DNA from: Sphingomonas caseinilytica
GTDB lineage: Bacteria; Pseudomonadota; Alphaproteobacteria; Sphingomonadales; Sphingomonadaceae
Direction of reading: 5' to 3'
Assembly (NCBI RefSeq): GCF_023516455.1
Contig: NZ_JAMGBA010000002.1
Location: forward strand, 62,001 to 126,000
DNA: 64,000 nucleotides
Shown here piece after piece: positions 1 through 64,000 of the stretch. Both the position numbers and the translations under genes were made by a program. The notes under the pieces are model-generated. The model did no database searches. It was not told the origin of the DNA and saw only the letters and a program-made list of their open reading frames with translations. Every line of letters begins with the position of its first letter. Within the stretch, counting starts at the first letter, position 1.

Positions 1-1
1 C

Positions 2-304
2 GATCACGCCGTTCTGATCGTGCGAGCAGCAGGCCGCTTCCTCGTGCTCGACAATGGCACCAACCGCATCGTCGATTCCAGCGACGTACAGGATTACAAG
101 CCGATGCTGACCTTCGCATCCAACGGCCGGTCCTATACCCATGGATATCGCCGGGACCTGCCGCCGGTCACTTATGCGGCCAATCGCGTTACGGCGCCGG
201 TCGTGTTGGCTGAAACGCGGTTCGAACCGTCGTCAGGCGACGATGAGCTTCCGCAGGTCGTGCAGGAAACGGCTAGCCTGGTTCCTACCGCCGTTACGCT
301 CTGA
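2..304 (+). CDS. LapG-like transglutaminase-type cysteine protease (3' end only)
   Basis: Only the last ~100 residues are present; the gene enters from the left window edge. The visible frame opens with D-H-A-V-L and, after a short strand, F-L-V-L-D-N. In bacterial transglutaminase-like cysteine proteinases (BTLCP, the LapG family) these segments carry the catalytic His and Asp of the Cys-His-Asp triad; the Cys would lie upstream, outside the window. LapG enzymes are periplasmic and release large adhesins by cutting near the adhesin N-terminus. The gene runs convergently into the secretion operon, and its stop codon touches that of the HlyD gene. The neighbouring type I system and giant adhesin support a LapG-type role. 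Other BTLCP functions remain possible because the N-terminal half is missing. Confidence 0.75.
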   Translation, partial: DHAVLIVRAAGRFLVLDNGTNRIVDSSDVQDYKPMLTFASNGRSYTHGYRRDLPPVTYAANRVTAPVVLAETRFEPSSGDDELPQVVQETASLVPTAVTL

Positions 305-1573
305 TCAACGCTCGCGCAGCGCGTCGCTGCGGGCCTTCAGCACCGGCTTCAACAGATAGCTGAGAACGCTCTTGCGGCCCGTGATGATCTGCGTGTCGGT
401 CATCATGCCCGGGGTAATCGGTAGCCGACGGCCAATCTTGTCGAGATAGGCCTTTTCCGTTTCGACGATGACGATGAAGTAAGCCTGGCGCTCGACCTCG
501 TCATAGATGCTGTCCGCCGAAACCTGGACGACTTTGCCGTCAAGCCCGCCATAGGTCGAGAAGTCGTATGCGGTGACTTTGACCAGCGCCTTGTCGCCCA
601 CCTTGATGAAGGCGATGTCGCTCGGCTTGACCCGCGTTTCGACGAGCAATTTGTCGCCCATCGGAACGACTTCCATAACCTTCTCGCCGGGCTGGACGAA
701 GCCGCCGATCGTGGTGATCTGAACGTCGTTGACGATGCCGTTGACCGGGGAACGCAATTCCATCCGGCCTGGTGCACCTTGCGCACCGCTCAGCGACTGC
801 CGGTTGATGGCGATTTTCTGCTGCACCTGGCTGCGCTCGTTCAACGCTTCCTGGCGGAAGGTGAAGGATGCTTCATTGGCCTGGCTCAGCGACTCGCTGA
901 CAGCGGCCATGGCGCGACCCTGCTGTTCGCGGGCCGCCGCGATCCGTCCCTGCAAATCGACGACCTCGCGCTGTGCGTTCGCAAGCTCAGTTACCGGAAC
1001 GATGTTCTTCGCCGCGAGCGGCTCCAGTCGATTCACATTATCCTGCGCCAGCACGAGGCTGCGCGACAGGGAACTAATCGTAGCCGCTGCTTCCGCACCT
1101 TCGCGTCGCCGCTGTTCAGCAGCAGAGCGTAACGCAGCGACACGGCTGGACAGGGCTTGCCGGCGAACCGCGCTCAAAGTCGCCTCTTCGCCGCCCAATG
1201 AGGCCGACGAACCACCCAGCCCTTCGGCTTCGAGACGGGCCGACCGGGCCTGAAGCGCATCGGTTTCGGCTTGGATCGAACGGCTTTCCGGATTGTCGAG
1301 ACGGGCCAGCAATTGGCCTTTCGTGACCTGCTGACCCGAGCGGACGAGCAGTTCGACCACTGTTGCAGGCTCAGCCGACTGGATGAGCTGTACTTTGCTG
1401 GACGGAATGACCTTGCCCTGTCCGGCGGTAACTTCGTCGACCTTGGCCAGCATCGCCCACAAGATGAAGACGGCAAAGCCGATCGAGACGGACACGATGA
1501 TCCGCTGCGCGCCGCTTAGCGGTGCGCGATGCCGGTTGGCCGGCTGCTGGGAAAGGAATGGAAGCGTCGCCAT
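305..1573 (-). CDS. HlyD/LapC-type membrane fusion protein of type I secretion
   Basis: This is a periplasmic adaptor linking the inner-membrane ABC transporter to the TolC channel. About 422 residues: a short cytoplasmic N-terminus, one transmembrane segment (roughly residues 20-42), a lipoyl/barrel-sandwich half with GKVIPSSKVQ, a long helical hairpin rich in Ala, Gln and Arg (about 90-260), then the second barrel half ending in a conserved HlyD C-terminal region (PGMMTDTQI, about residue 390). The ATG at 1573 starts the recognisable family N-terminus; the reading frame continues upstream to 1738 but that part is anti-sense-like Arg/Ser-rich sequence overlapping sleB. It begins 13 nt after the sleB stop and is the last gene of the operon. 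Confidence 0.9.
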   Translation of the reverse strand: MATLPFLSQQPANRHRAPLSGAQRIIVSVSIGFAVFILWAMLAKVDEVTAGQGKVIPSSKVQLIQSAEPATVVELLVRSGQQVTKGQLLARLDNPESRSIQAETDALQARSARLEAEGLGGSSASLGGEEATLSAVRRQALSSRVAALRSAAEQRRREGAEAAATISSLSRSLVLAQDNVNRLEPLAAKNIVPVTELANAQREVVDLQGRIAAAREQQGRAMAAVSESLSQANEASFTFRQEALNERSQVQQKIAINRQSLSGAQGAPGRMELRSPVNGIVNDVQITTIGGFVQPGEKVMEVVPMGDKLLVETRVKPSDIAFIKVGDKALVKVTAYDFSTYGGLDGKVVQVSADSIYDEVERQAYFIVIVETEKAYLDKIGRRLPITPGMMTDTQIITGRKSVLSYLLKPVLKARSDALRER

Positions 1574-1586
1574 GATCCGAACTCGC

Positions 1587-2594
1587 CTATTCGCGGGCCG
1601 CCAGCGTGACCGGCTTGGCCGGCTCCGCGGGGAACGCTTGTTGCTTTGCTGTTGCGCTGGAAGCCGAGCTTGATTCGGACGGCATCGGGATGTTGAGGGT
1701 CCAGCCCTTGGATGTATCGAGAAGCCCGCCGACGTCATTCTCGGCGCGCGAAATCGGTGGTCCGGCGACCGCCGGATCCTCGACCGGAACCAGGCTGCCG
1801 TCGGTCAACACAGCCTGACGGAGAGGAGGCCGAAGCGAAGCGGGGTCGTTCGGCTCGCCGATGTAGCGACCGGAGAAAGCGGCGGTCGAACCCCAGGCGC
1901 CTGGCCAGCGATAAAAGATATGGGCGCCGATCTGGGCGATCTTCGCCAGTCGCGGCGCCCAATAGGGTGCGACATAATTGGCATGGTAATGCGTCGCTGC
2001 CCCAACGGATTTCTCGACGAAGCCGTTGATCGCTGCAGCTGCGATCTTTTCTGCTTCCTGCCACGCACCAAGCGCGGGACGGCGATAGAGCGAACCGTCG
2101 CAGACGAAGCTGAACTGGCAAACCGGATCGCGAGCGCCCTGATAGACCACCCCGCAAATCGACTTGGGGAAAGCCGGATGGCGCATCCGGTTCAGCACGA
2201 CCTGCGCCACGGCGCGACGGCCCTCGAGCGGCTCGAACCCGGCTTCGTAATAGATTGCCTGCGTCATGCACAGCAGAGCCCGGCGCCGGTCCAGCGGATC
2301 CGAGCCCGAAAGATCGAACGGCCGCGAAGCGGAGATTGGCGCGGTACTGAAGGGCATCGAGGCGTTGATCAACTTGGCCTGGTCACCGGTCGCACGGTTG
2401 TGGACCAGCTCTTCGCCCGACGTCGCAGCAATCAATGAAGCTGCTGCAGACGACGGAATGGAAACGGTAGCGGTCGAGGCCAGCGTCGGATCGACGCGCA
2501 GCGTGGTTCCGCCAACGATGCCGGCGAGCAAAGCCGCCGCCGCAAAAGTTGCGGTCCGACGCGCAATGGCGAGCGTGGGCAGCAGGGCCGTCAT
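1587..2594 (-). CDS. SleB-type cell wall hydrolase (Hydrolase_2 family)
   Basis: 335 residues. A hydrophobic N-terminal segment (about 10-30) suggests membrane anchoring or export, followed by a ~90-residue low-complexity linker. The C-terminal catalytic region contains I-Y-Y-E-A, V-V-L-N-R, F-S-F-V-C-D-G and A-T-H-Y-H-A-N, the hallmarks of SleB/CwlJ lytic transglycosylases, with Glu of YYEA the likely catalytic acid. The family cleaves peptidoglycan glycan strands. Its ATG overlaps the ABC-transporter stop by 4 nt and the HlyD gene follows closely, so it is co-transcribed within a type I secretion operon. That placement suggests local wall remodelling for assembly of the secretion complex or the adhesin; this is inference. 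Confidence 0.85.
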   Translation of the reverse strand: MTALLPTLAIARRTATFAAAALLAGIVGGTTLRVDPTLASTATVSIPSSAAASLIAATSGEELVHNRATGDQAKLINASMPFSTAPISASRPFDLSGSDPLDRRRALLCMTQAIYYEAGFEPLEGRRAVAQVVLNRMRHPAFPKSICGVVYQGARDPVCQFSFVCDGSLYRRPALGAWQEAEKIAAAAINGFVEKSVGAATHYHANYVAPYWAPRLAKIAQIGAHIFYRWPGAWGSTAAFSGRYIGEPNDPASLRPPLRQAVLTDGSLVPVEDPAVAGPPISRAENDVGGLLDTSKGWTLNIPMPSESSSASSATAKQQAFPAEPAKPVTLAARE

Positions 2595-4753
2595 TGTGCG
2601 GCGTCTTTCTGGCCAGCATTCTTGAGCTTGCCGAGCACCTCGTCGCGCGGTCCGTCGGCAACGATCTTGCCGCCGTCGATGACGATCAGGCGGTCGCAGA
2701 TCGTCAGCATATTGTGGCGGTGCGTCGAGACGACCATCGCCTGGTCCTTGCCCAGCGCGGTCTTCAGCTTCTCGATGAAATAGAGCTCGGTCTGCGTATC
2801 CATCGCGCCCGTCGGCTCATCGAGGAACAGCAGCTTCGACGGACTGACCAGGGCACGTGCGAGCACGAGCAGCGAACGCTGTCCGCCGGAGAGAAGCGAG
2901 CCGCGCTCGCCTACCGGCCGATCGAAACCGGCGGCATCCCGCGACAGGAAGATGTCGGCACCAGAGCGAACCACTGCATCGATCAGCTGCTGATCGTCCG
3001 CCCGCGCCGCGCCCAGCATGAGGTTGTCGCGGACCGTGCCGGAGAACAGCTCCGCGTCCTGGCCGACGAAGCGGAAGGCTTCGCGCAGCTGGTGCGGGTG
3101 ATATTGGCGGCTGTCGAGGCCATCGACCAGCATCTCGCCGCCCGTTGGGGCGTAAAGGCCGCACATCAGGCGGCCCAGCGTGGACTTGCCCGAGGCAACG
3201 CGGCCGATGATTGCAATGCGCTCGCCCGGCTCGATTTTCAGGTTGATGCCCGACAGGCTGTCGACGCTTGCCAGCGGATAGCGGAAGTCGACGCTCTTGA
3301 GTTCCAGGTGCCCGGCACGGATTTCCGGCACGATGCTGCGCGCGGCGACCTTTCGCTCGTCGGTCGCTTCCATCATGTTCTGAAGCGATTCAAGTGTCGT
3401 CATCGACTGCTTGCCGCGCGTCAGGAGGAAGGCGAATTGTCCGATCGGTGCCATGGAGCGGCCGGCCAGCATGACGATCGCGATGATCGCACCCATGCTG
3501 ATGTCGCCCTCCTGGAACAGGTAGAAGCCGCCCACCACCAGCCCGACGCTGATCGCCTGCTGGCATACCGATGCAAGGTTGATGGCAACCGACGTCAGGC
3601 GGCGAAGCTTTTCCTGGGTCGCGGCGGACATCGCCGCATAGCGCCGCCAGCGACCGAGCATCTGGCCTTCCGCGCCGGCGGATTTCAGCGTTTCGATTGC
3701 CGAGATGGATTCGACCAGAACGCTATGCTGCAGCGAACTATCGGCCTGAGCGTCGATCGCCGCGCCGGCCATCCGCTTTTGCAATATCGTGCCAACCGTG
3801 AGCATCGCAGCGATGCCGACAATCGGCACCAGCACCAGCCAGCCGCCGATCAGTGCGATCAGGGCCAGGAACACGAGCATGAAAGCGATGTCGACCAGAA
3901 GCACGACTGAGGTCGATGCGAAGAAATCGCGCACGCCTTCATATTCGCTGACCCGTTTGGCGAAGGCGCCGGTGCTGCCTTGGCGCTCGGCCATCGGCAG
4001 GTTCATCACCTTTTCGAACAGCTTCTGCGAATATTTGTCGTCGAGCTTGCGGCCGATTTCATCGACCAGCTGCGACCGCGCGAGGCGCAGCGTATAATCG
4101 AAGCCCAGGGCCAGGAACACGCCGATTGCCAGCACCCACAGGGTCGGCACGGCCTTGTTCGGAATGACCCGGTCGTAAACGTTCATCGTGAACAGCGGCA
4201 CTGCAAGCGCCAGCAGGTTGACGATGAGCGCGGCCAAAAGAACCGGCCAGAATTCGCGACGGACCTTCCACACTTCCGACCAGAACCAATGGGTCCGGCG
4301 GAGCTTGTCCCACGGGCGTTCGCCCGCTCGCTCCTGCGTCGGATCGGCCTCGACCGCGACGGCGTGGCCCGTGAAAACCGGTTCCAGGTCCGAAACCGGA
4401 ACCCACATCGGTTCAGCGGTGCCCGGAGAATAGATTAGGGCGTCGCCCGCCTTCATCTCGATGAGGACCGCGGCGCGTTCCTCGGTCAGTTCGATGATCG
4501 CGGGGAGCTGTTGCAGGCGCCAGCCCGAAATGCGGCGGCGCGAAACAGGCTCGCCGCGCATTCCGACCTGTTCGAGCGCAGGCTCGATCTGGTGGAATGG
4601 CAGCGTACCCGTCGAAGAAACCGCCAACCCCGCGCGCAGCAAGACCGGGGAAGACGGCCTGTCTGCGCGGCGCGCGAGGAAGGTTAGGCAATCGAGGACA
4701 GGGTCGATCTCACGCGATGGCGCGGAATCCAGCCAGTGCATGATACTCAACAC
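2591..4753 (-). CDS. Type I secretion ABC transporter (LapB/HlyB type)
   Basis: 720 residues: an N-terminal C39-like domain (about 1-130) in which I see no catalytic Cys, so a docking rather than protease role is likely; a six-helix transmembrane domain (about 155-430); and an ABC ATPase. Walker A is GRVASGKST (517-525), the signature LSGGQ (621-625), Walker B LLFLDE (641-646) and the H-loop His about 678. It energises one-step export of the adhesin across both membranes together with the HlyD and TolC partners beside it. The gene lies 16 nt after tolC and overlaps sleB by 4 nt. Met1 or Met5 could be the start. Confidence 0.92.
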   Translation of the reverse strand: MLSIMHWLDSAPSREIDPVLDCLTFLARRADRPSSPVLLRAGLAVSSTGTLPFHQIEPALEQVGMRGEPVSRRRISGWRLQQLPAIIELTEERAAVLIEMKAGDALIYSPGTAEPMWVPVSDLEPVFTGHAVAVEADPTQERAGERPWDKLRRTHWFWSEVWKVRREFWPVLLAALIVNLLALAVPLFTMNVYDRVIPNKAVPTLWVLAIGVFLALGFDYTLRLARSQLVDEIGRKLDDKYSQKLFEKVMNLPMAERQGSTGAFAKRVSEYEGVRDFFASTSVVLLVDIAFMLVFLALIALIGGWLVLVPIVGIAAMLTVGTILQKRMAGAAIDAQADSSLQHSVLVESISAIETLKSAGAEGQMLGRWRRYAAMSAATQEKLRRLTSVAINLASVCQQAISVGLVVGGFYLFQEGDISMGAIIAIVMLAGRSMAPIGQFAFLLTRGKQSMTTLESLQNMMEATDERKVAARSIVPEIRAGHLELKSVDFRYPLASVDSLSGINLKIEPGERIAIIGRVASGKSTLGRLMCGLYAPTGGEMLVDGLDSRQYHPHQLREAFRFVGQDAELFSGTVRDNLMLGAARADDQQLIDAVVRSGADIFLSRDAAGFDRPVGERGSLLSGGQRSLLVLARALVSPSKLLFLDEPTGAMDTQTELYFIEKLKTALGKDQAMVVSTHRHNMLTICDRLIVIDGGKIVADGPRDEVLGKLKNAGQKDAAQ

Positions 4754-4769
4754 CCGTCCCCTTCATCAC

Positions 4770-6212
4770 TTAATTGTTGCCCGACGGATAGGGCGAAGGA
4801 TCTTCCCCAGGCGTGGGCGGGCCCATGCGCGGATAGGGGAAGCTGTTCTCCTGCCGATCCTCAGGCGGGATTGGATTGACGTCGAACTTCTGACGCTGGT
4901 CCTGACGAGCCTCGGTCGCAATCTGCACGCCAAGCGCATCGATCAGGCGATTGCTCGCCGCCAGGATGCGATACTGGGCATAGAGCTTCGACATGCGCGC
5001 CGTCTCAAGCGACGACTGGACGTTGAAGCGCGTGTTCTGCGCATCCAGCACGTCGAGCAGCGAACGGCGGCCGACATTGAACTGCTCACGATAGGAGAGC
5101 AGCAGGTCGTCGGCGACGCGGCCCTGGGTTTCGAGCTCCGTTACCAACCGGCTCTGGTTGGTGAGGCGGCTCCAGCCCGAACGAGTATCCTCTTCGGCAC
5201 GGCGGGTCATTTCGAACAGCCGTGCGTGGATCTCGTCAGCCCGCGACTTTTGCTCGCGAACATTGGCCGTGTTGGCAAAGCCGTCGAAGATCTTCCAGCG
5301 CATCACGACGCGGGCGCCAAGGTCGCTGGTGCGGCCTTCGAACCCGTCGATGTCCTGACCGTAGCGAGCCGTGCCTTCAAGATTGAAGCGCGGCCCAAGC
5401 TCCGACTGGGCGACCTTGGTGAGGTACCGTTGGGCTTCCAGGTCGGCGATCGCCTCCTGGACCCGCGGGTTGTTCTGCCGGGCCAGCTCTTCTGCTTCCG
5501 CCAGCGAGGCCGGCATGGCCTGCGACAGATCGGGCGGCATGGAGACCGCATCGATCGGAACGCCGGTCAGCGTCTGGAACTGAATCGCCGCCGTATCGAG
5601 GTCTTCCTGCGTCTCGGTCACCCGGGCGCGGGCCGACTGCAGGCGCTCTTCGGCCTGCTGCTGGTCAGCGATCGAGATGGAACCGCGAGCAACGCCTTCG
5701 CGAAGGTCGCCGGCGAGGCGATCGTGGAACGTCACGTTGTCCTGCGCGATCGCAACCAGCCGCTGCTGCAGCAGATAGTCGATATAGGCGCGGCTGATGT
5801 TCAGAGCGACGAACTCGCTCCGCTCCTCGACGCGGGCACCTGCGGCATCCGTGCGGGCAGCCTGATACTTGATATCAGCCTGGCGTCCGCCCGAGTTCCA
5901 CAGCAGCTGGTCGGCGATGACGAACCCTTCGACAGGCTTCAACGTCTCGTCGTCCAGGCCGATGTCACGGCGGGTCGGGTTGCGCAGCTTGCGGAGGCCA
6001 GCCGAGCCTTCGACCGAAACGGTCGGCAGCCATTTGCCTTCAGCCTGCTTGCGCTCTTCCTTGGTGGCGAGCTTGTTATGGACCGCTTGCCGGATTTCCG
6101 GATTGGTCTGCATCGCCGATTGAATGGCGTCCCTAAGTTCTACGCCAAATGCCGGCGTGGCGCACATCAGCACCGCCCCGGGAACGATAATCGTCCAGTG
6201 CTTCCTCTTCAT
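4770..6212 (-). CDS. TolC-family outer membrane channel for type I secretion (LapE-like)
   Basis: 480 residues from the ATG at 6212, which is preceded by a GGGGGAAG Shine-Dalgarno sequence and begins a clear signal peptide (MKRKHW, hydrophobic core, cleavage near TPAFG-V). The rest is two repeats of long amphipathic helices typical of TolC trimer subunits, with the family phrase NVGRRSLLDVLDAQ near residue 400. The C-terminus is a Pro-rich polar tail. The frame extends upstream to 6326, but that part is unlikely to be translated. It follows the adhesin gene after 64 bp containing a hairpin, and its stop lies 16 nt before the ABC transporter start, so the secretion apparatus and its substrate form one operon. 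Confidence 0.9.
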   Translation of the reverse strand: MKRKHWTIIVPGAVLMCATPAFGVELRDAIQSAMQTNPEIRQAVHNKLATKEERKQAEGKWLPTVSVEGSAGLRKLRNPTRRDIGLDDETLKPVEGFVIADQLLWNSGGRQADIKYQAARTDAAGARVEERSEFVALNISRAYIDYLLQQRLVAIAQDNVTFHDRLAGDLREGVARGSISIADQQQAEERLQSARARVTETQEDLDTAAIQFQTLTGVPIDAVSMPPDLSQAMPASLAEAEELARQNNPRVQEAIADLEAQRYLTKVAQSELGPRFNLEGTARYGQDIDGFEGRTSDLGARVVMRWKIFDGFANTANVREQKSRADEIHARLFEMTRRAEEDTRSGWSRLTNQSRLVTELETQGRVADDLLLSYREQFNVGRRSLLDVLDAQNTRFNVQSSLETARMSKLYAQYRILAASNRLIDALGVQIATEARQDQRQKFDVNPIPPEDRQENSFPYPRMGPPTPGEDPSPYPSGNN

Positions 6213-6241
6213 GTCTTCCCCCTTCTGGTCATGGGCGTATA

Positions 6242-6267
6242 GGCCCTCCCCGTCCACAGGGAGGGCC
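6242..6267 (-). other. Intercistronic hairpin between adhesin and tolC genes
   Basis: A perfect 9-bp inverted repeat (GGCCCTCCC / GGGAGGGCC) with an 8-nt loop lies 10 nt after the adhesin stop. No U tract follows on the transcribed strand, so it is not a standard intrinsic terminator. It may stabilise the upstream mRNA end or reduce readthrough, giving different amounts of adhesin and secretion proteins. Confidence 0.6.
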
Positions 6268-6276
6268 CTGCCCCCG

Positions 6277-9200
6277 TCAGCCGTTGTGAACCGGCTGAAC
6301 TGCGTCATGATGGTTTGCCGAAACATCCATCTTCATCATCATGTCGAGCGCGGCTCCGCCAGCGGCATGACCGCCGGTGTGCCAAGCCGAAACGCCCGCA
6401 TCTTCAAGGCTTGCCATATGGGCAAGTGCCTGAAGTCCGCCGTTTCCGCCCGGCAGGTTCGCGAGCGCGGCATCGACGTCCGAACCGCTATCCTGCAAGG
6501 CTTCGGCAACGATCTGCTCGACCGAGCCGCCCTTCTGGGCATTGCCACCGTCGTTGGCGGCTGCCTCAAGGGCTTCGGCCGAAACCATCGCAACCGTCGG
6601 TGCAACCGGGTTGGCCGCATCGGCAGCGCTATGCGATCCGCCATCATCGGCCGCCGGAGCATCGTTCGATTCCGGCGCCGCCTTTGCCGCGCTGTCATCG
6701 AGGCTGTTGCTCGAGCTCGAATGATCCGAGCTGCTGGAGGAAGTATCAGCCGGGGCCGAAGCCTTGGACGAAACTTCCGGAGCCAGCATCGACACTGCGG
6801 CGTCGCCGCTGTCGTCGACCGAATAGCTCATGACCGTTTCAGGCGCCGCATGGCTTGCTGCCTCGACATTATGGCCGTTGCCATTGTGCTTGCCATTGTC
6901 ATGAGCTGCGACCGGTTCGACAAATCCAGCGGCAGCCACAGCAGTTGCCAGCGTCAGCGTGTTGCTGTTCGCCGCAATCTTCTGCACCTGCTGCTCCTGG
7001 CTCGCGAACGAGGAGAAGGTGGCAGCAAGCGTATCCACCGGCGGATTGATCGCCGTCGAGATGGTCGCCGCCTCCTGGTCTCCGTCACGATCCTGCGCGA
7101 CAATGTCGAAGTCCTGCAGGATGGGATCGCCAGACGAAACGCTGCCGATCGACAGGATACCGAGGTCGTAGCTGCCGCCACCGGCGGGCTCGAGGCTCTG
7201 GTTCACCACCGCGCTGAACGGATCGGACGTGTCGATTTCGTACTGATCCCCTTCCTGAAGGTTGAAGATCGAAACTGAACCGTCCGCATTGAACGTCACG
7301 CTGGTCGTGGTCGTACCGCTGCCGTCTGCATTGGTGTGCAGGAATGACAGCGAAGCCGGCACGTTTGGATCGAAGGTATGCGACACGCCGATCGCGAAGT
7401 TGATCGTCACCGAAGTGATGTCGGCGATCGACTCTCCGACTTCCGGCGCGACGGACGGCGTATTCTCGTAGACATTGTCTTCGTCTGCGAGGATCGCAGT
7501 GACCCGCATGTCGACGACCGTGTCGGGATTGCCGTTGGTCTGGGCAATCAGCTGCTCGAAGTGGGTCGTCGTGACATGCCCGCTGTGATGGAAGCCTTGC
7601 GGTCCATTCGGCGGGTCGCCCGGGCCGACTACCGTTTCCAGATTTTCGACGAAGTCGATCCGGATCCGTTCGCCGCTTTCCATGGACTGGTTGTTGACGC
7701 CCATCGAAGTCGAGTTGGTGTTCACCGTACCGTTACCCGACAGGATAAGGTCGGTGTTTTCGGCATTGTTGTTGCCAACGTCGGATCCGACCAGTCGGAA
7801 GGCGACATTGCCGGCCGCGGCGCTGGTCAGATCGGTGAAGCTGGTCTCCGTACCGTTGGAGATGACGCCGTGCAGCTGGAAGCTGTACGTCCCGTTCTGA
7901 TTCAGCGTGATGGTGAAGCCAACGTCGCCGTCAGCAGTCTCCGCAGTCAGTACGTTGCCGTTGACCTGGTAGAACAGCTGTTCGCCGCCGAAAGTGAGGT
8001 TGTGGCCATCAGCGTCCTGGGCGGGATCGCCGTCATGGGCCGAGTTGAAGAACAGCAACCCGTAGCCGTCAGATCCGATCTCAAGATTGAGATTTTCGAT
8101 CTGAACGGTCGTGTCACCATTTTCCACTTCGACGCCAGCGGGCGGAGCAGTGAACTCCGGACCGTCGTCCTCGATGTGGAACACACCTTGACCGACACTG
8201 ACCGTAGCGGTGTCGAAGTCGCCATCGGCGTCGGTGACACGCTGCACCACCTGGACATTGGCAGCCGCCGCCGTGGTCAGCGTCGACGTGTCGTCGTCGC
8301 TGCCGGTGTTGGCATGCCAGACGTTGAGCAGTTGGGTGAAGGTCACCACACCAGTCGTCGGGTTGATGCTGATGGTGAAGTAGGGGGTTGCCCCAACCGT
8401 ACCAGTGATGGTGAGACCATCACCACTGATGTTGAGCACGATCTCCGCACCTCGGCCGATGCCGTCGCCGTCACCGGCGGTGATGTCAGCCTGGTCGAGC
8501 GCATAGAGACCCGAACCGACGTTCGATCCCGACAGAGAAAGCGAATAGGTAACTGCACCCGCTCCATCGGCGCCATAATCAGCCGGCCCGACGAAGTTGT
8601 TGGAGAAGTCCGCCGTGATCTGGCCAAGGCCAGCGGGCGCACTATCGCCATTCGTTTCCGTTCCCAGCGGACGGGTTTCGTCGAGGACCAACTGGTCCAG
8701 CGTCGCGTTTACGTCGGCCTGGGCGTCGGGGCCATCGTCGAGGAACACAAGGTCGTCGCCGATTGGTGCCGAGCCAGGTGCCGTATCGCCATCGCCATCG
8801 GTGATGGTGATCGTGGCATTGACCAGGCCGGTCAGATCCAGCGCGTCATTATGCAGCGCTGGACCGCCATCCTGGGTATGGTTCAGCGCAACGTTCTGGG
8901 TCAGCGTGACCCTCCCGTCGGTGCCGATGTCGATCGTGAACGCGACGTTCGAGCCATTATAGCGGCCCTCGATCGTGTTAGCGTCGACCTGCACCAAGGT
9001 GATGGCGAAATTGCCGGCAGTAGTGAACAGGCCGGTACCCGGGCCACCAGTGATCGCCAGGCCATAAACGACCGAGTTGACCGCCGCAGCGCCATCGGCA
9101 CCAAAGGCCTGGGTCGCGGTGATCATCGCGGCAGCACTCGTGTTGCTGATCGGGAAACCGGCCGGCGTTCCGGCGCTGGTTTCGTCGAGCGTGACACCCG

Positions 9201-12200
9201 ATGCGCCCACGACATTCGACAGGGTCGGAGCATCGTCGTTGAACTCGATGTTCAACGTGCCGTTGACACCACCTGCCGGCGAATTGTCACTGTCGGTGAC
9301 CGTATAGGTCAGCGGGACATTCGGCGCACTGGTCTCATTGCCGCCAGCCGCGTGGATGACGTTGTCGCGAAGCGTCAGCGTATATTCGCCAGTCGTCTGG
9401 TTGACGACGATGTCGAACAACACCGTGCCGTTGCGCGGACCACCTTCGACCGTAGCCGTCAGCGTGCTTCCGGCCCAGGTGTAGCGGACCGTTTCCGTGC
9501 CCACGGTGCCGGTCAAGTTGTTCATCGCCGCGAAGGTCACCGTACCCGGGCCATCGCCACCGAAGTTCAACGTCAGCTGGCCATGGAAGATGGCTTCGTT
9601 GCTGTTTGCCGGAGCAAGTTCGCCGACGTTGGCGTCGATGTCGCCAGTGCTGCTTGCCGGATTGTTGCCAGCAAGACCGTCATCGTCCAGACGGGCGGCA
9701 GACGTACCAGCCGTCGGAACGTTGGCATCAGTGATGTTGAACGCCCAGTTAGCGGTGACGGGGTCGCCGTCGCCATCGGTAACCGTGAAGGTCCCGTTGG
9801 TGACGCCGCTTCCCGACGCATCCGACTGGAATTCGTAGCTGCCGTCGGCCTTGGCTCGGATCTGGCCGTCGTCGACCGGAATCCACTGGCTGAAGCCGCC
9901 GACACCGAAGACCAACTGGATGCCGTTGATGTGGGTGACGCCGCCGCCGTCTGCCCCGGCAACGAAGTCGAACGTGCCGGTTACAGTCTGGAAGCCTTCC
10001 TGCACATTCTGCTGCGCTTCGTTTGAAGCCGAAGGACCGTCATCGTAGAACTGGATCCGGCTGCCGACATCGAGCGAACCCGAGGTGAAGGTGTCGCCAT
10101 CGCCATCCGTGATGGTGACCGTCGCGCCGAGGCTGCCCGCGGCGAGCGTCAGGATGTCGTTCGGGTCCGGATTCGTCGGATGGTCAAGGCTGAGATAGAG
10201 CTCAGCTGTGACGACGCCGGTGTTCGCATTGAGCGAGATGGCGAACGCCGCCTGGCCTGCGAACGGACCTGCCTGAACAACGCCGACCACCACGCCCGAA
10301 GGCAAGAGGACGAGGTTGATTGCCGATCCATCCGTCAGGGTCAGGCCCGACGACGCATTGTTGACAGTCAGGTGGTAGGTGATCGCGCCAACCGCCGCCG
10401 GGCCGTCGGCGCCGAAGAAGGCGTTCGGGACCAGCAGGGTCGTGCTTCCGGACGCGATCGCCTGACCGCCGACCAGATCGGGATCGTCACCCTTCACATA
10501 GGGATCCGTGTTGATGGTCGGATCCGAGACGGGCGGGCTTTCGTCGACGACCGCAGGAGCCTCGGTGCTGACCGCCGGCGTAGCCGAAGGACCATCGTCT
10601 AGGAATGTGATCTGGTCGGAGATGTCGACCGCACCCGAGGTGACGGGGTCGCCGTCGCCGTCGGTCGCCGTCACGGTGACCGCGATGGTGCTGTCGCCAA
10701 GGCCGAGCGGATCGTTCGGATCCGGATTCACTGGGTGGTCGAGCGACAGATATTGCTCAACCGTCACGACACCCGTCGTCGGGTTGATCGCGATCGCGAA
10801 TGCCGCTTGGCCCGCAAAGGTACCGGCCGCAACCACGCCGACGATCACGCCATTGGGGAGCAGCTGCAGGTTGATCGCCGTGCCGTCGGTGAGCGTCACA
10901 CCCGAGCTGACGTTCGTGACGCTCAGCGCATAGGTGATGCTATTGAGCGCGGCAGCGCCGTCGGCTCCGAACACCGCATTGGCGTTGACGATGGCAACAC
11001 CCGAGTTGCCCTGGCCGATGGCCGTACCGGTGGCATCGGAGAGGTCAGGATCGTTGCCCTTGGTCACGCCCGGAGTCGCAATGGCCGGGACACTGGACGG
11101 AAGGGTCTCGTCAACCGTCACGACCGCCTGCGCGTTGACCGTCGGGTTCACCGAAGGACCATCATCGAAGAAGCTGATCTGGTCGGAGATGTCGATCGCA
11201 CCCGAGGTGACGGGGTCGCCGTCGCCGTCGGTCGCCGTCACGGTGACCGCGATGGTGCTGTCGCCAAGGCCGAGCACATCGTTCGGGTCCGGGTTCACCG
11301 GATGGTCGAGCGACAGATATTGTTCGACCGTGACCACACCCGTCGTCGAATTGATCGAGATGGCGAAGGCCGCCTGGCCGGCAAATGTACCGGCGGCAAC
11401 CACGCCGACGATCACGCCGTTGGCGAGCAGCTGCAGGTTGATCGCCGTACCGTCGGTCAGCGTCACGCCCGAGCTGACGTTCGTCACGCTCAGCGCATAG
11501 GTGATGCTGTTGAGCGCGGCCGGACCGTCGGCACCGAACACTGCGTTGGCGTTGACGATGGCGACGCCTGAGTTGCCCTGGCCGATGGCCGTTCCGGTCG
11601 CATCGGAGAGGTCAGGATCGTTGCCCTTGACCACGGCCAGCGTGTTGATCGCCGGAACGCTCGAAGGCAGACTCTCGTCCAACGACACCACTGCCTGCGC
11701 ATTGACCGCCGGATTCACCGAAGGGCCGTCGTCGCGGAAGGTGATGTTGCTGGAGATGTCGACCGCACCGGTGGTGATCGGATCGCCATCACCGTCGGTC
11801 ACCGTCGCCTTCACGCCCAGCGTATTTTCGCCAAGGCCGAGCGCATCGTTCGGATCCGGGTTAATCGGATGATCGAGCGACAGATATTGCTCGAGCGAGA
11901 CAACGCCGGTCGTCGGGTTGATGGCGATGGCGAAGGCCGCCTGGCCAGCAAATGTGCCCGAGGCAACAACGCCGACCACCACGCCGTTGGCGAGCAGCTG
12001 CAGGTTGATCGCCGAGCCGTCGGTCAGCGTGACGCCGGAGCTGGCGTTGATGATGCTCAGCTCATAGCTGATGCCGCCGCCCGCCGCCGGGCCGTCGGCC
12101 CCGAAGAAAGCGTTGACGTCGATGATCGCGCTGCCGCTGTTGCCGGCACCGATCGCGGTTCCGGTGGCATCGGACAGGTCAGGATCGTTGCCCTTGACCA

Positions 12201-15200
12201 CGGCAAGCGTATCAATCGCCGGGACGCTGGACGGCAGGCTTTCGTCGACCGAGATCGTCGCTTCCTGATCCAGGACCGGATCGGCCGAAGGACCATCGTC
12301 GAAGAAGCTGATCTGGTCGGAGATGTCGACCGCACCCGAGGTGACGGGGTCGCCGTCGCCGTCGGTTGCCGTCACGGTGACCGCGATGGTGCTGTCGCCA
12401 AGGCCGAGCACATCGTTCGGGTCCGGGTTCACCGGATGGTCGAGCGACAGATATTGTTCGACCGTGACCACACCCGTCGTCGAATTGATCGAGATGGCGA
12501 AGGCCGCCTGGCCGGCAAATGTACCGGCGGCAACCACGCCGACGATCACGCCGTTGGCGAGCAGCTGCAGGTTGATCGCCGTACCGTCGGTCAGCGTCAC
12601 GCCCGAGCTGACGTTCGTCACGCTCAGCGCATAGGTGATGCTGTTGAGCGCGGCCGGACCGTCGGCACCGAACACTGCGTTGGCGTTGACGATGGCGACG
12701 CCTGAGTTGCCCTGGCCGATGGCCGTTCCGGTCGCATCGGAGAGGTCAGGATCGTTGCCCTTGGTCACGCCTGGGGTGTCAATGCCCGGAACGTTCGACG
12801 GAAGGCTTTCGTCCACGTTGACCACCGCCTGAGCGTTGACCGACGGGTTTACCGAAGGACCATCGTCCAGGAAGTTGAACAGGGCCGAAATGTCGATCGG
12901 ATCGCTGGCATCAGTATCGCCGTCGCCGTCCGTCGCCGTCACCACCACGCTGACCGTGTTCGGGCCAAGCGGCAGGGAGTCGTTCGGGTTCGGGTTCAGC
13001 GGATGATCGAGGCTGAGGTACAGCTCGACCGTCGCAACGCCAGTCACCGGATCGATGGCGATCGCGAACGCGGCCTCGCCGTCATGCGCGCCTTCGGTGA
13101 CCACACCGACGATCACGCCGTCGATCAGTTGGAGCTCGATCGCCGAGCCATCGGTCAGCGTCAGCGGCGTATCCGAGCTGCCGAGCTGCAGCGCATAGCT
13201 GAAGTCGTCGCCGGACGGACCATCGGCGCCGAACGCCGCATTGGCATCGACCACCGCGGCTGCGCCGACGGCGCGACCGATCGGACCGGAGCCCGCGACA
13301 TTTTCATCGTCACCCTCGGTGACGCCGCCGCCAACGACGATCGTCGAGGCGCCCGTCGGGCCGCTTTCGTCGGTCGTGACCGCACCTTCCGCGTTGACTT
13401 CGCCGCCAGCCGTCGGGCCGTCATCTAGGAAGTTGAACAGGCCGGAGATGTCGACCGGATCACTGGTGTCCGTGTCGCCGTCGCCGTCCGTCGCGCTCAC
13501 CACCACGGCGACCGTATTCGGGCCGAGCGGCAGAGAGTCGTTCGGGTTGCTAACGTCCGGATGATCGAGGCTGAGATACAGCTCGACCGTCGCGACGCCC
13601 GTCGCCGGATCGATCGCAATCGCGAACGCGGCTTCGCCGTCGTGCGGCCCTTCGGTGACCACACCGACGATCACGCCGTTGATCAGCTGGAGCTCGATCG
13701 CCGAACCGTCCGTCAGCGTCAGCGGCGTATCGGAGCCGCCGAGCTGCAGCGAATAGGTAAGGCCGCTGCCCGAAGGACCATCGGCGCCGAACAGTGCGGA
13801 GGCATTGACCACGGCCGTAGTTCCGACCGCACGCCCGATCGGGCCCGAGCCGGCAACATTCTCATCGTCACCCTCGGTGACGCCGCCGCCAACGACGATC
13901 GTCGAAGCGCCCGTCGGGCCGCTTTCGTCGACCGTCACCGCGCCTTCGCGGTTCAGTTCGACATTCACGACCGGCGTGTCGTCATCCACGTCGATGTGGA
14001 GCGTGCCGTCCGCCGAATCGCCGTCCTGGTCGGTGACCCGGTAGGTGATGTCGAAGTCGACATTGTTTTCCGCACCGCCCGCCGAATGATCGATCGGGTT
14101 GACCTGCGTGACTTCATAGGCACCGGTGCTGGTATTGATGGTGATGGTCAGGACATGCGTAGTCCCTTGCATCACGTGGACCGAACCGTTCGGACCATCG
14201 ACATAGCTGAAGCCGGCCGGAGCGCCGGTCAGCAGAAGGTCGTAGACCAGCGGCCCGTCACCGCCCGAAGCAGCGAGGAAGCCGGTAACGTTGACCGCGT
14301 CGGCGTCGTCGCCGTCGCCGCCAGGATTGCCGTTGGCAAGCGCGTCGTCGTCGAGCTGGACCGGAGGATTCTCGTCGGTCTCTGGCTTCAAATCACCGAT
14401 GGAAATGGTCAACGTCGATACCGACGTGTCGCCGTCGCCGTCGGTCAGCGTATAATTGAAGACCTCGGTTACGCCGCCGGGCGTACCTTCGTTGCGCGTG
14501 TAGCTATAATCGCCATTCGAGTAGATCCGAAGGACACCATATTGTCCGGCGATGTCGACGAAGCCCCCATTGGGCACCGAAGCGCCAGGCGCGGCATTGC
14601 TGTGATCGATGAAAGTGACGCGGGCATTGTCCGCGCCAACCGTGTCGGCAGCATTTGTGTCGGTGTCGCCAACGTCGCCCGGTGCGGCGTCGGTGATGAC
14701 ATTGCCGGTGGCCGGTCCGAACTCACCAGCCGGGATCAGATCAGTGTCAGGGCGCGCGGTCGGTACATCGTCGATGATGTCGATACGAAGCGTCGCGGAA
14801 GCGATGTCGCCGTCGGAGTCGGTCAGTTGAACCGCGAAATCATCATGCGTGTCGTTGCCCGACGTATTGTCGTTCAACGTATAGCTGTAGCCGATCACGC
14901 CCGGCGCGATGCTGGTGATCGTCAGGCTGCCGAAGCTGCCGGCGATGACCTGCCCGACCGACGCTACCGCAACGCCGTTGATCGTGATGACGTTCGGGGT
15001 GTCTTCCGACGTGTAGACGATATTGCCGGTCGTGGTTTCGCCGGTAGCGCTATTGTTGGAACCGTTGCCGTCGGCGCTTTCGGCCGAACCGGCGGGCTCC
15101 CCACCATTTCGCGTCGGAAGACCGGCTTCTTCAACTTGGTCGACCGCATTGATCGTCGCCGGCTGTCCGTCCGGCTGAACAAAGATTTCCGGCTCATTGT

Positions 15201-15987
15201 CGAGCGGAAGGAAAGTTTCCTGCGGTTCGGGCGGGACATAGTCCCGGACCGTCGGCGGAATGAGGTCGCCCAGCGGAACGCCCGGATCCAGCGGGGGCGG
15301 CGGAACCGCGAAGTTGCCGCCTGACGAAGGCGGAAGTTCGCCGGCCGCCGGCTGCGGTTCCTGACCGATGAGCAGGGCAGCAACGTTGGTCGCGGGGACC
15401 TGTACGCCGTCGAGAACCAGCTGCGGAACGAACACCGCGCCATCGACGATGATGAGCTGGGTTCCGTCCGGCATGTTGATGACGAGGTTGCGGCCAACGA
15501 CCATGACGTCGCTGAGCTCGACGCCCGGCGGAAGCGTTACGACGCCATCCGGTCCCGGAACGATCTGCTGGGCATCGGCCTTGATCACGACCGGCGTTTT
15601 GCCAAGCTCGATGACCAGTGCGGCCGTGTCGGTGTTACCCTGGTTGTCGGCGAGCGTGTAGGTAAAGCGGTCGCGCACATTCTCGGGCGCGTTCTTGTTG
15701 GCAATATAGCTATAGTTGCCTTCCGCATCGACGCTGAGATTGCCGTGCTCGCCAGTGACGCTGAGCTTGCCGCCGGAAAAGCTCGAGTCTTCCCCGCCCT
15801 TGCCAGCGATGGAGGTGATATGCCCGCCCGCAGCGCTGTCCGCGCCCGCGGCCGCATATTGCGTGCCTTCGCCCGTAATCAGGTTGCCGGTTGCTGGCTG
15901 ACGCGAACCCGCCGGAAGCGTGTCGCTGTCGTCATTCGCATTTGGCCCGGAAGCCTGGAACGAACCCGAAGCATCTTCGTACCGCAT
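6277..15987 (-). CDS. Giant type I-secreted repeat adhesin (BapA/LapA-like, DUF5801 and VCBS-type repeats)
   Basis: About 3,236 residues, very acidic and Cys-poor, with no Sec signal. Order: a VCBS-like unit (residues 30-130); a beta-rich segment (about 130-205, containing VMVVGRNLVINMPDG) reminiscent of FecR-like retention modules; a Pro-rich linker beginning at P-A-A-G (213-216); further VCBS-like units; seven ~189-residue DUF5801-type repeats (about 673-1985); more diverged repeats; a large unique C-terminal region; and a Ser/Asp/His-rich tail. TDGDGD-type motifs suggest calcium binding. I see no RTX GGxGxD nonapeptides. The ATG at 15987 has GAGGTGG upstream; a GTG at 16035 is the alternative. 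It is the first gene of the operon with its own exporter, and the facing LapG-like gene suggests regulated release. Confidence 0.9.
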   Translation of the reverse strand: MRYEDASGSFQASGPNANDDSDTLPAGSRQPATGNLITGEGTQYAAAGADSAAGGHITSIAGKGGEDSSFSGGKLSVTGEHGNLSVDAEGNYSYIANKNAPENVRDRFTYTLADNQGNTDTAALVIELGKTPVVIKADAQQIVPGPDGVVTLPPGVELSDVMVVGRNLVINMPDGTQLIIVDGAVFVPQLVLDGVQVPATNVAALLIGQEPQPAAGELPPSSGGNFAVPPPPLDPGVPLGDLIPPTVRDYVPPEPQETFLPLDNEPEIFVQPDGQPATINAVDQVEEAGLPTRNGGEPAGSAESADGNGSNNSATGETTTGNIVYTSEDTPNVITINGVAVASVGQVIAGSFGSLTITSIAPGVIGYSYTLNDNTSGNDTHDDFAVQLTDSDGDIASATLRIDIIDDVPTARPDTDLIPAGEFGPATGNVITDAAPGDVGDTDTNAADTVGADNARVTFIDHSNAAPGASVPNGGFVDIAGQYGVLRIYSNGDYSYTRNEGTPGGVTEVFNYTLTDGDGDTSVSTLTISIGDLKPETDENPPVQLDDDALANGNPGGDGDDADAVNVTGFLAASGGDGPLVYDLLLTGAPAGFSYVDGPNGSVHVMQGTTHVLTITINTSTGAYEVTQVNPIDHSAGGAENNVDFDITYRVTDQDGDSADGTLHIDVDDDTPVVNVELNREGAVTVDESGPTGASTIVVGGGVTEGDDENVAGSGPIGRAVGTTAVVNASALFGADGPSGSGLTYSLQLGGSDTPLTLTDGSAIELQLINGVIVGVVTEGPHDGEAAFAIAIDPATGVATVELYLSLDHPDVSNPNDSLPLGPNTVAVVVSATDGDGDTDTSDPVDISGLFNFLDDGPTAGGEVNAEGAVTTDESGPTGASTIVVGGGVTEGDDENVAGSGPIGRAVGAAAVVDANAAFGADGPSGDDFSYALQLGSSDTPLTLTDGSAIELQLIDGVIVGVVTEGAHDGEAAFAIAIDPVTGVATVELYLSLDHPLNPNPNDSLPLGPNTVSVVVTATDGDGDTDASDPIDISALFNFLDDGPSVNPSVNAQAVVNVDESLPSNVPGIDTPGVTKGNDPDLSDATGTAIGQGNSGVAIVNANAVFGADGPAALNSITYALSVTNVSSGVTLTDGTAINLQLLANGVIVGVVAAGTFAGQAAFAISINSTTGVVTVEQYLSLDHPVNPDPNDVLGLGDSTIAVTVTATDGDGDPVTSGAVDISDQISFFDDGPSADPVLDQEATISVDESLPSSVPAIDTLAVVKGNDPDLSDATGTAIGAGNSGSAIIDVNAFFGADGPAAGGGISYELSIINASSGVTLTDGSAINLQLLANGVVVGVVASGTFAGQAAFAIAINPTTGVVSLEQYLSLDHPINPDPNDALGLGENTLGVKATVTDGDGDPITTGAVDISSNITFRDDGPSVNPAVNAQAVVSLDESLPSSVPAINTLAVVKGNDPDLSDATGTAIGQGNSGVAIVNANAVFGADGPAALNSITYALSVTNVSSGVTLTDGTAINLQLLANGVIVGVVAAGTFAGQAAFAISINSTTGVVTVEQYLSLDHPVNPDPNDVLGLGDSTIAVTVTATDGDGDPVTSGAIDISDQISFFDDGPSVNPTVNAQAVVTVDETLPSSVPAIATPGVTKGNDPDLSDATGTAIGQGNSGVAIVNANAVFGADGAAALNSITYALSVTNVSSGVTLTDGTAINLQLLPNGVIVGVVAAGTFAGQAAFAIAINPTTGVVTVEQYLSLDHPVNPDPNDPLGLGDSTIAVTVTATDGDGDPVTSGAVDISDQITFLDDGPSATPAVSTEAPAVVDESPPVSDPTINTDPYVKGDDPDLVGGQAIASGSTTLLVPNAFFGADGPAAVGAITYHLTVNNASSGLTLTDGSAINLVLLPSGVVVGVVQAGPFAGQAAFAISLNANTGVVTAELYLSLDHPTNPDPNDILTLAAGSLGATVTITDGDGDTFTSGSLDVGSRIQFYDDGPSASNEAQQNVQEGFQTVTGTFDFVAGADGGGVTHINGIQLVFGVGGFSQWIPVDDGQIRAKADGSYEFQSDASGSGVTNGTFTVTDGDGDPVTANWAFNITDANVPTAGTSAARLDDDGLAGNNPASSTGDIDANVGELAPANSNEAIFHGQLTLNFGGDGPGTVTFAAMNNLTGTVGTETVRYTWAGSTLTATVEGGPRNGTVLFDIVVNQTTGEYTLTLRDNVIHAAGGNETSAPNVPLTYTVTDSDNSPAGGVNGTLNIEFNDDAPTLSNVVGASGVTLDETSAGTPAGFPISNTSAAAMITATQAFGADGAAAVNSVVYGLAITGGPGTGLFTTAGNFAITLVQVDANTIEGRYNGSNVAFTIDIGTDGRVTLTQNVALNHTQDGGPALHNDALDLTGLVNATITITDGDGDTAPGSAPIGDDLVFLDDGPDAQADVNATLDQLVLDETRPLGTETNGDSAPAGLGQITADFSNNFVGPADYGADGAGAVTYSLSLSGSNVGSGLYALDQADITAGDGDGIGRGAEIVLNISGDGLTITGTVGATPYFTISINPTTGVVTFTQLLNVWHANTGSDDDTSTLTTAAAANVQVVQRVTDADGDFDTATVSVGQGVFHIEDDGPEFTAPPAGVEVENGDTTVQIENLNLEIGSDGYGLLFFNSAHDGDPAQDADGHNLTFGGEQLFYQVNGNVLTAETADGDVGFTITLNQNGTYSFQLHGVISNGTETSFTDLTSAAAGNVAFRLVGSDVGNNNAENTDLILSGNGTVNTNSTSMGVNNQSMESGERIRIDFVENLETVVGPGDPPNGPQGFHHSGHVTTTHFEQLIAQTNGNPDTVVDMRVTAILADEDNVYENTPSVAPEVGESIADITSVTINFAIGVSHTFDPNVPASLSFLHTNADGSGTTTTSVTFNADGSVSIFNLQEGDQYEIDTSDPFSAVVNQSLEPAGGGSYDLGILSIGSVSSGDPILQDFDIVAQDRDGDQEAATISTAINPPVDTLAATFSSFASQEQQVQKIAANSNTLTLATAVAAAGFVEPVAAHDNGKHNGNGHNVEAASHAAPETVMSYSVDDSGDAAVSMLAPEVSSKASAPADTSSSSSDHSSSSNSLDDSAAKAAPESNDAPAADDGGSHSAADAANPVAPTVAMVSAEALEAAANDGGNAQKGGSVEQIVAEALQDSGSDVDAALANLPGGNGGLQALAHMASLEDAGVSAWHTGGHAAGGAALDMMMKMDVSANHHDAVQPVHNG
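11234..11629 (-). repeat. 396-bp perfect direct repeat, copy A (adhesin repeat unit 5)
   Basis: This segment matches 12368-12763 base for base over 396 bp, an offset of 1,134 bp or exactly two repeat units. Single mismatches bound it on both sides (11233 and 11630). The intervening unit is clearly more diverged. Confidence 0.9.
12368..12763 (-). repeat. 396-bp perfect direct repeat, copy B (adhesin repeat unit 3)
   Basis: Second copy of the identical segment at 11234-11629. Identity at synonymous positions indicates recent duplication or gene conversion within the reading frame. Confidence 0.9.
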
Positions 15988-16586
15988 AACCACCTCTGCC
16001 CGTTTGCGCCGGTGACAGCCGGACGCGTTAATCACTCATGGCAGGGGCGCGCTGTTAACCTCTTTCGGTTAATGCAACCGCGTTTAGTCGAGACCGCCCC
16101 CGCGCTCGCAATACAAAAGAAACACCTCAAAACGACAATTTTCAAGCTGGGCGCCTTATCCTGTAGATCAATCCAGGACGCATTTCCCATTTCATTAATG
16201 TAATTGTTGGTTAACATTTGAACTTCTTGCAAGTAATTACGCAACTAAACTTGCAATGATGAATGTTATTATGTTGGTCATCGGTTGGATTTGTATGAAA
16301 TAACCTAGAGCAGCGCCGCGAATAGATTCGCCGAATAGCTAGAAAGTTAATTCGTGTTAAATTTCTAATTTTGGTTAGTGAAAGGTTAACAGCCCGCTTG
16401 GATTGGAACGATCGCGATTCAACCGGGATTCCGCGAGGCCATGGGTTTGTGGAAAAAATTGTGGGCCGATCGTCCCGCTTTGGGAAAAATCGCGATTCCG
16501 GCACGCCCGACTCGAAAGAAACCGACCAGGCGGTATGACGACTCGGGCTTATTCGCCGGGGTGTAACTGGGACGCTACGGGGCTAG
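15988..16586. promoter_or_regulatory. AT-rich control region upstream of the adhesin operon
   Basis: About 600 bp without a convincing gene, clearly richer in A+T than its surroundings. It should hold the minus-strand adhesin promoter and possibly the plus-strand promoter of the monooxygenase gene. Visible elements are TTAACC-N6-GGTTAA (16055-16072); CTTGCAA twice at 24-nt spacing (16226-16232 and 16250-16256), also readable as a TTGCAAG/CTTGCAA inverted repeat (16227-16256); the palindrome GCGAAT-AG-ATTCGC (16318-16331); and several TTAA tetramers. I cannot assign a -35/-10 pair with confidence. Confidence 0.5.
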
Positions 16587-18914
16587 ATGACCGACAGAAG
16601 CGGGAGTGACGCCTTGAGAATCGCATGCGTCGGCGGCGGGCCGGCAGGACTATATTTCGCAATCTCGATGAAGCTTCGGGACGCGCGTCATGACGTGCAC
16701 GTCTTCGAGCGCAATCCTGAGGGCGTGACCTTTGGATGGGGCGTCGTCTTCTCGGACCAGACGGTCGAAAATCTGATGTCGAACGACCCGGTGTCGGGCC
16801 AGGTCATCAGTGACGAATTCGCCCATTGGGACGATATCGACGTCCACATTCACGGCGAATGCATACGTTCTTCGGGCCATGGGTTCATCGGCATCGGTCG
16901 CAAACGCCTTCTGGAAATCCTTGCGTCCCGGGCGCGCGAACTGGGTGTCGAGATTCATTATGAGCAGGAATGCCAGCCCGACCTCGCCGCCTGGGATGGC
17001 TGGGACCTGGTCATCGCTGCCGACGGGATCAACAGCCGATTCCGCGATGCCTACGCCGAGCATTTTGGCATAGATATTCAGGAAAGAGCCAACCGCTTCA
17101 TTTGGCTTGGCACTCCCAAGACGTTCGATGCATTCACCTTCGCATTCGAAAAGACCGAGGCGGGCTGGATCTGGGCGCACGCCTATCGGTTTGCCGATGA
17201 TTGCTCGACCTTCATCGTCGAATGCTCGGACAAGACCTGGGCAGGCCTGGGGTTCGACAAGATGGACCAGGCGCAGACCATTGAAACTTGCGAGCGGCTA
17301 TTCGCCAAATATCTCGATGGCGCACCGCTGCTGACCAATGCCGCGCACCTTCGGGGCTCGGCGGCATGGCTTAAATTCCGACGGATCATTTGCGAGCGCT
17401 GGCATTACGACCGGCTGATCCTGCTCGGCGATGCAGCCCATACCGCTCACTTCTCCATCGGCTCCGGAACCAAGCTGGCACTGGAAGACGCGATCAAGCT
17501 GGCGGAAGTGCTGAACAGGCCCGGCGCCGACAGGATCGAGGCGCTGGCCGAATATCAGGCGGAGCGAAACCTCGAGGTTCTGAAGCTACAGAATAGCGCG
17601 CGCAACTCTACGGAATGGTTTGAGACGGTGGAGCGCTACCTCGATTTCGAACCTTGGCAATTTGCCTATTCGTTGCTGACGCGATCGCAGCGGATCAGCC
17701 ACGAGAATCTCCGTCTTCGCGATCCCGATTGGCTCGAGCGGACCGAACGCACTTTCTGGAAGAATGCTACCGGGAATGAAAAGGCCGCCTGGCCGATGTT
17801 CGCACCCTTCAAGCTGCGCGAAATGGAGCTGCAGAATCGCATCGTGGTGTCGCCGATGGCTATGTATTCGGCGGTGGACGGCGTGGCGGGCGACTTCCAT
17901 CTCGTCCATCTTGGAGCCCGGGCCCAAGGCGGGGCCGGCCTGGTCTTCACGGAGATGACCTGCCCTTCACCGACTGCGCGGATCACACCCGGTTGCGCGG
18001 GCATGTGGAAGCAGGAACATGTGACTGCCTGGCGGCGGGTCACCGACTTCGTTCACAGCAACAGCAAGGCCAAGATCTGCCTTCAGCTCGGCCACTCCGG
18101 CGGCAAGGGCTCCACCCAGCTTGGCTGGGAGGAAATGGACGCTCCCCTGGCCGAGGGGAACTGGCCGCTGATCGCTGCGTCGGACGTTCCCTGGTCGGCA
18201 CCCAACCAGTCCCCACGGTCCATGAACCGCGCGGACATGGACGAGATCAGAGATCAATTCGTCTCGGCCGTGCGAATGGCCGTCGACGCCAATTTCGACA
18301 TGGTCGAGATGCACGCTGCCCACGGCTATCTCCTGTCGAGCTTCATCACCCCGCTGCAGAACAAGCGAACAGATGAATATGGCGGAAGCCTTGAGAATAG
18401 GCTCCGCTTCCCGCTCGAAGTCTTCACGGCAATGCGCGAGGCATGGCCACCCGAACGGCCTATGTCGGTTCGCATTTCGGCGAACGACTGGGCCGGCGAC
18501 GCGGGGGTCACCCCGGACGAGGCGGTGCTGATCGCCGAGGCATTCTCACAGGCGGGCGCCGACCTCATCGATGTTTCAGCGGGACAGACCTGGGCGGATG
18601 CCAAGCCGGTATACGGCAGGCTGTTTCAAACGCCTTTTTCCGACAAGATCCGCAACGAGGCAAAGCTTGCGACCATGGCGGTCGGCAACATCACCGATCC
18701 GGACCAGGCCAACGCGATCCTGATTGCAGGCCGCGCCGATCTTGTCGCGCTTGCCCGTCCGCATCTGGTCGACCCGATGTGGACGCTCCGCGCGGCAGCC
18801 ATGGCCAACTACCGCGATCAGTGGGTACCCCCGCCCTACCTTGGCGGAATGGCCCAAATGGCGCGCCTGTTCGAGCGCGAGGCGGAAATGAAGGCTGCGG
18901 AGCTTAAGGCCTAG
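16587..18914 (+). CDS. Bifunctional salicylyl-CoA 5-hydroxylase / 2-aminobenzoyl-CoA monooxygenase-reductase
   Basis: 775 residues in two fused enzymes. The N-terminal ~390 residues are a class A FAD monooxygenase: GGGPAGL near residue 17 binds FAD, and [18 protein letters not shown] near 285 is the second FAD motif. The C-terminal half (about 395-775) is an Old Yellow Enzyme-type flavin reductase with [11 protein letters not shown] and [10 protein letters not shown] motifs. Fusions of this kind act on CoA thioesters of salicylate or 2-aminobenzoate (anthranilate), hydroxylating and partly reducing the ring. No CoA ligase or ring-cleavage gene is next to it, so the substrate is open. A TTG at 16614 with GGGAG 7 nt upstream gives the usual family N-terminus and may be the true start. 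Confidence 0.85.
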
Positions 18915-18921
18915 TGCAAAT

Positions 18922-19011
<90 letters not shown>

Positions 19012-19084
19012 GGGCCCATGCGGCTCGCGGGCTGTAGCGAACCCTTTGGCGTCGTTCAACCGCCCTTGAGCAGTCGCAGCAAAT

Positions 19085-19102
19085 TCGTTGCGGAGGCAAC
19101 GA
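19085..19102. promoter_or_regulatory. Small hairpin upstream of the Crp/Fnr regulator gene
   Basis: TCGTTGC and GCAACGA flank a GGAG loop, a perfect 7-bp stem about 55 bp before the regulator start codon. It may be an operator or an RNA hairpin in the leader. The function is unknown and chance occurrence is possible. Confidence 0.3.
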
Positions 19103-19156
19103 TTTGGGCTGCCAATCATTGGGAGGCTGACCCTCGCATTTAGATCGTGCTTCGAT

Positions 19157-19906
19157 ATGTCCCAAACCCGTTATGCCCCACCGTCCGTTGCCGACGCCTA
19201 TGGGGGCAACCGCCTCCTCTCAACCTTTCCCGACGAACTGCGCCAATTGATCGAAGCCAAAATGCAAGTGGTGGAGCTCGACACGGGCGCCACCGTCCTG
19301 CGCCGCGGCGTAGACGTCGCCCACTCGGTCTTCCCATTTGGAACGACGATGGTTTCCCTCACCGTAGAGCTGGACGATCGCCGCTCGGTCGAGGTCACAT
19401 CGATCGGCTCCGAAGGCGCGGTCGGCGGGATCATCAGCTGCGGCCACATCCCGGCCTTCACGCGTGCAGAGGTCATGGTTGCCGGACCGGCGGCAAGACT
19501 ACCGATGGACGTAATTGAGGAGGCCAAAAGCCGGTCGCCACATCTTCGAAACCTGTTCTGCCGCTATGCTGACTATCTCCTTGCCCAGATCATGCAGACC
19601 GTCGCGTGCAACAGCTTCCATCCGATCGAGGCACGGGCGGCTCGTTGGCTTCTGACTGCCCATGACCGGGGCGGAAGCCGCCTTGAATTGACCCAGGAAT
19701 CGCTGGCCGGGCTGCTTGGCGTCCAGCGAACGACGGTCAATGCGGTCGCGCGCGAGCTGCAGGACGAAGGGCTGATCACGACCCGCCGGGGCATCATCGA
19801 GGTTCACGATCGGGCCGGGCTCGAGCGCCGTTCCTGCGAATGCTACGATCGGGTCGAACGTTTTTTCGGTGATATCGTCGGGCCGAAGGGGATTGGCCGG
19901 TCCTAG
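19157..19906 (+). CDS. Crp/Fnr-family transcriptional regulator
   Basis: 249 residues from the ATG at 19157; a TTG-started extension to 19088 is less likely. The N-terminal ~150 residues form a cyclic-nucleotide-like beta-roll (for example GATVLRRGVDVAHSVF and GSEGAVGG), and residues ~170-230 a winged helix with the recognition motif LTQESLAGLLGVQRTTVNAVAREL. I see no N-terminal Cys cluster of the FNR type, so oxygen sensing through FeS is unlikely; the ligand is unknown. Its stop codon overlaps that of convergent pyrC by 4 nt. Nothing nearby identifies its targets. Confidence 0.85.
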   Translation: MSQTRYAPPSVADAYGGNRLLSTFPDELRQLIEAKMQVVELDTGATVLRRGVDVAHSVFPFGTTMVSLTVELDDRRSVEVTSIGSEGAVGGIISCGHIPAFTRAEVMVAGPAARLPMDVIEEAKSRSPHLRNLFCRYADYLLAQIMQTVACNSFHPIEARAARWLLTAHDRGGSRLELTQESLAGLLGVQRTTVNAVARELQDEGLITTRRGIIEVHDRAGLERRSCECYDRVERFFGDIVGPKGIGRS

Positions 19907-20928
19907 TCGACGAATTTCCAGTTGAGCTGTTGGCTGGAGTGGAAGGGCACCAGCCCGTCGACCGTTTCGGGCACTTGCACCTCGGCTCGCTCCAAGGTCA
20001 CCGCCCCGTCGTTTAGCGGCAAGCCGTAGAAGCGCGGGCCATGCTCCGAGGCGAAGCCCTCGAAATTGTCGAGAGCACCTTCTTCGTCAAATACCTGGAC
20101 ATAGCTTTCAAGCGCGTAAGGCGCGTTGAAGATGCCGGCGCAGCCGCAATCGGACTCCTTGGCCTCGCGCGCATGCGGGGCCGTATCGGTACCGAGGAAG
20201 AATTTGGGTGAGCCGCTGACCGCGGCCTTGCGCACGGCAAGCCGATGTTCCTCCCGCTTCACGACGGGCAAGCAGTAAGCATGAGGGCGGAGGCCGCCCT
20301 GAAACAACGCGTTTCGATTGAGGTGCAAGTGCTGCGGCGTGATGGTCGCCGCGATATTATCCGGGGCAGAAGCGACAAACTCGGCGGCCTGCCTGGTCGT
20401 GATATGCTCCAGCACCATCTTCAGGGCCGGGAATTCACGGGTCAGCGGCGTGAGGATGCGGTCGATGAACACTGCCTCCCGATCGAACACATCGATGTCC
20501 GTGTCGGTCACCTCACCATGGATGCAGAAGACCATCCCGATTTCCTGCATCCGCTCCAGCGCGGGATAGATGTTGCGTATGTCCGTCACGCCCGAGGCGC
20601 TGTTGGTCGTCGCTCCCGCCGGGTAGAGCTTCGCCGCAACCCAAACCCCTTCAGCGTGCCCGCGCGCCAACTCATCGGGATCGATGCTATCCGTCAGATA
20701 GCAGGTCATCAGCGGCGTGAAGTCGTAGCCAGACGCCGCGCTCAATATACGATCGCGATAGGCAGATGCGGCTTCGACGCTCGTCACCGGCGGCACCAGG
20801 TTCGGCATGACGATAGCTCTCGCGAACTGCCGCGCCGTATGCGGCGCTACGCGCTCCAGCATCTCGCCATCGCGCAGATGCACATGCCAATCGTCGGGGC
20901 GGCGGATGGTGATGGATTGCAAAGTCAC
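19903..20928 (-). CDS. pyrC: Dihydroorotase
   Basis: 341 residues, the length of E. coli-type class II dihydroorotase, which closes N-carbamoyl-aspartate to dihydroorotate in pyrimidine synthesis. Visible zinc-site elements are D-W-H-V-H-L-R-D near residue 13, A-K-L-Y-P-A-G near residue 100 (carboxylated Lys), C-I-H-G-E near 135, LEHITT near 172 and LGTDTAPH near 245 with the catalytic Asp. Translation starts at a GTG (20928) with a TAAGGAG Shine-Dalgarno. The divergent ygfZ starts only 22 bp away, and the 3' end shares CTAG with the Crp/Fnr gene. Confidence 0.93.
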   Translation of the reverse strand: MTLQSITIRRPDDWHVHLRDGEMLERVAPHTARQFARAIVMPNLVPPVTSVEAASAYRDRILSAASGYDFTPLMTCYLTDSIDPDELARGHAEGVWVAAKLYPAGATTNSASGVTDIRNIYPALERMQEIGMVFCIHGEVTDTDIDVFDREAVFIDRILTPLTREFPALKMVLEHITTRQAAEFVASAPDNIAATITPQHLHLNRNALFQGGLRPHAYCLPVVKREEHRLAVRKAAVSGSPKFFLGTDTAPHAREAKESDCGCAGIFNAPYALESYVQVFDEEGALDNFEGFASEHGPRFYGLPLNDGAVTLERAEVQVPETVDGLVPFHSSQQLNWKFVD

Positions 20929-20950
20929 GCCGGCTCCTTAGCTAAGCGGC

Positions 20951-21664
20951 ATGCCCCAGAACAGCCCTACGGCTACCACCCTTGCCGATCGTTCCGTCAT
21001 CCGACTTTCCGGAGAGGATGTCCGTGGTTTCCTGCAGGGGCTGGTAACGCAGGACGTTGCCGGAGACCTGCCTGTGTGGGCCGGATTGCTGTCCGCGCAA
21101 GGAAAATGCCTCTTCGATTTCATCGTCTGGGCAGACGGCGACGACCTGCTGCTGGACTGCGAGGTCGAGGCCGTGGACGACCTTATCAAGCGCCTGTCGA
21201 TCTATCGGCTGCGCCGGCCGATCACGATCATCCGCGACGAAAGCCTTGCGGTTCACTGGTCCGTCAGCGGCGAGCAAGGCATTGCCGATCCGCGCCTCGC
21301 CGCACTTGGCAATCGATGGCTTGGTCCGGAGGACGAAGCCGCATCGGGCTGGCTCGAGCATCGGCTGCGCCTAGGCGTGTGCGAAGGCCGGGCGGAGCTG
21401 GGCGACTTGCTCTGGCTCGAGTGCAACGCCGACGAGCTGAACGGAGTCAGCTTTGGCAAGGGTTGCTTCGTCGGCCAGGAGAATACGGCGCGAATGAATT
21501 GGCGGCAGAAGATCAACCGGCGGCTGGTCGTCGTCGAAGGTGACGGCGGAGAACGGGTCCGGATCGCCTATCCCGACCTTGGCCTAGCCGTCGTTCATGC
21601 CCGGATCGACGACATCCCCGCCGACGCGTTGATACCGCCCTGGCTGGCGCCGGTGCTCAGCTAA
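20951..21664 (+). CDS. ygfZ: YgfZ/GcvT-like folate-binding protein (FeS cluster assembly factor)
   Basis: 237 residues with the family signature K-G-C-F-V-G-Q-E near residue 175, which contains the conserved Cys needed for YgfZ function. The family resembles the aminomethyltransferase GcvT, binds tetrahydrofolate and helps assemble or repair certain [4Fe-4S] enzymes. It is shorter than E. coli YgfZ (~326), as is usual for alphaproteobacterial members. It is divergent from pyrC across a 22-bp gap and overlaps the convergent cyclase gene by 8 bp. Nearby FeS enzymes (aconitase, QueG) are plausible clients, but this is inference. Confidence 0.85.
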   Translation: MPQNSPTATTLADRSVIRLSGEDVRGFLQGLVTQDVAGDLPVWAGLLSAQGKCLFDFIVWADGDDLLLDCEVEAVDDLIKRLSIYRLRRPITIIRDESLAVHWSVSGEQGIADPRLAALGNRWLGPEDEAASGWLEHRLRLGVCEGRAELGDLLWLECNADELNGVSFGKGCFVGQENTARMNWRQKINRRLVVVEGDGGERVRIAYPDLGLAVVHARIDDIPADALIPPWLAPVLS

Positions 21665-22331
21665 TTATCGCAAAGGCCCGGACCGGAAAGGTACCCATCC
21701 CCTTGATCTTGGGCGGGACGGCCGAGAAGCGGAAGCCGCTGCCTGGTAGCTCGCCGAGGCCGGTAAGGTGCTCGCCAATCGGTATATCTGCGCCGAGCAG
21801 TATCGTATGCACGGGTCGCGCGCGGACGCGCGTGTCGTCGATATTGTGGCTGTCGATTCCGACGAAGGCAGCGCCCTCATTCGCCAGCCACCGCGCGGCA
21901 CCCTCAGTCAAATAGGGGTGATCCGTGAAGTATGTATCGGTTCGCCAATGCCGGTCCCATCCGGTCGCGACGAGCACCGCCTTCCCCCGGACATCGAGCC
22001 CGGCAAATGCGTCGGCATCGATCGCCAACCCGCCCTCAAACGGCCGCCGGACCACGATCCCGTCGAGGTTCGCCAGCGATTCCAGCGGCAGCTCGGACAG
22101 ATCCTTGCCCTCAGCATAGCGGTGGAACGGACTGTCGACATAGGTACCGGTGTTCGCGACCATGTCGATCCGGCCGATCTGGAATGTGGACCCATCATCG
22201 TAATTGGCCGCCGATGCCTCGCGCGTCCAATAATCGCAGATGTGCGGACCCGGCAGACCCTTGTAAGTGGTCATGCCCTCTTCGATCACATGGCTGAGGT
22301 CGACGAGCCTTTTCGCTGAGCGATCCGCCAT
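21657..22331 (-). CDS. Cyclase family protein (kynurenine formamidase-like metal hydrolase)
   Basis: 224 residues from the ATG at 22331. The motif N-T-G-T-Y-V-D-S-P-F-H near residue 63 corresponds to the HxGTHxDxPxH metal-binding signature of the cyclase/kynurenine formamidase superfamily, with Asn and Tyr replacing two His positions. Members hydrolyse amides or esters using Mn or Zn; the altered ligands mean the substrate cannot be assumed. G-I-D-S-H-N-I-D is a second conserved part. It is the last gene of an acnA - membrane protein - cyclase run; its start overlaps the membrane protein gene. Confidence 0.8.
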   Translation of the reverse strand: MADRSAKRLVDLSHVIEEGMTTYKGLPGPHICDYWTREASAANYDDGSTFQIGRIDMVANTGTYVDSPFHRYAEGKDLSELPLESLANLDGIVVRRPFEGGLAIDADAFAGLDVRGKAVLVATGWDRHWRTDTYFTDHPYLTEGAARWLANEGAAFVGIDSHNIDDTRVRARPVHTILLGADIPIGEHLTGLGELPGSGFRFSAVPPKIKGMGTFPVRAFAIIS

Positions 22332-22507
22332 AGCGCCACTCCCCCAATCAGCATCCAGATGACGTTGAGCGATGCCGATGGCAATGCGCCGTGCCACCAG
22401 CCGTTGACCGTGAATCCAGCGGCGCCGACGACATTCATCCACTGATAGAGGACGGACTGCCCGGTCAGCTTACCCATCGACAGCAGAAGATAGGCGAGCA
22501 GGATCAA
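22286..22507 (-). CDS. CBU_0592-type small membrane protein
   Basis: 73 residues from a TTG at 22507, with two hydrophobic segments separated by a short polar loop (MGKLTGQS, NVVGAAGF). In-frame codons upstream encode VEVVGWSGAV, which matches the usual start of this family, yet no ATG, GTG or TTG is seen in frame before the end of acnA. The true start may therefore be non-canonical, coupled to acnA termination 47 nt upstream. The 3' end overlaps the cyclase gene by 46 bp. The function of the family is unknown. Confidence 0.6.
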   Translation of the reverse strand: MILLAYLLLSMGKLTGQSVLYQWMNVVGAAGFTVNGWWHGALPSASLNVIWMLIGGVALWRIAQRKGSSTSAM

Positions 22508-22554
22508 GACCGCGCCGGACCAGCCGACGACCTCGACAAGGAGGTCGACGGTGC

Positions 22555-25233
22555 TCAGCTCGCCAGGTTCCTCAGCACATAGTGGAGGATGCCGCCCGAA
22601 CGATAATATTCCAGCTCGTTATAGGTATCGATGCGGCAGCGGGCGATGATGTCGAAGGTCTCGCCGCCCTCGCGCTTCACCTTCACCGTCACATCCTGGC
22701 GCGGCTCGATCGCGGCGACGCCGTCGATCGAGAAAGTCTCGCTCCCGTCCAGCTGGTAGGTCGCGGCGCTTTCGCCGTCCGCGAACTGCAGCGGGAGGAC
22801 GCCCATGCCGACCAGGTTGGAGCGGTGGATCCGCTCGAAGCTCTCCGCCAGCACGGCGCGTACGCCAAGCAGGATCGTGCCCTTGGCTGCCCAGTCGCGC
22901 GACGAGCCGGTGCCATATTCCTTGCCGGCGATGACGACCAGCGGCGTACCGTCCGACTGATACTTCATGGCAGCGTCGTAGATCGGCATGGTCTCGCCGG
23001 TCGGCGCGTAGCGGGTCATGCCGCCTTCGACCCCGTCCAGCATGCGGTTGCGGATGCGGATGTTGGCGAAGGTACCGCGCATCATCACTTCATGGTTGCC
23101 ACGGCGGGCGCCGTAGCTGTTGAACTCCGCCCGCGGGACGCCGTTATCGACGAGATATTTGCCCGCCGGGCTGTCGAGCTTGATCGAGCCGGCCGGTGAG
23201 ATGTGGTCGGTGGTGATGGAATCGCCGAACAGCGCCAATGCCCGCGCGCTGTCGATATCGGTCAGCGGCTTCGGCGTCATGGTCATGCCGGCGAAGTAAG
23301 GCGGGTTCTGGATGTAGGTGGAAGCGCCCGGCCAATTATAGGTGTCGCCGCCGGTCACCTCGATCGCGCGCCAGCGATCGTCGCCGTGGAAGACGTCGGC
23401 ATAGCGCGAGCGGAACATGTCCGAATTGACATGCAAGTCGATCAGCTGCCGGACCTCGTCGTTCGACGGCCAGATGTCGGCCAGGAAGACGTCCGCGCCA
23501 TTCTGGTCCTGACCGATCGGCGACTTGGTGATGTCTTGCGTCACCGTGCCGAATAGCGAGTAAGCGACCACCAGCGGCGGCGACGCCAGATAGTTGGCGC
23601 GGCAGTCCGGAGAGACGCGGCCTTCGAAATTGCGGTTGCCCGAAAGGACCGAAGCCGCAACCAGATCATTATCGTTGATTGCCTTGCTGATCGGCGCGGC
23701 GAGCGGGCCGCTGTTCCCGATGCAGGTAGTGCAGCCATAGCCGACCAGGTTGAACCCGATAGCGTCGAGGTCCTCGGTGAGACCCGAGGCGTTGAGATAG
23801 TCGGTCACGACCTGGCTGCCAGGTGCCAGGCTGGTCTTGACCCATGGCTTGGGGCTAAGCCCCCGCGCCCTGGCCTTGCGTGCGACCAGGCCGGCCGCGA
23901 CCAGCACCGATGGATTGGAGGTGTTGGTGCAGCTGGTGATGGCGGCGATCATCACATCGCCATTACCGATCTTGTAAGCTTCGCCCTCAACGTCGACCCG
24001 GTTGTCGTTCGACTTTTTGTAGGTGCCTTCGAGCTCGGCATTGAACAGTTCGTCGACCTCGCTGAGGCGCACGCGATCCTGCGGGCGCTTGGGACCGGCG
24101 AGCGACGGCTCCACGGTCGACATGTCGAGGTCCAGCGTGTCGGTGAAGACCGGGTCTGGTGTCGCGGCATCGCGCCACATGCCCTGCGCCTTGGCGTAAG
24201 CCCGGACCAACTCGATCCGCGCATCCTCGCGACCCGTCAGCTTCAGATAGTCGATCGTGCGCTCGTCGATCGGGAAGAAGCCGCAGGTCGCGCCATATTC
24301 CGGCGCCATGTTGGCGATGGTCGCGCGATCGGCGAGCGACAGCGCATCGAGACCCGGTCCGAAGAATTCGACGAAGCGGCCGACCACGCCCTTGGCGCGG
24401 AGCATCTGGGTGACGGTAAGCACCAGGTCGGTCGCAGTGATGCCTTCCTTGAGCTCACCGGACAGGCGGAAGCCGACCACTTCCGGGATAAGCATGGAAA
24501 CAGGCTGGCCGAGCATGGCCGCCTCGGCTTCGATCCCGCCGACGCCCCAGCCAAGCACACCAAGGCCGTTGACCATGGTAGTGTGGCTGTCGGTTCCGAC
24601 CAGCGTGTCGGGGTAGGCAACTTCATCGCCGGTCTGGTCGACGCTGCTCCAGATGGTCTGGGCGATATTCTCGAGGTTGACCTGGTGACAGATGCCGGTG
24701 CCCGGCGGGACCACCTTGAAATTGTCGAATGCGCTCGAGCCCCACTTTAGGAACTCATAGCGCTCGGCGTTCCGCTGATATTCCAGCTCGACATTCTTTT
24801 CGAATGCGCGGGGATTACCGAATTCGTCGACCATGACGGAGTGGTCGATGACGAGGTGGACCGGGACCAGCGGATTGATCTTCTGGGCATCGCCCCCGAG
24901 GCCCTTCATCGCATCGCGCATGGCGGCCAGGTCGACCACCGCCGGGACGCCGGTGAAGTCCTGCATCAGCACGCGGGCCGGGCGGTACTGGATCTCGCGA
25001 TTGATCCGGCGCTCCTTCTGCCAGTCGGCCATGCACTGGAGATCGTCGCGGGTGACGGTGACGCCGTCCTCGAAGCGAAGGAGATTCTCGAGAAGCACTT
25101 TCATTGAAAAAGGCAAGCGAGAAACGTCGCCAATCGCGGCGCTGGCCTTCTCAAGCGAATAATAAGCGTATTTCTTGCCTCCAACCTCCAGCGTCGAGCG
25201 GGTGTTCAAGCTGTCCTGGCCGGTCGGGATCAT
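22555..25233 (-). CDS. acnA: Aconitate hydratase A
   Basis: 892 residues, standard for AcnA, which interconverts citrate and isocitrate in the TCA cycle. The ATG at 25233 is preceded by GAGGAA at 7 nt and starts MIPTGQDSL; the frame runs 37 codons further upstream without family similarity. FeS-ligand regions are visible as S-C-T-N-T-S-N-P near residue 435 and G-C-T-T-C-I-G near residue 500. The C-terminal swivel domain has [10 protein letters not shown] near 780. A divergent UPF0314 gene starts 139 bp away, and a small membrane protein gene follows. Confidence 0.97.
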
Positions 25234-25372
25234 TCGTATTTCCTCGTGGGTAACGTCGCGTTGAAGCCTCACGCGGGTGCGCGCGCGGCAGTTGGCGCGG
25301 CCCCTAGCAAGAATGTCCGGCCAAGACAAAGGGCTGCTTGGCAAGTTTGGTGTCCGTGATAGTCATACACCC

Positions 25373-25930
25373 ATGACGGCTTTCGCGCGGCCGAAGCCGC
25401 TCATCACGCTCCTCGCGACCCTGTGTATCGTCATATTGATCATGGTGGCGATGGGCCGCCCCCCGCTATGCACGTGTGGAACAGTTGAATTGTGGGGCGA
25501 GGTTGGCCCCAAGCAGAGCCAGATGCTGGCTGACTGGTACAGCCCCAGTCACATCGTTCACGGTTTCTTGTTCTATGCCGCGCTCACCCTGCTCTGGCGG
25601 AAATCCCCAATCGAACGGCGTTTCATCACTGCCTTGTTGATCGAAGCAGCCTGGGAGATCGCGGAGAACACGCCGATGGTCATCGACCGTTATCGGGAGG
25701 CCACGATCGCGCTCGGCTATTCGGGCGATTCCATCCTCAATTCGGCGAGCGACATCGTCATGATGTCAGTGGGTTTCCTGGCCGCCCGGAAGGTCCCGGT
25801 CTGGACCAGCATTGCAATAGTCCTGGCGCTGGAGCTCATCCCGCTGATCGCCATCCGAGACAATCTGGCGCTCAACGTCATCATGCTGCTTGCGCCCAGC
25901 GACGCGATCCTGAACTGGCAGTCGGGCTAA
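25373..25930 (+). CDS. UPF0314/DUF2585 family membrane protein
   Basis: 185 residues from the ATG at 25373, matching the usual length of this alphaproteobacterial family. There are about five hydrophobic segments, and conserved polar stretches such as DWYSPSHIVHGFLFY and EAAWEIAENTP. The function is unknown; the His/Glu-rich motifs inside membrane segments hint at metal or quinone chemistry, but that is speculation. It is divergent from acnA and convergent with a lipoprotein gene one base away. Confidence 0.8.
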   Translation: MTAFARPKPLITLLATLCIVILIMVAMGRPPLCTCGTVELWGEVGPKQSQMLADWYSPSHIVHGFLFYAALTLLWRKSPIERRFITALLIEAAWEIAENTPMVIDRYREATIALGYSGDSILNSASDIVMMSVGFLAARKVPVWTSIAIVLALELIPLIAIRDNLALNVIMLLAPSDAILNWQSG

Positions 25931-25931
25931 T

Positions 25932-26327
25932 CTAGACGCAGCGATTGAGTTGTGCCGGCGCGCCCAGCATCAAATTGTAGGGGCCAAGGGCCGTGCCGTC
26001 CTCCAATTCGACATTCAGAGTCATAACACCCTCAAGGGCCGTGCCCGAGTAGATGGCGGTCTGGCTGCGGAAGATCTGGCCCACGCGCACCGGTCCGGGA
26101 GAACCCTCGCGGTAAGTGCCTTTGACCAGGAATGAGCCATCCTTCGCAGGATAGACCGGGACGTCGATCGATCCTGAAGCGCAGTCGAACAGCACATCGG
26201 CCGTGACATGAAAGGCGATTCCCGCACTAGGACCACCCCAGGTGCCGATGAGATAGGCGGGTTTATCGACAGTCGTAGTGCAGCCGGAAAGGAGCAGTGC
26301 GGCAGCCGCCGTTATTGCCGCCCTCAT
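25932..26327 (-). CDS. Small lipoprotein of unknown function
   Basis: 131 residues beginning with a lipoprotein signal peptide (MRAAITAAAALLLSGC, lipobox L-S-G-C, Cys16). The mature part is beta-rich with no family I recognise. Its ATG overlaps the stop codon of the upstream DUF4142 gene by 4 nt, so the two lipoproteins are translationally coupled and probably act in the same envelope process. Confidence 0.7.
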   Translation of the reverse strand: MRAAITAAAALLLSGCTTTVDKPAYLIGTWGGPSAGIAFHVTADVLFDCASGSIDVPVYPAKDGSFLVKGTYREGSPGPVRVGQIFRSQTAIYSGTALEGVMTLNVELEDGTALGPYNLMLGAPAQLNRCV

Positions 26328-26863
26328 CGCGAATTCCTCAATGCCTGGAGGTTAGCTCGCATGACGCTTTCCGCGTTGGCTGCCACTGGCCGCAATGTCG
26401 GGCTGTCACCCGTTTTTGCATAGCTCGAATGAAGTCGCAGCGCCTCCTGCACGACAATGTTCTGCTGGGCACGATAGGTATTGTCGAAGTCGGCGGTCGC
26501 GCTCAGGGCATCGAGCATCGCCTGATGGTTCGGATCAAGCGTAGCGGTCGGCAAAAGGTTCAGGCGCCGCCCGGCAAAGGACAGTTGGGCACTCGTTCCC
26601 TGGTGGGCGCGCAGTGCCCGCTCGGCAAAAGCACGATTCGCCGGATCCTGCGCGCGCTCCATCGCCATCTGAGCCGATTTCACCTCGTAGAGGTCGATCG
26701 AGGACGCCGTGGCCACATAGGCCGCAGCGCTAAGCGCCATCGGCGCGATCGCCGTCGAGGCAACCGAAGCGGATTGCACAGTAGCACCGCCTCTGGCGCC
26801 GCCACCGCAGGCCGAGACGAGCAAAAATGATGTGGCCACCAATGAGACTGCAAGCCGCCGCAT
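26324..26863 (-). CDS. DUF4142-like helical lipoprotein
   Basis: 179 residues from the ATG at 26863 (GGGAG 6 nt upstream). It has a lipoprotein signal (MRRLAVSLVATSFLLVSAC). The mature region is helical with the DUF4142/ferritin-like pattern: YVATASSIDLYEVKSAQ, NRAFAERALRAHQ and, after a Leu/Pro loop, FDNTYRAQQNIVVQEAL. Such proteins are periplasmic or outer-membrane associated and of unknown function, often stress-linked. It forms a pair with the following lipoprotein. Confidence 0.72.
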   Translation of the reverse strand: MRRLAVSLVATSFLLVSACGGGARGGATVQSASVASTAIAPMALSAAAYVATASSIDLYEVKSAQMAMERAQDPANRAFAERALRAHQGTSAQLSFAGRRLNLLPTATLDPNHQAMLDALSATADFDNTYRAQQNIVVQEALRLHSSYAKTGDSPTLRPVAANAESVMRANLQALRNSR

Positions 26864-26903
26864 GAACAACTCCCGCCGTATTCACGGCTACCGTAGCAGC
26901 ATA

Positions 26904-28298
26904 TTAGCGGCCGAGCATCATCTCCGGCTTTACCACCCGATCGAAGGTTTCCTCGTCGACCAGGCCCAGTTCAATGCCGGCCTGCTTCAACGTCTGCCCC
27001 TTCTTGTGGGCATGCTTGGCGATGGTCGCGGCATTGTCGTAGCCGATTTCCGGCGCAAGAGCCGTCACCAGCATCAGCGACCGGTTCATGAGGTCGGCGA
27101 TGCGATCCGCGTCCGGCTCCAATCCGTCGAGCGTCCGCTCGGTGAAGCTCTCCATCCCGACAGAGAGTAAGTTGATCGAACGAATGACGTTCGCGCCAAT
27201 GAGCGGCTTGAACACGTTCAATTCCATATGGCCTTGCAGGCCGCCGATGGTCACGGCGACATGGTTCCCCATCACCTGGGCCGCGACCATGGTCAGCATT
27301 TCGCACTGCGTCGGGTTGACCTTGCCAGGCATGATTGAGCTTCCCGGCTCATTTTCCGGAAGCTTCAACTCGCCCAGGCCGCAGCGCGGGCCTGACCCGA
27401 GCAGGCGGATGTCGTTGGCGATCTTGGAAAGGCTGACCGCAATCGTGTTGAGGACTCCGGACAGCTCCACCAGCGTGTCGTGCGCTGCCAGCTCCGCAAA
27501 CTTGTTGGGCGCCGAAGTGAAGGGCAGCTGGGTGAGGTTGGCGACTTCCTTGGCAAAATCCTCCGCAAATCCCTTCGGCGCGTTCAAGCCCGTGCCCACC
27601 GCAGTTCCGCCCTGGGCAAGCCGCATCACCCGCGGGAGGACGCCCTCAACGCGCGCGATATTGTCCTCGATCATCGCCGCATAGCCGGAGAATTCCTGGC
27701 CAAGCGTCAGCGGCGTTGCGTCCTGCAAGTGCGTACGGCCGATCTTGACGATCGGATCCCACCGCTTGGCCTGGTCCGCCAGGCGCGCATGGATAGTCTG
27801 GAGCGCGGGCAGCAGCGTGCGATAGACCGCGATCCCGGCCGCGATGTGCATCGCCGTCGGGAAGCTGTCGTTCGATGACTGGCCCTTGTTCACATGATCG
27901 TTCGGATGGACCGGAGACTTGCCGCCGCGATTGCCCGTCAGAGCCTCATTGGCCCGGCCCGCGATCACTTCATTGGCATTCATGTTTGACTGGGTGCCGG
28001 ACCCGGTCTGCCAGATCACCAGCGGAAACTGGCTATCGAGATCACCGCGCGCGACTTCGCCTGCAGCCTGCTGGATCGCTTCGGCGATCTGAGCGTCCAA
28101 CCCGCCTATACGGGCATTCACCCGGGCCGCTGCCTGCTTCACATAGCCGAGTGCATGGACGATTTCCGCCGGCATCCGCTCACGCTCGCCGAACGGGAAG
28201 TTGGCGATCGATCGCTCCGTCTGCGCTCCCCAATAGCTGTCGCCCGGAACCTCGATCGGTCCAAAGCTGTCGGTTTCGGTGCGCGTTTGGGTGGTCAT
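26904..28298 (-). CDS. fumC: Fumarate hydratase class II
   Basis: 464 residues, typical of the oxygen-stable, iron-free FumC that interconverts fumarate and malate in the TCA cycle. The superfamily signature [11 protein letters not shown] is near residue 318 and carries the flexible catalytic Ser loop; [10 protein letters not shown] (about 186) and [11 protein letters not shown] (about 140) are the other substrate-binding regions. Distinguished from aspartase by the N-terminal [12 protein letters not shown]. It sits between unrelated genes and is probably monocistronic. Confidence 0.97.
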
Positions 28299-28409
28299 TT
28301 CTGATCAATGTCCTGAATGGATGAACGTCCCGCTGGCCCCTAGCTAGCAGAATAAAGGGAGTCGAGATTGAGTTAAGTGCTCGGACTGCCCCCGACAGCC
28401 CTGCACGCT

Positions 28410-28889
28410 TCACTTCTTCTTCGTGAAGTCCACGTTGACGACGTTCGATCCGTCTTCGGCCTGCACGACGGGCACGTCATTCTCCGCTTCGTCATGTTCT
28501 TCAGGAAGGTCGGAGGCTCCATTGGACTGGAACTTCAGGCTGAAATCGACTGCCGGATCGACGAAGTCGGTCACCGCTGCGAAAGGAACAACGAGGGTCG
28601 ACGGAACGCCGCCGAAGCTGAGCCCGACCGAGAAAACATCCTTGCTGACCTTGAGGTCCCAGAATCGGTGCTGGATGACGATCGTCATCTCGTCAGGAAA
28701 GCGTTCGACCAGATGCTTGGGGATCTTCACTCCAGGCATCTTGGTCTTGAACGTTATGTAGAAATGGTGGCCACCGGGAAGCCCGCCGCCCTGCTCGACC
28801 TCATGCAGTACACGTCCGACGACGTCGCGCAGCGCTTCCTGCACGATCTCGTCATAGGGAATCAGGGACTCAGGTGTTTCTTCGCTCAT
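28410..28889 (-). CDS. sspB: SspB-like ClpXP adaptor (alphaproteobacterial type)
   Basis: 159 residues from the ATG at 28889. The N-terminal ~110 residues contain IPYDEIVQEALRDVV, HFYITFKT and FPDEMTIVIQH..W.L, the pattern of the substrate-binding SspB fold that holds ssrA-tagged proteins. An acidic linker follows, then a short basic C-terminal tail VVNVDFTKKK that fits the ClpX-docking peptide. It delivers incomplete, ssrA-tagged proteins to ClpXP for degradation. It is divergent from the HIT gene. Confidence 0.88.
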   Translation of the reverse strand: MSEETPESLIPYDEIVQEALRDVVGRVLHEVEQGGGLPGGHHFYITFKTKMPGVKIPKHLVERFPDEMTIVIQHRFWDLKVSKDVFSVGLSFGGVPSTLVVPFAAVTDFVDPAVDFSLKFQSNGASDLPEEHDEAENDVPVVQAEDGSNVVNVDFTKKK

Positions 28890-29095
28890 CGCCCTTCGTG
28901 GTAGCGAGCGGCGCAAAGGGGTCAAGGCCGACGCAGCCAATTCCAGCGCCGATTTCCTCCGCCCGCGAGCCCTGCCTTCTCCAAACCAGTCGTGGCAAGT
29001 TTATCTCAACAGAACAATGACTTGTCACTTGCTTTGGCGTTTCGCTTGACGTCCGGCCCGGCCCGGTGAAACTCTGGCTTGAATAAGGAGCATCC

Positions 29096-29473
29096 ATGCC
29101 GATCGACGCCAAACAGCCTTACGACGACCAGAACATCTTCGCGAAGATCCTGCGCGGCGAGATCCCCAACAAGACCGTGATGGAAACGGAGCACAGCCTG
29201 GCGTTCCACGACATCAATCCGCTGGCGCCGATTCATGTGCTCGTGATTCCCAAGGGCCCGTACGTCAGCTGGGACGATTTCACGGCGAAAGCTTCCGATC
29301 CCGAAATCGCCGACTTCGTCCGGACCGTCGGCGAAGTGGCGCGGATGACCGGCGCCGACGCACAGGGATATCGGATCCTCTCGAACAGCGGAAAGCGGAG
29401 CGGACAGGAAGTGCCGCATCTTCATTTCCACGTGTTCGGCGGCCAGCCGTTGGGGCCGATGCTGGCGCGATAG
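29096..29473 (+). CDS. HIT-family nucleotide phosphoramidase (HinT-like)
   Basis: 125 residues. The histidine triad P-H-L-H-F-H-V-F lies near residue 110, the active site of purine nucleoside phosphoramidases that hydrolyse AMP-linked substrates. The N-terminal FAKILRGEIP and LVIPKGPY segments are typical of bacterial HinT. A strong Shine-Dalgarno AAGGAG precedes the ATG. A large perfect palindrome starts 11 nt after the stop codon. Confidence 0.9.
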   Translation: MPIDAKQPYDDQNIFAKILRGEIPNKTVMETEHSLAFHDINPLAPIHVLVIPKGPYVSWDDFTAKASDPEIADFVRTVGEVARMTGADAQGYRILSNSGKRSGQEVPHLHFHVFGGQPLGPMLAR

Positions 29474-29484
29474 CCACAGCGGAA

Positions 29485-29519
29485 CTTCATATGTTGCAAG
29501 GGGATTGCAACATATGAAG
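29485..29519. promoter_or_regulatory. 15-bp perfect inverted repeat between HIT and amino-acid permease genes
   Basis: CTTCATATGTTGCAA and its exact complement TTGCAACATATGAAG flank the 5-nt loop GGGGA. Each arm contains the smaller palindromes CATATG and TTGCAA. No T tract follows on either side. It lies 54 bp before the permease ATG, so it may be an operator for a dimeric regulator, or a hairpin ending HIT transcription. Confidence 0.7.
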
Positions 29520-29573
29520 GAAGCGGTTAGGGTCGCCGCAAAACGTTAAATTACCAAATCAAGGGGAGATCTG

Positions 29574-31145
29574 ATGGCGAGTGCCGCTCCGCGGGGACTG
29601 CTCGGGCGCATCATGATGCGCAAGAGTGTCGCCCAAATTCAACAAGAGACTGCGTCAAGCGAGCTTAAGCGCACGCTGGGGCCCTGGAACCTGGTGTTCC
29701 TCGGCATCGGCTGCATCATCGGTGCAGGCATTTTCGTCCGGACCGGCAATGCGGCGGCGCTTCATGCCGGACCGGCGGTTTTGCTGTCCTTCGTCATTGC
29801 CGGCATCGTCTGCGGTTTCGCGGGCCTTTGCTATGCGGAGCTGGCATCGACCCTGCCCGTTTCGGGCTCGGCCTACACCTATAGCTACACTACCATCGGC
29901 GAGTTCGCTGCATGGATCATGGGCGCCCTGCTCTTGCTGGAATACGGCCTTGCCGCTTCGGTGGTTTCGGTCGGCTGGTCCGGCTACATGGTCAGCCTGC
30001 TTAGTGACATCGGCATCCATGTTCCCGACGCACTGACGGGGCCCTATGGCCACCCGAAAGAATTGGCTGACGGGACGGTGATCACGACGATCTTCAACCT
30101 GCCTGCCTTCCTGGTCTGCCTTGCGCTGGCCCTCTTGCTGGTCGTCGGCGTGTCGGAATCGGCCAAGTTCAACAACGTCATCGTCGCCATCAAGGTGACC
30201 GTGTTGGCCGCCTTCATCCTCGTCGGCGGTTTCATCCTGATCCAGAACTATGACCAGTTCGCTCATAACTGGCAGCCCTTCATCCCCGAGCCGACCGGGG
30301 AAAAGGGCGAATTCGGCTGGAGCGGCATCCTTCGCGCGGCGTCGATCGTCTTCTTCGCCTATATCGGTTTCGAGGCGGTCTCCACCGCCGGCCAGGAAGC
30401 GAAGAACCCCGCCAAGGACATGCCGGTCGGGATCATCGGATCGCTGGTCGTCTGCACCGTCATCTACATCCTGGTGTCGATCGTCCTGACCCTGATCGTG
30501 CCCTACACCGAACTGAACGTGCCGGATCCGGTAGCGGTCGCGGTCGATGCCTTCGGGCCTCAATGGGGATGGCTCGCCAAGACCATCAAGGTCGGCGCGA
30601 TCATCGGCCTCACCTCGGTCATCCTGGTGCTGATGTATGGTCAGACCCGCATCTTCTACACCATGGCCCGCGACGGCCTGTTGCCGAAGGTGTTCTCGAC
30701 CGTCCATCCGAAGTTCCGTACGCCGTGGATCAACACCATCCTGGTCGGCATCGCAGTTGCCACCGCGGGCGGTTTCTTCGACATCAACTTCCTCGGCGAC
30801 GCGACGTCGGTCGGAACGCTGGCGGCATTCGGTATCGTCTGCCTGACCGTGATCTGGCTTCGCCGGACCCATCCGGAACTGCCGCGCGGCTATCGCGTGC
30901 CGCTCTACCCGGTCCTCCCGGCGCTCGGAATCATCAGCTGCTTCGCCCTGATCTTCACGGTCGAAGCGCGGGTGCTGGTGTTCTTCGCCTGGTATGTGGT
31001 CGGCGCGATCGTGCTCTACTTCCTGTACGGCATGCGCAATTCGGAACTGGCGAAGGGCCATCTGGTCGTTGCCGATGCCGAAACGCCATATTTCCCGGAA
31101 GATGCTCCCAGGGATGAATCCGGCAAGCCGGTGATCCGTCCGTAA
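29574..31145 (+). CDS. APC-superfamily amino acid permease (cationic amino-acid-transporter type)
   Basis: 523 residues with about 12-13 membrane helices. The first helix carries the APC substrate motif GIGCIIGAGIFVRTG near residue 47; FFAYIGFEAVSTAGQEAKNPAKDMP near 265 is the helix-6 region typical of the YfnA/CAT group. It probably moves amino acids across the inner membrane by proton coupling; substrate unknown. The ATG has GGGGAGA upstream. A palindrome precedes it and an intrinsic terminator follows, so it is a single-gene unit. Confidence 0.88.
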   Translation: MASAAPRGLLGRIMMRKSVAQIQQETASSELKRTLGPWNLVFLGIGCIIGAGIFVRTGNAAALHAGPAVLLSFVIAGIVCGFAGLCYAELASTLPVSGSAYTYSYTTIGEFAAWIMGALLLLEYGLAASVVSVGWSGYMVSLLSDIGIHVPDALTGPYGHPKELADGTVITTIFNLPAFLVCLALALLLVVGVSESAKFNNVIVAIKVTVLAAFILVGGFILIQNYDQFAHNWQPFIPEPTGEKGEFGWSGILRAASIVFFAYIGFEAVSTAGQEAKNPAKDMPVGIIGSLVVCTVIYILVSIVLTLIVPYTELNVPDPVAVAVDAFGPQWGWLAKTIKVGAIIGLTSVILVLMYGQTRIFYTMARDGLLPKVFSTVHPKFRTPWINTILVGIAVATAGGFFDINFLGDATSVGTLAAFGIVCLTVIWLRRTHPELPRGYRVPLYPVLPALGIISCFALIFTVEARVLVFFAWYVVGAIVLYFLYGMRNSELAKGHLVVADAETPYFPEDAPRDESGKPVIRP

Positions 31146-31166
31146 AGGGGCATAGTTCGAAAACTG

Positions 31167-31197
31167 GGGCGGGTCCGGCGACGGGCCCGCCCTTTTT
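31167..31197 (+). terminator. Intrinsic terminator after the amino-acid permease
   Basis: An 11-bp GC stem (GGGCGGGTCCG / CGGGCCCGCCC, one G-U pair) with a GCGA loop is followed directly by five T residues, 21 nt after the permease stop. Confidence 0.9.
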
Positions 31198-31228
31198 CGT
31201 TGAGCGATAGAAGCGTAAGTTGGGACGG

Positions 31229-31645
31229 ATGACACATCCGCCGTTCAAGCTCGAAGGGCTCGATCATGTCGTGCTTCTGGTGCGCAATATGACCGAAGCG
31301 CAGCATTTCTACGAACAGGTGCTGGGATGCACCGTGGATCGTGCCCTACCGAAGTTCGGAATGCTCCAGCTACGCGCGGGGGCATCTTTGATCGACCTGG
31401 TCGACATCGGATCCAGCGAAGGCGAATGGGCCAGGCCCGAAGCCGAGGGCGGCCGCAACATGGACCATGTCTGCATCGCCACCGGGCCGTGCACCGAACA
31501 GGCGATGCGGGCGCACCTTGCGCATCACGGCATCGCAATCGTCGAGGAAGGCATTCGCTACGGCGCCAACGGCGACGGCATGTCCTTCTACATCCGCGAC
31601 CCGTCTGGCAATCAGGTCGAACTCAAGAGCCCGATCGCCGATTAG
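31229..31645 (+). CDS. VOC-family (glyoxalase/bleomycin resistance-like) protein
   Basis: 138 residues from the ATG at 31229. It has the single-chain vicinal-oxygen-chelate pattern: GLDHVVLLVRNM near the start with a metal-ligand His, MDHVCIA in the middle and FYIRDPSGNQVELKSP at the end with the conserved Glu. Members include lactoylglutathione lyases, dioxygenases and resistance proteins; the substrate here is unknown. The stop codon overlaps that of the convergent kinase gene by 4 nt. Confidence 0.82.
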   Translation: MTHPPFKLEGLDHVVLLVRNMTEAQHFYEQVLGCTVDRALPKFGMLQLRAGASLIDLVDIGSSEGEWARPEAEGGRNMDHVCIATGPCTEQAMRAHLAHHGIAIVEEGIRYGANGDGMSFYIRDPSGNQVELKSPIAD

Positions 31646-32637
31646 CCGACGAGCTCGCCGGCCAACGCCTTGAGGTCCTTCTCCGGCCGCGCGCCATAAT
31701 GCTGGATGACTTCCGCCGCGGCGATCGCACCAAGCCGTAGCGAGGCCTTTAGGCCCAGGGCGCGTGCCTCGCCCGCAAGGAAGCCGGCGGCGAAGAGGTC
31801 TCCAGCGCCAGTCGTATCGACCAGCCGCTCGATTGGCTCGGCCGGCACATCGGCGCGATCACCCCCGGAGACGGCGGTTGCGCCATTCTCCGACCGGGTG
31901 ACGACCAAGGTCTGGACGTAGGCCGAAAGCGCCGGAATGGCCTCCTCGACGTCGTTGACCTTTGCCATCGACGATGCCTCCGCCTCATTGGCGAACAGGA
32001 TATCGATCTTGCCGTCGCGAAGCAGCTGCCAGAAGCCGTCCCGGTGCCGATCGACGCAGAAGGTATCGGACAGGGAGAAGGCGACCTTGCGGCCGGCGGC
32101 ATGGGCCGCCTCGATCGCGGCTTCCATCGCGGCGCGCGGCTCGGCCGGATCCCATAGATAGCCTTCGAGGTAGATGATCGAGCTGTCCGCGACGGCATTG
32201 AGGTCGACGGAGCGCTTCTCGAGCAACTGTGCGGCGCCGAGGAAGGTGTTCATCGTCCGCTGTGCGTCCGGCGTGACAAGGATGAGCGAACGAGCGGTCG
32301 CCCCGACATCGCCGCGCGCCTCGACCAGGAAATCGATGCCCTGCGATTCAATGTCGTGCTGATAGATCTTGCCCAACTGGTCGTCGGCCACCTGTCCGAT
32401 GAAGGCAGCCTTGATCCCGAGGGCGGCAAGGCCCGCTGCCGTATTGCCGGCGGAACCGCCGCTGATCTCCCGGCCCGGACCCATCGCATCATAGAGGCGC
32501 ACGGCTTCCGCCTCGTCGATCAGCCGCATCGACCCTTTGTGAAGGCCCTGCTTGCTGAGGAATGCGTCGTTGGTATCGGCGATGACGTCGACGATGGCGT
32601 TGCCGATGCAAAGCACGTCATAGCGGGCTTGGGTCAT
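31642..32637 (-). CDS. PfkB-family sugar/nucleoside kinase (adenosine kinase-like)
   Basis: 331 residues. GGSAGNTAAGLAALG near residue 60 and the C-terminal DTTGAGDLFAAGFLAG near 270 are the two PfkB signatures, the second holding the catalytic Asp. The overall sequence resembles the adenosine kinase group of alphaproteobacteria, which phosphorylates adenosine to AMP; other ribokinase-type substrates cannot be excluded. It is tail-to-tail with the VOC gene and divergent from a lipoprotein gene. Confidence 0.85.
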   Translation of the reverse strand: MTQARYDVLCIGNAIVDVIADTNDAFLSKQGLHKGSMRLIDEAEAVRLYDAMGPGREISGGSAGNTAAGLAALGIKAAFIGQVADDQLGKIYQHDIESQGIDFLVEARGDVGATARSLILVTPDAQRTMNTFLGAAQLLEKRSVDLNAVADSSIIYLEGYLWDPAEPRAAMEAAIEAAHAAGRKVAFSLSDTFCVDRHRDGFWQLLRDGKIDILFANEAEASSMAKVNDVEEAIPALSAYVQTLVVTRSENGATAVSGGDRADVPAEPIERLVDTTGAGDLFAAGFLAGEARALGLKASLRLGAIAAAEVIQHYGARPEKDLKALAGELVG

Positions 32638-32739
32638 GAAGTTTTCGATCCTGCGGGAAATGGGGTTGCGGCGCGCCTAGCGGCGGCGGGGAGCAGTAGC
32701 AAGCTTGCAAGCCGCCAAGCCGCCCGCCACAAGCTGCTG

Positions 32740-33099
32740 ATGCGTCAATTTATCCCATTAGTTGTCCTGCTGCTTGCCGGCTGCGCCGCGACACCCACGC
32801 CCCAGCCCGTCAAGCCTGTCGAGCCCGCACCGGCCGCAGCCAATGATCACAATCATTCATCGCTGGATGGAATGACCGCCAATGAACTGGGCCAGCACTT
32901 CGGGCGGCCGAGGCTGCAAATCCGTGAGGGCGACGGCACCAAATTGCAGTTCGCTGGTCCGAACTGCGTTCTCGATGCCTATCTTTATCCCAGCACCAGC
33001 GGCGCCGGCCTTCCGCGCGTCACCTATATCGACACGCGCAATCTCCAGGGAGCGCCGGTCAACGCGCAGAACTGCATCGCCTCGCTAGAGGCGAATTAG
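32740..33099 (+). CDS. Small lipoprotein of unknown function
   Basis: 119 residues from the ATG at 32740 with a lipoprotein signal peptide (MRQFIPLVVLLLAGC, lipobox L-A-G-C). The mature region starts with a Pro/Ala linker, then a ~70-residue domain with NELGQHFGRP and two Cys (FAGPNCVLD and NAQNCIAS) that may form a disulfide. No family recognised beyond a resemblance to small SmpA/OmlA-like folds. Its stop overlaps that of queG by 4 nt. The reading frame continues far upstream but crosses the kinase gene and is not used. Confidence 0.75.
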   Translation: MRQFIPLVVLLLAGCAATPTPQPVKPVEPAPAAANDHNHSSLDGMTANELGQHFGRPRLQIREGDGTKLQFAGPNCVLDAYLYPSTSGAGLPRVTYIDTRNLQGAPVNAQNCIASLEAN

Positions 33100-34124
33100 A
33101 GCCGCTCGATCGCCCACCGAGCGGCATCGGCCACGACCGGATCTTCGCTCGTCAGATGCTGCTCGACAGCTGGACGCAATGACGGGTCATTGCTGTTGCC
33201 TGCGGCGATCAAGCAGTTGCGGATCATCCGGTTCACGCCGATCCGCTTGATCGGCGATCCGGAAAACAGCTCACGGAATCCAGTGTCGTCGAGGGCCAGG
33301 AGGTCCGCCAACTGGGGGGCAACCAGTTCGGGCCTCGGTTGAAACGCCTTGTTCGATTGCGCGGCAGTGGCGAAGCGATTCCACGGGCAGACGGCTAGGC
33401 AGTCGTCGCAGCCATAGATGCGATTGCCCATCGCGCTCCGGAACTCATGAGGAATCGGCCCGGCATGCTCAATCGTCAGATAGGAGATGCATCTCCTGGC
33501 ATCGAGCCGTCCGGGCCCGGTGATCGCATTGGTCGGGCAAGCATCGATGCACCGCGTACAGCTGCCGCAATGGAATTCGGCCGGCTTGTCCGGTTCCAGG
33601 TCCAGCGTGGTGTAGATGACGCCGAGGAACAGCCAGCTACCATGTTCGCGATTGAGCAAGTTGGTGTGCTTGCCCTGCCAGCCGATACCGGCGGCCGCAG
33701 ACAGGGGTTTTTCCATGACCGGTGCCGTATCAACGAACACCTTGAGCTGGCACCCGGCCTCGTCGGCCAACCAACGCCCCATGGCTTTCAGCGCCTTCTT
33801 CACCACCTTGTGATAGTCGGCGCCCTGCGCGTAGACCGAGATTCGCCCCCGATCGCGAACGCCCTCCAGCACCAACGGATCGTGGGGCGGCGCATAGCTC
33901 ATGGCGAGTGCAATGACCGACCTGGCTTCGGGCCAAAGACCTTGCGGGCTGGCGCGCTGCTCCGCCCGATCCTCCATCCAGCCCATCTCGCCATGGTTGC
34001 CCTCGGCAATCCATTCCTTGAGCCGTTCGCCAGCCTCCGACGCGGCATCGGCGCGCGCAACGCCCCAGGCGGAAAAGCCCAGTTCCTTCGCCTTGTCGAA
34101 AATCCGCTGCTTCAGGCTTGCCAT
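33096..34124 (-). CDS. queG: Epoxyqueuosine reductase
   Basis: 342 residues. QueG uses cobalamin and two [4Fe-4S] clusters to reduce epoxyqueuosine to queuosine in the tRNA wobble position. Both clusters are visible: C-G-S-C-T-R-C-I-D-A-C-P (Cys186, 189, 192, 196) and C-D-D-C-L-A-V-C-P-W-N (Cys239, 242, 246, with Cys212 in between). The catalytic Asp lies in VDTAPVMEK (Asp132). The C-terminal HEAT-like part is present. It is divergent from an ABC gene across only 29 bp. Confidence 0.95.
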   Translation of the reverse strand: MASLKQRIFDKAKELGFSAWGVARADAASEAGERLKEWIAEGNHGEMGWMEDRAEQRASPQGLWPEARSVIALAMSYAPPHDPLVLEGVRDRGRISVYAQGADYHKVVKKALKAMGRWLADEAGCQLKVFVDTAPVMEKPLSAAAGIGWQGKHTNLLNREHGSWLFLGVIYTTLDLEPDKPAEFHCGSCTRCIDACPTNAITGPGRLDARRCISYLTIEHAGPIPHEFRSAMGNRIYGCDDCLAVCPWNRFATAAQSNKAFQPRPELVAPQLADLLALDDTGFRELFSGSPIKRIGVNRMIRNCLIAAGNSNDPSLRPAVEQHLTSEDPVVADAARWAIERL

Positions 34125-34153
34125 GACACCGCGACCCTTTACCCATTGTCGGC

Positions 34154-35101
34154 ATGGGGGAAAGAGCGATCGCCGCCGAGGCGCGGGACCTGACCAAGGA
34201 TTTCGACGGCAAAATGGCGGTCGACGGCGTCAGCCTTTCGGTTCCCGAAGGGAGCATCACCGGAATCCTCGGTCCCAATGGCGCCGGCAAGACCACCACC
34301 ATCCGGATGCTCCTGGGCATCATCGACCCGACCTCGGGAACCCGCAGCTTGCTCGGTCATGACCGGCCGCTCGAGGTCGCAAGAGCGGTCGGCTATTTGC
34401 CCGAGGAGCGCGGTCTCTACCCGTCGATGCCAGCTGCCGAAGCGATCGCTTTCATGGGCGCACTTCGCGGATTGCCGATCCGGGAAGGCCGGCGCCGGGC
34501 GCTACAGCTGCTCCAGGATGCCGGCCATGAGGATTGGGCGAAGAAGCCGATCCGCACCCTGTCCAAGGGCATGGCGCAAACCGTCCAGTTGCTCGGTACC
34601 ATCATTCACGAGCCCAAGCTCATTGTGCTGGACGAGCCCTTCGCGGGGCTCGATGCCCTCAACCAGCAGAAGCTTGAGCAACTAATCCGCGACCAGTCGG
34701 CCGCGGGTGTCACGGTCATCTTCTCGACCCACGTCATCGCCCACGCCGAACGGCTGTGCGAGCGCATCGCCATCATCGCCGAAGGCCGCGCCGTGTTCGA
34801 AGGCGATGTCGACGAGGCGCGCGGGAAGCTCCGCCCGATCGTCCATCTTCGTACCCGATCCGAAAGCGGACCATGGCAATCGGCGCTTCCTCAATCCGCC
34901 AAGAAGGTTGGCGGAGAGTGGCGCTTCGAGCTTCCCGCCTCGGGTCCGGAGCCACTGTTGAAGGCGCTGATTGACGGCGGTGCGGGGATCGAAACCTTGA
35001 GTATCGAACGGCCCGGGCTGCACGACGCCTTCATTGCCATCGCCGGCGAGGCTGCAGCGCGCGAGATGGGCCATGTGCCTGCATCGGAGGAAGTCGCGTG
35101 A
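34154..35101 (+). CDS. ABC transporter ATP-binding protein (NatA-like exporter)
   Basis: 315 residues. Walker A is GPNGAGKTT (about 40-48), the Q-loop region is followed by a degenerate signature L-S-K-G-M-A-Q (about 140), Walker B is LIVLDEPFAGLD (about 158) and the H-loop STHV. A C-terminal ~90-residue extension is typical of NatA/YhaQ-type ABC-2 exporters. Its stop overlaps the permease start by 4 nt, so the two subunits form a pair. The substrate is unknown; Na+ or drug export has been shown for relatives. Confidence 0.9.
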   Translation: MGERAIAAEARDLTKDFDGKMAVDGVSLSVPEGSITGILGPNGAGKTTTIRMLLGIIDPTSGTRSLLGHDRPLEVARAVGYLPEERGLYPSMPAAEAIAFMGALRGLPIREGRRRALQLLQDAGHEDWAKKPIRTLSKGMAQTVQLLGTIIHEPKLIVLDEPFAGLDALNQQKLEQLIRDQSAAGVTVIFSTHVIAHAERLCERIAIIAEGRAVFEGDVDEARGKLRPIVHLRTRSESGPWQSALPQSAKKVGGEWRFELPASGPEPLLKALIDGGAGIETLSIERPGLHDAFIAIAGEAAAREMGHVPASEEVA

Positions 35102-36315
35102 AGTTGCCCGAGACCTTCCGCGCCGCCTTCGTCATCGCCCGCCGTGATTTCACCGCGACCGTGTTCAGAAAGACATTCTTCTTATTCCTGCTGGGTCCAT
35201 TGTTCCCGCTGCTGATAGGCGTGGGGATGTTCGGCATCGGAGCGCAGGTCGACCGCAATGCAAAGCCTCCTCCAGTCGCTGTAATCTCGTCGCAGCAAGA
35301 TTTTGAATTGCTCAGTGCTGCTCGGGAGCAATTGGCGCCGGCGGCCGATCCGCTGCCGATGGTTGAACTGCGCCATGTCATACCCGAAGCCGATCTCGCC
35401 GCCCAAAAGGACGAGCTGCTTTCCTCGGCGGATGAGCCGGTGATGGCCGTGCTCGACGGCGGGCTCACTGCTCCGCACCTTACCGGGACCGTGACGAGCA
35501 AGGATCGCACGGCTCGGCACATCAGATTGTACATCGATGAAGCGCGGCGGATGGCTGCCGGTCCACCTCTCAAGGCGGTCAAAGTTCAGATCACCCAGTC
35601 CAAGAAAATGGCCGGTCCGCAGGCAGCGAGGCGCGTCCAGACTGGCCGGTCCGGCCAAGCTCTCCTGTTCGTTCTCACGATCCTCCTGGCCGGCATGGTA
35701 CTCAGCCAGCTGATTGAAGAAAAGTCGAGCAAGGTGATTGAGGTTCTGGCAGCGGCGGTGCCGGTTGACGCCATCTTCCTCGGCAAATTGTTCGCCATGC
35801 TTGCGACATCGCTCACCGGCATTGCCGTCTGGACCGTTGCCGGCGCGTTCGCAATCGACAGTTTCAAGGCCGGAGGCGTAAGCAGCTTGACTGCCCCCGC
35901 CGTCGGCTGGCCGGCATTCATCGCTTTGATTTTCGTATATTTCTCGATGAGCTATTTGCTGATCGGCGCGACCTTCCTGGGGATCGGCGCCCATGCTTCA
36001 ACTGCGCGCGAGGTCCAGATATTGTCGATGCCGGTGACCATGGGCCAGCTGGTCCTGTTCGGCTTTGCGTCGCTGGCAGTTGGCCAGCCGTACAGCACGG
36101 TGGGTATCGCAGCTGCCGTCTTCCCGCTTTCCTCGCCCTTCGCGATGATTGCCCGGGCAGCGGAGCAGCCGGCGCTTTGGCCGCATCTGCTGGCCCTGAT
36201 CTGGCAAGGGCTATGGGTTGCCTTAATTCTCAAGATGGCATCCGCCGTGTTCCGGCGGAGCGTGCTGAAGTCCGGCAAGAGCCGCCGACGCTGGTGGCAG
36301 CGGAAAGCAGCCTAG
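35098..36315 (+). CDS. ABC-2 type transporter permease (NatB-like)
   Basis: 405 residues beginning at a GTG that overlaps the ATPase stop. One N-terminal membrane helix (about 25-45) is followed by a large extracytoplasmic domain (about 50-180) and five C-terminal helices (about 190-385). IEEKSSKVIEVLAAAVP near 205 is the hallmark coupling region of ABC-2 permeases of the NatB/YhaP group. It works with the preceding ATPase as an exporter. The stop codon shares CTAG with the convergent gene. Confidence 0.88.
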   Translation: MKLPETFRAAFVIARRDFTATVFRKTFFLFLLGPLFPLLIGVGMFGIGAQVDRNAKPPPVAVISSQQDFELLSAAREQLAPAADPLPMVELRHVIPEADLAAQKDELLSSADEPVMAVLDGGLTAPHLTGTVTSKDRTARHIRLYIDEARRMAAGPPLKAVKVQITQSKKMAGPQAARRVQTGRSGQALLFVLTILLAGMVLSQLIEEKSSKVIEVLAAAVPVDAIFLGKLFAMLATSLTGIAVWTVAGAFAIDSFKAGGVSSLTAPAVGWPAFIALIFVYFSMSYLLIGATFLGIGAHASTAREVQILSMPVTMGQLVLFGFASLAVGQPYSTVGIAAAVFPLSSPFAMIARAAEQPALWPHLLALIWQGLWVALILKMASAVFRRSVLKSGKSRRRWWQRKAA

Positions 36316-37064
36316 GCGAGAGCTTCCCCCGCAGCCTCTTCGAGCTGCTTCATCAGCGCCATGTGCGGGAAGGGGCCGTGGCTCACGCGAGCGACCCCGG
36401 TAGCGGCAACCTCCGCATTGGACGGGCAACCGGGGTAAGTCATGAAGTTCACCGGTATCGCTGACTCGTCGCAAAGGCGGCGCAGCAGGTCGAGGTCGCC
36501 CAGCATCGGCACGAAGAAGCCGCTCGCCCCCGCTTCCGCATAGGCCCGCCCCCTCGCGATCGCTTCGTCGAGCATGGCGCCGTCATGGGCTTCCTGTGGG
36601 ACCTTCAGGAACAGGTCGGTCCGGACGTTGATGAAGAAATCCGGCCCTACGGCTGCGCGAGCTGCCGCGATCCGCTGTGCCTGAACGTCGATCGAGTGCA
36701 ATCCTTCGCCGCCCACCACCTGATCTTCGAAATTGCAACCTACGACGCCCGTAGCGGCCAGCTCAGCAATGTTGCGAGCGCCCTCGTCGGCATCGTTCGA
36801 ATAGGCACCCTCGAAATCCACCGTGACCGGCAGGTCGACGCTTTCGGCAATCCGCCGGGCATTCGCAAGCGCGAACTCCATCGGAAGATTTTCACCGTCT
36901 CCGAACCCGTTTGCCATCGCGACTGAGGCGCTCCCAGTGGCGATCGCCTTCGCTCCCGCTTTTACGACTGCAAGTGCACTTCCAGCGTCCCAGATATTGA
37001 ACAGGACCAGCGGATCGCCCGAGACGTGTAGCGCGGCAAATCGCCGAAAAAGCTCATTGGCCAT
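36312..37064 (-). CDS. PEP mutase/isocitrate lyase superfamily enzyme (copy 2 of tandem pair)
   Basis: 250 residues from the ATG at 37064, preceded by GAGGAGAA. Superfamily marks are VDFEGAYS (about 81, metal/substrate Asp), CNFEDQVVGGEGLH (about 112) and RTDLFL (about 150). Relatives act on C-C or P-C bonds of small oxo-acids, e.g. 2-methylisocitrate lyase, oxaloacetase and phosphonopyruvate enzymes; the lyase K-K-C-G-H motif is not visible, so classical isocitrate cleavage is unlikely. Over half of the residues match the neighbouring gene at 37136-37888 by eye, so the two arose by tandem duplication. Confidence 0.8.
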   Translation of the reverse strand: MANELFRRFAALHVSGDPLVLFNIWDAGSALAVVKAGAKAIATGSASVAMANGFGDGENLPMEFALANARRIAESVDLPVTVDFEGAYSNDADEGARNIAELAATGVVGCNFEDQVVGGEGLHSIDVQAQRIAAARAAVGPDFFINVRTDLFLKVPQEAHDGAMLDEAIARGRAYAEAGASGFFVPMLGDLDLLRRLCDESAIPVNFMTYPGCPSNAEVAATGVARVSHGPFPHMALMKQLEEAAGEALA

Positions 37065-37135
37065 GATATTCTCCTCTGCGCCACGGCCTAGGGAGTGAAG
37101 TCCGCCTCGACTTCCTGAATCTTGCGGGCAACAGA

Positions 37136-37888
37136 TCAGGCGATGGCGGCGCGAGCTGCCTCTTCGAGCTGGGCCATCAGCGCGCGATGCGGAAATGGTC
37201 CATGGCTGATCCGCGCAACACCGGCCGCTGCCCATTCCGATTTGGGCGGAGCACCGGGGAAAGCAATGACGTTGAGCGGCAGCTGCACCTCCCGGACGAC
37301 GCGCTCGATCTGTCGCGGGTCTGCCAGCCGGGGAACGAAGAAGCCGCTGGCCCCCGCGCCCGCAAAGGCTTTGCCACGTTCGATGACCTCGTCGATCACC
37401 GCATCGCCATGATCGTCTGCCTTCAGGAACAGATCCGTGCGGGCGTTGATGAAGAAATCTTCGCCGACCGCGTCGCGAATTGCCCGGATGCGGCGGGCCT
37501 GAAGGTCGAGAGGGTGAATTCCCTCACCGCCGACCACCTGGTCTTCGAAATTGCAGCCGGCGGCCCCGCTCTCCTTGAGGTTCGCGACGTTTCGGCCGCC
37601 TTCCCCGGGATCGGTGGAATAGGCGCCTTCGAAATCGACTGAGAGAGGCAAAGGATCGATTGCCGCCACGATCCGGGATGCATTGGCGAATACATAGTCC
37701 AGCGGCACCTGGTGGGCATCGCCGAACCCGCTGGCATCACCGACCGGATGGCTGCCCGTCGCGAGTGCCTTGGCACCCGCCTTCACCACCGCCAGCGCGC
37801 TCCCGACATCCCAGATATTGTAGAGGATTACCGGGTCGCCCGGCACGTGCAGAGCGGCGAAAGTCTCGAACTTGCTCCGATCAGCCAT
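37136..37888 (-). CDS. PEP mutase/isocitrate lyase superfamily enzyme (copy 1 of tandem pair)
   Basis: 250 residues with the same layout as its downstream paralogue: VDFEGAYSTDPGEGG, CNFEDQVVGGEGIH, NARTDLFLKADD and the C-terminal GVARISHGPFPHRALM. It is the upstream copy; 71 bp separate its stop from the second copy's start, and a VOC gene lies 12 bp upstream on the same strand. The catalytic role is unknown. Differences between the copies cluster in ATGS(HPVGDASG) and in the region near residue 175, which may mean different substrates. Confidence 0.8.
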   Translation of the reverse strand: MADRSKFETFAALHVPGDPVILYNIWDVGSALAVVKAGAKALATGSHPVGDASGFGDAHQVPLDYVFANASRIVAAIDPLPLSVDFEGAYSTDPGEGGRNVANLKESGAAGCNFEDQVVGGEGIHPLDLQARRIRAIRDAVGEDFFINARTDLFLKADDHGDAVIDEVIERGKAFAGAGASGFFVPRLADPRQIERVVREVQLPLNVIAFPGAPPKSEWAAAGVARISHGPFPHRALMAQLEEAARAAIA

Positions 37889-37900
37889 GATCTACCTCGC

Positions 37901-38275
37901 TTATTCCGGCGCCGGGCCGAGCTGCTGCCAAAGTTCGACCTTCACGCCGTCGGGATCCATGATCCAGGCGAAGCGGCCATAATCCTCGTCCTGCCGCCCG
38001 AGGATCTCGATCCCCTTGCCCTCAAGGTCAGCGACCACGCCGTCGAGGTCGTCGACTCTAAGGTTGACCATGAACTCCTTGGCGCTCGGGCCGAAATAAT
38101 CGCTGTCGGCCTTGAACGGCGAGAACAGCGTGAAGCCTTCGGGATCGTCTTTCTTGAACGGGAACATCGCGCCCCATTCGCCTCCGATGCCGAGTGACTC
38201 CTGATACCAGGCGCGAGTCTTTTCCGGGTCCGCTACCTTGTAGAAGATGCCGCCAAGTCCCGTGATGCGCGCCAT
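37901..38275 (-). CDS. VOC-family protein
   Basis: 124 residues with a single vicinal-oxygen-chelate module: GGIFYKVADPEKTRAWYQESLGI at the start and WIMDPDGVKVELWQ at the end with the conserved metal-ligand Glu. The first strand has Phe-Tyr where classical glyoxalases have a His ligand, so metal chemistry may differ. It is transcribed ahead of the tandem PEP mutase-like genes and may belong to the same unit. Substrate unknown. Confidence 0.8.
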   Translation of the reverse strand: MARITGLGGIFYKVADPEKTRAWYQESLGIGGEWGAMFPFKKDDPEGFTLFSPFKADSDYFGPSAKEFMVNLRVDDLDGVVADLEGKGIEILGRQDEDYGRFAWIMDPDGVKVELWQQLGPAPE

Positions 38276-38293
38276 TTTCGCCCCCCTCGTTCG

Positions 38294-39097
38294 CTAGTGA
38301 ACGAACCTTGCCACCACGTCGCGATAGCTTCGTGACACTTTGACCTGCGCCCCTGAATCCAGCACCAGGAAGCACTCGCCATTGGTGTGCGGCTTGACCT
38401 GGCGCACGAGGTCCAGGTTGACGATGGTCGACCGGTGAACGCGCTGGAAGCGCCGCGGATCGAGCCGCTTTTCCAAGTCCTTCATGGTTTCGCGCAGGAT
38501 CAGCGTGTTGTCGCCCGTCTGGATGCACATATAGTCGCCGGCCGCGTCGATCCGCTCGATTGTATCGACGTCTACCCGGAAGATCTGACCCTGGTCGCGG
38601 ATGTTGATCATCTTTTCGAAGCGATTGGCGGCCGGCGCTTCGGGCATTGCCTCGGCAAGCTCTTCCGCTGCCTCCGGCGCATGCTCGGCCAGCGCCTCCT
38701 TAAGCTGCTTGACCTCCTCCGCGCCGCGCTTCTCCGCCAAACGCTGGCGAACCCGGTCCAAGGTCGATGCCAGCCGATCTTCTTCGACCGGCTTCATCAG
38801 ATAGTCGACCGCCTGGGCCTCGAACGCCCGCAGCGCATGTTCGTTGTAAGCGGTAACGAACACGAACAGCGGCGGCTCGACTTCCATCATCCCGGAAATG
38901 ACCGAGAAGCCGTCGAAACCCGGCATCTGGATGTCGAGGAAAACGAGGTCCGGCTTATGCGTCTTGATCGCCCGGATCGCCTCGCGGCCATTGGCTGCGG
39001 TGGCGACGATCTCCACGTCCTCATGCGCTTCGAGGCGCAGGCGAAGTCCCTGGGTCGCCAGGGGTTCGTCGTCAACGAGGATGGTGCGAATGGTCAT
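38294..39097 (-). CDS. LytTR-family response regulator
   Basis: 267 residues. The receiver domain (1-120) has the acidic pair D9-D10 and the phospho-acceptor Asp55 in LVFLDIQMPG. A Glu/Ala-rich linker (about 125-160) leads to a LytTR DNA-binding domain (about 165-267) with RVHRSTIVNLDLV. Such regulators bind direct repeats near target promoters. The start codon overlaps the sensor kinase stop by 4 nt, so both are made together. Target genes are not evident in the window. Confidence 0.93.
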   Translation of the reverse strand: MTIRTILVDDEPLATQGLRLRLEAHEDVEIVATAANGREAIRAIKTHKPDLVFLDIQMPGFDGFSVISGMMEVEPPLFVFVTAYNEHALRAFEAQAVDYLMKPVEEDRLASTLDRVRQRLAEKRGAEEVKQLKEALAEHAPEAAEELAEAMPEAPAANRFEKMINIRDQGQIFRVDVDTIERIDAAGDYMCIQTGDNTLILRETMKDLEKRLDPRRFQRVHRSTIVNLDLVRQVKPHTNGECFLVLDSGAQVKVSRSYRDVVARFVH

Positions 39098-40299
39098 GAA
39101 TGATCCCTTTGATCGGTTTCGAGCGGAAGTTCGACAATAACGCTAAAGCCCCCATGTTCGTTCGTTCGCGTGGAAAAACCATGTGCCGGACCGTACGCCT
39201 GCGCCAGGCGGTCCTGGATATTCGCAAGGCCGACGCCGGTCGATTGCGCATCGATCGGAGTGCCGCCAGGCCCTGGTCCACTGTCCGCCACTTCGATCCT
39301 CACTGCCTGCCCCTCACGCTGAGCGGTAATCCAGATGTCGGCCCCATGTTCCGCCGGCGTGACGGCATATTTGATCGCATTCTCGATCAGCGGCTGGAGG
39401 AGCAACGATGGTAGCCGCGCCCCGATCGTATCCCCGTCGATCTTGAAATGTGGGCGCAATCGATCCTCGAAGCGCATCTTTTCAATCTCGAGGTAGAGCT
39501 TCAGCGTCTCCACTTCCTGCACCAGCGTCACCTTCGCCGTCGGTTCATTGACCAACGTGTATCGAAGGAATGACGACAGCCGCGACAGCATCGCGTTGGC
39601 CCGTTCGGTCTGCTTCAACAGCACTAGAGTCGAAATGCTGTTCAGCGTGTTGAACAGGAAGTGCGGATTGAGCTGGTAGCGAAGCATCGCCAGCTGGGCC
39701 GTTGACGCTTGGCTTTCCAGCCTGGCGCGCTGGTCGATCTCCTCTTCCAGCAGCAGATAGTAATTGATCCCGTAGTAGAGCGCCGACCAGGCGGCGAGCA
39801 GCGAAAAGTCGAGGATGATCGCGCCTAGATATTCGACACCGACCGGCTTGGCGTCCGGCCTCAGGAACGTCGCATAGCTCCACGTCTCGATGAACGAGAA
39901 TGCCGCCGATGCGAGGATCACGGTGCCGAGACTGATGATCACCGTCCACATCGCGCGCATCGTGATCAGCCGGCGGTAGAGCGAGGCCATCAGCAGGGTC
40001 AGCGAATAGCCTGTCGCGGTCAGCAGAAGCGAGTGGACGACGAACATCGCGCCCATCGAATTGGCGAGCCCGGACAGCGAGCGGAGCATGAAATATCCGC
40101 TCCAGCCGATCGACTGAAGCACCCAGAACGCGCGGTTCTTGTCGTCGAAAAAGGGCCGATCCAGCCCGACCAGCGCCAGGATCGGGCGCGCCGGGCCCTT
40201 GCTGCGGCGGATCGGCGCCCGACCTTGAGCCGCGGCTTCCGCCAGGGCGCGAACGCTGTCGCTTGCAATGTCCGTCTGGTTGGTCACGGCACGATCCAT
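39094..40299 (-). CDS. LytS/YehU-type sensor histidine kinase
   Basis: 401 residues. After a ~50-residue cytoplasmic N-terminus come four to five membrane helices (about 55-185), then a His_kinase domain with LRYQLNPHFLFNTLNSIS (phospho-accepting His about residue 215) and an HATPase_c domain with NAIKYAV and DSGPGPGG motifs ending near residue 395. This domain order, without extracellular sensor, is typical of LytTR-coupled kinases. The stimulus is unknown. It is the first gene of the two-component operon. Confidence 0.92.
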   Translation of the reverse strand: MDRAVTNQTDIASDSVRALAEAAAQGRAPIRRSKGPARPILALVGLDRPFFDDKNRAFWVLQSIGWSGYFMLRSLSGLANSMGAMFVVHSLLLTATGYSLTLLMASLYRRLITMRAMWTVIISLGTVILASAAFSFIETWSYATFLRPDAKPVGVEYLGAIILDFSLLAAWSALYYGINYYLLLEEEIDQRARLESQASTAQLAMLRYQLNPHFLFNTLNSISTLVLLKQTERANAMLSRLSSFLRYTLVNEPTAKVTLVQEVETLKLYLEIEKMRFEDRLRPHFKIDGDTIGARLPSLLLQPLIENAIKYAVTPAEHGADIWITAQREGQAVRIEVADSGPGPGGTPIDAQSTGVGLANIQDRLAQAYGPAHGFSTRTNEHGGFSVIVELPLETDQRDHS

Positions 40300-40386
40300 T
40301 CAGCCGATATAGGCTGGCCGCCGCGATGCGCCTACCCTTGGCGTTCCCGTTGCCCGGTACTAGGCTGGCCCGCAAGGAGAGGCGAC

Positions 40387-40971
40387 ATGACAGAGCAGCG
40401 CGCCCAATTCAGCTCGATGAAGGAGGGAACGGCGGCCGACTGGTCGATCATCGGCTCCCATTTCATGGACTATGCCGCAGGTTTGCCCGACCGCGTGCTC
40501 ACGCATCTCAAGCTTCTCGACGGGGATTATGGCGGCTTCCCGGTCGACCGGCTTCAGCATTCGCTCCAGACCGCGACGAGGGCCCACCAGGCCGGTGAAA
40601 GCGAATCCTATGTCGTGATGGCCCTGCTCCACGACATCGGCGACACGCTCGGCAGCTACAATCATCCCGAAATCGCGGCAGCCATCCTGAAGCCATTCGT
40701 CGACGAGAAGCTCCATTGGATCTCGGAGCAGCATGGAATCTTCCAGGGCTATTATTTCTTCCACCACCTCGGAATGAACCGCGACATGCGTGAGGCGTTT
40801 CGAGGTCATGAGCATTTCGAGGATACGGCGCGCTTCTGTGAGCTCTACGACCAATCCGCCTTTGACCCGGCCTATGAAAACGCCCCGCTCGACTTCTTCG
40901 AGCCGATGGTCCGGCGGGTCTTTGCACGGCCGCTCAACACCCTCTACAAGGCCGTCGCCCAGCCAGCCTGA
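40387..40971 (+). CDS. HD-domain protein related to PhnZ-type diiron oxygenases
   Basis: 194 residues from the ATG at 40387 (GGAGAGG just upstream). Metal-ligand candidates are His in R-L-Q-H-S-L-Q-T-A, His-Asp in L-L-H-D-I-G-D, His in Y-N-H-P-E, His in S-E-Q-H-G and Asp in C-E-L-Y-D. This order matches PhnZ/COG4341 HD proteins. In PhnZ a Glu in D-Y-x-G-E is also required; here the same place reads D-Y-G-G-F, so the oxygenase chemistry is doubtful and a phosphohydrolase or different oxygenase role is possible. No phosphonate genes are nearby. Confidence 0.75.
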   Translation: MTEQRAQFSSMKEGTAADWSIIGSHFMDYAAGLPDRVLTHLKLLDGDYGGFPVDRLQHSLQTATRAHQAGESESYVVMALLHDIGDTLGSYNHPEIAAAILKPFVDEKLHWISEQHGIFQGYYFFHHLGMNRDMREAFRGHEHFEDTARFCELYDQSAFDPAYENAPLDFFEPMVRRVFARPLNTLYKAVAQPA

Positions 40972-41001
40972 GCCCCTATTTTTCCGGAGTGACCCGTTTC
41001 G

Positions 41002-42930
41002 ATGCGTTACCTGATTGCCGCCGTCGCGGCCCTTTGCCTCGCTTCCTGCCAAACCGAAACTTCGCCCCCGCCCGCGGGTCAGTCGGGACAGGTAGCGCCG
41101 ATTCTGGATTCGCCGGACGCGGTCGACGCAGCCAGCTACGCCAAGCCGCTTGAGGCGCGCGTCGCCAATGTCGATCTCGACCTGGCGCTGGATTTCGATG
41201 CGAAGAAGGTCAGCGGAACGGCCGCGCTCGACGTCATTGCCAAGTCCGGCGTGAAGCAGATCATCCTCGACAGCAAGGGCCTCGAAATTGCCGAAGTGAA
41301 GGATTCGGAAGGCAATTCGCTCAAATGGGCGCTTGGCCCCGCCGATCCCAGCAAGGGTTCACCGCTAACCATCGACCTGCCTGGCGACGGCAAGCAACGG
41401 ATCATCATCAGCTATAGTTCGAAGCCGGACGCCGCCGCCCTCCAGTGGCTGAGCCCCGAACAGACGGCCGGAAAGAAGCATCCCTACCTGTTGAGCCAGG
41501 GCCAGCCGACGCTCAACCGGACCTGGATCCCGACGCAGGACAGCCCTGGTATCCGCCAGACCTGGAGCGCAACGGTCACCGCGCCCGAGCCTCTGAAAGT
41601 CGTCATGTCGGGCGAACGGCTGACGCCGGACGGGGAGCCCGCGGGCGACGGCCGCCGAGCCTATCGATTCAAGATGGACAAGCCGGTGGCCCCCTATCTG
41701 ATCGCCATCGCGGCGGGCGACCTTGCCTTCCGCGAGCTTGGGCCGCGCACCGGCGTCTGGACGGAGCCGGTTATGCTCGACCGCGCAGCCGCCGAACTGA
41801 CCGACACGGAGAAAATGGTCGAAGCTGCGGAGAAGCTTTACGGCCCGTACCGCTGGGGCCGCTACGACGTGATCGTCCTTCCCCCCTCCTTCCCCTATGG
41901 CGGAATGGAGAATCCGACCCTCACTTTCCTGACCCCGACCTTCATCGCCGGCGACAAGAGCCTGGTTGGCCTCGTCGCCCATGAGCTGGCGCACAGCTGG
42001 TCGGGCAATTTGGTGACCAATGCCACCTGGGCCGACAGCTGGCTCAACGAGGGCTTCACCTCCTATTTCGAAAACCGGATCATGGAGGCGATCTACGGCC
42101 CGAAGCGCGCTTCGCAGGAAGCGGCGCTGAGCTTCGACGAGATGACAAAGTCGCTGGAAGAAGAGGGAGCCACCGGCCCCAACACCCGCCTGCACCTGCA
42201 GCCGTCCGAAGCCAACCCTGACGGCGGATCGGGCGGCATCGTCTATGACAAGGGAGCGATTTTCCTCAGGACATTGGAGAAGCTGGTCGGGCGCGATCGC
42301 TTCGATGCTTGGCTCAAATCCTATTTCGACCGCTACGCGTTCCAGCCGATGACGTCGGCCAAATTCCTGGCCGATTTCCGCGAAAATCTGGTGAAAGGCG
42401 ACAAGGCGCTGGAAGACAAGCTGATGCTTGATCAATGGGTCTATGAACCCGGTCTTCCAACCAATGTCGCGCGCCCGGATCCGGCGGCATTCGCCGACGT
42501 CGACAAGGCTGTTGCCGCCTTCGCTGCCGGTGGCCCCGCACCAGCCGAATTCGCAAACTGGACGACGGCAGAGAAGCTCCGCTTCGTCAATCGCATCCCC
42601 CGCAAGCTTGAATCGGCCCGGCTCGATGAGCTCAACGGCAAGCTCGGGCTAAACGGTGCCGGCAACAATGAGGTGTTGTTCGCCTGGCTCGATCTGGCAG
42701 TTGGCAACCGTTACCAGCCTGCCGTGCCGGCGCTGGAACGGTTCCTGACGGAGCAAGGCCGGCGCAAATTCGTTCGACCGCTGATCACCGCTCTTGCAAA
42801 GGACAGCGAATGGGGCCGCCCGATCGCTGCCCGAATTTACGCCAAGGCGCGGCCATCCTACCATTCGGTGACCTCGAGCGATCTCGACAAATTGGGGCTG
42901 GTCCCGGCAGCGAAATCGGCAAAGCTTTAA
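41002..42930 (+). CDS. M1-family metallopeptidase (leukotriene A4 hydrolase-like), lipoprotein
   Basis: 642 residues with a lipoprotein signal (MRYLIAAVAALCLASC). The N-terminal beta domain (about 45-230) is followed by the catalytic domain: PYGGMENPT (about 301) for substrate N-terminus recognition, H-E-L-A-H-S-W-S-G-N (about 328) and W-L-N-E-G-F-T-S-Y for zinc binding, and a helical C-terminal domain (about 480-640). Family members remove N-terminal residues from peptides. The signal suggests a membrane-attached periplasmic aminopeptidase. It stands alone between an HD-domain gene and a c-di-GMP gene. Confidence 0.93.
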   Translation: MRYLIAAVAALCLASCQTETSPPPAGQSGQVAPILDSPDAVDAASYAKPLEARVANVDLDLALDFDAKKVSGTAALDVIAKSGVKQIILDSKGLEIAEVKDSEGNSLKWALGPADPSKGSPLTIDLPGDGKQRIIISYSSKPDAAALQWLSPEQTAGKKHPYLLSQGQPTLNRTWIPTQDSPGIRQTWSATVTAPEPLKVVMSGERLTPDGEPAGDGRRAYRFKMDKPVAPYLIAIAAGDLAFRELGPRTGVWTEPVMLDRAAAELTDTEKMVEAAEKLYGPYRWGRYDVIVLPPSFPYGGMENPTLTFLTPTFIAGDKSLVGLVAHELAHSWSGNLVTNATWADSWLNEGFTSYFENRIMEAIYGPKRASQEAALSFDEMTKSLEEEGATGPNTRLHLQPSEANPDGGSGGIVYDKGAIFLRTLEKLVGRDRFDAWLKSYFDRYAFQPMTSAKFLADFRENLVKGDKALEDKLMLDQWVYEPGLPTNVARPDPAAFADVDKAVAAFAAGGPAPAEFANWTTAEKLRFVNRIPRKLESARLDELNGKLGLNGAGNNEVLFAWLDLAVGNRYQPAVPALERFLTEQGRRKFVRPLITALAKDSEWGRPIAARIYAKARPSYHSVTSSDLDKLGLVPAAKSAKL

Positions 42931-42987
42931 CCGCGAAGTAACCCAATTCGGCCTATCTGTTGGCGTCCAACCCAACGGAAAGACCGG

Positions 42988-45324
42988 ATGTACGAGGCAC
43001 CTGACCGTTATAAGCGTATGATTTCAGCGCGCCTGCCCGATGGCGAATCGCTGGGTGTCACGTCGCAAGCCGCGGATGAAGGAAGCAGCCCGCTTCGCGA
43101 TGCACAGCTGATTGCGCGCGGCCAATTCGCACCGTTTTTCGCCGCCGTGAACAGCATCGCCGCCATTTTCATGGCCATGATCCTCTTTGGCCATGTCCCT
43201 TCCAGCTATTTGGGCGGATGGGCCTTGGCGGTCGTCGTCACGAATCTCGGCGCGATGCAGCTGGCGCGGACACAAGCCGTCACGCATGTCGGCCGTTCCG
43301 GTCGGAAGGTTCCGAAATGGCAGATGGTCGGCGACATCTCTCTGCGCGGCCTCGTTTGGATATCGCTTCCGGTCCTCAGCTTCGCAACGCTGGAACCGCA
43401 GAGCCAGGCCGTTGCGGCGACGCTGATCGCGGGCCTCGGCATCGCGGCGCTCGGACTGGTGGTTGTCCCGGCCTGCGTCACGGCATGGATGGCAATCTTC
43501 ACCGGCGCGCTCTGTTATTCGCTGCTGGTGGCCGGCAATTCGCTACCGTTCAACACGGTATTGGCAATCATCTTCACGTTAGGTGTCGCGGTCGTCGGGG
43601 TCCTTACGGTCGCACGCTGGGCCTTTGGCCAGCTTAAGACCAACGCGGATTTCGGCTCTCAGTCGGAAAGCGCGAGCCTGTTGCTGCAGGAATATGAGCA
43701 GCGCGGCGTGGGCTGGCTTTGGCAAGTCGATGGCGAGAATCGCGTCACCTACATTTCAAGCCGAATGACGGCCCTTCTGGGCCGTCCGGCAAGCGCGCTG
43801 CTGGGACACTCGATGCCGTCGCTCTTGGGCGGCCACGCGGAACTCGGCCGTGTACTGCTGCAGAAGCAGCCCTTCTCAAACCTGGAGATGGAGCTTCAGA
43901 CGGCACGCGGCGCCCGCTGGATCTCGATCGCTGGCGACCCGATCGTCGACACCGCCGGCCGTTTCGAAGGATTTCGCGGAGTCGGCAGCGATATCACGGA
44001 GATCCGCCAGACCCAGGAACGGCTGACCCACCTTGCCAATATGGACGTGCTGTCCGGGCTGCCGAATCGCGGCCGCGTGCGTCAGCTGCTTGGCGAGGCG
44101 CTCCGCCAGGCGACGGTCGGCAATGTACCGTGCGCCATCATGTTCCTCGACCTCGACGGCTTCAAGCCGGTCAACGACACCTTCGGCCATCCGAAGGGTG
44201 ACGCAGTGCTGCAGGCCGTTGCCAAGCGCTTGTGCGACCAGGTCGGGCCCGACGGCCATGTCGGCCGCATGGGCGGCGACGAATTCGCGATTGTGATCGC
44301 CGATGCCCAATCGCGCCACAAGGTGGAGCAGCTGGCCGAAGGGATCATCAACGCGATCAAAGAACCCTATATGATCGACCAGACCGAAATTCGGATCGGC
44401 GTGTCGATCGGGTGCGCATTTGGTCCGATTGACGGCGCGACCGTCGACGACCTTATCCTGAAGGCCGACCTTGCGCTGTACGAAGCCAAGGGTGCCGGCC
44501 GCGGCGTCGCCAAATATTTCTCCTCGGAGCTGCAGACCGAGCAGGACGACCGCGTTCGCCTGGAGACCGACCTTCGCGGGGCGATCGCTTCCAAGCAGTT
44601 CCACCTCGTCTTCCAGCCGCTCGTCAGCGCCAAGACCCAGAAGCTGGTCGGTTTCGAAGCGCTCATCCGCTGGAATCACCCGCAGCGCGGCTTCGTCCCG
44701 CCGAACGTCTTTATTCCGGTCGCTGAGGAAGCCGGCCTGATGCCGGTGATCGGCGAATGGGTGATCGAGGAAGCGATCCGCGCGGCCGCGACCTGGCCCG
44801 AACCGATCACAGTCGCGCTCAACGTCAGCCCGAAGCAGATCGTCCTGCCGTCGCTTCCCAACGTCGTCAGCCAGGCCCTCGGCCGCTACAAGCTGCCGGC
44901 CAACCGGCTGGAACTGGAAGTCACCGAAGGCGTGTTCCTTGGTGGCGAAGGCGCGACGCTCGACGTGCTGAAGCGCCTCAGGGCACTAGGCGTGGGCATC
45001 GCCCTCGACGACTTCGGCACCGGCTATTCGTCCATCGGCTATTTGAACAAGGCCGTGTTCCACAAGCTGAAGATCGATGGCAGCTTCGTCCGCGAGGCGG
45101 GGTCCCGGCAGGAAAATGTCGCCATCATCCAGTCGATCGTCCAGCTGGCGAAAAGCTTCCGAATGTCGGTAACGGCCGAGGGCGTTGAAACCGCCGAGGA
45201 TTTCGAACGCATGCGCGAACTCGGCTGCGATACGATCCAGGGCTATTTGTTCGGACGCCCGCTCAGCTACGAGCGAGCCAACCAGATGGTGCTCGGGCTC
45301 GGCGCCAAGCGCATGGCCGGCTAA
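42988..45324 (+). CDS. GGDEF-EAL cyclic-di-GMP protein with membrane and PAS-like domains
   Basis: 778 residues: about six membrane helices (45-215), a PAS-like domain (about 230-345), GGDEF (about 355-505) and EAL (about 520-775). The cyclase motif is intact (G-G-D-E-F, 429-433). The phosphodiesterase motifs are also intact: E-A-L (557-559), N-V-S, E-V-T-E, D-D-F-G-T-G-Y-S, K-I-D and A-E-G-V-E-T. Both activities could be present, or one may be regulatory. c-di-GMP commonly controls LapG-type adhesin release, but this protein lacks the periplasmic domain of LapD, so a link to the adhesin locus is only a possibility. Its stop overlaps the convergent gene by 4 nt. Confidence 0.93.
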   Translation: MYEAPDRYKRMISARLPDGESLGVTSQAADEGSSPLRDAQLIARGQFAPFFAAVNSIAAIFMAMILFGHVPSSYLGGWALAVVVTNLGAMQLARTQAVTHVGRSGRKVPKWQMVGDISLRGLVWISLPVLSFATLEPQSQAVAATLIAGLGIAALGLVVVPACVTAWMAIFTGALCYSLLVAGNSLPFNTVLAIIFTLGVAVVGVLTVARWAFGQLKTNADFGSQSESASLLLQEYEQRGVGWLWQVDGENRVTYISSRMTALLGRPASALLGHSMPSLLGGHAELGRVLLQKQPFSNLEMELQTARGARWISIAGDPIVDTAGRFEGFRGVGSDITEIRQTQERLTHLANMDVLSGLPNRGRVRQLLGEALRQATVGNVPCAIMFLDLDGFKPVNDTFGHPKGDAVLQAVAKRLCDQVGPDGHVGRMGGDEFAIVIADAQSRHKVEQLAEGIINAIKEPYMIDQTEIRIGVSIGCAFGPIDGATVDDLILKADLALYEAKGAGRGVAKYFSSELQTEQDDRVRLETDLRGAIASKQFHLVFQPLVSAKTQKLVGFEALIRWNHPQRGFVPPNVFIPVAEEAGLMPVIGEWVIEEAIRAAATWPEPITVALNVSPKQIVLPSLPNVVSQALGRYKLPANRLELEVTEGVFLGGEGATLDVLKRLRALGVGIALDDFGTGYSSIGYLNKAVFHKLKIDGSFVREAGSRQENVAIIQSIVQLAKSFRMSVTAEGVETAEDFERMRELGCDTIQGYLFGRPLSYERANQMVLGLGAKRMAG

Positions 45325-46775
45325 GCCTCGTACCGGCCCCAGAAGGCTCCGATGTCTCGAAGCTTGCCGAAATGACGCTTGGCCGCGCGCAAGTGCCGGC
45401 TTCTGAATTTGCGGTCCGTTTCATGTGCATGGCCGAATAGCAATTCCTGCCGCGTCGCCAGGTCGTTTAGCTCGCCCAACCGGTCCTGAACGCCCTCAGC
45501 GGCATTGACGAACCTAGCCCTTTCATCAGCCAAATTCCGAAATGGCTCGGCCAGGAACTCGACCGCGTAGCGCATCTTCTTGGTGCTGATCCTAAGCTTG
45601 TGCCGCTCCACGTCGGAAAGCCGCCCCAATCCTTCGGCCTTGCGATTGATCCTCGTCCAAAGCCGATCTAGCCGCTTGATCGCAAATGGCATCAGCGGCC
45701 CCATGGCCTTCTTGCTCGACCGCCATTTGCCCGTCTGCACCCAGGCGAACAACTCAAACATGAACAGTCGGAAGCTTCGCGAATCCAGCTTACGGATCAA
45801 CCGGCTGTAGAGGCGCTTACGATTGTCCTCCAGATTGCCGCGCGCGGGATCGTCGAGCGGCAGGGAAGCCAGGATCACGTCAATGTTGCGAGCCGCCCCC
45901 ATTTCGCGCGTGAAGCGGCGCAGCTGGTCCTCGAATGCCTCGACCTTCGCATCGCGGATGGCAGGCCTGAACAGCCAAAAGGCCGAGCGGAGGCGCCGGA
46001 TGGAGACCCTCATCTGATGAAGCGCCTCGGCATCCCGTTCGGCAATCAGCAGCGGCTCGTTCATCCGAAAATGCTTGAGGCAAGCGGCAGCTACGGTCGC
46101 AAAGCCTTCGGCAACGGACATCCTTGCACGGAGCACAACCGGGGTCGCCTTGACCGGCGCATTTATCCGCCCGTCAGCAAGCCTGAAGCCGCGTTCGGAC
46201 TTCGCCAGCACCCCGATCTTCGCCGGCACTTGGCGGACGATCCTTCGCGCCGATGCGAACAACGCCTCGAGATTGCCCGCCTTCATTTCGAGCTCGATCT
46301 CATGGATCGGCTCGCAGGCCTCTCGGGCCTCGACCAGGCCTTGGTCATAAGTCAGCTCGAACGAGCCTTTGCCGTTGGCGACTGTCCGGGACACCCGCTC
46401 CACGTCACACCGGCAAAGCGCGGTGAGCTGGCGGATTTGCCGCCCCTTGAGGACATCGCCCAGCGGCGTCCTTGCGATGGCCTTTGCTTCGGGCCTCAGC
46501 CCGCTGATTTCTTCCTCCCACTCATCCCGTTCGATCGGAATTGGCGACCCCGAACATTTGACGGTCTGGGTAAAGCGTCCGTCGACCTGCCGGACCCGTA
46601 GCACCCAACCGCCGCGGCGCAGCTTTTCCTTCGGCGTATCGAAATAGACGGTGATCTGCCGCTGGCGCTCCTCTTCTCCAGAAAAGCAGGGAAGCGCTTC
46701 CAGCTCGAGAGCGTCGGACGGATCGATATCCAGTTTGATTTCGATTTCCCGGCTCGGGCTGCAGCTGTCCGCCAT
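45321..46775 (-). CDS. CYTH-CHAD domain protein
   Basis: 484 residues. The N-terminal CYTH domain (about 8-200) starts with E-I-E-I-K-L, the E-x-E-x-K metal/phosphate tunnel motif, and acts on triphosphate-type ligands in relatives. The C-terminal CHAD domain (about 210-475) is a His-rich helical bundle with EALHQMRVSIRRLRSAFWLF and RHKLRISTKKMRYAVEF; CHAD domains bind inorganic polyphosphate. The protein may therefore process or sense polyphosphate. It follows the hybrid kinase gene by 4 bp in the same transcript. Confidence 0.9.
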   Translation of the reverse strand: MADSCSPSREIEIKLDIDPSDALELEALPCFSGEEERQRQITVYFDTPKEKLRRGGWVLRVRQVDGRFTQTVKCSGSPIPIERDEWEEEISGLRPEAKAIARTPLGDVLKGRQIRQLTALCRCDVERVSRTVANGKGSFELTYDQGLVEAREACEPIHEIELEMKAGNLEALFASARRIVRQVPAKIGVLAKSERGFRLADGRINAPVKATPVVLRARMSVAEGFATVAAACLKHFRMNEPLLIAERDAEALHQMRVSIRRLRSAFWLFRPAIRDAKVEAFEDQLRRFTREMGAARNIDVILASLPLDDPARGNLEDNRKRLYSRLIRKLDSRSFRLFMFELFAWVQTGKWRSSKKAMGPLMPFAIKRLDRLWTRINRKAEGLGRLSDVERHKLRISTKKMRYAVEFLAEPFRNLADERARFVNAAEGVQDRLGELNDLATRQELLFGHAHETDRKFRSRHLRAAKRHFGKLRDIGAFWGRYEA

Positions 46776-46779
46776 CCCG

Positions 46780-48819
46780 TCACTCCGCCTTTGCCAGCGC
46801 TGCCCGGACGGAATCTTCTAGGGTCGCGGCGCGAAAGGGCTTGGCCAAAATCTCCGCATCCGGCGCGACCCGCCGGATCGCATCGGTTTCGTTGTAGCCT
46901 GACACGAACAGGATCGGCTGCCCTGGCCTCGTGGCGAGGATATGTTCGGCAACCTCCGCGCCCGACAGGCCCGGCATGATGTAATCGACGATGACAAGAT
47001 CAGGGCTGGTGGCGGCGAACTTTTCGATCCCTTCCCCGCCGTCGGCCGCCTCCATGACTTCATGGCCATATTCTTCCAGGCCGGCTGCGATGAACTGCCG
47101 GACATCGGGATCGTCGTCGATCACCAGCACGGTGGCAGCTCCACGGCTCCGGCGCAGTTCGTCCCCCGTCTTGCCGCCGCTCGCCGGTACTTCGCCGTCC
47201 CGGTCGGCACGGCGGAAGTAGAGCTTGACGGTCGTGCCTTTGCCCGGACTGCTTTCGATCTTGGCGTTACCGCCCGACTGGCGGGCCATGCCATAGACCA
47301 TCGACAGGCCGAGCCCCGTTCCCTTGCCGACTTCCTTGGTGGTGAAAAACGGATCGAATGCGCGGCCCAGGACCTCCGGCTCCATCCCGCCGCCGGTGTC
47401 CGTTATCGACAGCTCGACATAGGTGCCTGGAGCCAGGTCGGGGTCATCGGTGATGCGCAACCGCCGGCTTGTAATGGTCAGCGTCCCTCCATCAGGCATG
47501 GCATCGCGCGCGTTGATGGCCAGGTTAAGGACCGCCACCTCCAGCTGCGTCGGATCGGCGAGCACTGGGGTCAGATGCGGATCGAGGTCGAACTTCTTTT
47601 CAATCCCGGGACCAAGCACGTTCCGGAGAAGCGGTCGCATCTCCTCGATCAGCGGTGCGACATAGGTCGGGCGAACTTCCAGCCTCTGTACCCTGCTGAA
47701 CGCGAGCAGTTGGGACGTAAGCCGAGCACCTCTTTCCGCGGCAGCGAGCGCGTTCGTGGCGAAGCGCACCAGCCGCTCATCCTGGACCTGCTTGGCTATG
47801 AGATCGAGGCCGCCGACGACCACCGTCAGCAGATTGTTGAAGTCATGCGCAATCCCGCCCGTCAGCTGGCCGAGCGCCTCCATCTTCTGGCTTTGGCGCA
47901 ATTGATCCTGGGTTTCGATCAGCTCCTTCGAACGCTCGTCGACCTGGTGGAGGAGGTCGATCTCGCCTTCCTTGGCAACGGTGATGTCGGTCGCGACGCC
48001 GATAAAGCCGATCGGCGATCCGTCGAGCCCGAACCGCGGCTGCGACACGCTTCTGAGCCAGCGATATTCGCCGTCGGCCCGCCGGAACCGCGCTTCCAGG
48101 GTGAACGGCTTCAGCGAGGCCTCGCCGGCGACGCTCTCGGCGACGATCCGGTCCCAATCTTCCGGATGAATCCACTCGCGCCAGTTATGCGTGTTGATCT
48201 CTTCCGGAGAGAGGCCGGCGAATTCGCGATATGCCTCGTTCACGAAATCGCGGGTCCGGTCGAGCCTGGTGACCCACATCATCACCGGTGCGGAATCGGC
48301 AATTCGACGGAAGCGCGCTTCGCTTTCGCGCAGGGCAATTTCACTCGCCCTTTGCTCGGTCACATCCTGGATGACCAATATCAGGCCGACTACTTTCCCC
48401 TTCCTGTTGCGGTGGGGAACATAGTGGGCCTGTACGGTCAGCTTGCCGCGCGTGACATGGTCGAAGTCGGCGATGAACCACTGCTCCTCACCGGCCAGTG
48501 CTGCTTCGACCATCGGCCGGCGAAACTCATAGGCCGCCTCGCCGACCACTTCCTTCATCGTCCGTCCGAGCACGCTGCGCCGCGGATGCTCCAGCCAGTC
48601 GGCCAGCGTCCGGTTGAGGAAACGGTATTTAAGGTCCCGATCGAGGTAGGCGATCATCACGGGGAGGGAATCGGCAATTGCCAGCACGCCGGCGAAATCC
48701 ACTGGACCGGGAAGGTTCGAGATTCCCGCCGCGACGGCTTTCAGGTCGGCGGCTTCGGAAGCCGGCCGGTCGCGCCCAGCGTCGTCCTTGGACGACTCAA
48801 TTTTCCCCCGGTCGGCCAT
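46780..48819 (-). CDS. PAS-domain hybrid sensor histidine kinase
   Basis: 679 residues from the ATG at 48819 (a GTG at 48855 is the alternative). There is no membrane segment, so it is cytoplasmic. Two PAS domains (about 45-165 and 175-295, the second with a PAC-like [14 protein letters not shown]) precede a HisKA helix with [11 protein letters not shown] (phospho-accepting His near 335), an HATPase_c domain (N-box [10 protein letters not shown]-box [12 protein letters not shown]) and a C-terminal receiver domain with VIDDDPD and VIVDYIMPG. It probably phosphorylates its own receiver domain and then a phosphotransfer partner elsewhere. Confidence 0.92.
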
Positions 48820-48861
48820 CGCGTCGAAGCTGCCTCGAATCGGCGCGAGAGTCACGCAGAC

Positions 48862-48870
48862 TGTGGATAA
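48862..48870 (-). promoter_or_regulatory. Single perfect DnaA box
   Basis: TGTGGATAA on the plus strand is the complement of the consensus TTATCCACA. It lies 42 bp upstream of the hybrid kinase ATG, in the short gap behind the flavin reductase gene. Only one box is seen, so this is not an origin; a role in promoter control by DnaA is possible but unproven. Confidence 0.35.
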
Positions 48871-48890
48871 CCAACATTAAGACTTTGATT

Positions 48891-49406
48891 TCAGTCGAAA
48901 TGCAGTCGCCGGTAACTGCCGCGAAAATAGAGCAGGGGGTCGAGCCGCGGCTCGAACGTCGCCTTCTTCACTTCGCCGACCAAGATGAAATGATCGCCGC
49001 CCTCATGAATGGCATGGCGAGCGCATTCGAACACCGAAAGCGAATCCATCAGCACCGGCACTCCATGTTCGCCCATGCTCCATGGCGTGCAGCCGAACCG
49101 GTCCTCGACCCGCGTCGAGAAGGTGATCGAGGCCGGCTGCTGCTCGGTCTGCAGCACATTGACCGCGAAATGCTCGGCCTCGCTCAGCGGATTGGCGCTT
49201 GCGGCCGCTTTCGACACACAAACAAGCAGCAACGGCGGATCTAGGCTGAGCGCGGTAAAGCTGTTGGCGGTAAGGCCAATCGGGTGCCCATTGCCGTCGA
49301 GGCAGGTGACCACCGTCACGCCGGTCGCAAAACATCCGAGCGCATCGCGAAGCGTTCGCGGGTCGGAGCCGGTGCGATATTCGCGAGTGACGGGCGCGTC
49401 GGTCAT
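48891..49406 (-). CDS. Flavin reductase-like domain protein (HpaC/RutF family)
   Basis: 171 residues from the ATG at 49406; ATG 49436 is possible and lies 5 nt from the phhA stop. ALGCFATGVTVVTC near residue 22 and GLTANSFTALSLDPPLLLVCV near 45 are the FMN-binding core of short-chain flavin reductases, which supply reduced flavin to two-component monooxygenases. HAIHEGGDHFILVGEV near 125 completes the fold. It follows phhA directly. PhhA itself needs a pterin rather than flavin, so the electron acceptor is a partner encoded elsewhere or an undefined process. Confidence 0.85.
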   Translation of the reverse strand: MTDAPVTREYRTGSDPRTLRDALGCFATGVTVVTCLDGNGHPIGLTANSFTALSLDPPLLLVCVSKAAASANPLSEAEHFAVNVLQTEQQPASITFSTRVEDRFGCTPWSMGEHGVPVLMDSLSVFECARHAIHEGGDHFILVGEVKKATFEPRLDPLLYFRGSYRRLHFD

Positions 49407-49441
49407 GCTTTCGCCGCCATAGCGGGCGGCGCCCATCGATG

Positions 49442-50233
49442 TCACCCCGCCAGCGCCCGCAGCCGGGCCAGGTCGAGCGCTTCCAGCTCCTCGGCTGCCT
49501 GATCCAGCGAGTCCGACACGAAATACAGCGGCTGGAAGGCGTCGCTACGGTAAGCCGTGCGCGCCGCATCCTTCAGTGTAAAGCGCGGCCGCTCGGCATC
49601 CGCCTCGAGCGCGAAATGCGCTTCGCCAAAGCTCGACGCCAGGCCCGCTCCAAGGATCTTCACCTCACCGGCTTCGCGTGCCAGGCCGAACTCCACGGTA
49701 TGCCAGTAGAGGCGGGAGATGGTTTCCCCCTGCCCGTTCGCGACCGCCGCCACTCCCAACCGTCCCATGGCCTGCATCAGCCTCGCGACCGGCTCATGCG
49801 CAAGCATCGGCACATGGCCGAAGATATCGTGGAAGCAGTCCGGCTCTTCCAGATAGTCGAGGCTATCGGCCGAGCGGATGAAATTGCCGATCGGGAAGCG
49901 TCTGTCGGCCAGCATCGCGAAAAAGGCATCGTCGGGCACCAGCCCCGACACGGAAACGCAGCGCCAGCCGCTGACCGCCTCCAACCGCTCATTGAGCCGG
50001 TCGAGATCGGGTATGCCCGGCCGGTCGAGACCGAGCTTGGGAATGCCCTCCAGGAATGGCGCCACGATCCGCGAGCCCAGGTACGGCACCTGGCGCGCGA
50101 ACAATGTGTCCCAAACGCCATGCTCGTCGGCGGTGAAGTGATCCCAATTCTGGGGAACAAGATGGACATGCCAGTCGACAGCACATCGATCTTGGGTCGC
50201 CGGAAGGTCGGTAACTTCAAACTCTCGAAACAT
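49442..50233 (-). CDS. phhA: Phenylalanine 4-hydroxylase
   Basis: 263 residues, typical of the single-domain bacterial enzyme that uses tetrahydropterin, O2 and non-heme iron to make tyrosine from phenylalanine. The iron ligands are His135 and His140 in C-F-H-D-I-F-G-H and Glu181 in W-H-T-V-E-F-G. The N-terminal DWHVHLVPQNWDHFTADEHGVWDTLF segment is typical, and no ACT regulatory domain is present. An intrinsic terminator with a Tyr-codon leader peptide lies immediately upstream, suggesting control by tyrosine supply. The pterin-recycling gene phhB and hppD are within 4.5 kb. Confidence 0.95.
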   Translation of the reverse strand: MFREFEVTDLPATQDRCAVDWHVHLVPQNWDHFTADEHGVWDTLFARQVPYLGSRIVAPFLEGIPKLGLDRPGIPDLDRLNERLEAVSGWRCVSVSGLVPDDAFFAMLADRRFPIGNFIRSADSLDYLEEPDCFHDIFGHVPMLAHEPVARLMQAMGRLGVAAVANGQGETISRLYWHTVEFGLAREAGEVKILGAGLASSFGEAHFALEADAERPRFTLKDAARTAYRSDAFQPLYFVSDSLDQAAEELEALDLARLRALAG

Positions 50234-50256
50234 TCTTCTTGTCCTTTGCGGGCAAT

Positions 50257-50288
50257 AAAAAACCCCGCCGAAGCGAGGCTTGGCGGGG
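50257..50288 (-). terminator. Attenuator terminator upstream of phhA
   Basis: On the minus strand CCCCGCC and GGCGGGG form the outer stem, with AAGC/GCTT inside (one bulged C) and a CTC loop, followed by six T residues. It ends 24 nt before the phhA start codon, so unless disrupted it should stop transcription before phhA. Confidence 0.88.
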
Positions 50289-50319
50289 CGGTGGTCCGGT
50301 GCTGGGCGCGCGAAGCCTC
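50275..50319 (-). promoter_or_regulatory. Antiterminator pairing competing with the phhA attenuator
   Basis: GAGGCTT (50319-50313), overlapping the leader stop codon, is exactly complementary to AAGCCTC (50281-50275) inside the left half of the terminator. After one C-C mismatch, GCG (50311-50309) pairs with CGC (50285-50283) in the terminator's outer arm. Forming this ten-pair helix breaks the terminator. A second option, GCGGTGG (50335-50329) with CCACCGC (50294-50288), touches only the terminator edge. Confidence 0.7.
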
Positions 50320-50407
50320 AGCCGGTCTCCACCGCGTTTCGATAATAACGGACCGCAGCCGGCAGCACGGTCGGGCAAGCTTGGTTCAAGGCGAAGTTCG
50401 CGGTCAT
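50318..50407 (-). CDS. phhA leader peptide with tandem Tyr codons
   Basis: 29 codons from an ATG at 50407 with a purine-rich AAGAGAG 6-8 nt upstream. It encodes MTANFALNQ... and ends R-Y-Y-R-N-A-V-E-T-G, with adjacent TAT TAT codons at 50347-50342. The stop codon overlaps one arm of the antiterminator, and the second Tyr codon lies 22 nt before that arm. A ribosome stalled for lack of Tyr-tRNA would leave the arm free and allow phhA transcription, whereas a ribosome reaching the stop would cover it. This matches classical amino-acid attenuation. The frame is open further upstream but no other start has a better ribosome site. Confidence 0.65.
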   Translation of the reverse strand: MTANFALNQACPTVLPAAVRYYRNAVETG

Positions 50408-50467
50408 TGCGGCTCTCTTAGGCCACAACGCTTCTGAACGGAAGATGGCTGCTCGGATTAGGCAGGC

Positions 50468-50492
50468 GGCGGCGCCAAGAGTTGGCGCCGCC
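50468..50492 (-). terminator. Hairpin after the repeat-protein gene
   Basis: GGCGGCGCCAA and TTGGCGCCGCC form a perfect 11-bp stem with a 3-nt loop, 10 nt after the stop codon of the gene at 50503-52926. No T tract follows, so termination may be partial and some phhA leader transcription could come from upstream. Confidence 0.65.
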
Positions 50493-50502
50493 TTGCTGCC
50501 GA

Positions 50503-52926
50503 TCAAATGAAGCCGAAATTATTGTAGTGATCGAGGCCCGCGTGGATCGTGCCGCCTCCGATGATGTCGAGATTGACGTCATCCCCCAGGTCATGCTCGT
50601 CGAACGCCGGGAGATCGTGCTGGACACCCAGCGTTCCGTTGAAATCATAGCCGGTGTTCCAAGCGGCAGTGTTTGTCCCGACTTTCGTCGCGGCGGACAG
50701 ATCGGACTTGGTCAGGAGATGATTCTCGTCCGTTGTCGCTTCGATCAACCAGGCCACGCCCTCGTCGATGTAATGCATCGCGCTGTTCGGGTCGTCGCTA
50801 TCGCCCACAAAGGAGCCGCCCAGATAGTTGAGCCACGACGCGATGACATCGCGGGCCAGCATATAGCGGCCGTCCTGCTGCAGCTTCTGTGACGCATCCA
50901 GGAACGACAGGGCATCGTCACGGCTGATAATGAGGACATTCTCTGTGGGGTCTGCGATCCCGTCCTTGTCCCAGTCGCCGATCATCAGATACCCGTTGAC
51001 GCCTGGCGCGCTTTCAACGTCGCCGTCGCCATCGGTGTCATGGATCTTGTACATGAGATCCGAGTTCGGGCCGAGGATTCCGAGACCTCCTGCCTTCGGG
51101 AAGGTGCCGGTATCGCCATCCCACAACTTCGACCCGTTGTTCGACCAGAATCCAGGCGTCCGCCCAAGATTGAACGCCGTGATGGCGGCATCGTCACTGT
51201 CGTTGACCGGATTATCCTCGTCATCATGGCCGGTAACGCTGACGATGTTGGTGCGCGTCTCTCCGGCAGCCAAGGTTACGTCGGTCGTATAGGTGAAGGT
51301 CCAGGTTTCGTCCGTGTCGAGCAGCGTATCGCCATCGGTGTCGCCGCCGACGAAATGCGTGCCGTCGAGCAAGTTGACGTCGTCGCTCGTATCGCCTGGC
51401 GTTCCATTGTCATCGACCAGGGTGACAAGCGTCAGCGGATCGAACGGTGACGGGCTCGTATTGGTCAACGTGTAGGTGAAGGTCACCGACGTCGTTGCCC
51501 CAGCCTGGACCTCCGTCAGCGACGCGACCTTTTCGATGTTGATAGCCGGAAGGACATCCTGCCCTGTGACCGTCGCATCATCGTCATCGCCGACTTCATT
51601 GCCTTCATCGTCCTCGGCCGTCACCGCCGCGACGTTCGTTCGCGTCTCATCGGCGTTCAGCGTCACACCGTTGACGGTATAGTTGAAGACCCAGGTTTCC
51701 GTACTGTCGAGCAGCTCGTCACCATCGGTATCGCCGCTGACATAATGAATGCCGAGTGGATTCAGAACATCCACACCCTCGAGCAGGTCGATATCGTCGG
51801 TAAGGTCGCCAGGCGTCGCGTTGTCGTCGACGAGCGCGGTGATCGTCAGCGGGTCTGTCGTCGCGCTCTGGCTGGTCAGCGTATAGGTATAGGTGATGTT
51901 GGTCGGCTGGCCCTCCAGGATCGAGACCGAACTTGCGTCCTTTACCAGCGTGATCGCCGGCGGGACATCATTGACCGTGACAACGGCATCGTCGGCATCG
52001 TCAACCGAATTGCCTTCATCGTCCTCCGCGAACACTTGCGCGACATTCGTCCGCGTTGTGCCGGCATTGAAATTTAGGTCGTTGAGCGTGACCCGGAACG
52101 TCCAGATCTCGGTGTTTTGAAGCAGTCCATCCCCGTTGTCATCGCCGCTGACATAATAGACACCGAGATTGGTGCCGCTTGCACCGGTCAGCAGATTGAT
52201 GTCGTCACTGGTATCGCCCGGCGTCGCATTGTCGTCGATGAAAGACGTCAACTTCAACGGATCGGTGTTCGAACTCTGGCTGGTGACAACATATGTGAAG
52301 GTGACGTCCGTAGGATCGCCTTCACCGAAGCTTGTCGGGTCCGCCGTCTTCTCCAAATGGATCGCGGGAAGGCCGTCACTGCCGATCTCGTCCGCCAGGA
52401 CGCGCCATTCCTCGAATCCGCCATCAGCTCCGCTGAACTCGGAATAAAGTGTAAAATAGCCGGTTTTGTCCAAGAACAATGAGGTGGGGACCCGGAAGAT
52501 ATAATCGTCGCTGCCGCTGCCCGTATGTACGTCGGTCAGCAACAATGGGTCCTCCAGGTTGAAGACCTCGTTTAGGTCGACGAAACCATTGTCGAAATCC
52601 GTTCCATCGGCCGGATCCGCGGAATAGAAGAATCTCAGATCTTCGAGCGTGATCGGGGGATCGCCCGCTGCGTTGCCTTCGTTGAGGTCGAGCCTGAACT
52701 CGTAATAATCGATGCCGCCTTCGGTGACGATCTGCATCGAACTGAACTGAACGCTGTGAGTGAAGACGCCTTCCTTGTTGTCGGCCTCGTGGGGGTCGTC
52801 GGTGTTGAAACCTTCTTCATCGTCATGCGACTGCAGACGAAGGAAGGAATCATAGTTGCCGCTGCCGGAATTTACGTCGGACACGTCGTAGAGGACGCCC
52901 GTGCCCTCGATGTTGATGAATGCCAT
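50503..52926 (-). CDS. Acidic secreted-type protein with three DUF11/DUF7507-like repeats, no signal peptide
   Basis: 807 residues, highly acidic. It begins MAFINIEGTGVLYD without a signal peptide or membrane segment. Residues 1-195 form a unique domain. Three ~130-residue repeats follow (about 200-330, 335-465, 470-590), each with a bacterial-surface Ig-like core, DDNATPGDxxDDI and a calcium-loop motif such as D-T-D-G-D-x-L-L-D. The C-terminal ~215 residues start with TPGFWSNNGSKLWDG and contain another D-T-D-G-D-G-D loop. The composition resembles type I-secreted proteins; the exporter may be the system at the window's left end, but that is inference. GGAGG lies 8 nt before the ATG. A hairpin follows the gene. 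Confidence 0.85.
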   Translation of the reverse strand: MAFINIEGTGVLYDVSDVNSGSGNYDSFLRLQSHDDEEGFNTDDPHEADNKEGVFTHSVQFSSMQIVTEGGIDYYEFRLDLNEGNAAGDPPITLEDLRFFYSADPADGTDFDNGFVDLNEVFNLEDPLLLTDVHTGSGSDDYIFRVPTSLFLDKTGYFTLYSEFSGADGGFEEWRVLADEIGSDGLPAIHLEKTADPTSFGEGDPTDVTFTYVVTSQSSNTDPLKLTSFIDDNATPGDTSDDINLLTGASGTNLGVYYVSGDDNGDGLLQNTEIWTFRVTLNDLNFNAGTTRTNVAQVFAEDDEGNSVDDADDAVVTVNDVPPAITLVKDASSVSILEGQPTNITYTYTLTSQSATTDPLTITALVDDNATPGDLTDDIDLLEGVDVLNPLGIHYVSGDTDGDELLDSTETWVFNYTVNGVTLNADETRTNVAAVTAEDDEGNEVGDDDDATVTGQDVLPAINIEKVASLTEVQAGATTSVTFTYTLTNTSPSPFDPLTLVTLVDDNGTPGDTSDDVNLLDGTHFVGGDTDGDTLLDTDETWTFTYTTDVTLAAGETRTNIVSVTGHDDEDNPVNDSDDAAITAFNLGRTPGFWSNNGSKLWDGDTGTFPKAGGLGILGPNSDLMYKIHDTDGDGDVESAPGVNGYLMIGDWDKDGIADPTENVLIISRDDALSFLDASQKLQQDGRYMLARDVIASWLNYLGGSFVGDSDDPNSAMHYIDEGVAWLIEATTDENHLLTKSDLSAATKVGTNTAAWNTGYDFNGTLGVQHDLPAFDEHDLGDDVNLDIIGGGTIHAGLDHYNNFGFI

Positions 52927-53103
52927 GACAAACCTCCACTACACAAACGGGAAGGAGCGTGGCGAATTAGGCCGGTTAACCGAAATTAAATAGCTATCGA
53001 AGGATAAGGTGCTGATACGCCTGCGAAATCATCACCTCGCGGTAAAATGATACCGCCTAAGGTACATTAATCATAAGTAAACGGAACTTCGGAACGACGG
53101 CCA
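52927..53103 (-). promoter_or_regulatory. AT-rich gap upstream of the repeat-protein gene
   Basis: 177 bp richer in A+T than its surroundings and free of genes. It probably contains the promoter of the repeat-protein gene. GCGGTA-N6-TACCGC (53039-53056) is a small perfect inverted repeat that could be an operator or a weak hairpin after phhB. Confidence 0.4.
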
Positions 53104-53352
53104 TTACAAGAGTTTGTTGATTGCCGTGGCCAGCATGACATCCCGATCGGTCAAAGCGTCAGCATCATGGGTCGTCAGCCTGAAATCGACACGATTCCAG
53201 ACACTTGCGAACTCAGGATGATGGTCCACCTTCTCGGCATGCATGGCGACCCGGGTCAGGAATCCGAACGCTTCCGAGAAATCCTTGAAGCGAAAGCTTT
53301 TGTGGAGTGACTTGCCATCGGCGCCGAGCGCCCATCCATCGGGAATATCCAT
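53104..53352 (-). CDS. phhB: Pterin-4a-carbinolamine dehydratase
   Basis: 82 residues, slightly shorter than the usual 95-100. The active-site signature is clear: [11 protein letters not shown] near residue 38 and [13 protein letters not shown] near 52. The enzyme dehydrates the 4a-hydroxytetrahydrobiopterin produced by PhhA so that the cofactor can be recycled. It lies on the same strand as phhA but is separated from it by the 2.4-kb repeat-protein gene. It is divergent from hppD. Confidence 0.92.
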
Positions 53353-53544
53353 CGGCGCCCCTTATCACCTCCCTGCAATAATTTCCTGTCCTACGGGATG
53401 AGGCGGGGCTAGTGGGGCGGCGATATGGCCCGCCTGCAATTCGCCCGGTCACGAATGCCCACTGCCGGGACGTGACTTGAGCGGACGCCCATGTCAGTGC
53501 GAACATTGGTGAAGATTCGCGGGTCGAAGACTGGAGAAAATGCC

Positions 53545-54648
53545 ATGGTCACCCTAGCCCCTGCCCCCGAGCTCGGCCCGCTGGGCCTTGAGAATCCGAT
53601 GGGCACCGACGGCTTCGAGTTCGTCGAATATGCAGCGCCGGATCCTGAACTGCTGCGCAGCCTGTTCGCCAAGATGGGCTTCCCGGCCGTCGCCAAGCAC
53701 AAGCGCAAGAATGTCACGCTGCACCGTCAGGGCGATATCAACTTCATCATCAATGCCGAGCCGGGCAGCCTTGCGGAGAAATTCGCTGAACTGCACGGTC
53801 CCTGCGCCTGCGCGATGGCTTTCCGGGTCAAGGATGCGAAGCATGCCCACGACCGCGCGATGAGCCTTGGCGCTACCGACGTTCACAACGATGTCGCGCC
53901 CGGCGAAATGGACATTCCCGCAATCGAAGGAATTGGCGGGTCGATCCTCTACCTCGTCGACCGTTACGGTGACAAAGGCACGATCTACGATGTCGATTTC
54001 GATTTCTATCCGGACGCGGCCCAGAAGGAAGCAAGCCACGCCTCGAACCTCACCTATCTCGACCACCTGACCCACAATGTGAATCGCGGGCGGATGGACC
54101 ACTGGGCGGAATTCTATGAGCGGCTCTTCAACTTCCGCGAGATCCGCTACTTCGACATTGAAGGCAAGGTCACCGGGCTCTTTTCCAAGGCGATGACCTC
54201 GCCCGATGGAAAGATCCGGATCCCACTCAACGAGAGCCAGGACGACAAGAGCCAGATCGAGGAGTTCCTGCGCGAGTATAAGGGCGAGGGCATCCAGCAC
54301 ATCGCGCTCGGCAGCTCCGACATTTACCGCACCGTCGATACGCTCCGCGACCGCGGCATTCCGTTCCAGGACACGCCCGATACCTATTACGAGCTGGTCG
54401 ACGAGCGCGTGAAGGGTCATGGCGAACCGACCGCGGAGCTTGAGAAGCGCCGCATCCTCGTCGACGGCGCGCCGACCGAAGGGCAGGGCTTGTTGCTGCA
54501 GATCTTCACCCAGAATGTGATCGGTCCGATCTTCTTCGAGATCATCCAGCGCAAGGGCAACGAAGGTTTTGGCGAAGGCAATTTCAAGGCGCTGTTTGAG
54601 AGCATCGAACTCGACCAGATCCGCCGCGGAGTGATCGACGCTGAGTAA
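53545..54648 (+). CDS. hppD: 4-hydroxyphenylpyruvate dioxygenase
   Basis: 367 residues from the ATG at 53545 (GGAG upstream); an in-frame ATG at 53491 would add 18 residues. It converts 4-hydroxyphenylpyruvate to homogentisate in tyrosine breakdown. The two VOC-type halves are visible, and the three iron ligands lie in L-D-H-L-T-H-N-V (first His), G-I-Q-H-I-A-L (second His) and F-F-E-I-I-Q-R-K-G (Glu near 344). With phhA and phhB it links phenylalanine to homogentisate. The next steps (homogentisate dioxygenase onward) are not in the window. Confidence 0.96.
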   Translation: MVTLAPAPELGPLGLENPMGTDGFEFVEYAAPDPELLRSLFAKMGFPAVAKHKRKNVTLHRQGDINFIINAEPGSLAEKFAELHGPCACAMAFRVKDAKHAHDRAMSLGATDVHNDVAPGEMDIPAIEGIGGSILYLVDRYGDKGTIYDVDFDFYPDAAQKEASHASNLTYLDHLTHNVNRGRMDHWAEFYERLFNFREIRYFDIEGKVTGLFSKAMTSPDGKIRIPLNESQDDKSQIEEFLREYKGEGIQHIALGSSDIYRTVDTLRDRGIPFQDTPDTYYELVDERVKGHGEPTAELEKRRILVDGAPTEGQGLLLQIFTQNVIGPIFFEIIQRKGNEGFGEGNFKALFESIELDQIRRGVIDAE

Positions 54649-55087
54649 CAATCCTGCCGACGCTCTGGCCGAGCGCGTGGCCTTTGCGATGCTGGCCAAT
54701 GAAGGCACCGGAAAGGCCTGGGGTATCCAGATCGAGGAAGCCCGAGAAGGCTATTCGCGCATCCGGATGAAGCTCACCCCCGACATGCTGAATGGGCATG
54801 GGAAGGCGCATGGCGGGATGGTCTATGCGCTGGCGGACACGGCATTCGCCTATGCCTGCAACAGCCGCAACGTCAGGACCGTCGGCGCGCAGGCGACGAT
54901 GGTGTTCCTGGACGGCGCCGAACTGGGCGAAGTGCTTGTCGCCGAAGCACAGGAACAGGCCCTTGTCGTCCGCTCAGGCGTCTACAATGTCAGCGTGCGG
55001 ACCGACGCCGGAAGGCCGGTGGCCGAGTTCCAGGGATTTTCGAGATCGCTTGGCGGTCCCTATATCGAGACCGGAGACGAAGATTGA
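54641..55087 (+). CDS. paaI: PaaI-type hotdog-fold thioesterase
   Basis: 148 residues if translation starts at the CTG at 54641, which overlaps the hppD stop and has GGAG 9 nt upstream; its [12 protein letters not shown] fits the usual PaaI start. The first ordinary start in frame is GTG 54677, giving 136 residues. The active region [17 protein letters not shown] is near residue 50, with the catalytic Asp in ADTAF. PaaI removes CoA from hydroxylated phenylacetyl-CoA dead-end products. It is followed at once by a thiolase and paaD, supporting a phenylacetate-related role. Confidence 0.82.
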
Positions 55088-56286
55088 CCGATGCCTACAT
55101 CTGCGACGCCATCCGGACGCCCATCGGCCGCTACGCCGGGGCTTTGAAGGAAGTGCGGCCCGACGACCTTGCGGCCATTCCGCTGAGGGCGCTGAAGGAA
55201 CGCAATCAAGGCATCGACTGGTCGGCGCTAGACGACATCATCCTCGGCTGCGCCAACCAGGCGGGCGAAGATAATCGCAATGTCGCGCGCATGGCCGCGC
55301 TATTGGCTGGCCTTGGCACCACCGCGCCAGGCACCACGATCAACCGCCTTTGCGGCTCTGGCTTGGACGCGGTGGCAATGGCAGCCCGAGCGATCAAGGC
55401 CGGCGAAGCCGACCTGATCGTCGCCGGCGGCGTCGAAAGCATGACCCGAGCGCCGTTCGTAATGCCCAAGGCGGAAGGGCCGTTCAGCAGGGCCAATGCC
55501 ATCTACGACACCACCATCGGCTGGCGCTTCGTCAACAAGAAGCTGAAGGCGGAGTTCGGCATCGATTCCATGCCGGAGACCGCCGAAAATGTGGCCGAGG
55601 AATTCCAGGTCAGCCGCGAAGACCAGGACCGGTTCGCTGCGGAGAGCCAGCGGCGCGCCGCCGCCGCCCAGGCCAATGGCCGCCTCGCCGCCGAAATCGT
55701 CCCCGTCACCATCCCGCAGCGGAAGGGCGATCCCATCATCGTCGACCACGACGAGCATCCGCGCGAAACCAGCGCCGAAGCGCTCGCCAAATTGAAGCCC
55801 ATCGTTCGCGAGGACGGCTCCATCACCGCCGGCAATGCCAGCGGCGTCAACGACGGCGCTGCGGCACTGATCGTCGCCTCGCAAGCAGCGGTCGAAAAAT
55901 ATGGCCTTACCCCGCGAGCCAAGGTTCTAGGTGGCGCGGTCGCTGGCGTTCCTCCCCGGATCATGGGGATCGGCCCCGCGCCGGCGACGAACAAGCTGCT
56001 TGAGCGGTTGAGCTTGCAAGTGAGCGACCTGGACGTCGTCGAACTGAACGAGGCCTTCGCTGCCCAGGGCCTTGCTGTGATGCGCCAGCTTGGACTTCCC
56101 GACGACGCCGCCCATGTGAATCCTAACGGCGGCGCGATAGCGCTCGGCCATCCACTCGGCATGTCAGGCGCCCGGCTGGCGATGACCGCTACCGAGGAAT
56201 TGCAACGCAGCGGCGGCCGCTACGCGCTGGCCACCATGTGCATTGGCGTCGGCCAGGGCATCGCGCTGGCGCTGGAGCGCGTGTGA
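55084..56286 (+). CDS. Acetyl-CoA acyltransferase, 3-oxoadipyl-CoA thiolase-like
   Basis: 400 residues starting at a TTG that overlaps the preceding stop (TTGA). Thiolase active-site parts are intact: the nucleophilic Cys in N-R-L-C-G-S-G (about 90), G-G-V-E-S-M, N-E-A-F-A (about 319), [11 protein letters not shown] (about 350, His) and the second Cys in [10 protein letters not shown] (about 386). The N-terminal [10 protein letters not shown] is typical of the PcaF/PaaJ branch that releases acetyl-CoA and succinyl-CoA from 3-oxoadipyl-CoA. It lies between paaI and paaD. Confidence 0.88.
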
Positions 56287-56720
56287 GCGAGGCGGGCATC
56301 CGCGCCGTCCTGGAGACGGTGATGGATCCGGAAATCCCGGTCGTGTCGGTGATGGATCTCGGCATCGTTCGCGACGTTCGCCCCGACAAAGTGACGATCA
56401 CGCCGACCTATTCGGGTTGCCCGGCGACCGATGTGATCGAACGAACGGTCCGCGAAGCGCTCGATGCCAACGGCTATCGCAATGTCGCAATCGAAACCGT
56501 GCTGACGCCGCCCTGGACCACCGATTGGATCAGCGACGAAGGCAAGGAACGGCTGCGCGAATATGGCATCGCCCCGCCCGAACTAACCAAGGCGGCTACC
56601 TGCCCGCAATGCGGCTCAACCGACACGGAAGAAGTAAGCCGCTTCGGCTCAACGCCCTGCAAAGCCCAATGGCGCTGCAAGGATTGTCTGGAACCGTTCG
56701 ACCGGTTCAAATGCCACTAG
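56283..56720 (+). CDS. paaD: Phenylacetyl-CoA epoxidase maturation subunit PaaD
   Basis: 145 residues from a GTG overlapping the thiolase stop (GTGA). The N-terminal ~95 residues are a MIP18/DUF59-like domain ([18 protein letters not shown] and TYSGCPATD). The C-terminus has a zinc-binding set C-P-Q-C-G ... [10 protein letters not shown], characteristic of PaaD and absent from other DUF59 proteins. PaaD is thought to help deliver the iron centre to the PaaABCE epoxidase. The epoxidase genes are not adjacent here, which is unusual. Confidence 0.88.
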
Positions 56721-57632
56721 CTAGCCGCATTGCCCCCTGTGCAGCAGCTTGTGATCGGCCAGCACGAGCGCGACCATTGCTTCGACTACCGGCGCACCAC
56801 GAATTCCGACGCAAGGATCGTGACGGCCGCCGATGCCGATGCTCGACGTCGGCTTGAAAGCCACGCGAACGACGATCGCCTTGCCGGTAGAGATGCCGCC
56901 ATCGATGCCGCTGGCCTTTTTGGCCTCCATGCTCTCGCTGCCGCGAGCGCGACCAGCGGCGAAGCCTTCGCCGATCTCGACACCTTTGACGGCGTTAATC
57001 CCCATGCAGGCTGCTGCAAGTTCCGCATCCAGCTTGGCATAAATGGGCGCGCCCCATCCGATCGGAACGCCGGTCGCAACGCATTCGATGATCGCACCTA
57101 AGCTGTCGCTGCCGGATCGAGCCTCGTCGAGCATCTCTTCCCAGCGGCTCTCGTCCTGCTCGCCGCCAATCTCGACCACGGCGGCCGCGATGTTCACCTC
57201 CGGGATCACCAGCCTCGCCACCGCCCCGCCGGCTACCCGCATCGCGGTTTCTCGGGCAGACGCCCGACCGCCGCCGCGCGGATCGCGAAAGCCATATTTG
57301 GCGTCGTAGGCAGCGTCGGCATGGCCAGGTCTTGGAGGCAGGTTGGAATAGTCGGCGGATCGCGCGTCGACATTGTCGATCATCATCGCGATCGGCGTCC
57401 CGGTCGTCCGGCCCTCATAGGTGCCGGACAAGATCCTGACCCGATCCGGCTCCTGCCGCGGCGAGACATTCTTCGACGTCCCCGGCCGCCTGGCATCGAG
57501 AAAGCGTTGTACCCAAGGCTCGTCGAGCTCCAGCCCCGGCGGGCAGCCGTCGACCACGCATCCGATTGCGGGCCCGTGGCTCTCGCCCCAGGTTGTCAGC
57601 CGCAACATATGACCGAAGCTGTTGATGCTCAT
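56721..57632 (-). CDS. aroC: Chorismate synthase, compact form
   Basis: 303 residues against the usual 350-365. It makes chorismate from EPSP using reduced FMN. Core motifs remain: [53 protein letters not shown] and [10 protein letters not shown]. The missing parts are loops: about 25 residues after ARLVIPEV, about 8 before GGIS, about 14 between KPTSSI and GRHDP, and the C-terminal tail. It is the last gene of a coupled aroG-type, aroA, aroC operon. A second, full-length aroC elsewhere is likely but cannot be checked here. Confidence 0.88.
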
Positions 57633-58921
57633 CCGATATCGGCTCCGATCGACTTCATCACCTCGACAAAGCCCGGGAAACTGGTGCCGATCATTTCGGC
57701 CTCGTCAACCTCGACTGGCTGCTGGGATGCCACACCCAGCGACAAGAACGCCATCGCGACACGGTGGTCGCCCTGCGTGGAAATAGCTGCCCCGCCGCGC
57801 ACACTCCCCTTGCCGAAGATACGCAAACTGTCGCCGTCAGGGATCGCGGTAACGCCGCAAGCGGCCAGTCCGGCAACAATTGAGCCGAGCCGATCGCTTT
57901 CCTTGATGCGCAGTTCGCTCAGTCCCTCGATCACGCTTTCGCTATCGGCAAAGGCACAGGCAATCGCGAGCGCGGGGATCTCGTCGATCATCGCTGGGAT
58001 CCGCTCCGCACCGACATGACAGGGTGCAAGCCTTGCCCCACGGACGCGCACATCGGCGAGGATCTCGCCGGACTGGATGCGCTCGTTCGAAAGCTCAATA
58101 TCCGCGCCCATTGCCTCAAGCGTTTCGTACAGCCCGGTGCGAAGCGGATTGACCAGCATCCCCCGTACCAGCACGTCCGAGCCCGGCGTGATCGAAGCGG
58201 CGACTAGCGGGAAGGCTGCTGCCGACGGATCAGCGCCGATTGCCAACCCGCATCCGCTGAGCTTTCGCTTCTCGCCCAACGAAATAACCCAGCCGTCGGG
58301 CGTGTCGTCGACCGAAACCGGGCAGCCAAACCGGGCGAACATGATCTCCGTATGGTCGCGGCTCGGCCATGGCTCGACGACACTGACGGACGCACTTGTT
58401 CCAAGACCGGCGAGCAGGATTGCCGATTTTACCTGGGCCGATGCGGGTACATTGCGATACTCGATGCCACCCAGCCGGCCGCCGGCGACGGTAATTGGAA
58501 GATATTCTCCGCCGTCGATTGTCGCGCCCATCCGCGCCAGCGGCCCTGCAACCCGCTTCATCGGCCGCGCCGACAATGAGGCATCGCCCGTAAAGGTCGC
58601 ACGGACGTCCGGCATTCCGGCTACTGCGCCCATCAGGAGGCGCGCGGTCGTGCCGCTATTGCCGCAATCGACTGGCCCTTCCGGGGATTGCCATGATTGT
58701 CCATGCACGATCCAGGCGTCGTCCGATCGCTCGACAGGAACACCAAATGCTTCGATCGCGCGAACGGTCGAGAGCACATCTTCGCTTTCCAATAGCCCGA
58801 TGATCCGCGTCTCGCCCGTCGCCATAGCGCCCAGGATCAGCGCGCGATGGGAACTGCTTTTGTCACCCGGGATCGCCGCCTCGCCTATCAGCGGGCCGCC
58901 GGGCCTTGCGGTAAGCTTCAC
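57629..58921 (-). CDS. aroA: 3-phosphoshikimate 1-carboxyvinyltransferase (EPSP synthase)
   Basis: 430 residues starting at a GTG overlapping the DAHP synthase stop (GTGA). The start of the fold is [12 protein letters not shown] (about 18), followed by [11 protein letters not shown] (about 88), and the C-terminal half has R-I-K-E-S-D-R (about 343) and GDHRVAMAF. It transfers enolpyruvate from PEP to shikimate 3-phosphate. The stop overlaps the aroC start by 4 nt. The gene order and couplings indicate a purposely co-produced chorismate pathway segment. Confidence 0.93.
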
Positions 58922-60105
58922 GCCATCAGCGCCGCGATATGGGCGGCGAGGTCGATCGCCTGCGCGCGGTTGAGGCGCGGGTCGCAAGCCGTCAGCCAAT
59001 TCTTGTCGAGCTCCGCGATCGATGCGGGACCGCGTCCGCCGATGCATTCGGTCACATCCAGCGCGCTCATTTCCAGGTGAACGCCGCCACCATGCACGCC
59101 CTCCGCCTGCGCGATTGCGAAGAAGGCGTCGATCTCGGCCAATATGTCAGGCAAGCGGCGCACCTTGCGCTTGCCCGTCATGCTGGTGTTGCCGTGCATC
59201 GGGTCGATCGTCCAAACGACCGGCCTGTCCTTCGCGGCGCGCATCAAAGGCGGCAGCAGCTGCCGAATCTTCTTGGCCCCGAAGCGGCCGATCAGCACGA
59301 GCTTTCCAGGACTTCCCACGGGATCCAATCTGTCGATCAGGCGGCAAAGCTCCTCGGGCTGGAGCGATGGGCCACATTTGACTCCGACGACATTCTCGAT
59401 GCCGCGAAGATATTCGACATGCGCCCCATCGACCTGACGAGTCCGGTCGCCCAGCCAAAGCATGTGACCCGAGGTCGCCCACCACCGACCGGCCGGATCG
59501 CGGCGGGTCAGTGGTTCCTCATAGGGCAGCAGCAATGCCTCATGGCTGGTAAAGATCGGTGGATCGGAACCGCGCGCTGCAGCCAGGCTGGCCGCCGTTC
59601 CAACCGACTGCATGTGGGCGCGGATCATTCTTTGCGGGTCGGCGCGGCGGCTCAGCGCATCGAACGATGTCCCGTTGACGATATCGCCCCGATAAGCAGG
59701 AAGCGTCTCGCCCTCATGCGTTTCGGTCTGTGCACTTCTGGGCTTGGCGAACTGGCCGGCGATTCGTGCAACTTCGATCAGCGGCCCATTGACGGCAGGT
59801 CGGATCTTGGCCGCCATCTCCTCGAACAGGCCAACGATACCGGAGACCTGCTCCGCGACGGGGTCGTCGAAACTCTCGGCGCAATCGCCGCCCTGGAGGA
59901 GAAACCCGCGTCCTTCGGCGAGACCCGCCATTGCCTGCCGCAGGCGCTGCGCATCCTGAAATGCGATGACAGGCGCCGCGGCTTCCAGTCTCGCCTCGAC
60001 CGATTTGAGCTGCTCGGGCTCGCCATAGCTGGGCATCTGGTTGGCCGGGAATCGGCGCCAGCTTGCCGGATACCACCCCAGGTTCGATACGAGCGTCGCA
60101 CTCAT
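58918..60105 (-). CDS. Class II 3-deoxy-7-phosphoheptulonate synthase, compact
   Basis: 395 residues from the ATG at 60105; longer starts (60129, 60147) are possible. Class II hallmarks are visible: W-Y-P-A-S-W-R near the N-terminus, [11 protein letters not shown] (about 66), [34 protein letters not shown] and H-L-E-M-S. It condenses PEP with erythrose 4-phosphate to start the shikimate pathway. At this length it resembles the PhzC-like group linked to secondary metabolism more than the ~450-residue housekeeping forms. It leads the three-gene operon. Confidence 0.9.
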
Positions 60106-60182
60106 TGCGCTGCGCCCTAGCCCATTCATGGCCGCTTGCCAAAGCATGGGATGATCGCTTTTCTTGCCTGGGGAGAGGAACG

Positions 60183-61514
60183 ATGGCGATCCAGTTCGAT
60201 CAGGGAGCAGTGCTGCCGGCCGCAAGGCCCTGGTATCGCCACCTCTACGTCCAGGTCCTGATTGCCATTCTGCTCGGAATCATGATCGGCCATTTCTGGC
60301 CGGCCACCGGGGAAGCGCTGAAGCCGCTCGGCGACGGGTTCATCAAGCTCGTACGCATGATCATCGCTCCGGTGATTTTCCTGACGATCGTCACGGGCAT
60401 CGCCGGAATGCGCGACCTGCGACGCGTCGGCCGCGTTGCGCTGAAGGCCTTCGCTTACTTCCTCTTCTTTTCGACGCTTGCGCTGATCATCGGCCTCATC
60501 GTCGCCAACGTCGTGCAGCCCGGCGACGGCCTCAATATCGACCCTGCAACGCTCGATCCGTCCAAGATCCGCGATTACGCCAGCAAGGCGCATGAATCGA
60601 CCATATCCGGCTTCCTGCTGGAGACGATCCCGGACACGTTCTTGTCCGCGCTGACCGCCGGCCATATCCTTCAGGCGCTGCTGGTTTCGATCCTGTTCGG
60701 GGTCGCTCTCGCACTTGTCGGCGACAAGGGAGAGAAGGTGCTGGACCTTCTCAACCAGCTGTCGGTGGTCATGTTCCGGCTCGTCGCGATCATCATGGCC
60801 GTGGCGCCGATCGGAGCGTTCGGGGCCATGGCCTTCACTATCGGCAAATATGGCGTCGGTAGTCTCGCCAACCTCGCCGCCTTGGTCGCAACATTCTACG
60901 CAACATCATTGCTATTCGTCCTGGTCGTGCTCGGCGCGGTCGCCCGTCTCGCGGGCTTTTCGATCTTCAAACTAATCGCCTATCTGAAGGCCGAACTGCT
61001 GCTCGTACTCGGCACCTCGTCGAGCGAAAGTGCGCTTCCATCCCTGATCGAGAAGCTGGAACGCGCCGGATGCCCCAAGTCGATTGTCGGCCTGGTGGTA
61101 CCGACCGGCTACTCCTTCAATCTGGACGGCACCAACATCTACATGACCCTGGCCGCCCTGTTCATTGCCCAGGCAGTCGGGATCGACCTTAGCCTGGGTG
61201 AGCAGCTGTTGCTCCTTGGAGTCGCGATGCTGTCATCCAAGGGCGCGGCGGGAATTACCGGTGCCGGCTTCATCACCCTCGCGGCGACGCTCTCCATCGT
61301 GCCATCGGTCCCGGTCGCCGGCATGGCGCTGATCCTCGGCATCGACCGGTTCATGAGCGAATGCCGGAGCCTCACCAACTTCATCGGAAATGCGGTTGCG
61401 ACGGTGGTTGTCACCCGCTGGGAAGGAGCGCTGGACAGGGAGCAGTTCGACCTGGCGCTTGCCGGCAAACTTCCGAGCGTCGACCGCATCGCACCGGCGG
61501 AAATCGCAGCCTAG
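60183..61514 (+). CDS. DAACS-family dicarboxylate/amino acid:cation symporter (DctA-like)
   Basis: 443 residues with eight membrane helices plus two re-entrant loops. The first loop has the serine-rich [17 protein letters not shown] (about 278) and helix 7 holds [16 protein letters not shown] (about 310), both typical of DctA/Glt[20 protein letters not shown] (about 385) contains the substrate-binding Arg/Asp region of the C4-dicarboxylate branch. It probably imports succinate, fumarate or malate. The ATG follows GGGGAGAGG. It is divergent from the DAHP synthase gene; the stop shares CTAG with the next gene. Confidence 0.92.
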
Positions 61515-62266
61515 GCGTTGAGCTGTTCGACGGCTTGATCGTAGAGGGAGCGGCTCGCCGCGGCGACGATCCGGCCACCCGAGAAATCGTCCCCACCAAC
61601 CCAATCGCCGATATGTCCGCCTGCCCCGCGCACCACGGCAACGAGCGCGTCATAATCGTGCGGCTTCAGACCATTTTCGACAACCAGGTCGAGGTCCCCC
61701 GTCGCGATCCGCGCATAGGCCATCGCGTCCAGCCCGAAACGGGTCAGCCGGCACTGGGTCCTCACCCGTTCGAACGCTTCGAACTCGTGACCGATGAAGA
61801 GATTTGGATCCGTGGTGGAAAGGCGCGCCTCGGCGAGCCGGTCGCACCCGCTCGACCTGGCCGTCCGGCCGTTCCGAAGGGTCCCTCCACCAACAGCGAC
61901 CAGGCATTCGTCAAGCGCCGGAAGGTCAATCATGCCGGCAATGTGGTGTCCGTCTTCCAACAGGCCGACAAGCACTGCCCAGCTAGGCAATCCGCAAACT
62001 AGGGCCCGCGTCCCGTCGACCGGGTCAAGGCTCCATCGGATCGGCGCGTCCGGGCGCGACATCCCATATTCCTCACCCCAAATCCCGTGCTGCGGATAAT
62101 GCTGTTCGATCAGCGCGCGCAGGCCACGTTCCGCCGCACGATCGGCCTCGGTTACCGGGTCGAAACCAGCCGACGACTTATTGTCAGCGACCAGTCCGCG
62201 CTCAAGCTCTGTAGCGACTGCGGCCCGGGCGACAGCAGAAAGCTCAGCAAAAAACGACCGATCCAT
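61511..62266 (-). CDS. hisN: Inositol monophosphatase-family phosphatase, likely histidinol-phosphatase
   Basis: 251 residues from the ATG at 62266. Metal-binding motifs are D-P-V-T-E-A-D (about 36), G-E-E-Y-G (about 64), [11 protein letters not shown] (about 77) and K-P-H-D-Y-D-A-L (about 200). The sequence pattern is that of the IMPase-type histidinol phosphatases common in alphaproteobacteria, the second-last step of histidine synthesis. An inositol phosphatase role cannot be excluded. No other his genes are in the window. Confidence 0.8.
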
Positions 62267-62444
62267 GGTGAACCCCAAACCATCAGCAGAACAGTACGGC
62301 AAGCCCGCCTGATGCTGCATCGCGCAAATATTTGTGCATATGCTAACAAAAGCTTGGAAACTCGGCGCGGTTCAATTCGTTAGGATGTGGGGGGCCGACG
62401 TTTCGGTCGCGCATCCCTTTCCAGCTTTTGGAAGTCGAGGCGTG
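62267..62444. promoter_or_regulatory. Divergent promoter region between hisN and the glycosyltransferase gene
   Basis: 178 bp between two genes that are transcribed apart, so it must carry promoters for both. The middle part (about 62325-62350, AAATATTTGTGCATATGC) is AT-rich. I cannot place -35 and -10 boxes with certainty. Confidence 0.4.
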
Positions 62445-64000
62445 ATGTTTGATTTCGACATTCTTCCGGATTCCGACCAGGGCGGCCGTGGCGAGCGGCG
62501 CCGTGCCGCTCCGTTCGGGCGGCTGGCGTTGATCGGCAATGCGTTGCCGCGCAAATGCGGATTGGCGACCTATACGAGCCATGTCGCGGATGCGCTGCGA
62601 GATCTTTATCCCGACATGACGGTCGATCATTACGCGATGGATGACTCAACGGGCGTCTTCTACTCGGGCTCGATCCGCACCATCGACGCGGAAAATATCG
62701 ATGATTATCAAGGTACTGCCGAACGCATTGAAGCGAGCGGCGCCGATGCGATCTGGTTGCAGCATGAGTTCGGAATTTTCGGCGGAACGGCCGGCTCCCA
62801 TATCCTGGAACTGGTTGGCGCGACCGACCTGCCGCTCATCCTGACGCTCCATACCGTCCTGGAGGAGCCGGACGATGGCCAGGAAGTCGTCCTGAAACGA
62901 CTGGTTGCCCGGGCCGACCGCGTGATCGTGATGTCGTCGACGGGCGCCGAGATACTGAAGCGGCGCTATGGGGTTTCGGCCGAGCGGCTGCGCATCATTC
63001 CACATGGCGTCCCGGACCGGCCGCTGTGCGATCCGGACTGCCTCAAGGCCAAGTTCGGGTGGGCCGGCCGCAAGGTGCTGATGACGTTTGGGCTGCTCGC
63101 GCCAAGCAAAGGCATCCGCCATATGATCGAGGCAATGCCCGCAATCGTCAGCGAGCATCCCGAGGCCCTTTATGAGGTGGTCGGCGCAACGCACCCGAAC
63201 CTCGTCCGCAATCAAGGCGAGCGGCATCGGCGAATGCTCATGGACCTCGCCCGTGAGCTGGGCGTGGAGGAGCATGTCCGGTTCCTCGATCGCTTCGTCG
63301 AGCAGGAAGAGTTGCTCGACATGCTTCAGGCAGCCGACATCTACGTGACCCCTTATCTCAACATGGAGCAGGTGACATCGGGCACGCTCAGCTATGCGTT
63401 CGCCGTCGGAAAGCCGATCATTGCCACGCCTTACGTCCACGCCCGCGAAATTTTGGGCGATGGTCAGGGAATATTGGTGCCGCCGACCGATTCATCGGCT
63501 TTGGCCTGCGCAGCCCTTGACCTGCTGAACGACGATGCGTTGCGGTCGAGGATTGGGCGAGCAGCCTATGAGGACGGCCGGGCCATGCTGTGGCCAAATG
63601 TCGTTGAGCAGTCGCTAGCACAGCTTCCGACAAGACCAAGACTGGTCGCAAGTCATTCGCCAGCGCCGCATCCATCGACGCTCCCGCTCGACGCGATCGA
63701 GCGGATGTCCGATGCCGTCGGAATGATCCAGCATGCCGTTTATCGGGTACCGGATCGCAATCATGGCTACTGCATAGATGACAATGCCAGGGCGCTGATG
63801 ACGATGGTTCGGCGCGGCGACGATCGCCGGGCCGCCGAGCTTGCCTCAACCTATGCCGCCTTCATCCAGCATGGCTGGAACCCGGCCGAAGGACGGTTCC
63901 GCAACTTCATGGCCTATGATCGCCGCTGGCTTGAGGACTGCGGGTCCGAGGACAGCAACGGCCGAACGATCTGGGCGCTTGGAATGACCGCAACGCGATC
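62445..64000 (+). CDS. GT4-type glycosyltransferase with C-terminal helical domain (truncated by window end)
   Basis: The frame is open from the ATG at 62445 to the window end, over 515 residues. Residues ~25-400 form a GT-B glycosyltransferase of family 4 type: L-I-G-N-A-L-P-R-K-C-G-L-A-T-Y near the start, Q-H-E-F-G-I-F-G-G, I-I-P-H-G-V-P, FGLLAPSKGI and a sugar-nucleotide Glu-rich part near EQVTSGTLSYAFAVGKPII. From ~430 a second domain begins (SDAVGMIQHAVYRVPDRNHGYCIDDNARALM) that looks like an alpha/alpha-barrel region seen in some GT4 proteins encoded near mannoside phosphorylases. The donor, acceptor and remaining length are not visible. Confidence 0.85.
   Translation, partial: MFDFDILPDSDQGGRGERRRAAPFGRLALIGNALPRKCGLATYTSHVADALRDLYPDMTVDHYAMDDSTGVFYSGSIRTIDAENIDDYQGTAERIEASGADAIWLQHEFGIFGGTAGSHILELVGATDLPLILTLHTVLEEPDDGQEVVLKRLVARADRVIVMSSTGAEILKRRYGVSAERLRIIPHGVPDRPLCDPDCLKAKFGWAGRKVLMTFGLLAPSKGIRHMIEAMPAIVSEHPEALYEVVGATHPNLVRNQGERHRRMLMDLARELGVEEHVRFLDRFVEQEELLDMLQAADIYVTPYLNMEQVTSGTLSYAFAVGKPIIATPYVHAREILGDGQGILVPPTDSSALACAALDLLNDDALRSRIGRAAYEDGRAMLWPNVVEQSLAQLPTRPRLVASHSPAPHPSTLPLDAIERMSDAVGMIQHAVYRVPDRNHGYCIDDNARALMTMVRRGDDRRAAELASTYAAFIQHGWNPAEGRFRNFMAYDRRWLEDCGSEDSNGRTIWALGMTATR

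Follow-up and report, generated by a model that had tools for sequence, protein, structure and literature searches.

The window analysed here, a 64,000-nucleotide stretch of a Sphingomonas caseinilytica contig, carries on its minus strand a short reading frame with adjacent tyrosine codons, an intrinsic terminator and the phenylalanine hydroxylase gene phhA, in that order. The features needed for the argument, listed by position, are as follows.

49442..50233, minus strand: phhA, phenylalanine 4-monooxygenase, the putatively controlled gene (start ATG at 50233; assigned by profile matches)
50257..50288, minus strand: intrinsic terminator, CCCCGCC-AAGCCTCGCTTC-GGCGGGG-TTTTTT (sequence and folding)
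50288..50294, minus strand: strand D, CCACCGC, flush with the terminator and having one base (50288) in common with it
50313..50319, minus strand: GAGGCTT, overlapping the leader stop codon, an antiterminator strand in an earlier proposal
50318..50407, minus strand: leader peptide reading frame of 29 codons, MTANFALNQACPTVLPAAVRYYRNAVETG (read from the sequence)
50329..50335, minus strand: strand A, GCGGTGG, the codons that directly follow the Tyr run; putative antiterminator strand gated by the ribosome
50342..50347, minus strand: two adjacent Tyr codons (TAT TAT), proposed sensor (sequence and conservation)
50417..50447, minus strand: promoter-like block CATCTTCCGTTCAG-N-CCTAAG (putative promoter and start site)

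Organization of the locus

The best NCBIfam match of the phhA product is Phe4hydrox_mono (E 5e-75), at 251.9 bits slightly under the cut-off of 264.75, and Pfam Biopterin_H is matched over its cut-off; the aromatic amino acid hydroxylase family has one match in the genome, of the phenylalanine 4-monooxygenase type. Upstream, the leader frame runs from its ATG (50407-50405) to a TGA stop codon (50320-50318), and is followed by the terminator, in which the left arm CCCCGCC (50288-50282) and the right arm GGCGGGG precede six T residues (50262-50257). This hairpin folds at -20.4 kcal/mol, compared with -10.0 +/- 2.4 kcal/mol in 500 shuffles, none of which (0/500) was as low. The minus strand also reads AAGCCTC at 50281-50275 and CGC at 50285-50283. 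An initial reading made from the letters alone (hereafter the sequence-only reading) had placed the leader, its Tyr codons and stop, GAGGCTT, AAGCCTC, CGC, the terminator and phhA, and each of these positions is correct to the base.

The end of the -10-like hexamer in the promoter-like block lies 9 bases upstream of the leader ATG, which may leave the leader mRNA with a 5' UTR of close to zero length. A loose pattern of the block precedes the leader in 41 of the 64 unique leaders compared below, a few of these matches probably arising by chance. The upstream neighbour encodes an 807-residue repeat protein (50503-52926), such that the leader-terminator region lies between the repeat gene and phhA. 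At the other end, a flavin reductase gene (48891-49445, minus strand) overlaps the phhA 3' end; the two genes may share one transcript under the same putative attenuator. Directly after the -35 position stands the heptamer CGTTCAG (50434-50440, minus strand), which recurs before many leaders; in a few leaders of clade c3 described below (L147, L148, L149) it is one half-site of an inverted repeat that may be an operator. As a special operator it was set aside, as the window holds 14 copies against 9.5 expected and 5 of 100 shuffles hold as many.

Conservation and phylogenetic distribution

The genomes compared include those of Sphingomonas cremea, S. sediminicola, S. daechungensis, S. edaphi, S. 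rhizophila and Sphingomicrobium species. phhA is present in 65 of the 71 genomes of the window's genus (69 loci) and in 167 of 199 sampled genomes of the family. A leader frame and an intrinsic terminator precede the gene at 66 of the 69 genus loci (65 recognized by script and one, L153, whose T run is interrupted, by eye and then parsed), and in 64 of the 65 phhA-bearing genus genomes. The loci that lack this layout are both copies in genome G225 (L155 and L157) and the second copy in G209 (L156). Two genomes have a pair of phhA copies, each with its own Tyr attenuator: G203 (L012, L014) and G257 (L127, L128).

All 64 unique leaders keep the reading frame, the stop codon and the Tyr codons, and the remaining peptide is variable. 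Within the last 16 codons, 4 leaders have one Tyr codon, 24 have two, 34 have three and 2 have four, with an adjacent pair in 53 of the 64; over whole leaders TAT is used 145 times and TAC 25 times. In a few leaders (L100, L007, L008, L104) the one or two Tyr codons are separated from strand A by a codon for Cys or Trp, and sensing may be weaker or mixed in these. Furthermore, the non-coding bases that follow the leader stop codon (TGACGCGCG) hardly vary within clades c2 and c3; no pairing partner stood out for them, and they may mark a site of pausing or a context that slows translation termination.

Outside the genus, the phhA loci fetched mostly have no leader and terminator, the exceptions being two genera, g45 and g54. 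The Tyr-codon leader and terminator that the sequence-only reading had described before phhA are conserved across three genera, while the peptide otherwise varies. A covariance model built from 67 sequences finds the window at E 1.1e-20 and, run over 397 family genomes, yields 22 strong sites (E <= 3.2e-8) in 21 genomes: 11 in the window's own genus, 2 in g45 and 8 in g54. Every strong site checked for adjacency to phhA has the gene next to it (21/21; 14 by tblastn and 7 by phhA position), the one strong site outside these checks being the second site in G431. In a PhhA tree of 89 loci, the attenuated copies fall in one clade of 78 (support 0.971), which also includes L155 and L156; these two copies without attenuator would most simply represent losses.

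Control of further genes by the same element found no support among the nine next-best model sites that were fetched (L215-L223, E 9.5e-7 to 2.2e-5), which have neither a phhA match nor a Tyr-rich leader. One of these weak sites, L216, lies in a stretch with a 34-residue reading frame in which Tyr is encoded twice. The window's own genome has a second site, which (C1:672618, E 2.1e-4) covers only model positions 78-112, at the terminator end.

Pairing of strand A and its covariation

A best-helix search in 68 leaders compared the codons after the Tyr run with everything through the left arm of the terminator. In 45 leaders the end of the best strand A helix lies between -3 and +2 bases from the terminator core, in 22 the helix overlaps the core by at least 3 bases, and L150 is the only leader with no good helix; in the window the helix abuts the terminator. 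The pairing differs between clades. For example, clade c1, to which the window belongs, pairs GCGGTGG with CCACCGC, and clade c2 uses either CGAGGTTGG:CCAACCTCG or GGAGGCTGG:CCAGCCTCC. In clade c3, GGTGGGG pairs with the terminator arm CCCCGCC itself, and in the sister-branch relatives and g45, CCGGGCGG pairs with CCGCCCGG. All eight further sister-branch leaders that were parsed likewise pair strand A with the terminator arm, through 7-9 pairs and with an overlap of 9-10 bases. This direct-arm design is probably ancestral, being shared by the sister branch and g45.

Compensatory changes accompany these pairings. Within the window's clade, GCGATGG:CCATCGC (L104, L008) stands against GCGGTGG:CCACCGC, and on the sister branch CCGGACGGG:CCCGTCCGG in L203 is matched by CCGGGCGGG:CCCGCCCGG in L213. 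Among the 23 c2 loci, 13 have C-G and 8 have G-C at the outer pair; at the inner pair, 13 have T-A and 8 have C-G (the remaining cells are T-G, A-G, A-C and C-A). These counts were scripted within c2 because the MAFFT alignment misplaces strand D between clades, and their anchoring of D on a CCT[C/T] motif leans towards pairing. A strand swap is free of this anchor: same-subtype combinations average -19.2 and -19.8 kcal/mol (means that include within-subtype swaps; own D alone gives -19.6 and -19.4 kcal/mol), compared with -14.5 and -10.4 kcal/mol between subtypes, so that exchanging strands between subtypes costs about 5 and 9 kcal/mol. Moreover, the inner c2 change alters the peptide (GTT to GCT, Val to Ala), suggesting that the RNA is what is kept.

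Comparison with shuffled strands points the same way in two clades. Over the 20 loci of the window's clade, A:D averages -16.5 kcal/mol against -9.9 kcal/mol for shuffled D (P 0.04), and in c3 strand A with the left arm reaches -16.9 kcal/mol against -9.4 kcal/mol (P 0.04), the A:D pairing of c3 being no stronger than shuffle. In eight mixed other leaders neither A:D nor A with the arm (P 0.12) exceeds shuffle. That strand A and strand D form the antiterminator in the window itself appears somewhat more likely than not.

The sequence-only reading had assigned this role to a different helix, GAGGCTT with AAGCCTC, and had named conserved Tyr codons and compensatory changes in relatives as its check. 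The comparison with relatives bears out the Tyr codons and the leader, and the compensatory changes fall in the strand A pairing instead of the helix named. Both cores, GAGGC and GCCTC, are present in 8 of the 9 window-subclade sequences; none of 50 other sequences (11 c1, 23 c2 and 16 c3) has the two together, and the full seven-base match is the best helix in the window only, among the nine subclade sequences. The pairing is also no stronger than with a shuffled strand (P 0.18). GAGGCTT:AAGCCTC was accordingly dropped as a conserved antiterminator; in the window it may still contribute.

Ribosome position and order of folding

A ribosome reaches about 12-13 bases beyond its A-site codon, the distance used for the ribosome positions considered here. 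Strand A starts 16-24 bases before the leader end, so a ribosome at the stop codon should cover it and one at the first Tyr codon should leave it free. When the RNA is folded without the right arm, occupancy of the terminator's left arm exceeds one half in 30 of 68 leaders for a ribosome at the first Tyr codon (first-Tyr state), in 29 for one at the last (last-Tyr state) and in 2 for one at the stop codon (stop state); for the window the respective occupancies are 0.10, 0.52 and 0.29. Once the right arm is present, the mean equilibrium probability of the terminator over the 68 leaders is 0.85, 0.91 and 0.94 in the same three states, and only 7 leaders drop under one half when the ribosome is at the first Tyr codon. 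Whatever the design, most leaders favour the terminator at equilibrium, and the scheme therefore depends on folding order, with the antiterminator forming first. In the window, the A:D hairpin and the terminator fold together at equilibrium; as a proof of exclusivity, equilibrium folding fails there and in most other leaders. A hairpin of the 1:2 type, between post-Tyr codons and strand A, exceeds shuffle in 13 of 14 EVG-type c2 leaders and 13 of 16 c3 leaders; none of the 9 leaders in the c2 EAG group does so, nor any of the 9 in the window's subclade, where a different stretch was folded.

These foldings bear on the alternative that fares best, in which the leader is the same Tyr attenuator and the window's antiterminator is GAGGCTT:AAGCCTC, involving the upper stem, with A:D serving as a protecting hairpin in the absence of a ribosome. 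The helix comprises 8 pairs including one T-G (-14.9 kcal/mol), and it is this pairing that the folded prefix shows when a ribosome at the last Tyr codon leaves the window's left arm about half occupied. However, the arrangement needs a stall at the last Tyr codon, since a stall at the first Tyr codon lets A:D form and leaves the arm of the terminator free, and the strict closeness of D to the terminator would be superfluous were A:D merely protective. Together with the confinement of the core to one subclade and its failure to exceed shuffle, this makes the alternative unlikely.

From anatomy, conservation, covariation, phylogeny and gene loss, we consider it highly probable that the leader region attenuates phhA transcription by a ribosome-mediated mechanism that responds to charged tRNA-Tyr. 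Transcription would start at the leader ATG or a few bases upstream. With ample Tyr-tRNA, the ribosome would reach the stop codon and cover strand A (50335-50329), the terminator would fold and phhA would be off. With scarce Tyr-tRNA, the ribosome would stall at the Tyr codons, leaving strand A free to pair with strand D (50294-50288), and read-through would follow. In c3, a sister clade, and in relatives on the sister branch, strand A would pair with the terminator's own left arm, as in a textbook antiterminator. In the window's clade A:D abuts the terminator, so that termination would have to be blocked by loss of the closing pair and by crowding at the RNA exit channel. This steric block is the weakest step of the scheme; alternatively, the partial effect at the last Tyr codon might block termination in the abutting design.

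Tyrosine supply and the role of PhhA

Several genes of aromatic amino acid metabolism lie upstream of the leader in the window:

53104-53352: pterin carbinolamine dehydratase (PCD), between phhA and aroC/aroA
53491-54648: HPPD, between phhA and aroC/aroA
56721-57632, minus strand: aroC, 303 residues
57629-59047, minus strand: aroA, adjoining aroC with no dehydratase between

TyrA (PF02153) is matched over its cut-off in 4 of the 71 genus genomes versus 171 of 199 in the family sample, and the window's genome has no PF02153 match, a homology search that a non-homologous replacement could escape. The prephenate dehydratase domain PF00800 is found in 14 of 71 genus genomes versus 189 of 199 family genomes. 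No match to it was found in the window's genome or in 57 of the 71, predicting phenylalanine auxotrophy or an unknown route; chorismate synthase is present in the window's genome. In two sister-branch relatives, G212 (L225) and G264 (L224), the attenuator and phhA stand at the end of an aromatic cluster, in the order aroA-pheA-aroC-aroB-aroE-attenuator-phhA. The pheA of this cluster encodes a short prephenate dehydratase of 174-176 residues with the catalytic domain only (L225:1300-1830, L224:5692-6216), leaving no room for the regulatory ACT domain usual in this enzyme. The window's aroC misses the middle of its family profile (matches to 1-153 and 180-349 of 351), and between HPPD and aroC lie three plus-strand reading frames (54677-56720) that by eye resemble a thioesterase, a thiolase and a PaaD-like protein and are perhaps aromatic catabolism genes.

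As TyrA is mostly lost and phhA is linked to the aro cluster in relatives, PhhA probably serves tyrosine synthesis, and the predicted derepression under tyrosine shortage gains weight on the same grounds. We regard this biosynthetic role, the formation of tyrosine from phenylalanine, as likely from the gene content, and the purpose of the attenuator would be to supply tyrosine by this step in a lineage that has mostly lost TyrA. There is a parallel in Dyella and Legionella, where phenylalanine hydroxylase is stated, in an excerpt of PMC7311316, to be a tyrosine biosynthetic enzyme in the absence of a recognized TyrA.

Alternatively, the attenuator could be real and PhhA mainly catabolic, tyrosine shortage gating entry into degradation. 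HPPD consumes the product of tyrosine transamination. Its gene scores over the cut-off in 64 of the 71 genomes of the genus; in the window it sits close to phhA, as does that of PCD, making a catabolic share of PhhA possible. Induction by tyrosine shortage would nevertheless have the wrong sign for a catabolic gene, and the widespread absence of TyrA and the aro-cluster linkage in two relatives also speak against a mainly catabolic PhhA, which we hold to be improbable.

Three TyrA-positive genomes have an attenuated phhA copy (G212, G256 and G209, the TyrA match of G209 being split over two frames), and all nine phhA loci fetched from five other genera, in genomes with no TyrA match, have no leader or terminator; at three more loci, L074, L078 and L079, a Tyr leader is likewise absent. 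The TyrA-positive attenuated genomes and the unattenuated loci of TyrA-less genomes weigh against a simple story of loss and compensation. In its favour, both phhA copies of the TyrA-bearing G225 have no attenuator, nor does the second copy of G209, which adjoins the split TyrA match. G209 also encodes a shikimate dehydrogenase domain and phenylalanine hydroxylase in one 646-residue reading frame (L227:1313-3253, minus strand), beside the split TyrA match. A tentative history, which we put forward as possible rather than probable, is that a hydroxylase best known for its part in phenylalanine breakdown became the tyrosine step after TyrA loss in a sphingomonad lineage, and that the attenuator, which would be the first one tuned to tyrosine, was acquired once, in the ancestor of the three genera; its register would then have changed, leaving the window's clade with a helix that butts against the terminator.

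Other readings of the leader

Free Trp stalls translation on TnaC, and by analogy the leader peptide, or free tyrosine bound by the ribosome, could stall translation such that the signal would not be tRNA charging. The Tyr codon runs lie near the end of a short peptide, and a nearly constant stretch surrounds the stop codon in c2 and c3, both as such stalling would have it. Yet the residues around the Tyr run and the C-terminus are clade-specific (AVETG, EVGIG, EAGTS, ARAGPI), and the pairing is preserved through substitutions with an effect on the peptide, such as the Val to Ala change above, which indicates selection on RNA and not on the peptide; peptide-dependent stalling is therefore very improbable. 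Intergenic terminators are common, and the hairpin might simply end the upstream unit or insulate phhA, the Tyr codons being a coincidence of a single lineage, a reading that is hardly tenable, since every unique leader keeps its frame, its stop and its Tyr codons and the leader-terminator-phhA order persists beside varying upstream genes (aroE in G212, the repeat protein gene in the window).

Comparison with known systems

The preferred reading, a tRNA-Tyr-sensing attenuator of phhA, belongs to a familiar kind. In proteobacteria, the trp, his, phe, thr, ilv and leu attenuators combine a leader reading frame, clustered codons for the product amino acid, alternative pairings and a terminator; the element here shares these features, its alternative pairings being putative. 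The present system differs from these in its Tyr codons, in its phenylalanine hydroxylase target and, in the window's clade, in an antiterminator that abuts the terminator rather than overlapping it. Classical ribosome-mediated attenuation is described in part in PMC11802643 and PMC1262725. The nearest relative in kind is AroR of Corynebacterium glutamicum, upstream of aroF, a ribosome-mediated aromatic leader that includes a Tyr codon; according to excerpts of PMC11802643, however, its leader reads Phe-Tyr-Phe, is enhanced under Phe limitation and is reportedly indifferent to Tyr. Another candidate, uORFC-8-2 before cysS in Rhodobacterales, is likewise an alphaproteobacterial leader with two tandem sensing codons and proposed ribosome-mediated attenuation, but its codons are for Cys and its target is a tRNA synthetase gene (PMC8632094, in excerpt).

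No T-box is among the eight Rfam matches over 49900-50700 (E up to 5), all of which lie below their gathering scores. The tyrosine T-box also couples the charging of tRNA-Tyr to termination; it does so by binding the tRNA directly and has no leader peptide, whereas a leader peptide is the proposed sensor here. Pseudomonas phhA belongs to the same enzyme family and follows the opposite regulatory logic, being controlled by the protein regulator PhhR and induced by phenylalanine for catabolism. For tyrosine, the TyrR repressor acts in enteric bacteria.

A search of the open-licence PMC literature, in which subscription papers are mostly not included, returned no attenuator for tyrosine and none of any kind for phhA. 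The kind of system is old, and its amino acid and its target appear to be new. Attenuators have been worked out for several amino acids, and for tyrosine the RNA mechanism named in excerpts of PMC1262725 is control by T-boxes. Against this background, the more than 60 natural variants assembled here, with several pairing designs on one tree, provide a comparative set for studying how an attenuator changes register without loss of function, and for asking if termination can be blocked by a hairpin that directly abuts the terminator.
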